The position numbers and the translations under genes were made by a program. A stretch of DNA of 64,000 nt from Unio delphinus (lineage: Eukaryota; Mollusca; Bivalvia; Unionida; Unionidae): the NCBI GenBank assembly GCA_029339505.1, contig JAQISU010000167.1, forward strand, positions 899,001-963,000, in the 5' to 3' direction. Within the stretch, counting starts at the first letter, position 1. Each line of letters starts with the position of its first letter. The notes under the pieces were generated by a model that saw nothing but the letters and a program-made list of their open reading frames with translations, did no database searches and was not told where the DNA came from. This document shows, in pieces, positions 1 to 64,000 of this stretch.

Positions 1-31
1 CTTGAATTTTGGAATTTTGTACAAGGCATCC

Positions 32-420
32 TTACATTAGCCAGACAAGAAGGTGGAGTTTCTCTGGATGTAAAGGGGACAGTGGTGATCTGGGCAGTTT
101 GAGCAGGGTGGGGGTTGCTATGAATTTCATGTGTACATCTGTCACTAGAGAGATCATAGTGTTGATCCAGGATTTTTCCAATCTTAGAGGGCTGATCAGA
201 ACTATCTGGTTTTTCATGTCCCTCATTTTGTGAGCTACTTTTGGTTCCAAGACTGATTGAGGGAAGACATAGGCACACATTCCCTCCCAGTTGACTACTA
301 GAGTACCAGGATTTGGGTCCAGAAAAGGTAAGACAAAGGTAGGCAATCTGTTGCTTCACCTCCTCATGAAATAATGCATCAGTGGATGGCCCCATTGGGT
401 GCAGACTTGACTGAATCTTG
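32..420 (-). pseudogene. DIRS-like retroelement fragment (RNase H / end of RT region)
   Basis: The minus strand reads WGHPLMHYFMRR, a stop, then NRLPTFVLPFLDPNPGTL, NWEGMCAYVFPQ and PEKLHLLVWLM in one frame. This series follows the RNase H region of DIRS-type elements common in marine invertebrates. At least one stop near 385 and a stop at 32 show decay. The neighbouring parts of the element are not recognisable. Confidence 0.6.
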
Positions 421-957
421 AAGGAAGGAGAGATCATAGTGTGAAGAAGTTGTCCTCTCATGGACAGAGTCAGCTAAAATACTGAGCGTTTCTAGTATGT
501 GGTGAATTGAATATCTGGTATTAGGCACTCCTGCAAAGGTAATCCCATACTAAGACACAAAGGTCCAGCTATTTTGTTGGAGGAGTTACAAAGACACTAC
601 TGAATTGGGTAGACATACAGTATTAATACAGCTGGAGGCATTAAGAGTGGATTACATTTCCTGAAGGAGGATGTGAAGAGCCATCTCTATTCACATCCAT
701 TTGCCAATGACCATCATGAAGCCCAGTACCATGTGTGCTCTCCAACCTGACAGTCTGGAATCTGTACGAATTGCTATTTCTGGTTTTCTGTTTTTGAGGT
801 GTTTTGCTGCTGTGGATTGCTTCATGTGAAAGTATGTCATTGAGCTAAGAGGGTCACTGCAATGTATGCATGTAATGGCAGATCTACTGCTGCATTAACC
901 AGGGGTAGGAGTTTAAGAAACTCCCTCACCAATATAAACTTTAAGTTTGAAATCCTC

Positions 958-1283
958 TCTTATGTATGTGATGTGATTTTGGATTTTTAATGTGGCTTTA
1001 ACAATTTTTCAGTCATATCGCTATGATGTCTGCAGTGTGGTAGTTTACTGTGATGTCTAGCTTTGGGGCATCATGGCATAGACATTTAGCATCATGTCCC
1101 ACTCAATCACATTATCCTGACACCAGACTGACCTGTCCTAACACAAATCTCTTAATGCTGAATGCCAAGCGAGGCAGCTGTTAGTACTATTTTTATATGT
1201 CTTTGATATGACTTGGTCCAGGATCAAACCCATGACCTCCTGCATCCGAGATAGACGCTCTAACCACTAGGCCGCCAGAGTCT
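958..1283 (-). mobile_element. tRNA-derived SINE, family 1, copy 1
   Basis: On the minus strand it begins GGCCTAGTGGTTAGAGCGTC (A-box-like), then GGGTTTGATCC (B box), followed by a ~250-bp tail found in four other copies (TAACAGCTGCCTCGCTTGGC, GTCAGGATAATGTGA, ACTGCAGACATCATAG). Confidence 0.75.
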
Positions 1284-3466
1284 CCCTGATGCATGAAGAG
1301 TTTTCAATGCAGTTGCAAGGAGGATGTATGAGACCTGGGCATGTGAAAAACTCTATATAGGGTTTGTGAAAAAAAATCAATACAGAGATGGTTACAATGG
1401 TGAGAGAGAGGGAATAGGGCACAGCTTCTTGATGTTTGTTATCCATCATAGACTACATATGAGAGTAAGAGGTTCATTCATATCTTGGATCAAAAGCTGC
1501 CATTAGCCAATGTTTTTAAAAGATGTCATCCAGGTATGCAGCTGTCACTGTGGAGGTCATACTGAAACACAAGATTACAAAGTTTTTTTTATCATACTTG
1601 GCTCAAACAGGCAAAGCAAAGTTATTTGCACAATATCACATGGATTGAAATATAAATGTTGCATTGAAAGATTCATGGACTTTGCCATCACCAGACGGAA
1701 TATTAAGGCTAAAATAAATTAGATGAGCATGCTGAGGTCAATGACAGGTCTCGATTTGCTGCCGGACTTGATCAAGAGAAACTACTGAGTAGAAGCCAAG
1801 TGTGTTTGGCTTTTGAACAAGCTCCAACACCCACTTCATGAGAAAAAAAGTTATCCCCTTCTGTATGCCTGCATTCATGAGGTTTTCATCATTTAGGCAA
1901 ACATCAATGTGGAGGAGGCCTGATTAACAAAATTCTCAGGCTCTACAACACAACTTGGATCACCCAATCATTTGCGTAAGAAGCACTGGGGAATTTCTAC
2001 CAGTGAAAATGCATGTTACCATCTGAAGGTGAATAGGACGAAAACACACGATACAATTATTTATAATTTTTAAAAAAAAACAATTTACAGGTTTTATAAA
2101 AATACTGTATGCATAATAATAAAAAACATTTTTACTTATTGCACATCTGAAAAGAAATGTGGATAATTAAATTAAGTATTCAAATCGATCTAATTTATCT
2201 GGAGGAAATCTTAGCATATGGCAGCAACAAAAAAACTGGTTTAAACCAGGTATAATGGTAGACATTTTTCAGTTATGTATGGGCATTCCTGCTTCCTTTT
2301 TGTCTGTGAAATAAAGACAGAAAGAAGTTTTTTGTCATTCCAGGAGCGATGGATTTAGATAGCAAAGAAAACTATCATAATGTAATGTGAACAACGTACT
2401 GACTGGGGAAAATCTTATCTAAACAAGTTTGAGTATGGGAATGGAGACGACTACACAACTATATGTATCACACTGTACTTCCTGGAGATACAAGTGCCAC
2501 TGCCACTTTTTACAGTTAGTGAAAACAAAGTGACTATTCATGCCAATTAAAATCTGACCCACCCTCATTTTTGTGCTACGTTTGTTTAAGTCACTGACTG
2601 CATATATCAGAATAAATTTCAGTACTTTACAGCTGATTTAATAACCATTTACATGCAAAGTTTCTCAGTTACTTGGATCAATACTTCTGGTTAAGTTCTG
2701 ATTAGTGGTTATTGTCTACTCTGGACTGGAACAAACAATATACACCAATCAGAATTGAACTTACATATTTCACTGCATTACACATGATTAGTCTTTAAAT
2801 CTGACCCAAGCAGGTAAGATATGAAGCAACAGAGAATTTAAAAAAAAAAGATTATTAAGAAATGATCAGAAAAGTATTTCAATCATATATGGGGAACATG
2901 TCTGGAATGTCTCACTGACATCAATATATGTGGCTGAACATGCTGACAGATAATATAATTGGCATGGAATTGATGGGGTGAATCGTGGTTGTGGGGTTTG
3001 AGCCACATCACCTTGTGATAATTTTGTAGAAGGCAAGTGGGTGATGTTAATAGTTTTTCTTTTTTAATGACTTATTGAGTGTGTGTGTTTGTCTGTGATG
3101 GCTATCTCAAATGAATTCTCAATTCCAGGAATAAGAAACCATACACGTAGTAATTATCACTTTATTAGATTTAACTTGGTAATGTCATTTTGTATAGATT
3201 CTTAAAGTCTTGCATCAATATATGTCTCAATATGGTCAGAATATAAAAGTATTGATATATCAATGGATCGTTTAATCTATAAAGGATAGATATGAAAAAC
3301 AGTCCTGGATTTTGGTTCAATTCCATTTATTCAACAATTCAACTGGGAATGTAGTTTAAGTCCAAAGTTTAATTATTTATTTTTATAGTAAAACTCCTTA
3401 AATAACCTCCAATACCTTCTGTGCTTAATTTATTATTTTATATATTTTTTGTCTGTTTTTAGGCCT

Positions 3467-3468
<2 letters not shown>

Positions 3469-3531
<63 letters not shown>

Positions 3532-3750
3532 GACTTTGTACAGCGCCTAATTTTTAGAAGTTCTAATCGCTTTACAGTATCTATACTGATACGACTACAA
3601 ACACCTTGAAATTAGAAAACATAAAAAATGCTGAAAATATTTAAGGTAGGAAACATTATTAGGTCTTTAAGTTTATTGCTGCGGTCGAAAAGGGTGAGTT
3701 TTAAGAGCACTTTTGAAAGGGATCACTGTCTTTGTGTTTAATTTCAATAG
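3469..3750 (-). mobile_element. (AAT)n-tailed LINE 3' remnant, copy 1
   Basis: An (AAT)n run at 3469-3529 is followed by AGGACTTTGTACAGCGCCTA and ~220 bp that are the reverse complement of a copy at 34.3-34.6 kb. On the minus strand it contains a CTCTTAAAACTCACCCTTTT-type segment, the end of a CR1/L2-type ORF. Confidence 0.6.
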
Positions 3751-4346
3751 GCAATTTGTTCCATTTGACTTGACTTGATAAGACTTGATGAAGTCAAGCA
3801 ATGAATTGACTGATCAAGACTATCAATAGACTTGATAGTATTTCAGGACAAGTAACTTTCCAGAATTTCCATAGTGAAACATTCTTAAGATTTTGGTTTT
3901 AGAATTGAGATCTATATTTAACCCTTTCATCACTACAGACTGGTTTTCCCGTCTAGCGGAAGTAACTCTGTTCACCCTATGGACCGCTTTACCTGTCTGG
4001 GGCAGTGTGCTTATTTAAAGTTTGCATGTGTATTTTAAAAGTTATAATATATATGCTTATTTTGTTGAATTATTCAAACAAGTTGACTTCTAACCTTTAT
4101 TTTGATACGAAATAGAGCCAGATATCAATAAAATTGGCAAAGTTATGTTCTTTCAAAGTCAACAGGTCATTCTGCTTTACAAGTCCAAAGATGCATATTT
4201 ATAAAAGGGTTAATATAAAACTTGGCCACTATTCAGCTTCAAAATTGGCCATAGAAAATCCCATTTTAGGTATCTGACTGTTGATTTCTATGAAGGCTAG
4301 TATTCAGTTATAAATTATATGCATAAGCCCTATATTAAACTCTCAC

Positions 4347-4564
4347 CTAATTTGTTCTTGATACAAATGTGGTAGCCACTTTTTCTTGTCGCCTGTTTGA
4401 TCGACTCGTGCTGTTCATCATCCATCTCTTCCTGTGGACGATCTGGATCTTCCGCCTTCTTGGCACGTTCTGCTACACGCATCTTTGGAATGTCAGATCC
4501 ATAATACAGAAGAAAGTGCATGTATGCATCTCTGAATTCTTCCATGGTCTCTACCTTCTTAACA
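4347..4564 (-). CDS. SUPT6H: SPT6 coding exon 12 (last one inside the window)
   Basis: Residues 454-526: [36 protein letters not shown], a charged loop, then [18 protein letters not shown]. It ends in phase 1 at a GTGAGA donor. I found no following exon between 4,346 and 1, so the next one should lie outside the window. Confidence 0.92.
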
Positions 4565-7500
4565 CTATTCACAAAGTAAAAATAGAGAAAAACCGGTATA
4601 AATCAGGCAGGAACAGATCCAAAGATTCAAGTTTAATTGAAGGGATCGAATGATTTCAATAGCACAAAAGAAGAATTTTACAGATTAATTGTTTAACTGG
4701 TGTTGAACAGCACGCAAGTACATGAAAAGTCATTCTGTTCCGATTAAATGAGTAAAGAACTATTTAAGACAAATTATGTCAGGTGACCTTGGCTAAACTA
4801 AGCACTATTTGAGCATACAACCCACTCACTGTATAGCAAAATAAATAACTTACATTCCAACATACTCATCTGATGACATACTAAATAACTTACATTTCAA
4901 CCCACTCATTTGATAGCATACAAAATAAATTATATTTCAACCCACTCACTGTATGGCATGCTAAATAACTTACATATCAACCCACTTACTACATATCATA
5001 CTAAATAACTTACATTTTAAACCACTCACTGCATGGCACACTAAATAACTTCAATTTCAACACACTCACTGCATATCATACTAAATAACGTACATTTTCA
5101 ACCCACTCACTGTATAGCATACAAAACAACTTACCTTTTCAACCAATACACTGTACAGCATACTAAATAACTTACATTTCAACCCATTCACTGTGAGTAT
5201 AGTATAGCATACTAATAACTTAGACTACAAGTTGACTCACAGCGAATATGGTATACCAATAACTTAACCTACAACCCACTAACTGTATGGCATGGGAGGT
5301 GGGCTCTATAATTATTATGAACTTCTGAAAAAGTGACTCGTGTAAGATTGTTTGCATTTGCAACATGCACAGTTAAAACGGTATCTCTAAGTTGCTTTCA
5401 TGTACAGAGGTTAAAATCTCATTAGACATTGTACTTCTGGAATTGCACATGATCTAAGCACACGGATACCCAAAATGACTGTTCCCATGCACTAAAAATA
5501 TCTGCCATAATTAGACTAAAGTACACTGTCTTTAGCAGTTATTAAAATAGAGCAAAAAGAATTTTACCAGACTCAACAATAACAGTTTCAGAAAGTGCAA
5601 TGAATGAATTACCAAATATATTCAATGTAAAAACAAACATTATCAGATCTAAATATTTTTACAAAGTACCTTCAGTCAATGAAGTGAAAATGACGAAGTG
5701 AAGCTAGCAGTTATTGAGTGTGATTTGTGTGAGTGTGATTAGAATTTTTAATGTAACTTTAACAATTTTCAGTCACATCAATATGTCTGCAGTGTGGCAC
5801 TTAATAGTAATGTCTAGCACTGGGGCATTGGGTCGCAGACATTTAGCATGACTTCCCACCCAGTTACATTCGCCTGATACCAGGCCAACCAGTTCTAACA
5901 TTAACCTCTTAATGCTGAAGGCCTAGCAAGGCAGATGTTAGTACCATTTCTGTTAGCATGACTCTGCCGAGGATTGAACCCATGACCCCCTGCATCCGAG
6001 GTGGATGCTCTAACCACTAGAGAGGTTGATAGTTTCTTAAGTTAGGCCAAACTGTACTTCATAACCCAAAATACACCCATCAATCATACACCAGAATAAA
6101 GGAAATTAAAATTTCTCTTAACAATATCTACGAGATGCAAGTTCTTTTTTTCAAAATAGTGAATATAACCAAGGTTATTCAGCCAACACAATTCAAGCCA
6201 GTGAAACATGCTTTTTGATGAGAGCTTAATTGATAAGGATTTTACCTTTGTACTTTTATCTTTTATTTTTTAAATAGCTTTTGCAGAATTTAAACATCCT
6301 TCTCTCATATCTCCTCCCAAAAGATTTTAAAATATTTACCTTTTATTTTCAGACCATAACTCAAATGATCCTTTAAGAGATATCTGCTAACTGAACAACT
6401 ATTTTGAACACCAAGGCAAACTTTATAAAAGACTTTTGAACTTTAAGGTTTACTCTCAACTCATTCCAAGTCTTAATGTATGATTAAAATTTTTCTTATT
6501 TTCAATTTACCTGTTTGGCCATAATATTTGCAGCCAAAACTTTTATAGCAAAAAAAACAGGATCAGATCAAAATATGGCATTATTTTAAATTCCTGACTT
6601 AAAACTGTTATTTTTCTTTGGTTTCAGTTCTATTTATTACATTGGACATTTCATTTCATAAACTCCTATAACAATCTTTCTGCTTTTCTCTTTTTGAATA
6701 TCATAACTCCATCAGATTTAAACATATCCTCTTAACCAGCATCACCTAAGACCTACTGTACACAGGAAGTAGTAAACCATGTCTAATTTTACAGTTGAGA
6801 TTTTAATTTACAAGGATTTGAAATTTGTCTTCCAATGACTTCTGAAACACTAAACTAAATTTGGTCTGCACAAGTAAATGCACATAACATAAAATAAAAT
6901 GTATTATATTTATAAAAAAAAAACAATGAAATAGTGGATTCTAATATGTATGGAGCTATACTGTCAACAAATTTAGTGTGAATACGATTTCAGATTACAG
7001 AATATTCCTAGAAACAATTTAAAAATAAGATTTTAAATATTTCTTTTCTTCTGAGGATGTATCTTGACTTATGGTTCATCATGCATGCAATTTTAAAACC
7101 TTTTAGAAAATGTTTTATACATTTATCAAATAAGAGAGAAATGTGATGAAGCTTGAAAGACAAAAATACTCTAACCTTCAATCATCCACCCTCCTTACCT
7201 TGGATGACTCAAGTCTGGACTAAGGATTTAGTCTTAAGTTCATAAATCTGTACTCACATTCACCACCTAAATAGCCTAATGCTGGCTGTAAAATCTCAAT
7301 AATAACTATTTAATTTTAGACTGGTCTGAAATATTAAAATAATATACCGATAAATATGCAAACTCTAACAGAGACATAAATGTATTTAAATACCCCTGAA
7401 AATGTTCATTACACCAAAAACTGATGCCCACTAAAATAAATGAAACCACAATATGCTAAGAGATATACACCGGAAAATTTATTCACGACAATTATACATA

Positions 7501-10500
7501 TACACCACCAAATTAAGAAATATTACTTACATTTTTCCAAAGTGATTGAATATGTGTTTTATTGCTGCAGATATCTGCTTTTATCAACTGGAAAATGGGA
7601 ATGCTGCTGGTATTATTTTTTTCTTGCTAGAAACTTATCTATTTCTTTACAATCATCCAGATTTAAGACAATATCTGATTTATATTTTTTAAAATAATTG
7701 CTCACCGTTCAATGTCTTCCCCTGTCAAAGTCCTGATGTTGCTCTCCAGAATTTTGTCAGGATCAGAGTTCTGGTCATACTGATAAGTCTGCATCCTCTC
7801 AAATAGCCGCACCAAGTTCTGCTTCCGTGAACGCAGTTGTGTCCACTATAAAAGAATTACATCAATTATGCCAGAATGTTTCTTTAAAAGTTGGTAAAAT
7901 ACTGCTGAGCAGTTTCTAAAATTTCCGTTAAAAGTTCTTTTCTAATTTTAGTGACATTGGCCATAGCTGATGGTGGATTGGTCTCATGTGTAAAGAATTC
8001 CAAGTATTTTTATGCCAGAATGCTTTTAAACAAAATTTAGTGAAATTCTGTTGAGTGGTTTCTGAGAAGTCATTTTAAGTTGTGTTTTAATTAGGTGACC
8101 AAACGTTATCGCTGACTGGCATCATTTGAAGAATCGATGCCAGTATGGTTTCAGTCACAGTTGATAAAATTTTGTAAAGCAGTTTTGATAAGTTGTAATT
8201 CAACATTTGTATGTTGTTAGTAATGGTGGCCATTTCTGATAGAAGATTATCATCACCTGTACAAATTTAATGACCATCTGTTTTCTATTTTTTGACCTGA
8301 TGGTCAATCAGCATCATTCAAACAAATTTGAAAGCCTTTAACTTCAGATCATTTTCTGTAAAAATTTGGTCAAATTATGCAATTTCTGATAAATCTAAGT
8401 CTTTTTCTATTTTTTTTGTAACAGTTGCCATATTAAACTGCACACTGGAACCACCTGTCACAACTGCACAACCTTTATGCTAGGTTGCTTTCTGTCAAAT
8501 TGGGTAAAATTATGTTTAATGGCTTTTGAGAAATCATCTCAATTTCTATTTTTAGCAATGGTAGCCATATATGATGACTACAATTTGTACAAACTTGAAA
8601 GCTGTCTATAACAAGATGTGTTCTCTCAAAGTTGGTCAATTTCAGTCAAGTGGTTTTTGAGAAGACATTTAAAGGTTTTTGTATTTGTAGCTATAAGGGT
8701 CACACCTGATGGTAGCTTGGCATCAATTGAGTAAATCTAAACCCCTCTAAGTTTGTGTCAAATTCAGTCAGTTTTTATTAACAGTAATTTAAAGGTTTCC
8801 TAGAAATGATGGCCATATTTAATCAATTGGCATCATAAGTACAAACCTGAAAGCCATCAATATTATATTTTAGCAATGGCAGACAGAGCTGATGATGAAC
8901 TGGCATCATTTGTACACATCTGCCAGATTGTTTTTTGTACCTTTTCATCCCAATGCCAGATCTTCCATAAGTCATTGATATTCAGGTCAGGTTCAACATA
9001 TTCTTTTCTGTAGAATGCAATAAATGGAACCTGCAAAAAACAGACATTTTTGGTATCACTAAGGTCAATCATATGTCATTGGTGAATGCAAGAGGCATAC
9101 AAATGCAGTATCACTAAGGTCGATCATCTGTCAATGGAGCATGCAACAGGAATACAAGTTTAGCATCATTAGGGTCTATCATCGTCAATGGAACCTGCAA
9201 GAGACAAATATGTTAAATATCACTATTGTCTATCAAATCATCAATAAAAAAAACCCACTGAAATGTGCTTGATCCTAATACCTCAATCATTTTTAAACCT
9301 TTCCCTTTCTCCGAATATAAATATTAGAGTAAAAAATATTCAGCAAAATCACATTGCCTTTATCAGCGACTACTACAGATCATGTGACCTTTATAAGTTA
9401 CATAATCAACAGTAGTTTCTGATGAAGGCAGTGTGATATTGACAAAATATATGAATTAATGCTTTAAGGGAATATTCAAACAATTGTGAACTATCCAGAG
9501 CAACCTTTTCAGATGTATGATATTAACATTTTGTTCACAAACTCCACCTTCATGTATGATTTAGTATTGATGGCAAGTGTGCGAGAGGGTATATATCAAT
9601 CATTTAATAAATGCATAGATTCAGAAAGAAGTGAAAATTTAACACAAATTAAAAATATGGCCCTGGGAAGACACTAAAAATATTATACTATGGGACTCCG
9701 TATAAAATAGGGGCTCTGGGAACATTGATTCTTTCAAACATGGCCTTCAAAACTATACAGTTACATAGTACTGATAAGAGTTGGGAGACCTAAGCTAATT
9801 TTTAATTAATCAGGCTGGAACCTCTTTTAAAATAAGAACACAAAAAGTTATATCTGCTGACAGTAGTCCATTTAATATATTTTTACCATTTAATATCAAA
9901 TGCACATTAAACGAGTGTGATAAAATGTGTGGCGTATTCAACTGTACTGCAAATTAGTGTGTCTTCTAAATATATTCAGTCATGTCCTACATTTTGTACT
10001 ATGAACATTCATGACATGTTTGTGCAATGTGAGAGTACTGTCCAGAGTAATACCTAGGTTTCATACTAACTGTGTAAATTTAATGTTGCTGTTGCTGATA
10101 TTTATTGTTTGAGGTAAAGAATGTGAATGAGAAAGTCTTTGTGTTGTGATCAGAATGGCCTCAGTTTTATCATCATTCATCTGCAGCTTGTTATATGTCA
10201 TCCACGATTTCACATCAGAAATGCACCTCTCTACTCCTTGGATGGTAGCATCAACTTCAGTTGGGTGGCTGGACTTGTATATTTGGGTGTCATCAGCATA
10301 CAATTGGTGAGACACTGGATGATGATCTATGACACCTGAGAGCAGCTGAGTGTATAGAATGAAGACAACAGGTCCAAGAACAGACCCCTGTGCAACACCA
10401 CAACATAGATCAACTGAGCTGAAGTTTATATTTGCAGATGCAATTTTCATCCTGTTGACTAAGTAGAACTTTAATCACAGTAAGGCTTTACCTATTAGTT

Positions 10501-13500
10501 TATACCTTGTCCCAGAAGAAATTTGCAAACAGTTCAGGAAGGTCTACTGGAGAGAAGGTACTTGGAAGTAGTGTACATTTTGTTCCTTGACATTAGTTTG
10601 TTAGTTATCTCCAAGAATTCTTTGCAGCTGGAACACTCCATGATCTTAGTATTGTAGTGGGATAATTTGGCTAAATGGACTAAGTGATGTTCTTCTTAGC
10701 GGTTTCATATATCTGTTTATGAATAGCGAGTCTAGTGGAAAACCAAAGCCTCTCCACTTTACAATGGTCTCTTTTAGCAGTGCAAAGCTGGTCCCTAATA
10801 CTGCTATACCACAGAAAACATTTTTGAATTGATACTCTGCACTTGGTGACTGGGGCATGTTTTTCAAGAAATGCAGGCAGTTATTGAGTTATTACGATGT
10901 AGGATGTAAGCAAGTTGTTAGGTTTGCTTGGATGTCATGCATTAGTTTGGTTCTATTTATCATACAGTGGTTTCTCTTAGTAGCTAATAAAGATGGAGGG
11001 TTGGGGACTGATACATCCAGATGGCATATAATCCAGAGGTGATCTGATGCGAGTTCATGGGATACAAGGGTGGATCATAGAATATTATCATCAGGTCTAT
11101 CATAAATACTGCAATTGTGACAATAATCATACATTAATTGAAAGCATGTCTCTTTCCAAATTTCTGCATGCAAAAAGCATTATTAGCTATAGATTGATTG
11201 ATGTAGTTGTTTATGCTAATCCAATTTATTAACCCAGTATGAAAAACCCCACGTCAATTGCTGAAACAATACTTAGTATAGAAAGATGTTTAAAAATACC
11301 TCCAGGTGCTTGTTTCTCATGAAATTGATTGCCTCTTTGATCTTGGTAACCATGCTGGGGCCTCGTTTGTAGCTATACTGACCACCTGGTCTCTCTTGTT
11401 CCAAGAAGTTCTGCAAAACATTTGCAAGAGATCATCTACAAGTATAGTAATTGTACTTGCTTTCATCCCCACAAAGTTTCTAAATTAAGTAGTCAAAATG
11501 TGTCACAAGAACACCTAAAATATGACTATACCAGATCAGAAGAAACTAGAAATATCTCTATGGAACATACATGCCCCTTCACAATGACCTAAACACAAAA
11601 CTCAACTTGATGAGGAGACAGTTGGACAGGGCTAACACTACTGTATATACCCCTTCAACATTCATAGACATAAACACTTCTTCCAGTCATCAAAGTCTCT
11701 CAACATTTTAAGTTGAAGTAAGAAATAGTGTAAATTTATATTTATTGCCCTGACAATATTAGAATGAAAACGGAAGTTGAAGTTAGAAATAGTGTAAATT
11801 TATATTTATTGCCCTGACAATATTAGAATGAAAACGGAAGTTAGAAAAAGTGTAAATTCATTATTGTGATTGTCTCTATAAAATGATGAAGAAACAACAA
11901 CTTCAGTGGAAAATTTCATACCAACTTTCTTCTCACTCCATACTGGGTCAAAACTATAATAAAATATATAACAAGGTTGAAAAAGAATACAGGAGACCAA
12001 TCTGCTTTGGCCAAGATACATAGCTTCCAATCCCCCCCCTCCCTCCAGTACAAAATACTGATTGCTTGTGACAAAAATACTGATTTTTACAATTTTAATG
12101 TATATGTAACTATTTACAACATATATATCCATCAGTAAAGTATGACAGTGCCTTATATAATTATTTAATGTAAAAGATGCATGTGTTGTAGACTGGTACC
12201 TTCTGGACCACTCTACCATGTTCCATTTGGGTGTCCATTCAGAAGGTGTAAAAGAAAGGGGAATGTTCATTTCAAAAAGAAATTTTTGAAACCAAATTTC
12301 TATCAAATTACATTAAGGTTATCTTTGGAATTAATATAAGTCATAAGTTCAGGTCGAGTTGTGTGTGATGAAAACTATTTATTGGCTTTTTCGCACTCTT
12401 GTATTTCATGGGTGCCTCCATGCACAATAGTGACAACACATTACACAATGTAAAGTTTTCTCCTTTACCCGACTTTTTCACAAATCTACACAAGACAGCA
12501 CATTGTCCTTCCAGTTATTTTCTATTCAGGGTGAAAATTCAGAATATTCTGCTTTCCTATATGATTCAAAGTTGAATATTACAAAGATGAGATAAAGTGA
12601 CAGCAGTAACTGTTTACAAAATCCAATATGTGGATCAAGACAGGCATGATACCCTAGATTTTGACTGAACCAATCATATAATAATTGTATTCCATTATAT
12701 ACATGCAATACATTTATATCAAAATGGAAGCGAGTGCCCTTTCTAAACTGAAAATTTTAAGGAAATTATTATTATTATTTTTTAATTTAAAAAAATGTAT
12801 TTTTTGCTCAAAAAAGCGTACACCAGTATTCAGATCGAAACTACGGGACACGTCTAAAATATGAAGAAAAATAACAGGACAGTTGGCAGCGATGAAGATA
12901 TTGAGGGTATGGCTGGTCACGGTTTTAGTCCTTGAACATCGCAAAAAATAGAAGAGATAAATACATTTGCAAATATTTTGTGTTTGAAACAAGTAGATAT
13001 AATCAATCAAATATTAGCAATTTTATAAACTAAGCTAAGTTTACCTTTATATAATGGACCCCTCATGACAGATGGCTCTAAAGATTGGCAGCTCACTAAG
13101 TGGAGGCCAACATATCTGCTTAAAAGTGTATTTTGAACATCATGTCCTCCCTGTAAAGGCCAACTCTTTAAAAAGAATATCCTTTCACTGCAGCAGAAGT
13201 GACCTTCCAAGAATGGGGAGAATGGCACTGCACTTTGAGAGATATAAACTGGGCAACAAATATAAAATGTAAGCAAAGACATTACTTTCTATAATACCTG
13301 TATGGAGATTGTTGGAGTGCTAAATGCATGCTTAAAGATCCATTCAGCCTCCTCTTCGAGTTCACCCTCTTCTGTCTCCTTTACAGGTATCTGTCTTAAC
13401 TACAAATAAAAGTAAATAAATGATACATAAGAAAAGAAGAAACACTTCACTGCTTGTTAGTTGATTGATTGTGTTTAAATGCAAATCACTACATACTGGA

Positions 13501-16500
13501 CTGACAAGAGTAATGTACCTTATCCAGAAATATATAAATCTAATTTCCCTAAATCATATTATTGTAGAAGTTAACCTGCATTTAAAAAACCACATGAATT
13601 AGCAGTCCATTTCCTTTTCACTAATCACAGGTTTCTGCTGAAGAAAGGTTTCACTGGATAAGATATTTACATCCAAAAATTACATAATTGAAACATTATT
13701 CAATAAATGACAATATAATTTCATGGGTCTTAATAATTGACTGCACTTAGGTACATAAATTAAAAAGTGCATACCAGGAATCTCTCTGGCATGTCTGCAT
13801 TTCTTATCTCATTATCTACATCTGTAAAGAATCCTCTCTCCAGTTCACTGGGCTCAAATACCTGCAAATAAATAAAGACAACTTAAAATCTAACTTCGCT
13901 GTGCTAAAATATCTGATGGTAGTGGAGTCTAGTCATGGCACAACTACATTCTGAAGGCTCTACTATGCACAGGCAAGTAAATTGCCTTGCCAAAAAACAC
14001 TGTAGTAGCTGATCTGGGCAGATTTGTTAGCAGTAATGAACCCACGCCATTTTAGTCATGAGTCTAATGACCTTACCACTGAGCCTATTCAGCTCCCATG
14101 CTACAACATATATGAAAGCAGACTGGGTCAATGTCATTTGTACCGCTAATATTTTCCAGAGAAAATTGTATTCCGTTATCTACATTAATCAATGGAAGAC
14201 CCGGGTCTATGCTGCTAGGAAAAGAGTACAGAAAAAAAGTACAGCACATAATTATCACTAATTTTGTCCAGAAATACTCAATGCTGGTACTACTGATCAT
14301 CAAAACTGCTGAAGATTAAAATTTTCAAATTGGTGACAAACTGGCAGATATACCATCCCATGAGTATGGTTATGAGGAAGTATAATTTATTTTTCAGAAT
14401 CAAGCCAACTTAATGAGAATCATGTTCATTAAAAGTATAAGCTGACCCCTCCAGCTTAATAGGTAAAAATATTAAAACATGCAGGATCTGTGTATTAGCT
14501 GACCCCTCCAGCTTAATAGGTAAAAATATTAAAACATGCAGGATCTGTGTATAAGCTGACCCCTCCAGCTTAATAGGTAAAAATATTAAAACATGCAGGA
14601 TCTGTGTATAAGCTGACCCCTCCAGCTTAATAGGTAAAAATATTAAAACATGCAGGATCTGTGTATAAGCCGACCCATAAGTTTTAGACTACATCAAAAG
14701 ATGCACAAAGTGAGTTTTAAATACATTTACTTAGGCAAATCACATTACTAAAATATTATTTTCAAACTTAACAAAAATAAAAGTAAAAAAGCTAATTTAT
14801 ATGCTGAAAATTTATCTTGTCTTGTGTGCTAGAAACATGTCTCAGGCAAGCAATGAAGGTTTCTGGAGAAGTGCATCTGGTCTCTTGTTCCAGATTTTCT
14901 CCAACCATTCAATCGTTCCACTTTCATCCATCCATCCATTTTCACGTGCACGAATGATGACACCTGTATGAAATTTCATGCTTTTCAGCAGTGTAATCCT
15001 CTTAAAAATGATGACTGGAGGCAGCTTTTATCCATCAACTAAACAGGCCAAAAGAAACATGAAATGTGTTTTTTCATGGCCAGTCGTTTTTACCAGAATA
15101 GTTTTCTCAACAACAGCATTGACTGTTTTATAGCTTGGTGAGTCAAAGGACATCCATATTTCCGATTTGTGATAGTTCGAATAAGCACTCCTTTCAGCAT
15201 TCAATAATGAACTGCTGAAATGATTTAAATTTTTCTTCCAAGTCTTTTTTGGTAGCTTTTATGCTATCTTTGTTCACTGCCTACAACAGAAACCATGCCA
15301 GTTCATAAAGCAAGAACACCAACCAGCTTATGGAACAAATTTTGAATCTGCCATCTTTCACCATCTGCATAGCATTTCATATGACAATGTATCCATTTTG
15401 TCAACATTCACTTACAAAATCCCGGAGTTCTTTCTCCAATTCAGGGAAGGAGGTGATCCAGTCAGACGAGCCTTCTTGATTCTTGGCATTTCTTCTAATG
15501 CTGCTTTGCTTTTATGCTATTCCTGTACTTGCTTCTTGTTCACACAAAATTCGTGTGCTGCAGCATAGTTGTTATTTGCTTCTGCATATTCAATAACTTT
15601 AAGTTTGAATGCTGCATCATAAGCAGAACGCTTTCTTTTACTTCCAATACTATTCATTTTATTTGATTGAATATAAACTTTTGGAAAGATTAAACTGAAA
15701 TAATTTCTTATAGTGGTAATATACTATTGATACCTTATCCTGTAATTTTTTCCATGGATGGTTGGTTATCAAATTGTATTGAATAATTATGGGTGGTTGG
15801 TTTTCAATTGTATTGGATAATTTTTTATCATGTTTTGTTTTGGGGGTTTCTTTTAACTACTGGTAGTGTGATTTAGTGGACCAAAATATGATTGGTTTCA
15901 GCATGGACATTGCTGAAGTAGAGTGACAGTTTGACCCACTATCTTATCTCATTAAACAATACATCTGAGAGTCAGTATGTATTTGTAAAACCATTGGCAT
16001 TGTGCAACATAACAAATCCATTATCTCTGAGACATTTACCACAGATTAAGCATGCCAGTAGTTACTAAAAAACACTCTACTGCTAATAAACCACTTTGCT
16101 TTACAAACAACTAAACAACAGTAGAATATAAATTGTGGCTTCTATTTGCTTCTAAAACACCTGGCAAAGAAATCCTACAAATTATATTATTCATGCTTGC
16201 CAATTATTTACCCTTTCTTAGCATGCGTTCAACCCATATGGAACCTCTTGCTAGTGTTCCTTTAAGACTATCATACATGTATTTCTACTCTCGATACCAA
16301 AATGATTGTGTCGTAAATACCTTCATTATCATAATTTTAATTTGTTTCATATTTACACTGAAATAAGCTAGCATGCATTTGTACGGTACCATAGAGTTTA
16401 ATGATTGCTGATTAGCTCAGGGATATACTTGACTGCCAGATTACTAATATGGCGGTTCTTTTAAAAAAATACATGTACCACCAGTGGCTCAAATAACATG

Positions 16501-19500
16501 TATGGCTGCATTTACTAGTGGATGGACATCTGTCAAATGGATGTCAAGTATTGTTTTACACGTTTTTCATTCATTATCCTACCAGTTAAGTTAGAAACAA
16601 TATTTGTTTCACTTCACGACAGCACATATCATATGAGCCATGTGGCATCATTAGACATTTGATCTCTTCTTTGATGATCAACAGTAACAATAAATACTGA
16701 TAATCGTGAAAAAAAGCTTTATAAATGTCAGACTTAGACCTTGGCTTGCAGATAAGCTACCCCTCCCTTAATTTTTTCCTAAATTATTCTGCTTATACGC
16801 GAATATATAGGGTAACCTTGATATGGGCCTAAACATACCTCAACACAGAAACAATAAAAATCCAAAAACACTGTACCTATTGCTCTAATTCCAGAACCTT
16901 GAATTCCTCTCAATAACTCTTGCCAAAGCAATAACCAAAAACATTAGCTTTCCGCAGAAATTATCGACATTTTCTTCTCTCTCAAGCTATTCCACCATTT
17001 GGTTAATATTTCGCCTAAATGACTGCTTTTTGTTAGAGAAATCTATGCAGCAATCTAACATACTGGTGCTTATCTACTTTTCCATTTCCTGTTCCCACAA
17101 AAAGTGGTGTTAAAAAATGTATCTGCAAAATTATTAGTTTACCAGTTTTCTCAATATAATTCTCAATGCAAACTTCAAAAAAAAAAAAAAAAACAAACAA
17201 AAGAAATTATTTCACAAAATCCAAATAGTTTGCATCTCAGAAAATTCTAGCTCAATCCTAGGATATGTAATCAAATGCCTAAACTTAAATATAATGTTAT
17301 CATATCTGAAGTAACGTTTTCTAATATCATCTGACCCAAAAAATTAATCACTGAATTTATCAAATTAAAAATTGTATTATGGCATAAAGACAATTAAACC
17401 TTCTTATCATTATCATTCTTAACATCATTGTCTTCATTCTTATTATCATCATTGCTATTCTTCTCATCATCATCATCATTATCTATAGATATGCTTACCT
17501 CAAAGATTCCCTTTTTGGTTGCCTTCCGTCGATTTTTCTTTGTCCTGGGTCGACCTTCCTCTGCCTCCTCTCCTTCAACCTCCTCTTCATACTGAATTAA
17601 AAGGTGAAAAATACAAATATTCCACAATGTTTTCTACTATGAGGATTGTGAGGCTAACTGACACAGAAAAAAAAGACTATAATTTTGTTAAAAAAATTAC
17701 GACTGAACCAAAAATGTCAACTTTTGAGCATTTTATTTCCAATGGTAAAAACCCATAAACATTAGTTTTGAAATGTTTATACTGTGATTTATTTTGTATC
17801 TATCTAAATATAAAAGATAATTAAAAAAGGAAAGTCACAGTTGTTTTTCATATTTCCTTAACAAAATACAGTTAACACATATTGGCAAGTTTGTTGTTGT
17901 TGTTGTAGGGTTAAATGCCATTTTTCAGCACACGATAGGCTTTACATGGTGGCCAATATTATTGGTGGAGGAAGAACACGGGAAAACCCATGCAAAGAAC
18001 AACAGACCCACGAGAAGCTACTGGCAAGCTTTCTCACATAACTACATTAGCCGAATCTTAGACTTAAACCCGCACAGAGAGGTGAGATGGCAGTGATCCA
18101 TAACGGAGAGCACTTTAGACCACTTGGCCACTCAGGGCCACTATATTAGCAAGTTTAAATCAAATAAATACACATCGTCATTTATGAACAACAAGCTTGT
18201 CTCCATATATTACAAAGTGATAAGTTGTCAAAACCTTTCAAACTAATCAAGCATGATTTGAGGTCAGTAGATTCAGTCTAGTTAATGTTTGGTAAGATAA
18301 ATGCTTTGCCTGATGATTTTTGTCTTATTAAATTAGTCTTGTTATTAATTATGAACATCTTCAATCTATATAAAAAGAGGAAAATTTTAAAAAACATAAA
18401 AACAATCTTATCTGCTGATTGAATTTGGCAACTAGCGACAATATAGTCAAACTTTTAAAAACTAGATCTATCTAAAATAGACGTGTAAAAATGTATTTCA
18501 AGTTTGGGTCCTCCATTCTGACATGAATGGTACACAGGGAACACTATTTTTTAACAATATATACTATGGTGCTCTGATTACTCAAGAAGTTCATATGAAA
18601 ATTATACAAAATTCTAATTGCATCTATGAGAGACTATCCCTTATTAAAAGTGCCTTCCCCAGGTCCCAATCATGCTGTAGTGGTATAGCCCTTATTAAAA
18701 GTGCCTTCCCTAGGTCCCAATCATGCTGAACTGGGATAGCACTTATTAAAAGTGCCTTCCCTAGGTCCCAAGCATGCTGTACTGGGAGAGCCTTTATTTT
18801 GAAATTCTGTGCTAGAAGGCATAATGCTTTGTAATCACAAATCTTAGCATGACCACTGACTTCCTGTCAAACAGTACTCGACCTGTGAAGCTAAGTTCAA
18901 AGCTCTATTAATTTAACTCACAATTTCCCAGAATGCTGCATCTTAACTGCTTGTCTATTTCATGACAAGTTCTTATAAATGAACTCATTTAAAAGATTGT
19001 AATGAAGAGAAGAAAACAGGTAAATGTTAATTGGTAGCTGTGGATGACATAACTATAAAAGTTCAATATGATCTACATCATGTTTCACACCTAAAAGCTA
19101 CAATATTAGAGATGTGGATGTACATGTATGATTACATCCTTATAAAAAGATCAATAGGATCTACATATAAATGTGGCCATCTCTAATCCTCAAACTCGAC
19201 TCTGCAATTAAGTTTTTATAGCTGAATATGCAACATGTCTAAAAAAATGGTGCTGAATGTAAATAACATGTAGGCAGTGAGCGATAGACAGGTGTGATTT
19301 ACAATTAAAAGCAGTCATTTGTGTATCTAAAGATTAATACAATCACGTGTGTATCTAAAGATTTATACAATCATTGTGTGTATCTAATGATTAATACAGC
19401 CGTGTATCTAAAGATTAATTATAGTCATGTATCTAAAGATTTATACAATCATGTGTGGATCTAAAGATTTATAGTCATGTGTGTATCTAAAGATTAATAC

Positions 19501-22500
19501 AGTCATGTATCTAAAGATTAATATAGTCATGTGTGTATGTAAAAATTTGTAGTCATGTGTGTATCTAAAGATTAATGCAGTCATGTATCTAAAGATTAAT
19601 ACAGCCATGTATCAAAAGATTAATATAGTCATGTGTGTATGTAAAGATTAAAAGTCATGTGTGTATCTAAAGATTAATACAGTCGTGTGTATCTAAAGAT
19701 AAATACAGTCATTATCTAAAGATTAATATAGTCATGTGTGTATGTAAAGTCTAATACAGTCATGTGTGTATCTAAAGATAAATAGTCATGTATCTTAAGA
19801 TTAATATAGTCATAATGTGCCACAACTTTAAATGGAACAGTGTCTAAGAAATGGCACTGTTTGTGACCAAACTGGCACTGTAGGGAAGAACAATTTAAGT
19901 CTTATCCATGCTTTGCACCCGAGATAATGCGTATCTACTTGCACAGAACATAAAGACATAAAACTCAATACAGCTGACTCCGGTTAACTGCACACTCTCG
20001 GGCCCGTCACAAGACGTTGCAGTTAACTGGAGTGTGCAGTTAACCGGAGTACGGTACAGTACAGCTTTAAATCAGCACGGCACGAATATATGTGAAGAAT
20101 AAATTTAAACAATGATTAGAATCCACACTTTTAACTTTTACTTAAATGTTAAGCTTGTTTTACTTCATCCGAACACAATTTCACCGATTCAACCAATGGA
20201 TCAAGTAATTATAGCAAATTTCAAGAAATTCTATAGATCGCTTGTCATTCGAAAACTGCTGTCAGACATTGATGGGTCATCTCCCGAAGAAAAAGCGTTC
20301 AGCTCCAAAGTCGTCTGCATCCTGTTTTTCGCCGTGTTGTCGTTTAAATTTAATTCCATTGCGCATTTTCCATCTTTCCAACCATCCATTTTTGGGTTTG
20401 AAATTATTCAAACCCGAACGGTTGAGAGCAATGTTTCCCATGCTGTACTATGATATTTCCCATGCTATTGCTCCCTATTGAGCACAGATATACATGTATA
20501 TAAGGTGTCCTTTACATGTCAATCATTTACAAAGTCGCATTTACCCGCTTAATTGTCGGCTTATTTGAAGCGCTACAGCAGCGGACTGGCAATAACTGAT
20601 CATGAATATACATTGTGCAGTTAACCGGAGTAACATTGTATTGAATAATGTGCCAGAAATTTATCGTGTTATTATCCGGAGTGTGCACTTAAGCGAAGTG
20701 CAGTTATCCGAAGTTTGTTCCCGTCGAAAAGCATTGGGAAAAAACGGGACCGATGTGACTATGTGCAGTTATCCGGCGTGTGCAGTTAACCGATGTGCAG
20801 TTAAGTGGAGTTCACTGCGATGTGCAGTTAAGTGGAGTTCACTGTAAATAAATATATACATTTAGACAAATCCACATTCATAAGCAATACATAATAGACT
20901 GATATTCATTCACATAACAGAGAAAGAGAAATTTACCTCATCTTCAAATTCCTCTTCATCTTCCTCATCACCATATTGCTCAAAATCCTCAAAGTCAAAA
21001 TCCACACCAAAAATGTCTTGGGCCTCTTGCAATAACCTATAGTTAATTTTTTTTAAAAGATACAAATAGTACAAGTTTATTCAAACTATTGGCATTTTCC
21101 TTACACCTAGTCGGTCCTATGTTTTCCACCATAATTCCAAGCCATATTAATTTATATTTTTTGCTTTTCCCATGATAACATTTGATAAGTGAGGTTGTGT
21201 GGATAACAGTCAAACCTGTCTACAGCAGCCACCCATGGTATAAGGCAAAATAAGCCTGGTAGACACACGACCTCTGATGGCAGGTTCAGCTCTGAAACTT
21301 AATTCATGACATATCTATGTACTATGAAGCAAACAGCATTATTATTATTATTTTTAATATTATCATTATTATTTCATATTCATTGTTACTATTATTTGAA
21401 GTAGTAGTTTGCTACAAAGATACATAAGTTTAGCTATTTTGCAAAAAGGACAAATAAAAATAACTATAAAAATAAGTTACACTAAAGGATACTGAATCTT
21501 CACTATAATCCATGTACATCAAATAATAACAAAGCCTTTAAAGAGCAACTGATCTTAGTTTTATCCAGCACATCTCCATCCCCATTTCAGCTGCAATGTC
21601 TGGAATCTCCATCACTAATTTCAGCATTCTTGAATATCCATGATGAATTGGAAACCCCTTTTGCTTAAGCATGCACTGATGTACTTAATGTAATTGCAAA
21701 AACTGATAGTTTTGTTAGAGCAGTTGTTATAATTAGGAATGAAAACAGGTGTTCACACTTTCAACAACAGATTAAACAGTTGCTCAAACTCACCAAGATC
21801 AAATGACAGTTGGCTTTTGTTTGCAACCTTTGATGATTATGGAATGAAATGAAACTTCCTGGGACAGTTGTCAGAGATCTCAGAAAAGCTTAATTACACA
21901 TATATGGATGCAAATAATTGATCTGGGATGCAGAAAATCACCCATGCATGAGTCCTCTGTACACAAGCAAATAGCTGGACAGCAAATTCAAAGATTTGCC
22001 AGTCCTACTTCAACAACTACTTCATCATTTTAGCTGTGCTGATATTTACAATACCAGAATGCAGTGGTTACCACATGTGCTTGCTGTATTTGTAAGACTT
22101 TGATTGGTAGTTTGGGTGGGAAATAGTGATGAAATTTACAATGACTGAATTCAGAGACAAAAAGATCCTTAGATGTACATGTGGTTATTTTAAAGTGTAC
22201 ACCAGAACTTTAGCTTCCATTATTGTGCAAAACCCATACCAAATTCAACTGACGAAAATAAAATTCTGCAATGCTTACCAATTTGAAAGGGGTAATTGTC
22301 ACCAGAATATTATATTCAAAATAATACTAAGTTTGGATAAATGGATATCACCCCAATGTCTCCATGACTCGAGATATGGCGGTCTATTCTGCGCATGGCT
22401 TTGAAAAGATGTCATGTTTATGCATCAGGCGATTGGAAATGAAATACATTACTTTGGACTCTTCCTGGCATTTCAACCAAAACACCATGTTATCCATTGT

Positions 22501-25500
22501 TTACAGAAATGATGTATCATTGTGCAGAATTACCAGGCACGCCAAATAGGTGGACATGGTTATACATGTCAGTGGTATAAAGAATGTGGAAATTAAACTC
22601 AATGGCAACCAACAGTTCTACCATCTGCAAAGTTCAACATTGGGATGGAACTGTAACTTTTGCTGGTGGAACTCCCATTTTTACCAAAATGGATGTCTGG
22701 ACTCCAAGTTTTAAAATCCTAGCAAGACCTCTGGTTGTTAGTAGCATGTAAATCATAGTGTGATGTACTTCTTCTTGGCGATTACACATAATTTTATGTT
22801 CATCGGTGATAGTTTTGATTCAAAATATTAAAATAATTAAAAGATTCATCTTCTTAACATGGAAAACAGAAAATAATTTAAAACTGAGGCCAACATGTTG
22901 ACACCTTTGAATTTCAATGGATCACAGAAAGTACAATTCAAATAATTTGCATACTTGGAATGGTCAGTGTTGATACACTCCAGGGACCACAGAAGACAGG
23001 GTAAAAGGCTGGGTGAAACCACTGCTCGCTTTAAGAAAAACATGGCCTCTGACAATGGAAAACAGGTGACCACTGATTACATAACATTTTTATCGGAAAT
23101 TTGCAGGGGTGAAATTTGAATGGTCATTGTGACCAGATAACCACTCAACTCAGAAGTCAGGTATAACTGTATGTATATGCATGTTTGTTATCAACACCAT
23201 TTAATTAAAGATTCTTAACACATAATCATCCACTCTTAGGATGTCAATCTACCATGTTCAAATGAGTATTTTTTGAACAAATTGGCATGAACAATAACTG
23301 TGAAACAGCAAAATCTAAACATAAATTCTGCTAAACAAGGTATCTTGGCAGTGAATAAGGCTATGATACCCTAATGTGTGTGCTTGAGGGTAGTACTTCA
23401 GGGTTTGGCTGGAGAGCCAAGTAGTGTGAAAAAAATCTAGTAAGTTCTGGCAAACATATTGTAGAGTGCAGGTGCAAAATTCATTCAGGCAATCTACTTC
23501 ACTGAAAGCATTCTGAGATATATAATTTGGTATTTCCACACAAATCTCAATTTTTTAAGTGGTGGTGTTCAATCTGGACATTTGGTTTGCTGCCTCGAAA
23601 ATCTCAGCCCTCAGAATGTCTTACAATTTGTATTGGCAACACCATGCAATGGATATCTTTCTTGATGATTATCTCAGAATGTTTCACTATTTGTATTGGC
23701 AACACCATGCAAAAGATATATATCTTGATAATTATCTCAGAATGTCTCACAATTTGTATTGGCAACACCATGCAATGGATATCTTTCTTGATGATTATAT
23801 TATTATAATGTCATAATGAACTTTTGCTGATCACACTGAAAAAGTTTGCGATGAATTAAATATAAATATCTATATTGATAATTATCTTATTCGTGTTGTG
23901 TAAATAACCAAGTTGTTTGGGCTTATGTTTGACAAATGTTCCTTTCAAATATATTAGATTAATCTAGTAAAAATGGAGCAAAGTGAAGGATTTCATAAAA
24001 GTAGTTAAGTCAAATTATGGAGCAGATCGGAAGGTCATTCTCTGATTAGATAGTTCATCAGTAAGATTTAAACATGACAAGAAGTCAATTCAACCTTTTA
24101 CAACTTTTAGTAATGACGGCCATTGATGATGTTGACTCAGCATCATTCAAACAAACTTGGAAAAACATTGGTGCCAGGATACTTTATGTGAAATGTGGTC
24201 CAAGTCTGCCAAGAGGTTTTTGAAACTAGAGCCAACAGTCTATCCAAAACAGTACTGCAGGGCAGTATCTAGGGTCGCAAAAGATGAGGTAGGTAGACAT
24301 TGAAAAAAGTGGACTGACAACATCACAGAATGGACCAGGAAAAGTTTTGCGGAGACACAGGCATTTGGCACATTATTAAGACAAGTGGAGGGAACTGGTC
24401 AGATGTTCAGCAGCACAGTGCCTCAACAACCATACAAGGCCAAGAGACTGATGATGATGATGATGATGATGATTTAACAAGACAAGTGGCTAAGTAATCT
24501 CTCCATAAAATATTACATGGGCATACAAGTGGAAAGAATTTCCCAGGTACAAATGCACTGGTCAATTTTTTAAACTTAAAATGGTACACATCACATCTCT
24601 CGATTATAACGATGTGTAATTTCAATAATAATTTCACAGCTACATCATAATGGCATTTTAATGTTATGTTAACCCAAACAATATCAATAAGAAACTTACG
24701 AGTCACTGTGTATGATGTGTTTCTTTTTTTTCTTGCTGGTGATTGGCTGCCCATCTTCTCCAACGATGAAATCATCCAAATCTTGAAACAAAAAATATTA
24801 TTTAGCAAAAACATAATAAGGTATATAATACATTTTTTTAATCTGTACATAATGCACATACTGTACATATGTGTGGTAAATTAGATGTATGTTCTTTTTT
24901 ATCCAATCAAAATCAAATAAAAAAAGTTTTAAAAAATTAAAGCGTACAGCATTCATATTTTGAAAATAAAAAGGGGCAAATCTGAAATATTTGGATATTT
25001 TTACCATCTTCATCCTCAGAGCCAAGTTCCTCAAACTGATTTTCCATTGCCTTTCGCTGTGATGCTACTTCATCCAATTCTTCCTCTTCCCCCTCTTCCC
25101 CTTGGAACAGCTCATTAGCAATTGCCTCCCTTTCATCACCCTCCTGCTCTTGTTCCTTGTCACTGTCTTCATCATCAGACAGCATACGAATACGTTTATG
25201 CTTTTTGGCCTGTAAAAGAAATGTAGTGTTTTACATAGCGAAGGAGTACATTTAAAGATACAAGATTTGTGTTCACTGGACACATGATGTTCCTACCCAC
25301 ATGGGATAGTGACAAAAAGGGGTCCAAACTGTCAAATTTGCAATAAAATGTTAGGGACTTCAACTCATCTTTTTGGTCTTTTTTATATATATCTTATCCT
25401 GCACATTAAAAATGGCTAGAAGAAAGAGAATATGTCAAAGGTTACTGGACAGAAACAAATTTTGTGAAACATGAGATGGATGTATATAGTCACCCTCTGT

Positions 25501-27724
25501 AGACAATAGCAGAGGCAGGAAAAAAAACCAACTACCTAGTGAGACACAATAACTATATTAGGATTCAAGGTACTATGATGCATGTAGGGATTATCATATG
25601 ACATGTAACACAAGATGCATCATACCATTAGCACCTCATGAAAAGAAATCTTACTATATCAACAAAGACATATTTAGTTCATTGTGGAGATAAAGCTATA
25701 CAATGAAGTTTAATCCAGGGTCATCAGACAAGTTAAAAATATGATTAGTGTTATGCTTACTTGTTGAAATACCGAATGAATGTGGTCAAAAAGTAAGCAC
25801 ATAAGTAAAACTAATCTGAAGTTATTAGCAACTCAACAATAAACTAAACCAGGCCAAAAAAAAAAATTTGCAGACAAAACTAAGTGTGAATTCTGTGAGA
25901 ATTCTGCAGCAATTGACTTTAATAAACCACAACTATTCTGTACCATCAAACAAAGCTTTTTCAGCCACCCAATAAAATGTATTAAATTTCAATTAAAAAG
26001 TTTTAAAAAATACAAATAAACACTGGGGTCGAGGAATGTCAAGGCATGTGTTTTCATTACAAATGCATACAAATGATGGCAGTGCAAGAGCAAAGCATAA
26101 CACTGCATGAAAGAATTGACACCTAAATCATTTAAGACCAACCCAATGCTCTGTAAGTATACATTTATATCCATATTTACAATAACTGGAACATCAATAT
26201 CTAGAATGCTTCAACTCTTCCCAAAAGGAAAAACTATTTAATATTTAAGGAACAATATAAAATAGAACAGCAGAAGAAATATGATGAAAACTTTCTCACT
26301 TACATTTGTGTAATGATATATCCTCCAAGTACATAACTTGCAAACAACTCGCACACAAAACTTCAATGATGCCACCACCACTGCCTAACCAGTGAAACCC
26401 ATGTCTCACCATTCTTGTGACATGTGCTGATGAGATAAAAATGTGAGCTTCAATATTCACTTACACAGCCCCAAAGAAAAGAGCAGACTATTACCCTCTT
26501 GACTTTGATTCCCAGGTTTTCCTCAATTAGGTCATAATCTTCATCTTCCAGCTGGTCATCTTCTTCCTCCTCTGACTCGTGTTTACGTTTGTTGTCATCT
26601 TCCTCTTCATCCATCTCTTCTTCTTCTTCTGGTTCCTCATTAATAAAGTCCTTCATTTCCTCAGCTATTGCATCTTCTATAAATGAGAAAACGGAGAAAG
26701 ATTATAAAAAATTGCAGCAATTTGTATAAACTATTTTATTTATATATGCCTCATATATAAACACAAGCAAATTATTTTTATAGCAGAGATGGGGGTGCAT
26801 CAACTCATATTCTTCTTTCAGATTCCTATTTCTCCATCCATTCATTCAACAAATAAAAGTACTGCCCCATTCGGGCGTGTCTTTTTTGGTCTATTTCTGT
26901 CAACTCAACAAATTAACATACAGATTTGGGAAGATATAATGTCATGCCACAAGGACAACACAAACTTTCTATAATCCAATGTAGTGGTGCTGTGGTTAAG
27001 GTATTGGATTCGTGACCAGGCTAGTGCAGGTGTAATTGCCATTATCATATTAGCCCAGATCAGTGTCTCTGGGTAAGGCATTTTAATCTAATGTCTCCGC
27101 AAAGTTCTGCTTTTAAACACCACACCAAACATAGCTCTCACAAACATTCCCAAGCTTTGCATTCTTCCCTGCTGCCTGATCCAGAAAACAATATGTAGTC
27201 GACTAGAGTAGGAAAAGTTGGTCATGGAGACCTAGATGATCAAGTAAAATTCAAAATGATTGCAATATTAAAGTTCTTTATGTAATATTTTTTTGGTTTC
27301 ATCCCTCAAGCCAGACAGGTGGTGGTGCATGGCATGATGGAAAAGCATGGTGATTGAAAAATGCAGCAAATGTTTAATGCATTAGTGTCCAATATATCAA
27401 GATATATTCAAAACTAATAAAACCGTTTTAATTGCCACCATAAAAGTGATACCTTGATCTCACTGCCAGTTTATGCAATTGTAAATAAATGCTGAAGCCA
27501 AAAGCAAGGTTTTTGACTGGATTCATCTCTTCCATATTTTACTAACCATCCTCTTCATCTTCTTCTTCATCATCATCATCTTCAATAATTCTCTTTTTCT
27601 TTTTTTCCTTGGACTTTTTCTTTTTCTTTTTCTCCAAGTCAGATCCCTCATCATTGCTGTCAAGATCTTCACCTGATGATGTCCTGTCTGATACCTCAGC
27701 TTCATCCTCAAAAAACTCTGACAT
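4347..27724 (-). CDS. SUPT6H: Transcription elongation factor SPT6, N-terminal part (12 coding exons, gene continues past left edge)
   Basis: Twelve exons join in frame into about 526 codons, roughly the first third of a protein usually near 1,700 residues. SPT6 is a nuclear histone chaperone and elongation factor that travels with RNA polymerase II. In order the sequence shows: a short start ([11 protein letters not shown]), very acidic and lysine-rich blocks, the conserved DLIEENLG segment, [26 protein letters not shown] (the region that contacts IWS1/Spn1 in the family), [51 protein letters not shown] and [13 protein letters not shown]. This order matches animal SPT6 throughout. The YqgF-like, HhH, S1 and SH2 domains must lie left of the window. 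All introns are GT-AG and no stop interrupts the reading. Identification is by recognised sequence; splice sites are inferred. Confidence 0.93.
4785..5290. repeat. ~40-bp minisatellite in SPT6 intron
   Basis: The unit is like ACTAAATAACTTACATTTCA followed by ACCCACTCACTGTATAGCAT, repeated about 12 times with drift. Confidence 0.8.
5291..7705. other. SPT6 intron remainder
   Basis: Holds the SINE at 5.7-6.0 kb; the rest is unremarkable AT-rich intron with no coding signal seen on either strand. Confidence 0.6.
5725..6026 (-). mobile_element. tRNA-derived SINE, family 1, copy 2
   Basis: Same family and orientation as the copy near 1 kb: CTAGTGGTTAGAGCATCC head, GGGTTCAATCC B box, and the CTGCAGACATATTGATGTGA tail region. 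Confidence 0.75.
7706..7845 (-). CDS. SUPT6H: SPT6 coding exon 11
   Basis: Residues 408-453: [40 protein letters not shown], then TGEDIE, with the last codon split (phase 2) at a GTGAGC donor. Confidence 0.95.
7880..8935. repeat. Degenerate ~110-140-bp tandem array filling an SPT6 intron
   Basis: A motif of the type GGCCAT...CTGATGG...GGCATCAT(T)TGTACAAA followed by AAAG(C)C..., TTCT(G)TCAAA.TTGGT and GTGGTTT(T/C)TGAGAAGTCATTTAA recurs about eight times between exons 10 and 11 (for example near 7,955, 8,222, 8,558, 8,803). Spacing varies. An isolated relative lies at 24,108-24,235. Confidence 0.65.
8941..9030 (-). CDS. SUPT6H: SPT6 coding exon 10
   Basis: Residues 378-407: [20 protein letters not shown], then [10 protein letters not shown], almost identical to vertebrate SPT6. 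The donor GTACAA lies at the edge of a degenerate repeat array that fills the following intron. Confidence 0.95.
9045..9215. repeat. Short degenerate tandem repeat upstream of SPT6 exon 10
   Basis: About three ~60-bp units carrying ATCACTAAGGTCGATCAT, TGTCAATGGA and CTGCAAGAG/TGCAACAGG. They begin at the exon's acceptor side and include part of it. Confidence 0.5.
9930..11180 (-). pseudogene. CR1-like LINE fragment with internal deletion
   Basis: The minus strand keeps an endonuclease-end segment ([12 protein letters not shown], from about 11,050), a linker ([18 protein letters not shown] and [20 protein letters not shown]), then reverse transcriptase from [14 protein letters not shown] through [18 protein letters not shown] and the catalytic YADDTQIY (about 10,290), and on to [20 protein letters not shown] in a shifted frame. 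The RT fingers between about 10,500 and 10,470 are missing. Several stops and shifts are present, so it is an old copy. Confidence 0.78.
11300..11410 (-). CDS. SUPT6H: SPT6 coding exon 9
   Basis: Residues 341-377: [20 protein letters not shown], then [17 protein letters not shown], the helix preceding the [10 protein letters not shown] motif. Acceptor TTTGCAG, donor GTATTT. Confidence 0.93.
11710..11840. repeat. 64-bp tandem duplication
   Basis: AAGTTGAAGT.AGAAATAGTG through ATTAGAATGAAAACGG occurs twice in a row with one or two differences. Confidence 0.85.
11841..13297. other. SPT6 intron remainder
   Basis: No element recognised. The open frames on the minus strand at 11.8-13.3 kb have no family resemblance or splice logic. 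Confidence 0.55.
13298..13399 (-). CDS. SUPT6H: SPT6 coding exon 8
   Basis: Residues 307-340: [20 protein letters not shown], then [14 protein letters not shown]. Acceptor TTTGTAG, donor GTATTA, phase 0 at both ends. Confidence 0.93.
13775..13861 (-). CDS. SUPT6H: SPT6 coding exon 7
   Basis: Residues 278-306: [20 protein letters not shown], then NADMPERFL, closely matching the FEPSELE..(H/F).TD.DNEIR.(T/A)D.PERF core segment of animal SPT6. Acceptor TTTGCAG, donor GTATGC. Confidence 0.93.
13950..14100 (-). mobile_element. tRNA-derived SINE, family 2, copy 1
   Basis: Minus strand: GAGCTGAATAGGCTCAGTGG head, TGGGTTCATTACT B-box-like, then CTGCCCAGATCAGCTACTAC. It shares the GCCCAGATCAG block with the copy near 27 kb. 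Confidence 0.55.
14439..14672. repeat. 57-bp tandem repeat, four copies
   Basis: The unit begins AAGCTGACCCCTCCAGCTTA and ends GGATCTGTGTAT. Copies are nearly identical, so amplification is recent. The unit contains the transposon's terminal-type GTATAAGCTGACCCCTCC. Confidence 0.85.
14439..16815 (-). pseudogene. Pogo/Tigger-like DNA transposon with decayed transposase
   Basis: The minus strand opens at an ATG at 15657 with [20 protein letters not shown], a CENP-B/pogo-type helix-turn-helix, then meets a TAG at 15517-15519. Further on, [39 protein letters not shown] and LLQKPSLLA match the DDE region up to about 14,835. Terminal-like sequence is seen at the right (TACGCGAATATATAGGGTAAC near 16,795) and at the left (TGTATAAGC.GACCC, partly amplified as a 57-bp tandem). 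The element is broken by stops and shifts. Confidence 0.7.
17499..17591 (-). CDS. SUPT6H: SPT6 coding exon 6
   Basis: Residues 247-277: [20 protein letters not shown], then a basic stretch ending KKGIFE, which leads into the start of the structured core. Acceptor AATTCAG, donor GTAAGC, phase 0. Confidence 0.9.
17885..18146 (-). mobile_element. tRNA(Leu/Ser)-like SINE, family 3, copy 1
   Basis: Minus strand begins TGGCCAAGTGGTCTAAAGTG, a class-II tRNA-type head, with GGGTTTAAGTC as B box. The body includes GCTTGCCAGTAGCTTCTCGT and ends in AACAACAACAA. A related copy lies near 29.6 kb. Confidence 0.7.
18638..18795. repeat. 51-bp minisatellite, three copies
   Basis: The unit starts CCCTTATTAAAAGTGCCTTC and continues CC(C/T)AGGTCCCAATCATGCTG. 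Confidence 0.85.
19305..19815. repeat. Irregular minisatellite (GTATCTAAAGATTAATACAG type)
   Basis: Units of ~20-35 bp built from TCATGTGTGTATCTAAAGAT and TAATACAG fill ~500 bp just left of the pogo-derived element. Confidence 0.8.
19971..20844 (+). mobile_element. Non-autonomous pogo-derived element, copy 1
   Basis: Flanked by TA on both sides. Ends are CAGCTGACTCCGGTTAACTG at left and the near-complement at right, with an extra tandem copy of the right end (GTGCAGTTAAGTGGAGTTCA twice). Inside, a remnant reads [20 protein letters not shown], the DDE-domain region of Tigger/jerky transposases (20,170-20,235). Multiple subterminal GTGCAGTTA.CCG motifs are seen near 20,610-20,840. Confidence 0.8.
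20937..21036 (-). CDS. SUPT6H: SPT6 coding exon 5
   Basis: Residues 213-246: [20 protein letters not shown], then [13 protein letters not shown]. The IFGVDFD segment corresponds to the IWS1/Spn1-binding region of SPT6 (family knowledge). GT-AG borders; it closes in phase 0. Confidence 0.93.
22020..22745 (+). repeat. Unnamed dispersed repeat, copy 1
   Basis: Colinear with a copy at 28.45 kb: AGCTGTGCTGATATTTAC, TACAAAGACTGAATT-type, TTTAGCTTCCATTATTGTG, and at the end GGTGGAACT...ATTTTTACCAAAAT...CAAGACCTCTG. No coding potential recognised. Roughly 700 bp. Confidence 0.65.
23612..23806. repeat. 63-bp minisatellite, three copies
   Basis: The unit starts GAATGTCTTACAATTTGTAT and includes GGCAACACCATGCAATGGAT. 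Confidence 0.85.
24105..24235. repeat. Single copy related to the 8-kb intron array
   Basis: Reads GTAATGACGGCCATTGATGA, then CAGCATCATTCAAACAAACT, GTGCCAGGATACTTTATGTG and AAGAGGTTTTTGAAAC, the same order of blocks as in the array at 7.9-8.9 kb. It lies directly before the LINE tail. Confidence 0.5.
24265..24475 (+). pseudogene. 3' end of a non-LTR retrotransposon ORF with (GAT)n tail
   Basis: [18 protein letters not shown], then in a shifted frame [20 protein letters not shown] and PRD-stop, followed directly by a TGATGATGA tract. This is the C-terminal signature of LINEs often annotated as craniofacial development protein 2-like. One frameshift and one stop are visible. The piece is 5'-truncated. 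Confidence 0.7.
24700..24781 (-). CDS. SUPT6H: SPT6 coding exon 4
   Basis: Residues 186-212: [20 protein letters not shown] followed by HIIHSDS. The DDFIV.(D/E)DGQP block is a family landmark. It lies between a TTTCAAG acceptor and a GTAAGT donor, phase 2. Confidence 0.9.
25015..25210 (-). CDS. SUPT6H: SPT6 coding exon 3
   Basis: Residues 121-185: [19 protein letters not shown], then a glutamate-rich stretch with [17 protein letters not shown], ending GSEDED. It lies between a TTTTACAG acceptor and a GTAAAA donor (phase 1). Confidence 0.9.
25211..26494. other. SPT6 intron between exons 2 and 3
   Basis: Nothing recognised; no repeat or coding signal. Confidence 0.6.
26495..26676 (-). CDS. 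SUPT6H: SPT6 coding exon 2
   Basis: Residues 60-120. After a TTTATAG acceptor it reads [19 protein letters not shown], then acidic sequence, then [14 protein letters not shown], the best conserved N-terminal block of SPT6. It ends in phase 0 at a GTAATA donor. Confidence 0.93.
26985..27135 (+). mobile_element. tRNA-derived SINE, family 2, copy 2
   Basis: Head GTGCTGTGGTTAAGGTATTG, then GCCCAGATCAGTGTCTCTGG. Related to the minus-strand copy near 14 kb; the B box is poorly kept. Confidence 0.5.
27547..27724 (-). CDS. SUPT6H: SPT6 coding exon 1
   Basis: Starts at the ATG at 27724 and encodes residues 1-59: [13 protein letters not shown], then a long lysine run and an acidic run ending EEDEED. 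It ends in phase 1 at a GTTAGT donor. This start is chosen because the MS(D/E)F(F/V) opening is typical of the family. Confidence 0.9.
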
Positions 27725-28454
27725 CTTCTGTTGAATGCCTTAGCTTTTCAGTGTTTTTGTATGAAACCCTGCACAAGACAACGGTTAAAATTCATTATTT
27801 CACTATTCTTAGCACAAGATATTAAAAAGTATCTAAAGTAAATGGCACATTATTATTCCCTGACCGTTGAGCCAGGGAACTGACATACGATATGGATCTA
27901 GGTAACAATTTCATCAAATATCCATATTCATTAAGGACTGTTAACCTCTATTAAGAAATAAACCACTGACTTCTCTTTGTGACCATGACCTTTTAATCTG
28001 GGGTTATCTTCCATGGTTCAAAACTTGTATTCCTGACCAGGATAGAAGTCAAATTAATAAATCCATGACCTAAGTGATGTGCTATTTTTAGCCTCTCTCA
28101 TATCAAGCTTTCCACACTTGATTTAATTCCTCATCCTCAAATAACCATTTTCCTCTACAAAGAATTTCTTTTGGAAATCTGAGTCTTCATATTTCTTCCC
28201 TATACACTAATTAGGAGATAAATGCAGCAGTGGTTTCACTTAAGATTTCACCAATAAACATTAAGCTTGTGCTCTCATATTGTACCAAGGTCAATCAAAT
28301 TTATTATAAAACTTCTTCAGCCAATGAAACTGCTTTTAGCTTCTTTTGAAATGAGCCAACTCTATTCATGAAAGGATATGCACCTTACAGTCTAAAATTA
28401 GCTGTAATCATATTTTATGTTTGAGGGATGATTCCAACAAAATAGTTTTGAAGC

Positions 28455-29110
28455 CCTCCTTCCAAGTAGCTGTGCTGATATTTACTATGACAGAGCTAGG
28501 CTGCATGTTCAAAGACTTCAACTGCCTACCAAGTGGTGGGAAAATGTGCTATTTACAAAGACTGAATTAAGGGGTAGAAAGAACCCACAGGTGTACATGT
28601 TGTCATTACAAGAATATATGTGATGAATAAATTTAGCTTTCATTATTGTGTTGTTTCCTAGCATAGCAGAATAAGTGCATATGACTTGGAAATCAAGACA
28701 TGTCAAGACTTAGATAAATATGCAGTTTTTTTTGCAAAACACAGCAAACTGATAAAGATTGTAATGAGATTAAAATTGCTCAAGTTGCTTGAACTGATAG
28801 TTTACAGTAGCCAGTGGTATGAAAGTGTGCGCTTCCTGCCTTAGTGTTTAGAATAAGACCGTTCCTGGTGACTGACAAAATTCAGTCTCAATCTAATTGA
28901 CAAATAAGCTTGATGTCAGTGGTGAAAGTAATTTGGAAAATACAACTCAATGACAACCAGTTTCTTCTCTACTGGACATTTAGCCACTTCAGGTATGCCC
29001 AATATGCTAATGGGAACTGCAATCTGTTTTGGTGGAACTATAATTTTTACCAAAATAGGGGTCCTGGACTCAAAAATTTTAAAATTCAAAGAAGACCTCT
29101 GATTATATAT
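28455..29110 (+). repeat. Unnamed dispersed repeat, copy 2
   Basis: Same order of blocks as the copy at 22 kb in the same orientation, both within or near the SPT6 gene: AGCTGTGCTGATATTTACTA, ACAAAGACTGAATTAAGGGG, TTTAGCTTTCATTATTGTG, GGTGGAACTATAATTTTTAC. Class unknown. Confidence 0.65.
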
Positions 29111-29217
29111 TTTTTCTTTTGTAGACAAGTTGCCTTTGCTAATAGTAGCAGTAGTAGAAATTGCTGTTATTGTTCTTGGTGTTGGTCTATTGATAAAAAG
29201 TCCTAAGCATATAACAA

Positions 29218-29220
<3 letters not shown>

Positions 29221-29276
<56 letters not shown>
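29221..29276. repeat. (TC)n(TA)n microsatellite
   Basis: About 19 TC units followed directly by about 9 TA units. Confidence 0.95.
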
Positions 29277-29522
29277 ACACTATAAATCAAGCCTGCATAA
29301 TAATAATAATACATATAGTTATTATAGGAATAATGATGCCATGTGATCGTATGGCACCATCATTAAATTCCAAACTGAGCTTCAGTTGTTTTAAAGTATA
29401 GGAATCTTTGCGCTGCATTATTTGCCAAGCAGACACGAGTCAGGAAACTAGAATGCTGAATACTTTTTAAACCTATATTTGTTTTTCACTCATTAAAAGC
29501 ATTTTCACTCAATAAAAGCAAG

Positions 29523-29755
29523 GCTGTTGTGGTTTAACACCATTTTTCAGCACATGACAGGCTATTCATGGCAGCCAGTATTAATGGTGGAGGAAGAACC
29601 CAGGGAAAACCCCCCGAAAGAACCCCTGACCCACTACTGGCAAACTTTCTCACATACCCACATTGACCAAATCTGAGACTTGAACCCACGCAGACAGAGG
29701 TGAGATGGCAGTGATCCATAACTGAAAGCATTTTAGACCACTCGGCCACCCATCA
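29523..29755 (-). mobile_element. tRNA(Leu/Ser)-like SINE, family 3, copy 2
   Basis: Minus strand head TGGCCGAGTGGTCTAAAATG, B box GGGTTCAAGTC, and the same body (AGTTTGCCAGTAG, CCATTAATACTGGCTGCC) as the copy at 17.9 kb. Confidence 0.72.
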
Positions 29756-30021
29756 CATAATGTAAGAGATTGAAGAATATATCACCAGGATCTAAATGTC
29801 ATCAGTTAATTAGATTAACAAATAATTTTATTAACTAGCTTTTATCCTTAGATAGAAGAATGTTTGAAGTTAAAACTTTAAGTGTTTTGTGTGACTTGTT
29901 TATGCTATGGTATCAATTTTTCCAGCATTTATATGCTACCTGGACGATTAATATAAGGAATTTATCATAAAAATAATAAATGTACATTCAGTGATTGGAT
30001 ATCATGATAATACTTAAATTA

Positions 30022-30320
30022 CTTGATCTAGTGGTTAGAGCATCTGCCTTGGATGCAGGAGGCAGTGGGTTCAAACCATAGTTGAGTCATACCAAAGACT
30101 TATAAACATGGTACTAACAGCCGCCTGCTGGCACTCAGCATTAAGAGGTTAGTGTTAGGATTGGTTGGCTCGCTGTCAGGGTGTGACTGGGTGGGACATC
30201 ATGCTACATATCTAAGGCATGAGTGCTAAACATCACTATGAACTGCCACACTACAGACATAATAGCGATATGGCTGAAAAATTGATAAAACTATGTTAAA
30301 TTTCCAAATCACTCATTCAT
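30022..30320 (+). mobile_element. tRNA-derived SINE, family 1, copy 3
   Basis: Plus-strand copy: CTAGTGGTTAGAGCATCTGC, GGGTTCAAACC, then the shared tail ending with a CTACAGACATAATAGCGATA stretch. It lies in the upstream region between the two host genes. Confidence 0.78.
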
Positions 30321-30496
30321 TGAAATTAATCTTGTCAATACTAAAATAAATTCTTTTTGATTGATAACACTGAAATTAAATTTTTTTTGAAGGATAAGTT
30401 GGAATAAAAACTCTTTTCAAAAGGAAATGGTTATTAATGCTTGGTTTATGCAAGCAATACATACAGACAGGACATCATAAAGTTTACTGGTTTGTT

Positions 30497-31243
30497 TAGT
30501 CCTACAATGTAAGCCCCGACGCTGATATTTATGTTTGCTCGCGTCTGGGTCTTACTGCCTAAAGAGCAGCGCTGTGTAGTGTTTTTAAATATACTGAACA
30601 GAGAATAAGAGGTGAAATTTTCATGTTTATCACATACTTGGCAATAAGTATCAACATTTATCCACATATTTAAGAGTTATTGATGTACTTACTTTGCTGT
30701 CTGATCGTGATCGACTCTAAATCTGACACTAGGAAATGAACGCATTTTTCATGTTCCTTTGAAACACGTTTCAATGCCATGGTGGCTGAGGAATGCCGAA
30801 GTAAGTTTCAATAAAGCTGTTTTATTTTCACGAAACAAAATTATTTCTATATTGCCTATTTGAACAGCAAGCAATATTTCGTTTCGTTCAAGAAATATTT
30901 TCCGATTAGAACCTAACTTAAACATACTTCAGCATACCTCGACAACTGTCGCATTTCAGCAAATTCAAATGTATGTCAACTGAACAAAAAATGCGTCCGT
31001 TTGCAAGTGTCAACTATTGATTCCATTTGGATAAAAACAGCGCAGTAAGTATAATTAATTAAACATATATTAGTGGAAGAGTGTCTATATAGGTTGCCAA
31101 GTATGTTCGATATTCCTGAAACTTTGATTTATCGTTCCGATGTCGACGACATCGGAATTAACTACACTATGGCGTCATTAGGCTCGTAAGACGTAGCACT
31201 AAAATCAAGATCAACATGTGATACGTCTTACGGGTAGGACTAC
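30497..31243. repeat. Source region of the composite inverted copy
   Basis: Blocks 30497-30547 and 31202-31243 correspond to the joined copy at 32.3 kb. The 654 bp between them (30548-31201) include the candidate SPT6 5' exon and lack GT-AG ends in either direction. Confidence 0.85.
30693..30780 (-). other. Possible SPT6 5' exon with an upstream ORF
   Basis: On the minus strand an ATG in a strong context (GCCACCATGG) opens 29 codons starting MALKRVSKEHEKC and runs into a perfect GTAAGTAC donor. A good acceptor (TTGTGCAG) ends at 27769, 44 bases before the SPT6 ATG. If the two are joined, the reading frame closes at a stop shortly before that ATG. This could be a 5' non-coding exon with an upstream ORF, or the first exon of a separate small gene. 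I do not recognise the peptide. Confidence 0.3.
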
Positions 31244-31988
31244 TGGTTTGTTATGTGTACTGTATTTCATAGGGCAGGGATTTTAAGTTTAAAAAACTTT
31301 GGAATTGTGATTCAAACGTTTTTTTTACTTGAGTAGCTTAAAAAATGAATGAGAAGTTCAATAATAAAAATAAACATCCACATGTAACAGACTGAGGGAA
31401 TACTTTAGGGAAGACATTTAGCACATCACTCATCAGAATTAATGTTGCTGTTAAATAAACGTCAATATTGCAAAACATTGAAAATTCGGCAAAATCGAAC
31501 AGAAAGTCATACTGCCCAAATAATTAACTTCTGGGATTCTACCTTCTTAAACTCTGCAAGGTGCAGAGTTTTATTTCAATAAGTACAACTTGGTTTTAAA
31601 AAAATCACTGGTTTATAAACTTTACTCAAGAAAACGAGTTCTGCTGACCGATTTTCTTACTGGTTGTAAGACTTTTTATTACACCTGCGACATTGGCATA
31701 TAATTTCCATGACGAACCTTTGTACACACAATAAATACACTGATGAAAAAACAGACGAAATTCATTGACAAATATTGTAACCTTTCTAATGAGTTTCCTT
31801 GCAGTCCTCCAAACATGGACGCACTTACAGACTAATTCTATATATCATTACACAAAAACTTAAAACCCTATATAAATTGTTTAAAACCAGTCTATTCAAC
31901 TGACCTGCACTAAATAGTGACTCTAATTTTAAGTAGCTAATAATATTTATGTTTACTCTTAAGTCTCGAAGCAGAACAAACCGATAAA
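30781..31988. promoter_or_regulatory. Shared upstream region of the SPT6 and dehydrogenase genes
   Basis: The two host genes point away from each other, so this stretch should hold the start sites of both. It is richer in CG dinucleotides than the surroundings (31,130-31,250). It contains an 11-bp stem, CGTAAGACGTA at 31186-31196 facing TACGTCTTACG near 31222, and a GC-poor hairpin AAACTCTGC...GCAGAGTTT near 31,549-31,571. No core promoter element could be fixed by eye. Confidence 0.4.
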
Positions 31989-32240
31989 ATGTATCGAATC
32001 TGCTCCAAAAAAGTAAAATGCTGCATAAGACAGACTTATTTAATGACTAAAACTAAGCAGAGAAGTGTCTTTAGCGAAAAAAAGCAAGAACACGAAGAGC
32101 TAAGTGAATCAGTAATCCCTCAACATTTATTTTCAGCAGCTAACATAGGAAAGTTTTTTCAGGAACAACCCACTCTAGGGAATCAATATTTAGAAGATGT
32201 AACAGTGCAATCATATTTAAGAAGACATATACCAAAAAAG
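31989..32240 (+). CDS. AidB-like dehydrogenase exon 1
   Basis: Residues 1-84 from the ATG at 31989, ending [18 protein letters not shown] at a GTATTT donor in phase 0. The first ~30 residues are rich in Lys, Arg and Cys with almost no acidic residues, which could be a mitochondrial presequence (inference). A second Met at residue 19 (32043) is an alternative start. The frame stays open to 32315, but that tail does not match the family and is intronic. Confidence 0.82.
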
Positions 32241-34538
32241 GTATTTCAACCAAGTGTACCAATCCCGTATGATTATTATTCTTTACAAGGTCCGACATGT
32301 ATGTCATGTTTTTGACGTAGTCCTACCCGTAAGACGTATCGCATGTTGATCTTGATTTCAGACGCGAGCAAACATAAATATCAGCGTCGGGGCTTACATT
32401 GTAGGATTAGTTTTTGACGCAGCGACAGTCATTTCTTGCCATACCGCGTACCAACCCCGTATTAACTATTATTACTTGGTTTTTTGTTTTTGTTTTTTAC
32501 GGAGTCCGACAATAAATATTTCATGTTTATGACGCATGGACATACATTTTCATTTAAAGAAAATCATGTCGTTAATTGTGAATTGAAATAAAGATACATA
32601 TTACAACTATAGCTCAAGTAGTTAGGGGTTTTGTTCATTTATTTTGAATTTTTAACAATGTTTTGCATACCTATCATGTTCCCTGACCGCGGCGAGGGAG
32701 TGAGACTCGAAAGTATTTTGAGGACTCTGGGAAGGGGGGGGGGGGGGAAGGGAGGGTCACTGCGCGTGACCATCAAAAAGTAACATACGATTGAGGGTAA
32801 GCGAATCATACAGAAAACGTGACTAATAATGTAATAACTTGCCTGTTTTCTTTTACATTCACAAAGAAGAAAAACTTGGTAGAAAATAGTGCAAAATAAT
32901 ATCATATCACAACACACAAACGTACAAATACGGACATAATCACAAATACACTGACTTTAAATAAAAACATACACCAGGTATATCTGTTAGAATAGACCAG
33001 CAAGTTGGTCTCTAAGCCTTTTTTTTATTTTAATTTGACGGCTTATATGGTTCATAAGCTGTCAAGACAAAATAACAAAAGGCTTAGAGACCAAGTTAGA
33101 TGGTCTGCTGTTAGAATTTATTAAATGACAAAGTACTGTTTCGTTAGATGCAGTCTTTACTGTAATTAATAGTTCAGTGGTTTTGAAAGTGACATTTGTG
33201 CTTGTCTATAGACTAAATTTTTATTTAAAAAAACTTTCAGCAGAATTATTTTATCAAGTCCTGGTTAGACCAGAGTTGTTCTTGGCGACCATAATGCTTG
33301 ATCATCTGAAGAATTTGTTAAATAAAAATATGGATAAAATTTGTGTAAAGGTCTCATGGACTAGATTGGGGTGAGGTGCTTTCAGTATTATATTTAATTA
33401 ATTTATGAAAATACTCTAGAAAAAGATGCATGATGCATTTTCTAATCGGAGTATTATATAAACCACAATGAGGAAATAAATGCATCAGATCTTTATTTTT
33501 CATCAAAATTATATCTACTCATGCAACATAGACCTTAAACTACCATTGATTAATGTGTAGGCAGATCAGCTTCTGTGTTGTTTTTTTTTTCCAATGATAA
33601 GTTTTTAAAAACTGCATGGATTGAGATCTGCTGACACATTATGTAATAGGAGATCTTGGTCTTTCTTGTACCTAGATCTGACTGATAGTTGAATCTTAAC
33701 TCAAATACTACCACCTGTATTGACCATGTTGAAAATCTCTTGTAATTTTGCTACTCCTGCCAAATAGATGGTCATATTGACATGGCTTTGTTTACTAAAA
33801 GAGTTCTTTTAAGTAAATGAAAATTTGCCAGTCTGTCATCCAGTATGTCCACCATGGTGACTATCATGAAAATCTTGTTATCATTCAAGAATATCAGAGA
33901 TGTTTTCAGCAGTTAAATGAAAGAGTCCTAAAAACTGTAATTATCAGGGCTCTGTAGCTGGAGTCCCTTTTCCTGTATTCTCAGATCTTCAATTTTTGGT
34001 TTAGAATTCTCAGTTTTCTAAATTTAGGTCAGATGTTTTCAGTCAACTAGACTCCTTATTTTAGAAGAATCACAGTGTCATGAAACGAAACACACACAAA
34101 ATTGAACCTTCATATTTTAAAACTAATGTGTGCTTAAAAACACAGATAATCCAGAAACTTTTGTGAAATTTATTGCCATCAGAAGGAATTAGTGAAATAT
34201 CAGTGTTTGTGCTCACATTTGTGACCTCAAGGCCTGGCCATATGCTCAAAGTGAGTCTCTAGCAGTTTTGTGACTTTAGGGCCTGGGTAATAATTGTCCG
34301 TTGAAATTAGACACAAATTAAATGGTGATCCCTTTCAAGAGTGCTCTTAAAACTCACCTTTTTTGACTGCAAGAACAAACTTAAAGATCTAATAATGTTT
34401 CCTACCTTAAATTTTTTCAGCATGTTTTTATGTTTTCTAATTTCATGGTGTTTGTTGTTTTGTTTTTTTATAGTCATATCATTATAGATGTTGTAAATCT
34501 TTTAGAGTTAATCTAAAGATTAGGCGCTATCCAAAGTC

Positions 34539-34598
<60 letters not shown>

Positions 34599-37500
34599 TT
34601 CATTATTAATATGCTTAAATAGTTTGGTGACTTTAGGGCCTGTGCCTTGTACTCAAAAACTTGAGTCACTTTTTGGGGCTACATTCTTAAACAGTTCTGT
34701 GATCTTAATACCTTTGCCACATTTGTTGTAATTTTAATAGCCTTTTCTGTAGTATTTTTCCTTGTGTTGTAAATGGCAAATTGTAAATGAATGACTTGGC
34801 ACTACCAGTGCTAGCAGATATATAAAAGCCTTGACAGTGAGATTTTTTCTTCTGATGGCCATTTTCAAAAATGACCATTTACTGTATTCAAATCTGGGCA
34901 TCTAGTCTGTTAAATCAGCTCTCAGACCTGTAGGGTTATTTTTGTAATTTTACCAAAATGCAGATACAGGTTGGTTGGCTGATTTATTGGACTGTTCATT
35001 ACTGAGATAGATTTGCAGTATATGCAACTGCATATGCAGTGTTATTTGCAGTTGAGTGTATGTTGTATGCAAGTGATTCTGTAAAATGTCACTTTTCAGA
35101 TATACAGAGACATTGAGCTAGATTTGGTCCGATTTGGAGAGAGGGTGGCAACTGACATTTATGACCTTCACCTTGAATGTGAAAAGGAGCCACCACGTTT
35201 GGAGCAATACAATGCCTGGGGAAAGCGAGTGGACAAGCTTATCACCAGCACAGCCTGGAAGAAGATGCATGACTTGGCAGCGGAGGAAGGGCTGATAGCC
35301 ATAGCATATAACAGGGAATTTGGAGAGTGGAGGTGTGTTTGAACTTTTTTGCATGTTTTTGTTTCATCTGGACCACTTTAACAAAACAATAACAGTAGCT
35401 TTATTTGTTTTTGGCTTTCTTTATATGCATGGTCTCTGCTATACAAATAGAAATTTGCTGAAAATGTGTTTGCCAAAATGCAATTATCAGTCCACACATG
35501 AAACATGTTAGCCAAAATAAAATTATCAGTCGATATAAAATATGTTTGCCAAAATAGAATTCACCTTTTTCCAATTCAGTCAATATTTTGAAAAAAATTC
35601 ACAATTTGAAGCATCTTATATACAAGCCAAATTTTGAAAAATTGTAGGATGTTATCAATTTAGTAGTGTATCTTTTAATCCCATTGGCACAGAATGAGAA
35701 AACTCAAATTGATTGGTTGTTTTTCATTAAAAAATATCTAATATAAAGAAAATCTACAGTAATTTTTCTGACCACTATCTCTGGTATCTTTCTAGGTAAT
35801 GATGGCTGGATTCCCCACATAAACAATAACATGTTCTCCTAATTACATTAAGTAACACAGACTAGGGTCATTTGACCTGTGACCCTAACATTATACATGT
35901 AGTTATGAAGATAAATATTGACCACTCCAGTGGCCTGGTTAGAGCATCTGCCTTGGATGTGGGAGGTTGTGGAGTTGAACTATGGTTGAGGCATACCAAA
36001 ATCTTATAAAAATGGTACTAACAGCTGCCTCGCTAGGCACTCTGTATTAAGAGGTTAGTGATAAGCCTGGTCAGCCTGGTGTCAGGGTAATGAATATCAT
36101 GCTACATGTCAGTGGCAAGATGCCCCAGTGCTAGACATCACTATAAATAGCCACACTGCAGACATTGTAGCTATATGACTGATTTTTTTAAGAGTTACAT
36201 TAAAAATCTAAAATCACACACACAAAGCTGATAGGCTGTGTTGATTGTTTTAATGGGGTCTGGTGGCCATCTGTGCAACCACCAGAACTTGCGGATTCAA
36301 GGTTTGCCTCTGTGAAGCTAAATTCTGAGATGAAAACTTAAGAAGGTTGACTCTGCATGCCAGCCAACAGCTTCTGTTATATCTGGATCCAAATGTTATG
36401 CTCAAATGTGAGGGCCACACAGGTCACACAAATCTCGTGAATAGTAATCATCATGATGCAACTTGTGAGGCCTCAAAAAACACAGAGCATATGACTCATT
36501 TTAGTCCTGAAGTAAGGGTTTAGGGGTGAAATCCTGTTTCCCAGCTTCAGAAGGAAGAGGAATTTGTGTGTGCCAGGACTTGTCTCTCTGCCTTTTAAGT
36601 AGTGCTTGAGTGTGTAAACAGGATCAGGCATGGCCACTGCTCTCTATCTGTATGTGGAAGAGAGCAACTGAATGTTGACTAGATGGATGGTAACCTATTT
36701 TTAGCTACAAAACCTGGTTGTCTCAAGAGGACAACTGAATAATCCGATCAGTACTGACGATAGTTCAGGATGACAGAAAGGGCATGCAGCTCACTAACTG
36801 CATGCAGAAGCTAATGTTATCAGGTAATGTGTCTTGTATGATAGTAACTATAGCGATGTGTGGGCTAGAGGCTTGAATTTATTCAAATTCTGCCATGTTA
36901 AAACCCAGCACAGATTCCGTTTGGGGGATTTTGTTCAATTGATATCCAAGGAAGTAACACCCATGACCATGATCACTTGAGAAGATTCAGTTTGTCCAGA
37001 ATCTTCCTGGGCAGATCTGTCACTAGATTGAGTAGATCAATAACAGAGGACTTTTCCCATTTGGGAAGGGCTATTATAATCATCTTGCATCTCTGACCCC
37101 ATTATTTTCTGGATTAATTTTGGTATCAGAAACATCGGAAGGTAGGGAAATGATGACAACCTTATTTATAGAAGGCTGATGTGTAGAGACCGCTCTCTAC
37201 TTCCCACATGAATTGCTTCAAATCATCCTCCAAATGCAAAGGTGACACAAACAGAGATGTCTGTAAAACAAAGGTATGATAATGTTTGAGTGATGCAGAT
37301 CCCAGATATGCATCAGGTCCATGTTGGCCATGGTATGGTGAGCTACCCAACTTGATGGTCCTAGCAATTATGGCCATCGCCTCTCAAGCATAGCTGTTAC
37401 TAGATTTCTCCAATAGTCTGAAAACTGCCCATGAGGCCAAATGTAACATTGAAGAATGAGCAACTACATACTGAAACAGCTATGACATGGCATGGAACAC

Positions 37501-40500
37501 AGTTTTGTCCACTTTAAAAAAAAGTGCAGAGGACATATAAACAGCTGTTTAATTCTTTTCAAGGGCTGGGAGATCAGCACTGAAAGAGTCTGACTTTTAT
37601 ATCAGCAAGATGAAAATGGTACTGGAACTTGGCTTTCCAGGGTCACCAATACTGCGCAAAGTCCAGAACTGCCAGCTGTTTTTTCCAATGAAAGGTTGAC
37701 CTAGATGCTGGCAGTATAGAATACACCAGAACTGGTCACTGCAAGGGCCTGGCTGGACAGACAGATTTCTCACTGAAATCTCTGTCATAGTAAGTTTATG
37801 TCACCGATGGTACAGCTAGTTGGATGGATCTGTCCTTTAGAGACCCATAAAACATGCTGTAATGGATGGCTGGAAAAATGGCATTGGTGCAGTTATATTG
37901 TTATATTTTAGATAGGATTCAATGGATCCAATATTAACCCCTCTCATCCTGACTAGCAGGCCCAGAGACCATGCTCTGACATGTGGTGATACTGAAATCC
38001 ACTGGGCTGCCTAAAATTGTTGGTGGGGTCATTCCCAAGGTCATGCTCAGAAATGCAGGGGATTTATGCAAACATTGGTGACACTCCCCCAGTGAGTCAG
38101 AATTGCAAGTGACAAACTTTATAATGTTTTCCTTGATTATCCCATATTTTTGAAACTTTGCATTTGAACCACTCCATTGGCCTAATGGTTAGAGCATCCA
38201 CCTTAAATCATACCAAAGACTTATAAAAATGGTCCTTGCAGCTACCTCACTTTGCACTCAGCATTAAGAGGTTAGTATTAGGACTGGTCAGCCAGGTGAC
38301 AAGATAATGTGACTGGATGGGACATGTTGATATATGTCTGTGGCATGATGCTTCAGTACCTGATATTGCTATAAACTGTCACACTGCAGACATTATAGTG
38401 ATTTTTTTATATAGCTATGTTAAAATTCCAAAACACACACAGACACTTTGCATTTCATGCATTTATAAGACATTTGTCCTGAAATGACACAAGAAAATAT
38501 AGCTTAAATTAACAATTCTGCATTTTACTGACTAATACTGTAGCCCAGACTTCATCTGACCACATATTACACATGCTACATGTCGTGGACAATACACACT
38601 TCGTATATATACAAAATGAGTCATGGCAGACTTCCATGTTCTGAAGTTGCATTTTATAGCATTTAGTTGACATTTCTAATTGAAATGACACAAAAACTTA
38701 ACCTTTATTAACGATGTAATTGAAAATAGTGTCACATTTGATGCTTATAGACTATGCTTTGAACTTATGCATTACATATAATTAGTTTACATTTATACGG
38801 AAATTACACAAGGGAAAAAAGCATAATTAGCAATACAGCATGTTAATAACTCACTAAAGCAGACTTTTTTTACTGGCAAATGAAAATAGTGTCACACTAA
38901 CTCGTAAATGACAACATGACGTCAGTGACTGCATGGTGTGACATGGTCTTAAATAGATGAAGTTCAAAAGGTGACAGAGTCACTCAAATCTGACAGAAAT
39001 TGTAAAATATAATGTATTCAGCCTGCAATAGAACGATAAATCCAAACTGAAAGTTGGATGGTCTAATATGAATATTAAAATGGCTTGGATTGTTTGAAGT
39101 ATAAAAAAAAAGAAAAATGTTCAGTGTTGTCAGTACAGCAGCAAAGCTAAAAACTGGTGATACCTGGCAGTGACAAGGGGAGGTAATGGGTAAGAGCAAT
39201 TGCCTTTTGTCTATATTAGATGTACAAGAAAAGACAATTTTTGTCTCTTAATAGGGCTGGAGGTAGCAGGCTAATATACCTTTTGTAATGTGATTGGATA
39301 ACATATTTGAAGAAGAATTATATTGTGCAAATAATATGTCTCAGTGTAAGGGGACCTTGTTTATATCACGGTATACTTTTACTGCATACAGTGTTTTAGT
39401 GAGGAACCAATGCATACAAAACTGGTAATAACACACACCTCCACATAAAGGATATCTCCTTATAAAGAACAAAATTTCTAAAACTTATTTTTTAAATTCC
39501 TTGTTTTAGTTTTTGATATCAAGGGCACATATCCACAAAGCACAAATATTTGTGATCTCTTGACTTTGCCTTATCGAAAGTTTTTTTGTATAAGACAGTT
39601 ACAAACTTTTTTATTTAACTTTTGGCCCTCTATACCACTGACCCATTATTACATTGCAGTCGTCTCTACCAGATTGCCAAGCTATACTTGTATTCTCCCA
39701 GTGCTGGCTTATATTCCTGTCCTCTAGCCATGACCGATGGAGCTGCCAAGATTGTGGAGGTTTGTGCACATATTTATATTTAATAACAATGTTAATATAA
39801 AGTTTCATAATGGAGACATAGCATGTTTTTAGCATTACTTACTATTTATAGCATGATTTTAGCATTACTTACTATTTATAGCATGTTTTTAGCATTACTT
39901 ACTATTTATAGCATGTTGTTAGCATTACTTACTATTACTGCATTGCAGTTTAATTTCCTGGCTCTAATCCAATCCAAGGACATTATTCCCTCCTTCAGTT
40001 AGTAACTTTCGATCCAAAATAAAAATCGGCATCATCCAAATCTTATGTCAACTTCTGAGAATTGGATCATCCTTAGTTTCCTTGAACTCAGAATTTTAAC
40101 AGATCTCATAGGTGCTCTACACTTCATCATTTAAGTAAACTTTTGGTAATTATATCTCTTTGTTTTGTATTTCTTATTTTCTCCCCAGTCTTTGCTTTAT
40201 TCTTGTGTAGGCAGCTTTCCCTCTCCCATTTTCATGTGCCTCATTATCATGCATTTTCATATATAATGCAGTACTACTATAGACCCAATATCATTACTGT
40301 ATAACAATAAGGGTTGAAATAAAATAAGGTGAAAATTAGTCTTATAACTTTATTTCCATTTTTTAAACACCATTATTTAAAACACTTTGATCATGACCAT
40401 TATGCCACAGTTTGATATATTATGTTATTCTCAAAGTATAGCAGTTCTGTATATATCATGCTATTCTGTATATTGCAATTTGGTACATGATGGGGTCACT

Positions 40501-43500
40501 GGTTATGGTCCCGAACTGACTGCTGTGTTATAACAAAGGAAAGCTGGATGGATCTTTTTTCATTGGTTTTGAGGGTTTTATTTTGTTAGTTGCTAATTTC
40601 TCCAATAAAGTTTGAGACTTGACAGAAAGTAGATGTGCCAATTACGCCAGGAGAAAAGGTCATACATTTTGCTTTTTATCTCTCAGAAAGGATGTCTCCA
40701 TCTTTTATAATGGAGGTGTCAGGAATAAGAAAGTTACATGCTTCCACTGGAGTGGATCTCTTTCATTTGGTAGGAAGGTGTCAGCTTAGTAGTTCCCAGT
40801 GTAGTGAAATTGCCAGCCCCCCACCCCACCCATAGCAAACCTTAGCATTCCAATGCAATTGAAGTGTTCTTGTCTCACTCAGTTTAACGTGGACTTACAT
40901 CACATTCATTGGAGTTTAGTTCCACAAACACAGACCCCACAATAGGGTCTATAGTAGCTGACCAGCTATTGCCAGGTATCAGGACACTGGATAATGTCAG
41001 TTGACAGTCATCAAAGGTCTGTCACCAGGCACTGGTACCAGGTACATGCCACTGAGGAATTGGTTAAGTGACAGTAATAGAAGATCTGTCAAATAACTTT
41101 GATCATTGGTCACTGGATGATGTCTCAAGTGACATTCATATAGTGACTGTCACTGGGCGGCAAGCATGGGCACATGATACTGGGCACCAAGTAACCAGGT
41201 GCCAATCACTGGACACCAATCACCAGGTATTGTGTGTGGTGCAGATCTATTTTCATTGTTGGGTCAAGTGCTGGTTGCCAATCAGCAAGCGCTGAGCAAT
41301 GAGTACTGAGTGATGTACACTGAGTATTGAACACCTGTTGAATGGGTCAAATGCTGGTTGCCAATCAGCAAGCACTGGTCAATGAGTACTAAGTGATGTA
41401 CACTGAGCATTGAACACCTGTTGAACAGCAGATAAGTAATTCATAACTAAAATATTGAGGATTTCAAAACATGGTTTTAATTTCACAAAATTCCATTTTA
41501 ATGCCCTAAAAGAGTATTCACCCTTGTCAATCTATCACACAACTGATTTTAGCATATAGGTCATTTCAGGTACTGTGATGTCATATCCTTGTTGCATGAA
41601 CACATTCTTTGTGTCAGATTTACTATTTTTCCAGGCATACAACTTTTGTGGATTTCAGGTTTGTTTCAGCTTATTAATTTAAAGACAAAATGCAATGATC
41701 ATTCTAAAGAGAAAAGAAAAATTGATCTCCAGGAATGTTGGTACTGCTCCCCTTCTTTATAACACAGTAGTTTGGGTGCATAACTGTTGACCATATTTTG
41801 TACCTAACCACAATACAGAGATTATGTTGAGAACATCATTGTATATCTAACCACAATATAGCAATAATGTACGAAAATGTTTAAATAACTGTTTGGAAAA
41901 GGAAGTAAAGATACAACACTAAAATACATGAATTTTATTTTTAGTGATTTTGTTATAAAATTTATTAATTTTTGGCATTTTGTACATAGTGATACTGCAT
42001 TATATCAGGAATGGTGTTCTAACAAGTTGTATAGTAATGTGCGACACCTGAATCCTCATAAAATAAAATAATTCATTGTCATAAGTTTTTGTGGATCCAA
42101 TAACTTCAATGCACATCAAATGAAATAATTACTTCAGATATCTAGTATTCTAATAAAATCAGTTTCTCCATTACATTTTGCACGGAAAGATTCCACAAAT
42201 GTGCTGGACAGATTTGGGGTTTGAGGGGTGGGTGAAATTAAAGAAGCTCATAATATCTCATGAAAATTGTTTAATTCACTGTTTTTGCAGACCTTACAGG
42301 AATCAGAGCCATGGCTAATGAATCGAGCATTTCATCATCTGACTTCCAGGTTACCGAGTTCATTCTGGACCTCAGGGCAGTGGATGACAGAGCGAAGAGG
42401 AGGATCAGATGTTGGTCAGTATATCTTTTTACCATGGAAACCAGATTGACTCGGACTGTTTACATACAGAAAATGTTTAGTTCTTTTAATTTTTTATGGA
42501 TAAAAGAATTATTAAAAGTATTACAGGATATGTTAGCTCAAAGTATATTACAAACTCTAGTAGCCCAAAGGTGACCAACTGGAACATTGTATTGGTCATT
42601 TCAAATGTGAAGTTACAAACCCCTTATCATCTGGTTCATTTAAAAGTGACAAGAAAAATCAATTAGGTAAAAATTAATGATCAAAGAGGACAGAAAGACT
42701 TGAAGTTAAAGTTTCACGAAGGCAGATTAAAGATATAAAGTTAAAAAAAAAACACTTCTGTATCAAAAAATGTAAAAAATATTTTTTTACAAAAAATTTC
42801 AGTGATCATGTTCTGCATCAACTTCAAGCCAGAAATTGAATTTCATGTTGGGTTTCTTCTCAACTACATATTGCCTGATCTTATCTTTGCTGATAACGGA
42901 CCACTAACAACTCCTGATTGGTCATTTTGATGAAGGCCCTCTGTTTTATTGATCAAAGCCTGTCTGTCTTATTGATGAATGTCTATTAGTCTTTTGGATG
43001 AATATCAGTCTTATTGATGAATGTCTGTCTGTATTATTGATGAAGGTCTGTCTGTCTTATTGATGAAGGTCTGTCTGTCTTATTGATGAATGTCTGTCTG
43101 TATTATTGATAAAGGTCTGTCTGTCTTATTGATGAATGTCTGTCTTATTGATGAATGTCTGTCTGTATTATTGATTAAGGTCTGTCTGTCTTATTGATGA
43201 AGGTCTGTCTGTCTTATTGATGTAGGTTATCTGTCTAATTGATAAAATTTGTCTTAAGACCTTGAAGGGTTTAATCAGCTGATAATATGATTAATTTAGA
43301 TGTGCACCATTCTGCGTAATTCTCCTGGTTACCAACTCTCCCTTTTGTCACATTACCTCTATGAGATTAAGCATTTTGTCTGAAATTTGATCACGATTTT
43401 GAAATGGTATCTCTTTGACTATTCGTTTAAGCAAGTTGTTTGAGGGATCAATATTTAATTTTTGAATGAAGCAAATAAGAAAACATTGAAGACTTTAAGC

Positions 43501-46500
43501 CCAAACAAAGCATGTATTTTGATTGATTCAAAGCATTTGAGTGACTGAAGTTTTACTGTAATATATATGTTCTAATGACTTGTTTCATTCTTTTCACCCC
43601 AAATTATTAATGGAAACTTGTCAAGCCTGCATTAGGGTGAATGAGTCACATCAGTCAGTTTTCTAGTGGTAGTGGCAGAATCGTTCTCATACCTTTTTAC
43701 GAGTTTGGTTTAATCTGCACAATCATACAGTGCAACTCCTCAAAACTAATAATTCAGGATACCATAATCCCCTCAAGACCGAATATATTGTTTAGTCACA
43801 AAATTTATTGTCATCAATTTTCCCCCCAATAAGCACAAATCACTCAACACCAAAACAAATTTTGATCCCAAATTTAAATCTTGCACTTATACCCTATAAA
43901 AACAAAAAGTTAGTTGAAACTTGAAAATATGAAATTTGTAAATATTTAGCTACAAAATGTATGTGCACACACTGGAACAGATTGTGGTTAACAGGTACTG
44001 TAGATGTATGATCTGTGAAATAATGAGCCGGAAAATGTCCTCTGGGGATGTTTGTTTAAAACTAAACTTGACATGCACACTATTACAGAATGAGTGCAGA
44101 TAATAGACTAATCTAAAGTCTTTTCACAAAAGAACCAACTTTTAAAGCTAATTATATGTATTGATAATTAAATGCCTGTAGGTAAGCCATTTAAGAAAGA
44201 CTGTCCTTTATCTGCTTATTATCTAAATGTGATTGATAAAATGATATTCAATTGTATTGCATGATTGATTGATTATAGTTTACTTGTTTGTTAAATTAAA
44301 TATCAGGGCTTTGTTAAGTAGGCATGTAGTCTTGCTTTTGGTTCGTTGCCAACAGAGACAGAGAAAACTGATTACATACATGTATTTATGTAGCCATGAC
44401 TGTCATTTGTCTTCACTCAAAGCAGTGATGTTTTGTATACAGTGCTACATTTGAGAAATTGAAACCACATTTAATCAGCAGTTCTCAGACACTTACTGCT
44501 TTAAAGACGTTATGTTATACAACTAGACAGTGACATATATAGCTAAAAGGAAATTATGGATAACAACACCAATATTCATCAAATGGATAAATAATGTAAA
44601 CATAAGTTGGCGGGAGAGATAAATCATTATGATACATCACACAGACCTGATCTACATCGGAGTCATGTGACTTTGAACTTGTGTTGCAGTTTCATGAAAG
44701 CAAGTAGGCCAGTAATTTGTTGTTGTTGGCTTGACTTTGCACACGAAGATTAAGAAGGAAGATTTCTATGTCTATTGCACTTGCGCTGATGGCTGACGAA
44801 CCCAATACGTGATAGGCACGTCCGTCCACAGAGGCTGCAGGGGAATGTCTGGGTTTTGGTGGGTGCTGACAATGGCTCCCGGTTTTTTATTTGCCAACGT
44901 TTTTCCTCCAAGATGGCCCGTCTGTTTTGTTCAAAAGTGTCAGCGGCCTGGTGAATTGTACGTCGCCAGCTTGTACGGTCAACAGCTAGTGATGCCCATT
45001 GGCGGTGATCAATGCCACAGGAGGTAAGGGTCTTTTTCAAGGAGTCTTTATATCTCTTTCGAGGTGCCCCTCTATCATGGTGGCCAGTTGATAGCTCACC
45101 ATACAGTGCAATTTTTGGCAGGCGATGATCCTCCATCCTGGACACATGCCCTGCCCAGCGAAGCTGTATCTTCACGAGTGTGGCCTCAACGCTGGTGATC
45201 CCCGCTTGCTTGAGGACTTCAGTGTTGGTAACGAAGTCACTCCAGTGGATGTTGAGGATGGTGCGGAGGCAGCGCTGATGGAAGCGTTCAAGGAGACGGA
45301 GGTGACGGCTGTAGGTGACCAAGGATTCGGCGCCATATAGGAGGGTGGTCAGTACGACAGCCATGTAGACTTTGATTTTTGTAACTCTCTTGAGATTGGG
45401 ATTGTGCCAGACACGTTTGTAGAGTCTGCCGAAGGTGCTGTTTGCTTTGGCTAATCTGTTGTCTATTTCTTTGTCGATCATTGCATCAGAGGATATCACA
45501 CAGCCTAGGTAGGTGAACTGGTGGACTACATTTAGCTCTGTCCGGTCAATGAGGATGCTTGGTGGACGGTACTCTTCCTTGGGGGCAGGCTGGTGAAGTA
45601 CCACAGTTTTCTTTAGGCTTACCTCGAGGCCAAAGAGCTGGCAAGCTTCTGCAAAGCAAGATGTTGCTCGTTGTAAGGCAGCTTCCGTGTGGGCAAAAAG
45701 GGCGGCATCGTCTGCAAATAGAAGTTCTCTGATCAGTTTTTCTAAAGTTTTGGTGTGGGCCTGAAGTCGCCTTAAGTTGAAGAGGTTGCCATCAGTACGG
45801 AATCTAATATAGATGCCATCTTCGTCACCAAGGTCTTCTGTAGCTTTTCGGAGCATCGTGCTGAAGAAGATTGAAAACAGTGTAGGAGCTAAAACGCAGC
45901 CCTGTTTCATGCCATTTGCAATGGGGAAGGTCTGTGACAATTCGTTATTGTTTTTAACCTGACCAAGCTGGTCTTCATGTAGTTGGATGATCATGGTAAG
46001 GAATTTGGGAGGACAGCCAAGTTTTTCAAGGATTTTCCACAGTCCAGTTCTGCTCACCGTGTCAAAAGCCTTTGTTAGGTCCACAAAAGTGATGTACATT
46101 CCTTTGTTTTGTTCTCTGCATTTTTCCTGGATCTGTCTCAGGACGAACACCATGTCAGTTGTGCCCCTATTGGCTCTGAAGCCACACTGACTCTCTGGAA
46201 CATGATCTTCTGCAATGGTAGGCACTAGTCTGTTTAGCAACACTCTAGCAAGGCCAGTAATTAATGTTATGATGATGATCAGTTTCATGAAAGCAATTAG
46301 ACCAGTGATCAATGTTATGATGAGAATGTTATGAGCCACCTGGCAATGATATGACATTCTTTGAAATTTTAGAGCTTATAAGTGACATTTCAAAGGATGA
46401 TTCTTACTTGGCTATGGCACAAAAAATGGAGTCATTAACACAAACTACAATAGTTAAAGAATGATGTAAGAAACAACAGACATCATTTCATGCATTCATC

Positions 46501-49500
46501 AAACTAGCCTACTTAGCTATGAATATTTTGAATTATTTGGAGTATTTAAACATTGTAAAGTATCATTTATAATTCCAGTTGACTTATAACAAAGCTATAA
46601 AAAGTATTGTATCTCATTTTTCAGATGTTTCATTTGATGAGAACAATATTTCTGACCAGGAAATTTCATGTGACAAGACATGATTTTCAGTAGGATCATA
46701 TATTGTTCAGCAAATTATTCTTTATATGCATGTATTTAAAATTTTAAAAAATGATGACTTTCTTAATTTTTTTCATGTTTACCCACACAGACACTAGTGC
46801 TTTTGTAGTTGCACTATATTTCTGTTTCTGTTGTCACATGAGAGCTCACAAAGAGACTTTATTCAAATCTGAAACCAAAATCTTATAAAACCTAAAAAGA
46901 ATTTGGGTCCAAATGTTGTTCAGTTTTAAGAAGTTTGTCTGTATTTCCTAAACCCCTTGATAGATTGTCATCTTACTTGACTATTATCTAATTAAGATGA
47001 TTCATTCCACAACATATATGTTCTTGTCCCTTTTACCTATGTGCCAAGGTCACTATCAGAAAGTTTGTAACAAGGTTTTGGTTAGTCTTTTTAATTTACT
47101 CTTTATGTCCCATGGATGGATTATTTTCATTCTTAATATGACTTTATACGAAACTAGTCCTGTTCATTGTGGAACACACATTTATCATGTGGTCAAGGTC
47201 AGAGTTTTTAAAAAAAATTATGGCATGCTTTTGGTTGAAATTTTTAATATTTCCAAAGGAAATTAATTTATTTATCCAGTATTTGCTTTTTTCTGATTAT
47301 TTTGAGTGGGTTGCTAACAGCTATATGCTTTGAATTGAAAATGTCTACTTGGCTACACTGTAACCTAGGTTAGGATTTGCTGTTACCTACAGTGTCAGGT
47401 GTACTATCTTTTTATTTCATGAGAAGCACTGCGCTGTTCATACAGAACTCATTCACTGTGACCCATCATTCACACTTTTAAGAGTGTTAAATAAAATCAA
47501 CTCATTCACTGTGACCCATAATTCACACTTTTAAGAGTGTTAAATAAAATCAACTCATTCACTTTGACCCATAATTCACACTTTTAAGAGTGTTAAATAA
47601 AATCAGCTCGATTTCTTGCCCTGATATTTGCTAGGTATACAAGGATGTGCAACATTTTTTGTCAATATCAATTATTAGCCTTACATTATTGTGACAGTAT
47701 CAAATGGTAGCCTTACATTATTGTGACAGTATCAAATGGTATCTTTATATTATGGTGTCAGTATCAAATGGTAGCCTTACATTATGGTGTCAGTATCAAA
47801 TGGTATCTTTACATTATGTTGTCATGTTATGTTGGATGAGTAACATTGTAAAATTTTGTTGCCCTTTCTGCAGATTTGTGAATTAATCATGATTAGATAC
47901 TCAGTCATTTGTTGACATATCAGAGTGGTCTACTTACCTTTCAGTTAGGACAAATTCCAAGAGACATGATATGTGCAAATAAATTATATGCTTTGATTGG
48001 GATTCCAGTCCCTTCCATTTAAAATAATAGTACCATTGATATTGAGAGATGTTTGAGATTACAAACACACTGCCCTTTTGTGTTGCAACAGTTAAAGCAG
48101 ATGATATCATCAGTCAGTTTATATTGTCTATACCAGTGCTTTAAGTTACTGCAATCCCTTGGATTCTTTATTCACTGTATTAAAAACAGTCCATACCAGT
48201 GTATATGTTACTGTGACCCCTTCAACTCTTTGTTCCCTATGTTACAAACAAGTCCACACTAGTAGATATATTACTATGACCCCTTGGTTATCCACTATTA
48301 TTATTATAAACATTCCATATTAGTGGATATATTATTGTGATCCCTTGGACTCTTTATTCATTGCATCAGAAACACTGTTCAAATAGTCATAGATTTTATT
48401 TGTACAAACCATGAATTTGTTGTTCCTGCTGACCATGTGGGATATAGGAATTTACTTTGTACTAACAATAAATTTGTTGTTCCTGCTGACCATGTGGAAT
48501 ATAGGAATTTACTTTGTACTAACAATAAATTTGTTGTTCCAGCTGACCATGTGGGATATATCAATTCGCTTTGTCCTAACAATAATTATAGCTTTTAGCC
48601 ATAGGATAGAATATCCTCACCAATGTCTCATTTAATTTTGATCCTTTTGCTTAAAAGCTAATGGTACAGAGACAATGGCAGTACCAGAACCAGGTGGTAG
48701 CTACAAGCTGTACGGTTACAAATGGTTTTCCTCGGCAACTGACGCTGACATAACCTTCACTCTGGCCAGAGTTGTGGATGTACATGGCAAAATTAAAGAG
48801 GTAAGAATTTGTCATTTCATCAACTGAGTCAGTAGTGTTCCTTCATGCAGCATAATATAACCTTTTCATTCATTTTCAGAGACAACCATAGGCTCAGAAA
48901 AATGGATGAGTTATTTCTCTTTAGGCTTAACAGGAAGAAGTGTGAGACCATTATAAAGAATTTATTTTTTCTCTCAAGATATGAAAGTAAAATGTTTGTG
49001 TTTTAATGCTATACAAATAATAACAGCTCATCAGAAACGTATTGGAGCCAGTGACAATAGTTTAAAAATTATATATGCAGGGCTGATCACATTTTGTTCT
49101 TCATCCAGAACTAGTAGTTGAAGAAAATATTTCCCATTTACCATTTACCTTGTTCCACACACACAGTATATTGCCTTGATTTGATGAGATGTATTCACTT
49201 CGCACTATTGATAAAATAAAAGAAATAATATGCATCATATGTGTATCCTCATTTTTCAGTTTTCAAACTATATCTTGGACCCATACTGTAGCATTGGTAT
49301 TGATGTCAATAGGAATGGTAAGGAATTTACTAGAAGTCTGATGATTTTCCCTAATGTCTTCTCTCAAGACTTGATCAAATGACAGAACAAGTCTCATGCC
49401 CCAAGTCCACACCAAGTTCAACACCATTCTTCAGAAGTGTACACAGCATTTCCCATATCAAGCAATGCTTTATCATAACAGGGTGTAGGCTTTGATAAAA

Positions 49501-52500
49501 TGAAGCAACTTTTTTAGTTCATTCATATTTAGTTTTAAAATGTCCTTTCCTAGTGGAGTGTCAACAACTCAAACTTCAGGGAACTTCTGCACATGCTGAT
49601 CATTGTCATGCATATGCAGGTTATAAAGTCACCTTATTGCATTAAATAGATTTTGATGTCATTTACCCACAAGACATGCACTGCTGTACAGCTTTCTGAC
49701 AAAGAAAACAACATTGAAATAGAAAGGTAATGCTTATCCTGTGTCTTATACGATGTGAAATGTGTTGCTTAGCTCGCATTAATGTATACAAAATAACACC
49801 CATAGATAAATTATAAAATCAAGTAACTGTTGCACATTAGATTGCTGGATATTAATGGAAATTGGTTGCTGGATCTTAATGGATATTGTTTGCTTGATAT
49901 TAATGTATATTGGTTGCTGGATAATACTGTATATTGGTGGATATTAATTGAGTGAATATTGGTTGCTGGATGTAAAATGGATTTTGGTTGTTGGATATTC
50001 ATGTTATTGGTTGCTGGATACAAATGGATATTTTTTTGCTGGATATTCATGGATATTGGTGGATATTAATGGATAATAGTTGCTGCATATTAATGAACAT
50101 GTGTTAATGGATATTAGTGAATTTTTGTTGCTGGATATTAATGTATATTGGTTGCTGAATATTGGTGGATATTAATAAATATTGATTGCTGCATATAAAT
50201 GGAGTTTGGTGGATATTAATGGATAATGGTTAATGCATATTAATTATAATTTTTGCTGGATTTTAATGGATATTTATTGTTGTATATAAACGTATATTGT
50301 TTGCTAGATATTACAGTAGTGTATATTGGTCGTTTGATATATTAATAGATATTGTTGGATATTAATGTATATTACGGTAATAAGTATTGGTTGCTACCCA
50401 TTAATGGATATTGGTGGATAATAATGAATATTGGTTGCTGCATGTTAATGGATATTGGTGGATAATAATGAATATTGGTTGCTACATGTTAATGGATATT
50501 GGTGGATAATAATGAATATTGGTTGCTACATGTTAATGGATATTGGTGGTTAATAATGAATATTGGTTGCTACATGTTAATGGATATTGGTGGATAATAA
50601 TGAATATTAGTTGCTACATGCTAATGAATATTGATGGATAATAATGAATGTTTGCTGCTGGATATTAATGAATAATAGTTGCTGGATATTCTTGGATATC
50701 AGTTGAAGTTAATGTAATTAATTGATACTGTATGCTTGACAAGGTTTACTATGAGGTCTGTGTCTTACTTGCCAGCAGCATTGTGATGTGTTTTGTACAA
50801 CTTTAAAAATATGTGGCTGATACAGAATGCTGAACAAAATTTACACACAGGACCATGTCTTACCTGTCAGCAGCAATATGTTTTTTTGCATGACTTTCAA
50901 AAACTGAAACAAGAAACATGAGGCTGTCACTGGCACATTTTATATGGTTTATAAGACAAGAGCTAAAATTAATTGAACAACCATACGTAGAAATAGTAAA
51001 ATATGTAATGGATTTTATATTCTCTATGACCTTATCCACATTAAAGGAGAGACAGATGTATATTGGGTAACTTCAACAGTGAGAGCTATTCCATTTAAAT
51101 TCTGCCACATTTTTGTGGGCTAGGTATATCACCATTAGAAACAAATTAATTATGTATGAAAAACCAGAACTATATATATATATATAGATTCAGACCTGTT
51201 CTCCAATGTAAAACGTTTTTTGTCAATCACTTAGATTTGAACATATTTAAGAATCCCCAAAGAATCACTGAATATTTAACAGTTTTCAAATTAAAGAAAC
51301 ACAGAAGTTGGTAGAAAGAAATGAAACATTGTAATTTTATCCATTACACAGGGGACCCAGGGGCTATCGCTTTTCTACCTGGAGACTCGCAAGTCAGATG
51401 GGCAGTTGAATAATATACAGATTCAAAGGTTAAAGAATAAACTGGGAACAAGGCAGTTACCAACTGCAGAATTACTTCTGGATGGAACAAGTGCCTTCAG
51501 GGTAAATACAAATTTGTTAAACTAAGTAATGATGATCTCTGACATTAACATAGAGGATATACACTATAGTATTTGTACTGTTGGCTTTTGTGACCTAGTT
51601 ACCATGAGACAAACTTGCTTGTTGTAGATTTGAGCTAGGCACTATAAAAGGTGCAACATGTTATAATAAACTTGTGTCTTGCCTCAGTGACAAGAATGAT
51701 GCTCCTGGACCGTATCTTAGAAAATTAAAACATTAAATCACCAAGAAAATCATGTTGGTATTACTATAAAACAAAACAAAATATGCATGTCTTTGTTGAT
51801 GCCATTTCTGAATTTGCTGTAGCAGCAGCTGTTGGTCTTGGAGTGACTGGAAGTGCAAACACGGCAACCATCACAAATCAGAATTATTGCCTTATCTATT
51901 TAGATAGCAACTGGTTAGGAATTAGTAAACTGTATTTGGAGGGAAAATAGTTAGTACAGCTGAATTCAAATTTTCGCGGAAAAAGAAAATCACAGACAAA
52001 AATCTTAGCCCAGATAAAAAACCACATAGCAGATTTATAGACAATAAAACTTAAGAATTAAAACAAAATCAGTTTATCATAAACGTTTTTTTGCCCATCA
52101 CTGCTCTGCATCACCATACTCTTGCTTGGTCCACTTTATTTTCCTGGATTATTAATGTTAATAATCCATGGGTTGCATAATGTGTGTGGCTTTTAGCTAA
52201 AATGGGCAAATGTCAATTGGAATAGGTTGTAACCTAGAAAAATAATCAAAATCCTAAACAACCATAATGACACTACTAAGAATACTCAAGATGAAGAAAC
52301 TCAAATATATATTTATAGATGTAAATATCAAAGAACTCATGTCTTTGCCCCAATGACAGGAATGCTGCCCTGGGCCTTATCTTGGAAAGATTAAAACATT
52401 GTTGAGATCCACACCTATAACCATATATTGGTTTTGAATAGCCTTAGGAGACAAAATCACATATGATGATGATTTTGCTAATTGTTATTTTTAGTTGAAA

Positions 52501-53782
52501 CAGAGTAAAAACTGTTGTCTAAACACTGGCTTTACCAAATTCCTATCAGATTAAAACAAAATGTTCAGTCCTTTCTCCTTTGAATAAATTTGCAATCACA
52601 CTACATAAGGAATATTGACCTGAAACCTTATGAATTCAGCAATATTAAAAGACAATGATGGGCTTTTCCTTTCTATTATAATAGACAAATGGCAATAACA
52701 CTTGCCCATTACATCCCCTTGATACCGCCAGGTGTCACTTGTTCTTAGTTTTGCTGCTGTACATGATAATATCATACAGTTTATCTTCCAACAATCCAAG
52801 TCGTTTTTGTGTTCTAATTATCCAACATTACTTTTTGGTTATTGTGTGAATTAATTATTCTGCCTTTAGGCTGTACACATTCTTTTTACAATTTATGCCA
52901 GATTGAGTGATTTTTTTTCGCTTTTAGGGAGTTTGTCCTAGTAAGACCACATCATAAACACTATCGTTGACCTCCAATAAGGTTATTATGAGTTAGGGAG
53001 ACTTTGAACTTTTCACTTGCTCCATTCATAATGGAATTTATAAATTTTAGAGAGTTATTTAATTGCAGCATTGCTAATTTATGCTTGTTTTTCCCTTCTG
53101 TGTGTTGTTTCTGTAAAAAGGTCAGTTAAATACATGAATGATCAAACTCAAAGCATGGTGTGTTGATTTAACCTTGAATATTGTTAATTGCAGTGTACTA
53201 AGTATATCGTTTGGAAAGAAAACTATAGGTAACAAATTATATGACTTCTTAACTAAAGATGATATTTCATAATATTGATTAAAATTTCCGTGTCCTACCT
53301 ATTGTTTGTGATGATAAAACAAGCAATATATCAAAGTTTCTGTTACTAATTTTGTTCACAAAGGAGAGCTAGTTAAATTTTTTTAGAGATGGAATTTAAG
53401 ATCTAGAGTCATAAGAAGATTTTGTAGCATTTTTCTTCCTTGGTCACTACAGGTGTCAGAAGAAGGGCGGGGTGTAGCAGCAATCAGTAATATGCTGAAA
53501 CTGACACGTATCCACAACACCCTGGCATCTGTAAGTGCCATGCGACGGTAGGTACCAAAATCCCACTGTAGCCAGTGTCATAGATGGATGTTGAGAAAAT
53601 TTACAATGAGATTTAATATGCAAAATTACGATATAAATTTACCATAAATCAGTTACATCTCGCAAATTTTTGTATGTACACCAGTTTGTTGTTGACTGTC
53701 AAAAATTAAGTTCAGGCATCTGCTCAATGGGAAGGGTGCATATGGGGCTATGAGATAGTGTTGAGATAAGTTTGGAAAGTTC

Positions 53783-53860
<78 letters not shown>

Positions 53861-56800
53861 CTATTCCATGATTATGTAAAAGAAATGGCATATGTTGCCT
53901 TGAGTTCAGCCTGCATTTACATTCCTGGTCAGTTCATGAAACTAGTAATCTGCACAGTATGGTCTTGCTGGTAAAAATATTCAGACATATCTTGGTCTTG
54001 CTGATATAAATATTCAGACATATCTTGGTCTTGCTGATAAAAATATTCAGACATATCATGGTCTTGCTGATAAAAATTTTCAGACATATCTTGGTCTTGC
54101 TGATAAAAATATTCAGACATATCTTGGTCTTGCTGATAAAAATATTCAGACATATCTTGGTCTTGCTGATAAAAATATTCAGACATATCTTGGTCTTGCT
54201 GATAAAAATATTCAGACATATCATGGTCTTGCTGATAAAAATTTTCAGACATATCTTGGTCTTGCTGATAAAAATATTCAGACATATCTTGGTCTTGCTG
54301 ATAAAAATATTCAGACATATCTTGGTCTTGCTGATAAAAATATTCAGACATATCTTGGTCTTGCTGATAAAAATATTCAGACATATCTTGGTCTTGCTGA
54401 TAAAAATATTCAGACATATCTTGGTCTTGCTGATAAAAATATTCAGACAGATCTTGGAAAATATAATATATTTTAAGAGCTAGTTGAGAATGTTGACTCA
54501 GATAACATGCTCAGCTGTTCGTAAAATGCCAAGTATTTTGAAACCTGTTTGTCAATGATATTTTTTGTCCTGACCCTTAAACTTTGAAGATGTTGAATGC
54601 AGATGGGACACTGGAATCCCTGAATTCTCACATTGGGATGCATGAACTTTCTAGTAATCAACTCTTTATTTTTTTTATCTGTCCAGCTTTCTATGCTTGT
54701 TGTAACCACCAAGACTCAGCATCCTTTGTTCAAAATTCCATAGTCGCATCTTTTCGGGTCTAGATTTAATGAAGTCCTTTTTCAATTAAGTTTCAATCTT
54801 CAGTACAGCAGATCTTTCTAATAGAATAGCTTAGGAACCATTCCATGCATTCTGATGCAGATTAGTGTGTACCCTGTTTAATGGACCTTGATGTGCCTTT
54901 TGTAGGTTTCGTCTTGTGTACTCTAATTTAAAAATGTAAAATCCCTTGACAGTTCATTTTTCATGGAATGTTTGCTTATAACCAGCATAGCTAAAGAAGC
55001 TTTGACACACTAATTTGATTTGAATAACATTTGGTAGACCAAGATATACCTTTTATGGATTTTGCTTTGTCTACTCCATTTTGGACAGTTATAGCTCCTC
55101 AGCTAAGTATCTTTACATGGAATGTTGCTTGTGTTGAGAAGAGTTCGAAGGGGTTAGATTTCAAGCACTCCATATCATCAGTTTGAGGAGTTATTGCCCC
55201 TGAAGACCCATAGTCTATCTTGGGTTTCCCAGCACAAGCTTCTCTGTACAAGGCTGTAGCATATTGTATTGATGCACCCATTCCTTTTAGCTGTAGTTAA
55301 TTATCTATAATTAGTAATTTTTCAGAAAATAATTAAAATGAAAATTAAAATGCTGCAATATTTTCATAATTTCAGAATTGTGAACTTGGCACGAGATTAT
55401 AGCACAAGACGAACAGCATTCGGGAACAAGCTGAAAAACTATCCTCTTCATATGCAAACATTAGCAAGAATGGAGGTCAGAAAATAATCTTAGGAAGATT
55501 CAGTATATGTTGACATATAGGTAGAATATGTAACTGGTTGGTGAGACAGGTCGTTTTTGCATGTATTCCTTATAAAATCAGTTGATCACTGTATATCAGA
55601 TATTGCTAATGTTGGTACTTGATACAAGTATTCAAAAATCTGTTAATCACTCTATCAGTTGTTGGTATTGTAGGTAATTGATACAATTATTCATAAAACA
55701 TTTGAACACTGTATCATATGTTGGTAATACAGGTAATTGATACAGGTATTCACAAATCATTTGATCACTGTATCATATGTTGGTAATGTTTTTAATGGAT
55801 ACAATTATTCATAAATCAATTGATCACTTATCAGATGTTGGAATACAGGTAGTTGATACAGGAATAATGAAAGAATGAATTTGACTTGAATCATTTGTAT
55901 TTGAAGGTGTGATTTAATTCGGTTTCATTCTTTTCCTGTCTTGCTTATCTCAGATTGTGCCCAATATTACTTTATAATCATGTTGGTGCAAGAGAATTAA
56001 GCTGACAAATAAATATACATGATAGCTACATTTGCCATAAAATTACTTGTGAAAGCCACAAATTAAAAATTTGTCATTGCAGCCTTACCCCATATTAGTA
56101 AAGTTGATACATAATTAGACCTCCTGCTCCAGATTGCACTACATGAATTTCAGGTACAATACATGATTTACACCCATTGTATGCAATGTAAAACTAAGAT
56201 TAGTACATGTCATTAATGCATACAGCTGACCATGATATCAAAGTTAGTGATACATGTCATTGATGCATTCAGCTGACCATGCTATCGAAGTTAGAGATAC
56301 ATGTGATTGATGCATTCAGCTGACCATGCTATCAAAGTTAGAGATACATGTCATTGATGCATTCAGCTTACCATGCTATCAAAGTTAGAGATACATGTGA
56401 TTGATGCATTCAGCTGACCATGCTATCAAAGTTAGAGATACATGTGATTGATGCATTCAGCTGACCATGATATCAAAGTTAGTGATACATGTCATTGATG
56501 AATACAGCTGACCATGATATCAAAGTTAGAGATACATGTCATTGATGCATTCAGCTGACCATGACATCAGAGTTAGTGATACATGACATTGATGCATTCA
56601 GCTGACCATGATATCAAAGTTAGTGATACATGTCATTGATGCACACAGCTGACCATGATATCAAAGTTAGTGATACATGTCATTGATGCATACAGCTGAC
56701 CATGATATCAAAGTTAGTGATACATGTCACTGATGCATACAGTTTATTATCATATAAGAAGATAGTGATACAAATTAGGGCTGTTCCATTTAGAGATACA

Positions 56801-59187
56801 TGGTACCCAAGGAAGGCAGTGTTTTTAAAATATATGCTAGCATACTTTGATTTCACATACTTCATATTAAATACAGTCGACTCCGGTTAACTGCACACCC
56901 TTGGGCCCATCACGAAACTGTGCTGTTAACCAAAGTACAGTACAGTACAGCTTTAAATCAGCACAGCATGAATATATGTGAAGAATAAATTTAAACAATG
57001 ATTAGAATCCACTCTTTCCACTTTTACTTAAATGTTAAGCTTGTTTTCCTTCCTCTGAACACAACTTCACTGATTCAACCAATGGATCAAGAAATTATAG
57101 TGAATTTCAAGACATTCTTTAGATTGCTTGTTATTCGAAAACTGCTGTCAAACATTGATGGGTCATCTCCCACAGAAAAAGCATTCAGCTCCAAAGTCGT
57201 CTGCATCCTGGTTTTTTTTTGCCGTGTTGTCGTTTAAATTGAATTCCGTTGCGCATTTTCCATCTTTCCAACCGGTTATCCATTTGTTTGTTTGAAATCA
57301 TTCAAACCTGAACGGTTTAGAGCAATGTTTCCCATGCTGTACATGTACTATGATTTTTCCCACGCTATTGCTCCCTAGTGGTCGCGGATATACATGTATA
57401 TACCACCAAAGGCGTCCTTTAGATGTCAATCATTTACAAAGTCCATTTACCAGCTTAATTGTCAGCTTATTTGAAGTGCTACAGCAGTGGACTGGCAATA
57501 ACTGATCATGACTATACATTGTGCAGTTAACCAGAGTAAAATTGTATTGAATAATGTGCCACTGGCAGAAATTTATTGTGCTATAATCCGGAGTGTGCAT
57601 TTAAGCGATGTTCAGCTATTCAAAGTTTGTTCCCATTGAAAAGCATTGAGAAAAAACAGGACTGGCATGACTATGTGCAGTTATTCGGCATGTGCAGTTA
57701 ACCGAAGTGCAGTTAAGTGGAGTCGACTGTAGATATAAAACTTTTAAATTGCATCAATGGATGGGAAAAATGCCTTCCCTGGGTCGCAGGTATATTATAC
57801 TGAAACAACCCTCATTGATAGGCACAGTTGACTATGATGTTAAAAGATAATGAAACAAGTCATTGATACAACAAGTCATTGATACATACAGTTGATCATG
57901 ATATCAAAAGTTAGTGTTACAAGTCAATGAATCATGCAGTTCTCATAAGTTTCAAGTGTTCCCTTATCGCAAGAAAAAGTTATATCTATATGCAATTTTA
58001 GGTGGAAACAAGGGGAGCAACTCTTCTTCTTTTGGAGATAGCTCATCTTCTTGGCAGAGAAGATGTTGCCATAGCAACAGATCATGAACAACAGCTGATC
58101 AGAATTCTAACTCCCCTGGCCAAGCTATACACAGGAAAACAGGTAAAATGTTTATTTAGGATATCAAATTATCAAAAATTACATAAAATATTACATAATA
58201 GAAGGATTCAAAAAGTAGTTTCTTTCACTTTTAAATCTAGATTTCTTCTGCTTTCGTAGCCTCAGAAAACATCTTAATGCTTGAGATTTCTTTCTTGATT
58301 GGGTTCTTTATAGCCAGCTACACAAAAGGTCAAAGGTCAGTCTCACAGTTGTTAATTTGTTTATATTTTTTAAAGAACCCTTATCTTTTTCCCCTTATCT
58401 TATTCTTAAATAGATTGTCTTTAGATTCATTGTGCATAAAACATCCATGTGGCGCAAACATTACAAGTTCATAGTAACTCATTAAATATAGTAAGCATTT
58501 ATTAGGATGAAAATTATAGGATTTTTTTAAAGGAAGATCTTAATGTCTTCTGGTTCCATGGATGGATTATTACAACATTTGCAGGCAAAAGAATAGGAAC
58601 ATCACTCAGAATGGTCAAAGGTTCAAGTCACAAGTTGTTTTGTACTATATTACAAAAGTTACAGTGACAGTCAACGTAGGTGACTCATTGTTTGATTGAC
58701 CATACGACCAATGAGCTTATGATATGATTCTTGGCCTGGAATGTGTATCATCTATCATTCTTCATCTGTCAGTTGCTATTTTATCTGCTTAAATACCAAA
58801 GTAGTAGATGCTCAAGTTATTGCTAAATTATGCATTTCTACATGTTCTTTTGTTAAAATTTTAGTTACCTTGTATCATTTATACAACCTCAAAATTAGGT
58901 CACACTACAGAACATGAGCAACTTAGAAAATACTTTAACAAGCCTTTAAACTTTCAATCACAAAGTTTGTTTTTTACAGAATGAGTTGCTATCTGACAGT
59001 TTTGATTGCTATCTTTGACAGTTTTGATTGCCATTGTCCATTTTGGTGATTGCTAGTGCTAATGTAGAACAAAATTGTCGGATTTTTGTTGCAGGTAGTG
59101 AAAGTTGTGAGTGAAGGTCTGGAAAGCTTTGGTGGACAAGGATATATGGAGGACACAGGGCTCCCATCAATCCTAAGAGATGCACAG
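31989..59187 (+). CDS. AidB-like acyl-CoA dehydrogenase family protein (10 exons, C-terminus beyond window)
   Basis: Ten exons join in phase into about 477 codons. The protein is a flavoprotein of the acyl-CoA dehydrogenase superfamily, closest in layout to AidB and nematode ACDH-11-type proteins. These bind FAD and oxidise or sequester acyl-CoA or damaged substrates; the substrate here is unknown. In order: N-terminal segment [15 protein letters not shown] and YLRRHIPKK (exon 1), helical region (exons 2-3), the FAD-contact signature [11 protein letters not shown] (end of exon 4), [17 protein letters not shown] (exon 5), [15 protein letters not shown] (exon 6), [19 protein letters not shown] (exon 7), [13 protein letters not shown] (exon 8) and [20 protein letters not shown] (exon 10). 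The usual next motif (WEGT..) is missing because the following exon lies beyond the inserted element. All borders are GT-AG. It could also be annotated under an ACAD10/11-like name. Confidence 0.9.
32257..32540 (+). repeat. Diverged direct repeat around the start of dehydrogenase intron 1
   Basis: GTACCAATCCCGTATGATTA...TCCGACA...CATGTTTTTGACG (32257-32316) is echoed by GTACCAACCCCGTATTAACT...TCCGACA...CATGTTTATGACG (32449-32531). Identity is moderate, with an inserted T-rich stretch in the second copy. Confidence 0.5.
32317..32409. repeat. Composite inverted copy of two separated upstream blocks
   Basis: 32317-32358 is the reverse complement of 31202-31243 (41 of 42 bases). The directly adjoining 32359-32409 is the reverse complement of 30497-30547 (50 of 51). 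In the left copy these blocks are separated by 654 bp; here they abut exactly. Confidence 0.88.
32994..33107. mobile_element. Small foldback element with 10-bp target duplication
   Basis: The arms AGACCAGCAAGTTGGTCTCT...AAGCCTTTT and their near-complement meet around 33,050 to form a 114-bp foldback. It is flanked on both sides by CTGTTAGAAT (32984-32993 and 33108-33117). The 9-10-bp duplication would fit a MULE-type parent (inference). Confidence 0.65.
33118..35099. other. Dehydrogenase intron 1 remainder
   Basis: Only the LINE 3' remnant with its (TTA)n tail (34.3-34.6 kb) is recognised. A G-rich run of more than ten G lies nearby at about 32,735-32,748. Confidence 0.55.
34310..34600 (+). 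mobile_element. (TTA)n-tailed LINE 3' remnant, copy 2
   Basis: Reads [12 protein letters not shown] then a stop, the usual C-terminal end of CR1/L2-type ORF2, then non-coding 3' UTR, GGCGCTATCCAAAGTCCTCA and (TTA)n at 34541-34598. Confidence 0.65.
35100..35332 (+). CDS. AidB-like dehydrogenase exon 2
   Basis: Residues 85-161: [20 protein letters not shown], continuing through [16 protein letters not shown] and [18 protein letters not shown]. Acceptor ACTTTTCAG, donor GTGTGT, phase 2. Confidence 0.92.
35921..36225 (+). mobile_element. tRNA-derived SINE, family 1, copy 4
   Basis: Plus-strand copy starting CCACTCCAGTGGCCTGGTTA with a degraded B box (GAGTTGAACT) and the complete tail. Confidence 0.75.
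36226..38167. other. Unassigned ~1.9 kb between two SINE copies
   Basis: Less AT-rich than its surroundings and flanked by two SINEs of the same family. A few minus-strand words ([11 protein letters not shown] near 36,940) hint at a very old reverse transcriptase, but frames are too broken to call. Confidence 0.3.
38168..38445 (+). mobile_element. tRNA-derived SINE, family 1, copy 5, B box deleted
   Basis: Head ACTCCATTGGCCTAATGGTT and the shared tail are present. About 35 bases covering the B box are missing: the sequence jumps from CATCCACCTT to AATCATACCAAAGAC. Confidence 0.72.
39660..39759 (+). CDS. AidB-like dehydrogenase exon 3
   Basis: Residues 162-195: [20 protein letters not shown], then [13 protein letters not shown], the helical segment with the CP..MTDGAA block of the family. 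Acceptor ATTGCAG, donor GTTTGT. Confidence 0.93.
39818..39940. repeat. 29-bp minisatellite, four copies
   Basis: The unit is TAGCATGTTTTTAGCATTAC plus TTACTATTA, nearly perfect. It starts about 60 bases after dehydrogenase exon 3. Confidence 0.85.
41261..41425. repeat. 83-bp tandem duplication
   Basis: GGGTCAAGTGCTGGTTGCCA...GAACACCTGTTGAAT is present twice. The preceding 300 bp (40,950-41,260) show looser CACTGG/ACCAGG repeats of related composition. Confidence 0.8.
42291..42414 (+). CDS. AidB-like dehydrogenase exon 4 (FAD signature)
   Basis: Residues 196-236: [40 protein letters not shown], then VG. The MTE(R/K)xGGSD string is the flavin-contact signature of this branch. The donor GTCAGT is in phase 1. 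Confidence 0.94.
42944..43235. repeat. TGTCTGTCTTATTGATGAA minisatellite
   Basis: About a dozen 20-30-bp units varying between GTCTGTCTTATTGATGAATG and GTCTGTATTATTGATGAAGG. Confidence 0.85.
43236..44686. other. Dehydrogenase intron 4, part left of the LINE
   Basis: No coding signal or repeat recognised. Confidence 0.55.
44687..46327. repeat. 47-bp tandem duplication interrupted by the LINE
   Basis: CAGTTTCATGAAAGCAA occurs at 44688 and 46280, followed by (T)AG(G/A)CCAGT(A/G)AT and AATGTTATGATGA. Removing the LINE plus one copy of its 11-bp repeat leaves two adjacent 47-bp units, so it inserted into the first unit. Confidence 0.6.
44718..46251 (-). mobile_element. 5'-truncated non-LTR retrotransposon (RTE/CFDP2-like) with intact RT C-terminal frame
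   Basis: A long uninterrupted minus-strand frame starts at [20 protein letters not shown] (within RT). It passes [17 protein letters not shown] (motif with catalytic Asp), [18 protein letters not shown] and [12 protein letters not shown] (catalytic DD), and ends with [20 protein letters not shown], a C2H2-type finger. Endonuclease and early RT are missing. The 3' side ends in a short CAA-repeat tail. An 11-bp direct repeat GGCCAGTAATT (44707-44717 and 46252-46262) flanks it as a target-site duplication. The lack of stops suggests a fairly recent insertion. Clade assignment is tentative. Confidence 0.85.
46328..47442. other. Dehydrogenase intron 4, part right of the LINE
   Basis: Nothing recognised until the 53-bp minisatellite begins. 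Confidence 0.55.
47443..47604. repeat. 53-bp minisatellite, three copies
   Basis: The unit is AACTCATTCACTGTGACCCA followed by TAATTCACACTTTTAAGAGT and a GTTAAATAAAATC end. Confidence 0.85.
47665..47825. repeat. ~32-bp minisatellite
   Basis: About five units of TTACATTATTGTGACAGTAT plus CAAATGGTAGCC or CAAATGGTATCT. Confidence 0.8.
48405..48585. repeat. 57-bp minisatellite, three copies
   Basis: The unit is AATAAATTTGTTGTTCCTGC, TGACCATGTGGGATATAGGA, ATTTACTTTGTACTAAC. The last copy ends about 70 bases before dehydrogenase exon 5. Confidence 0.85.
48658..48800 (+). CDS. AidB-like dehydrogenase exon 5
   Basis: Residues 237-284: [40 protein letters not shown], then VHGKIKE. This is the beta domain; G.KWF.S...AD is conserved in the family. 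Acceptor TTAAAAG, donor GTAAGA. Confidence 0.94.
49838..50725. repeat. TTGGTTGCTGGATATTAATGG satellite-like tract
   Basis: About 890 bp of loose ~25-bp units. At 50,400-50,640 they organise into a 44-bp higher-order unit (GGTTGCTACATGTTAATGGA, TATTGGTGGATAATAATGAA) repeated about five times. Confidence 0.82.
51352..51501 (+). CDS. AidB-like dehydrogenase exon 6
   Basis: Residues 285-334: [20 protein letters not shown], then [20 protein letters not shown] and [21 protein letters not shown] is the family's second beta-domain landmark. Acceptor ATTACACAG, donor GTAAAT. Confidence 0.94.
51502..53452. other. Dehydrogenase intron 6
   Basis: No repeat or coding signal recognised, other than two similar ~60-bp pieces (TTGCCTCAGTGACAAGAATG at 51,680 and TTTGCCCCAATGACAGGAAT at 52,343) hinting at an old duplication. 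Confidence 0.5.
53453..53547 (+). CDS. AidB-like dehydrogenase exon 7
   Basis: Residues 335-365: [20 protein letters not shown], then [11 protein letters not shown], with the last codon split in phase 2. This is the first helix of the C-terminal alpha domain. Acceptor ACTACAG, donor GTAGGT. Confidence 0.93.
53788..53857. repeat. (TA)n microsatellite
   Basis: About 35 uninterrupted TA units. Confidence 0.97.
53959..54455. repeat. 33-bp minisatellite, about 15 copies
   Basis: The unit is TATCTTGGTCTTGCTGATAA, AAATATTCAGACA, with very few differences. Because 33 is a multiple of three and no unit frame has a stop in several readings, both strands show long open frames (for example an 11-residue [11 protein letters not shown] repeat on the minus strand). 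It sits in a dehydrogenase intron, has no splice context and is not taken as a gene. Confidence 0.93.
55376..55475 (+). CDS. AidB-like dehydrogenase exon 8
   Basis: Residues 366-399: [20 protein letters not shown], then [18 protein letters not shown]...PL is the alpha-domain motif common to acyl-CoA dehydrogenases. Acceptor ATTTCAG, donor GTCAGA. Confidence 0.93.
55560..55870. repeat. ~60-bp degenerate tandem repeat
   Basis: About five units with TTGATACA.GTATTCA.AAATC and TTGATCACTGTATCATATGT, starting about 85 bases after exon 8. Confidence 0.7.
56213..56745. repeat. 47-bp minisatellite, about 11 copies
   Basis: The unit is AGCTGACCATGATATCAAAG, TTAGTGATACATGTCATTGA, TGCATTC. Related single units recur at 57,840-57,930, on the other side of the inserted pogo-derived element. 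Confidence 0.88.
56874..57729 (+). mobile_element. Non-autonomous pogo-derived element, copy 2
   Basis: TA-flanked; termini CAGTCGACTCC and GGAGTCGACTG are perfect inverted ends. About 856 bp, colinear with the copy at 20 kb, including the remnant [20 protein letters not shown]. Its ORF is broken near 57,205 by a T-run. Both copies keep only the last part of the transposase. Confidence 0.82.
58002..58142 (+). CDS. AidB-like dehydrogenase exon 9
   Basis: Residues 400-446: [40 protein letters not shown], then KLYTGKQ. Acceptor AATTTTAG, donor GTAAAA, phase 0 at both ends. Confidence 0.93.
58143..59094. other. Dehydrogenase intron 9
   Basis: No feature recognised apart from a short direct repeat (GACAGTTTTGATTGC twice near 58,995-59,033). 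Confidence 0.55.
59095..59187 (+). CDS. AidB-like dehydrogenase exon 10 (last one inside the window)
   Basis: Residues 447-477: [20 protein letters not shown], then [11 protein letters not shown]. The GG.GY.E...LP...RDA motif near the FAD/substrate pocket is intact. The GTCTGT donor is followed within about 150 bases by the virus-like element. Confidence 0.93.
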
Positions 59188-59332
59188 GTCTGTATAAGTT
59201 AAACTGCATTGATTCAAACACAACAAGTGCCACTCCTTCTGCAGCAACATATTGGTCTGATAGAAAGGGTGGTCTTTTGAGGGGCAACAAGAGTGTAAAA
59301 GTCACTTTAATCAGAAATAGAACATGTGCTGC

Positions 59333-59503
59333 AGCAGCAGAGAGGGTGAACCCTACAACGAGCGTGAAAGCGTCGAATCGAACAAAAGCGTCGACAACCA
59401 AGCACAAAACAACCAAAGAAAAGCGTCGAATCGTAAAAAAGCGTCGACAACATACGCTTCCTCATCTACGCCAGCGTCGTTGTCATCCACCCTCTCTGCT
59501 GCT
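59333..59503. repeat. Inverted repeat and GCGTCGA-rich block at the presumed left end of the element
   Basis: A 16-bp perfect inverted repeat (AGCAGCAGAGAGGGTG at 59333-59348, its complement at 59488-59503) encloses about 140 bases. Inside lie two ~33-bp direct copies built from AAGCGTCGAATCG and AAGCGTCGACAAC, around 59,366-59,398 and 59,418-59,452. Just inside each arm are further related sequences (ACAACGAGCGT and its near-complement). This is foldback-type architecture, fitting a terminal repeat. Confidence 0.55.
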
Positions 59504-59541
59504 AGAACTTTCAGTTCTGGGTTAATAATTTTTTTACGAGT

Positions 59542-60213
59542 TTAACCGAATATTTGATCCAGTCCGATACGATATCGTGTTCGAGGATCATGTAAATTTA
59601 TTGTTATAAATCCATACGGGGTTGACAGAGCGTTACTAAAGAAATTTCTAAATTGATTGAAGTCCATATCAGAGCACCATGTCTGCCAAATATTTCGTAA
59701 CGTATGTGTATCAACGCCGTTAAACACAGCAAGAATATTACAGTTATCTCTGATCACTTTTGGAATCTGAGTGTATCGTTGAGTGACATATATCACGTCG
59801 GTGTTTTTATGCCTGCCTCTGGAAAAGATCCTAGCAGGATTTTTTTCATTGTCTAACATCACATCGTCGTATACGACTCAATTATTAATGTTCCCATCAA
59901 GGTCATCCACGGATGGTGCCTCGTCAATATCAGTTATAAAATCAATGGCGTTCTCACCCTTAATTTCTGATGCATTCTCGTTAAAATCCTTTAACACTTC
60001 ATAACATCGTTGATCATCTACGCTAGGGGCAATTAAATACAACTTATCCCACTTCATCCATCTCATTATTAAATTGAGTAACAATTGTGTCTTGCTGGAT
60101 CCAGATGGCCCGATTATAATCATCCGGATAGAGTTTGGTAGCGCTGCATGATGCTTAACTGGTTCTCTTGCTTTAGTCGCTGAAAAATCAATTATATCCA
60201 TGTTTCTATACAT
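59542..60213 (-). pseudogene. FtsK/HerA (A32-like) DNA-packaging ATPase, split by an in-frame stop
   Basis: The family uses ATP hydrolysis to pump viral DNA into capsids. The upstream part (from 60213, or more likely the ATG at 60201) carries Walker A, GPSGSSKT, at residues 35-42. A TGA at 59878-59880 then ends the frame. The next codons, still in the same frame, read VVYDDVMLD, the Walker B region, and run on to 59542 with IYVTQRYTQIPKVIRDN. So one stop separates the two nucleotide-binding motifs. Loss of function is the simple reading; recoding is possible but unsupported. The downstream part lacks its own convincing start. Confidence 0.82.
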
Positions 60214-60218
60214 AAATT
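60214..60218. promoter_or_regulatory. Very short divergent gap between the ATPase and the zinc-binding gene
   Basis: The two starts face away with 5 bases between ATGs, or 17 bases if the ATPase begins at 60201. The gap with its borders contains TATA-like CTATACATA. Any promoters must overlap the coding ends. Confidence 0.35.
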
Positions 60219-60485
60219 ATGGATCTATATTGTGTGAAGTGTAAAACGCGTACTGGCACAGATGACTTGACGACGATTACAACTAGAAATAACCGATCAG
60301 CGCTTTCTGGTAAATGCGTGCAATGTGGTACAAAAAAATTTAGATTTATTTCTACAAAATCAAAGATTTTACAATCCGGAGATGTTTTTAAAAAAAACGA
60401 GGAGGTGATATCGCAGCCAAATTGGCAAAACTCCCTGGAACCCCATGGGAAAGTACCCCGGAGAAAAGCACCTTCCAGGATATAG
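60219..60485 (+). CDS. Small zinc-binding (DUF5679-like) protein region
   Basis: An 88-codon frame from the ATG at 60219. Its first ~45 residues hold two CxxC pairs (YCVKCK near residues 5-8 and CVQCG near 33-36) spaced like a treble-clef/zinc-ribbon fold. This resembles the DUF5679 domain seen in Polinton-like elements and large DNA viruses; its role is not known. After an eight-A run near 60,390-60,397 the coding signal appears to leave this frame, so the last ~30 residues are probably not authentic. The zinc region may originally have been fused to the phospholipase region that follows. Confidence 0.6.
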   Translation: MDLYCVKCKTRTGTDDLTTITTRNNRSALSGKCVQCGTKKFRFISTKSKILQSGDVFKKNEEVISQPNWQNSLEPHGKVPRRKAPSRI

Positions 60486-60756
60486 CTACTGTGGCCCTGG
60501 AACACGATTAGATATCAGACTTGATGATCAAAATCAACCCAGATCCGGCGAGTATCCGATAAACGCCATTGATAAGGCGTGTCACGCTCATGATGTTGCA
60601 TATAAAAGCAGCAATCTGCAACACAGGCATCTCGCAGATGTGAAATTAATTCATGCGTTAAATGCTATTCCTGATAAATCTTTGAAAGAAAAATTGGCTT
60701 CGTGGTTGGTAAAATCAGCTATGAAAGGCAAATTGATGATGGGTGCTGGTAATTAA
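60445..60756 (+). CDS. Phospholipase A2-like domain (parvovirus VP1-type), 5' part frame-broken
   Basis: Contains the PLA2 hallmarks: a calcium-loop-like YCGPGT (near residues 15-20) and the catalytic His-Asp pair in HAHDVAYK (near residues 46-53), followed by a helical, basic C-terminus. Such domains in viral particles help breach endosomal membranes (family knowledge). The ATG at 60445 is only the first Met in this frame. Coding-like sequence just upstream (60,400-60,444) lies in a different frame, so the true start is probably further left and the gene is shifted near 60,444. The stop lies 4 bases before the integrase ATG. Confidence 0.7.
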   Translation: MGKYPGEKHLPGYSYCGPGTRLDIRLDDQNQPRSGEYPINAIDKACHAHDVAYKSSNLQHRHLADVKLIHALNAIPDKSLKEKLASWLVKSAMKGKLMMGAGN

Positions 60757-60760
60757 TAAT

Positions 60761-61489
60761 ATGGAATCTATTTATTATTCTCCGAGAGGATACTGGAGGG
60801 GTAACGCTGCAATCAATAAACTCGCCAACGCCGCAAAAGTGAAAAAGGCTACTGCGGCTAATTGGTTATCCAAACAGGCACTATGGCAGATTTATCTACC
60901 ACCGCCTAAACAAATCAATTTTTCGCATTTTGATGTTACCGGACCCAATGAAGTTCATCAAGCTGATTTATTGTTTTTACCACATGACAACGATTACAAA
61001 TACGCGCTAACCGTAGTTGACGTTGCGAGTCGATACAAACAAGCAGAACCGCTAAAAACAAAGTCAGCTACTGAAGTAGCTTCTGCATTTGAAAAGATTT
61101 ATCGAAAGGGTCCTCTGCGTTGGCCGAATCTGTTACAAGTTGATCCTGGCAAGGAATTTCAGGGTGCAGTGTTATCAGCGATGAAACATCATAATGTCAC
61201 CATCAGACGAGGGCAAACTGCGCTACATCGCGATCAGGCAATTGTTGAACGATTTAATCGGACTCTTGCTGAGCGGTTATTTGGATATCAATACGCGAAG
61301 GAGTTTATTCAGGATAAAAGATCCCGTGAATGGGTTAAGAGATTACCAGCTGTGATTACCGCACTCAATAACGAGATTACTCGAACAATTAACATGAAAC
61401 CTGTCAACGCGATTAAGAAAGCGTCTATACCAAAAATGGAAATCCAAGGAATTTCACAAAACAGATTTCAAAGAACCAATTCTTGGTAG
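60761..61489 (+). CDS. Retroviral-type (rve) integrase of Polinton kind, catalytic core intact
   Basis: 242 codons from the ATG at 60761. The enzyme joins the element's ends to target DNA. The N-terminal part has SPRGYWRG and a helix-turn-helix-like stretch. The core holds the DDE triad: Asp in HQADLLF (about residue 69), Asp in LQVDPGKEF (about 128) and Glu in AIVERFNR (about 163), with 34 residues between the last two, as expected for D,D-35-E enzymes. The frame closes shortly after, but its natural continuation lies one base off in the next frame (61,460-61,721), so the C-terminal DNA-binding part is cut away. Confidence 0.85.
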   Translation: MESIYYSPRGYWRGNAAINKLANAAKVKKATAANWLSKQALWQIYLPPPKQINFSHFDVTGPNEVHQADLLFLPHDNDYKYALTVVDVASRYKQAEPLKTKSATEVASAFEKIYRKGPLRWPNLLQVDPGKEFQGAVLSAMKHHNVTIRRGQTALHRDQAIVERFNRTLAERLFGYQYAKEFIQDKRSREWVKRLPAVITALNNEITRTINMKPVNAIKKASIPKMEIQGISQNRFQRTNSW

Positions 61490-61721
61490 TAATGTCACTG
61501 TGAGATATTTATACGAACCAGGAGAGCTTGAAGGTGGCAGAAAAAGGGCTACTGATCCTATTTGGAGTGTTACTGCACACAAGATATCTACTATAACACG
61601 ATCAACTGGTAGACCAGCAATCTATAAACTGGATTCAACTGCCCCTCAGCGGGGTTTTACACGCGAACAATTACAAGTGATTCCTGACGATACTCAATTG
61701 CCACCTCATGGTCTTAACTAG
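61460..61721 (+). pseudogene. Integrase C-terminal (SH3/chromo-like) region in shifted frame
   Basis: This frame, offset from the integrase core, carries VRYLYEPGELEGGRKRATDP and IWSVTAHKIS, then PAIYKLDS and GFTREQLQVIP. That pattern of small beta strands is typical of the C-terminal tail of Polinton-type integrases. It has no convincing start of its own. A single indel between about 61,450 and 61,485 would explain the split. The TAG stop at 61719-61721 overlaps the end of the convergent polymerase gene. Confidence 0.7.
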
Positions 61722-64000
61722 CACCCCTTCGTCTGTTGCACTCAAGACAAGTCAGCATAACATTATCGTTGGTATGACCAATGCTGCTATTCTTTCTGTC
61801 TACGGTAAATTGGCGAGGATCTTTACCCGAATACTGCCAACGCATTATACAATTGCAACTCGCGCAGTGATTATTCTGTTGTTGTTTCAGCGTAATTATT
61901 AATTTAGCATCAATGTCAAATTCTCTATTATTTTTTTTATCCTGTTGTTTATAACCGGAGAGTTTTTTATTAATGATGCTAGCATCATCCATTGTAGTGT
62001 CACCAATGATTTCATCATCGCCTGACTCTGTCAGGACAACTCTTCGAAGTTGATTTAATCTCCTCACTCTGGATACTGCAAGATAGACTAAATTCGACCA
62101 TTCGATGCGATTATCTACCATCCAAACAATTGTATCCGATATAGTCAATCCCTGTGAAGAATGTATCGTCGCTGCGTATCCTAGCGTCCACGGGGATTTA
62201 TTAGCACGCAATGCATCTTCAACGACGCTGATATCAACCAGCACAATATCATTTAACACGAGAATCTGCTTTTCACTCTTCCCTGGAATATCAACTTCAA
62301 TATTCTGCTTTCGTGTATCTGAAGGCCTATAACACAACGGTACTGGAAGTGTTGCAAATTTTTCTTTATGCATTTCAAATAACTTCATCTGAAGTGTGTC
62401 TCTGACTATTTTTCTACTTGCTACTATCAAATCATTTGGTCTCCACGTTTCCCAAAAATCATTCATGGGAGTTTCTGAAATTATTTCATGCGCTATTTCA
62501 CATTGGATTTTATCCGGCTGTAATCTAATCAGTGCTTTGAACTCGCGTAATTGTTCATCAAGTGATCTATAATCAGTAGTAATTTCTTCATAGTAGTCTA
62601 CAAAAAAACCCTTTAGCCATTCATGTGGAGATGCACCGACAAATGGTGGTGGTTGGCCGTGATCACCACACATGACGATTTTTGTGTTTTTGTTTAACAA
62701 CCATTCGAGAAATGTTTGTAATACTCTCAACGATACCGTGCATATTTCATCCCAAATTATGATTTCAGGAATGAATTTATCACCCATTTGATCAGGGGTC
62801 CATTCATCGCCTTTCCATCGAAAGAAACTGTGATAAGTACATGCATTTACCCCTCGCTGTATCATCTCTCTGGCGAGTCTGTGAGTCGGTGTTAACACAA
62901 TCATATTTGACCGACGATATAATTCAATTGCACGAGTTGTCTTTCCTGACCCACCACAACCGTTTAAATAAACTGTCTTGTGTCTATATATTGGATCAGA
63001 TACCGGTGGTGCATTAGAAAATGATTGAATCTTATCACACTTTAAGTACTTTTCATCCATGGTAACATCTGCTGATTCACAATACTCATGTAGTTTTTCC
63101 TTTTTAAATCGCCAACGTCCCCAGTTTTCCTCGGGATCTGTGAATTTAGCTACATCTGATTTGTATTTCTCGTGGATATAAATAGAATCAGTGGCTACTC
63201 TAACTGCGTTATTAGGAAATCTATTTATCATCAAAAATAAATTGAAAGAAGCATAAGCTAGCATAGAACTTCTCAGATGTGTGTACTGGGAATTATATCC
63301 ATCACAATAGGTAACAACCGTACCCAATTTCTCACCATTGGATAGAAAAACGTCTTTACGATTTACAAGTTTTCCCTGTTTCGTTAAATCCGTTACAATA
63401 AAATCGTATTCAGCGACGTCTATGATCAACCGCGAGGAATATTTTGCATTGTCGTATCTTCCACCCTGGGTAAATTTACCGATTATTCTTCGTCCAAAAT
63501 CTTTTGCTTGTTCTTTTTTAATTTCAAATAACTTTTTAGACCAATTCATGACTTCTTCCTCGCTGAAATCTGGAAATTGTTTTCGCTGTTCGCTAATTAT
63601 ACGATCTAGATCGGGTTGTGGTAGCCAAACTTCTTTCTGAGCTCGATAGCATATAATAGCTTCGGAAACAATCAACGATTGTAACATCTCACAATCAATC
63701 ATATATCGTAGTAACACTATTGGCATCCAGGCCTTTTCAGATATATGTCTACCAAGCCAAACATAACTACACGGATGTAACCCTGTAGCGAGTTCAAATG
63801 ATATCACACGAGCGAATCCGGTTAAATCAAAATCAGGTAATGGCCCATTAATCGCAACACGAGTCATTTCATGCGTGGGGTGTCCAAATCGTTTAAAGTA
63901 CTCAGCGGCTTCTCCATATCCTAGAAAACTCCCTGGATAACACGCAGCTTTATCAATTGAAATCATACCATCACGATGGTATTTTGTATTCCACAGTCCT
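61714..64000 (-). CDS. Family-B DNA polymerase (C-terminal part) fused to SF1 helicase and HNH nuclease; N-terminus beyond window
   Basis: Open from the window edge to the stop at 61714, over 760 codons; numbering here is from the Met at 63966. Polymerase: motif A-like ISIDKAACYPGS (2-13), a lysine/glycine-rich motif B-like stretch DFGRRIIGKFTQGG (156-169) and the catalytic ATDSIYI (258-264, motif C). Helicase: Walker A NGCGGSGKTT (335-344), Walker B IIWDE (403-407), GDHGQ (434-438), TIHSSQGLT (600-608) and YLAVSRVRR (628-636), the SF1 Pif1/RecD-like set. Nuclease: CASC (701-704), TVDRKNSSIGH (721-731) and CLECN (740-744), an HNH/EndoVII-like zinc fold. Role: replication of the element, with unwinding and cleavage built into one chain. 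No internal stop is visible. Ordinary Polinton polymerases lack such a tail (established knowledge). Confidence 0.85.
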   Translation of the reverse strand, partial: GLWNTKYHRDGMISIDKAACYPGSFLGYGEAAEYFKRFGHPTHEMTRVAINGPLPDFDLTGFARVISFELATGLHPCSYVWLGRHISEKAWMPIVLLRYMIDCEMLQSLIVSEAIICYRAQKEVWLPQPDLDRIISEQRKQFPDFSEEEVMNWSKKLFEIKKEQAKDFGRRIIGKFTQGGRYDNAKYSSRLIIDVAEYDFIVTDLTKQGKLVNRKDVFLSNGEKLGTVVTYCDGYNSQYTHLRSSMLAYASFNLFLMINRFPNNAVRVATDSIYIHEKYKSDVAKFTDPEENWGRWRFKKEKLHEYCESADVTMDEKYLKCDKIQSFSNAPPVSDPIYRHKTVYLNGCGGSGKTTRAIELYRRSNMIVLTPTHRLAREMIQRGVNACTYHSFFRWKGDEWTPDQMGDKFIPEIIIWDEICTVSLRVLQTFLEWLLNKNTKIVMCGDHGQPPPFVGASPHEWLKGFFVDYYEEITTDYRSLDEQLREFKALIRLQPDKIQCEIAHEIISETPMNDFWETWRPNDLIVASRKIVRDTLQMKLFEMHKEKFATLPVPLCYRPSDTRKQNIEVDIPGKSEKQILVLNDIVLVDISVVEDALRANKSPWTLGYAATIHSSQGLTISDTIVWMVDNRIEWSNLVYLAVSRVRRLNQLRRVVLTESGDDEIIGDTTMDDASIINKKLSGYKQQDKKNNREFDIDAKLIITLKQQQNNHCASCNCIMRWQYSGKDPRQFTVDRKNSSIGHTNDNVMLTCLECNRRRGAS

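Follow-up and report, generated by a model that had tools for sequence, protein, structure and literature searches.

We found that one element of a mollusc genome encodes a polymerase B (PolB) palm, an SF1 helicase and an HNH nuclease in a single chain, and that this fusion is real, conserved and multiplied in the genome. With a probability of roughly 0.8, we read the protein as the replicase of an integrated Polinton-like virus, in which replication would be protein primed and helicase driven, with cutting by the HNH domain. The window, meaning the whole stretch of DNA analysed, is 64,000 nucleotides long (G000:C176:899001-963000 of a 2.5-Gb genome); L012 and L013 are further stretches of the same contig. 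Within the window, the replicase occupies a single uninterrupted minus-strand frame of 761 codons, from its stop at 61714 to the right edge, a length with a chance of ∼7e-26 at this base composition. Its parts are as follows.

61714..64000, minus strand: fused replicase (palm, SF1 helicase, HNH), with its 5' part beyond the window
62990..63999, minus strand, limits approximate: PolB palm, protein-primed type
63931-63954, minus strand: motif A of the palm
around 63460-63486, minus strand: motif B-like GRRIIGKFTQGG of the palm, by look
63178-63204, minus strand: motif C of the palm, VRVATDSIY
62050..62989, minus strand, limits approximate: SF1 helicase, Pif1/Dda/RecD2 type
61717..61950, minus strand: C-terminal HNH/endonuclease VII-like domain

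From the N terminus to the C terminus, the conserved blocks run DKAACYPG, GRRIIGKFTQGG, VRVATDSIY, GCGGSGKTT, IIIWDE, GDHGQPPPF, TIHSSQG and AVSRV, so ordered that the SF1 helicase is C-terminal to the palm, and a CxxC-DR-H-N-CxxCN tail closes the chain. The preliminary description had claimed this union of PolB, SF1 helicase and HNH, and the uninterrupted frame with its motif C VATDSIYI bears the claim out. Pfam searches with the window replicase revealed AAA_19 (9.5e-12) and AAA_30 (1.9e-8), both above the cut-off, and the PHROGs revealed a Dda-like helicase (1.5e-15). The nearest PHROG match of residues 684-760 was endonuclease VII (9e-10).

What lies upstream of the palm? Extension past the right edge of the window, as had been proposed, showed the frame to be stop-free on to L012:1780, with a likely start ATG at L012:1729 (window-equivalent 65229) and a replicase of about 1171 aa. 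The added N-terminal part contains NCVATRVMEHF and HNEHAW. Cys177 was present in 29 of 31 rows and His258 in 30 of 31 rows of the family alignment A1, the remainder being gaps, and the same Cys and His were found in all 13 rows of alignment A7, the window copy included. By its residue pattern, this pair appears to fit the vOTU site described in PMC11071308; sequence searches with the N-terminal part of the replicase returned no match to an OTU protease. In the predicted structure of a relative (P0002), an alpha/beta domain is seen at residues 19-112, and nothing but helices is seen from residue 329 to the first palm strand at 404. These helices are too little for an exonuclease, which is therefore absent directly before the palm in this model.

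The replicase sits in an element spanning about 16,189 bp, bounded by terminal inverted repeats of 236 bp (232/236 identical), with the following features.

59328..59563: left terminal inverted repeat, with its partner at L013:1781-2016 (window-equivalent 75281-75516)
59542..60213, minus strand: A32-like packaging ATPase in two ORFs, with an in-frame stop in the window copy
60219..60485, plus strand: zinc-ribbon ORF, DUF5679 (PF18930, 1.5e-13)
60445..60756, plus strand: phospholipase A2 (PLA2)-like ORF (PF08398, 5.2e-11)
60743..61489, plus strand: RVE integrase (PF00665, 7.3e-8)
L012:2112-2603, beside the replicase: separate HNH_3 gene (1.7e-13) that also matches NUMOD1 weakly
between the terminal repeats: double-jelly-roll (DJR) capsid protein (PF21738, 1.1e-20)
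between the terminal repeats: 109-aa piece of an adenain-like protease (0.0039, below cut-off)
behind the capsid gene: ORF of 179 aa, no confident family
L013:387-1778: ORF of 463 aa, no confident family

The terminal inverted repeats, integrase and capsid gene agree with the earlier view of the element as Polinton-like. The ATPase pieces scored 20.5 and 15.8 bits, both below the Pfam cut-off of 22.8, and several ORFs, the 179-aa and 463-aa ORFs among them, have no confident family. The window copy is damaged: the ATPase is broken and, by look, so is the integrase, which falls short of the roughly 313-343 aa of most full relatives and whose apparent C terminus continues in another frame. Bona fide Polintons have a 6-bp target site duplication; at the BLAST ends of the element no duplication of 4 to 11 bp was found, and a CAG-type repeat at each end leaves the exact boundaries ambiguous. 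The terminal repeat at 59328-59563 contains internal direct repeats at 53-bp spacing and a perfect 16-bp inverted repeat, and at 60219-60756 the DUF5679 zinc ribbon overlaps the parvovirus-type PLA2 domain in different frames. Elsewhere in the window, a tandem repeat at 53929-54483 is open on both strands, and a reverse-transcriptase-like ORF with a C-terminal zinc finger at 44750-46357 is, by look, a LINE remnant.

A genome-wide search with the 750-aa window protein revealed at least 60 copies (60 scored of 63256 first-look candidates). The 59 other copies were 91-97% like the window replicase, with the split copy at 84% in its short piece. Fifty-nine of the 60 were recovered as one stretch across the 750 residues; 37 were stop-free in the replicase, 22 had stops and 1 was split. 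Pooled over 20 fetched copies, a set that includes 5 copies with stops and some near duplicates, dN/dS came to 0.42 (palm), 0.34 (helicase) and 0.32 (HNH tail). In a stricter set, 15 stop-free copies were reduced to 11 distinct ones, with intervals by codon bootstrap, and the ratios were 0.54 (0.34-0.91) for the palm, 0.35 (0.24-0.53) for the helicase, 0.44 (0.18-1.12) for the HNH tail and 0.43 (0.32-0.58) overall; decay after insertion raises such ratios, and the copies are not independent, with a shared history outside the model. These data from the 11 distinct copies support purifying selection on the palm and the helicase; for the HNH tail, purifying selection is likely but not secured. 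A decayed second copy on contig C18 (G000:C18:1822001-1832000) has replicase pieces at 55-73% (one 14-residue piece at 86%), a capsid at 71%, a protease at 67-73% and the arrangement of the window element; the fetched stretch ends within the replicase. This decayed element lies ∼2.5 kb or less from the PolB gene of an ordinary Polinton.

Ordinary exonuclease-type Polinton PolB loci (e.g., L004-L011, L015 and L018) are abundant in the same genome, with at least 150 matches to PF03175, the exonuclease-bearing protein-primed PolB (pPolB), from 75 scored candidates. Many of these candidates occupy frames 1361-1362 codons long in which an exonuclease part and a polymerase part are both present. A control from this group (L015, 1361 aa) matched PF03175 at 9.9e-44 and no helicase family, in line with the earlier statement that ordinary Polinton PolBs lack a helicase-HNH tail. 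Two ordinary Polintons inspected against the window element were 28-29% alike in the integrase, 44% in the protease and 24% in one ATPase piece, and their capsid proteins gave no match at E 0.01. Given this low likeness and the unmatched capsid, the window element is, on these comparisons, a lineage separate from the inspected ordinary Polintons and not a Polinton with a changed polymerase.

The preliminary description had also called for a search for the same domain order elsewhere, and relatives with the palm-helicase-HNH order were found in molluscs and fungi. The replicase was matched by 102 proteins, many of them partial, and a profile search found 152 matching proteins, of which 120 were listed; named hosts among the listed relatives are the bivalve Sinanodonta, Elysia sea slugs and glomeromycotan (mycorrhizal) fungi. 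Five fused replicases (P0052, P0073, P0110, P0122 and P0124) are filed under bacterial Thiodiazotropha bins and are probably clam host DNA. A tree was built on 714 columns from the window protein and 44 of the 143 family proteins, with 9 further fungal rows left out. All 11 fungal rows formed one clade with support 1.0, as if the family had entered glomeromycotan fungi once. The 10 mollusc-labelled rows, 3 of them Thiodiazotropha bins assumed to be host DNA, did not form one clade. The pairing of the window with Sinanodonta had support 0.47, and the clade of the window with P0001, P0004 and P0007 had support 0.993. Comparing 140 replicase rows with 120 of 3900 integrase rows, we found 6 equal source-contig sizes; 100 shifted controls averaged 0.7 such matches and never exceeded 4. 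The excess is only suggestive of common contigs for integrase and replicase elsewhere. A scan of IMG/VR with the replicase profile returned 1 distant helicase, and one with the capsid protein returned no match.

Is the HNH tail a part of the enzyme or a selfish passenger? One possibility is that a homing endonuclease has invaded the helicase gene and that the tail has no role in replication. Homing has been proposed in print for the HNH and GIY-YIG of Tlr1-like helicases, terminal nucleases that PMC11071308 explains by intein invasion. In the window element, homing-type genes do visit, since the HNH_3 gene with its weak NUMOD1 match (L012:2112-2603) adjoins the replicase, and the bootstrap interval of the tail dN/dS extends to 1.12. 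However, among the 143 family proteins looked at, 70 have at least 120 residues past the helicase motif, and 60 of these carry the full HNH pattern, some fungal proteins included; about half of the other 10 carry damaged HNH remnants, and one was a false pattern match. In A1 the tail retains its key residues in 30 of 31 rows, as it does in all 20 genome copies inspected, and the nearest PHROG of the tail is endonuclease VII. The endonuclease VII match and the family-wide conservation favor a retained role. Homing without a replication role seems somewhat unlikely, and the tail has the look of a retained component more than of a transient homing nuclease.

A second alternative concerns the palm, whose identity was decided by structure; the sequence routes to PolB failed. 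Foldseek matched the pPolB of the Mavirus virophage (1.8e-11), and in a structure comparison phi29 polymerase matched from phi29 residue 231 onward. By sequence, neither PolB nor PF03175 in Pfam matched the window replicase or was among the families listed for A1, hhalign did not recover PolB for the replicase, and the best hit of a PDB profile search was an unrelated protein at E 0.57. In a PHROG scan with palms, 2 of 8 family members matched a DNA polymerase PHROG (best 0.0054), and the window's own piece matched none. The absence of PolB from the VIA whole-model list is uninformative because helicases fill that list. Thus, of the profile recovery expected in one frame, the helicase was obtained (Pfam and PHROGs) and PolB was not, the palm being settled by structure. 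Because sequence profiles miss the palm, such polymerases can pass for plain AAA helicases in databases; of the 102 proteins that matched the replicase, those with Pfam labels are labelled AAA or Viral_helicase1.

Under this second alternative the palm would be dead, a structural remnant, and the protein would work as a helicase. All 31 rows of A1 have Ala in place of the first motif C Asp, the Pfam PolB match is absent, and Krupovic, Yutin and Koonin proposed inactivation in 2016, as cited in PMC11071308. By the same paper, palms without this Asp were held inactive at first and predicted active later, and active polymerases without the same Asp are listed. Against a dead palm, the motif A Asp and the second motif C Asp are kept in 31 of 31 rows, VATDSIY is present in 20 of 20 genome copies inspected, the palm dN/dS is 0.54 (0.34-0.91), and no other polymerase gene was recognised among the subset of the element's ORFs scanned. 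We consider inactivity of the palm improbable and prefer an active polymerase. That unrelated frames were joined by chance or in assembly, or that a host helicase merely lies beside a Polinton, is ruled out for practical purposes by the 60 scored copies, 59 of them one stretch, by database relatives with the same domain order and by the inverted repeats that bound the element.

How might such a replicase work? Linear DNA of the element would be copied from its ends, the inverted repeats, by protein priming, with the N-terminal part of the replicase as the primer. A putative vOTU-like protease (Cys188, with His269 or His272 of the window copy) may release the primer domain, and the exonuclease-less palm would synthesise by strand displacement. 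Pif1, Dda and RecD2 helicases have 5'-to-3' polarity. A helicase of this class, fused to the palm, could therefore follow the fork along the displaced strand and would do the unwinding. With endonuclease VII as its nearest match, the HNH tail may nick or resolve branched intermediates, a role that we infer; the dN/dS of the tail by itself does not decide the matter. Together, the kept catalytic residues and the selection estimates support the prediction that the replicase domains are working parts. The most specific form of our proposal is tentative: in an animal-resident, integrase-bearing, capsid-coding lineage with a single-chain replicase, an endonuclease VII-like HNH might take part in replication by nicking DNA or resolving junctions, coupled to a Pif1-type helicase and a protein-primed polymerase that lacks an exonuclease, in a genome that also has exonuclease-type Polintons.

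The preliminary description had read the fusion as a distinct lineage; the architecture itself is not new: pPolB-S1H with a C-terminal HNH or GIY-YIG is published for polinton-like viruses (PLVs). In PMC11071308, Tlr1-like helicases have the order TP-vOTU-palm-S1H (pPolB-S1H), without exonuclease and with an altered motif C, some end in HNH or GIY-YIG, and the group is widespread in PLVs and transpovirons and predicted to be active polymerases. PLVs with an SF1 helicase bearing a C-terminal GIY-YIG, and with HNH fused N-terminally to helicases, are described in PMC12220804, and a helicase SF1-pPolB chain, helicase first, in an endogenous PLV of Oxyrrhis marina is described in PMC12721341; further background is in PMC4642659, PMC11071296 and PMC10120064. 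What is new is the setting in a mollusc genome beside exonuclease-bearing Polintons, the mollusc and fungal relatives and the conserved HNH tail; a literature search, with most subscription papers outside its reach, found no report of the fusion in molluscs. The exonuclease-less pPolB-S1H, described in the literature covered from protist elements, PLVs and transpovirons, is now seen in dozens of copies in a mollusc genome. With this element and exonuclease-type Polintons side by side in one genome, the published idea of a trade-off between exonuclease and helicase becomes testable, as does the question of selfish passenger versus enzyme part for the C-terminal nuclease.

By the features that could be settled, the window protein fits the Tlr1-like class, the likeness being one of described features. 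With the Tlr1-like helicases of PLVs, Tetrahymena Tlr1 and transpovirons, as described in PMC11071308 and PMC3671162, it shares an N-terminal extension with a candidate vOTU-type Cys/His pair, the exonuclease-less pPolB-type palm with the first motif C Asp altered and the second kept, and the C-terminal SF1 helicase, followed in some by a terminal HNH or GIY-YIG; Tlr1 also has an RVE integrase. Unlike these systems as described, the window family has dozens of copies in a mollusc genome and is accompanied by genes for DUF5679 and PLA2, and where Tlr1 has GIY-YIG the window replicase has HNH, a comparison by published description and not by sequence. The Oxyrrhis marina PLV likewise joins pPolB and an SF1 helicase in one chain, but, in PMC12721341, its helicase is N-terminal and its exonuclease is kept, whereas the window replicase has a C-terminal helicase and, in the structural model, too little space ahead of the palm to fit an exonuclease. 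The Mavirus virophage pPolB, as published, is alike in its exonuclease-less palm behind a vOTU and unlike in that the helicase is a separate SF3 gene. The earlier generalization that helicases of related elements are usually separate and of SF3 type covers just part of what is known. With Polinton/Maverick elements and adintoviruses, the window element shares terminal inverted repeats, an RVE integrase and a DJR capsid protein and, by weak matches, an A32-type ATPase and an adenain-like protease; it differs in that their PolB carries an exonuclease and no helicase.
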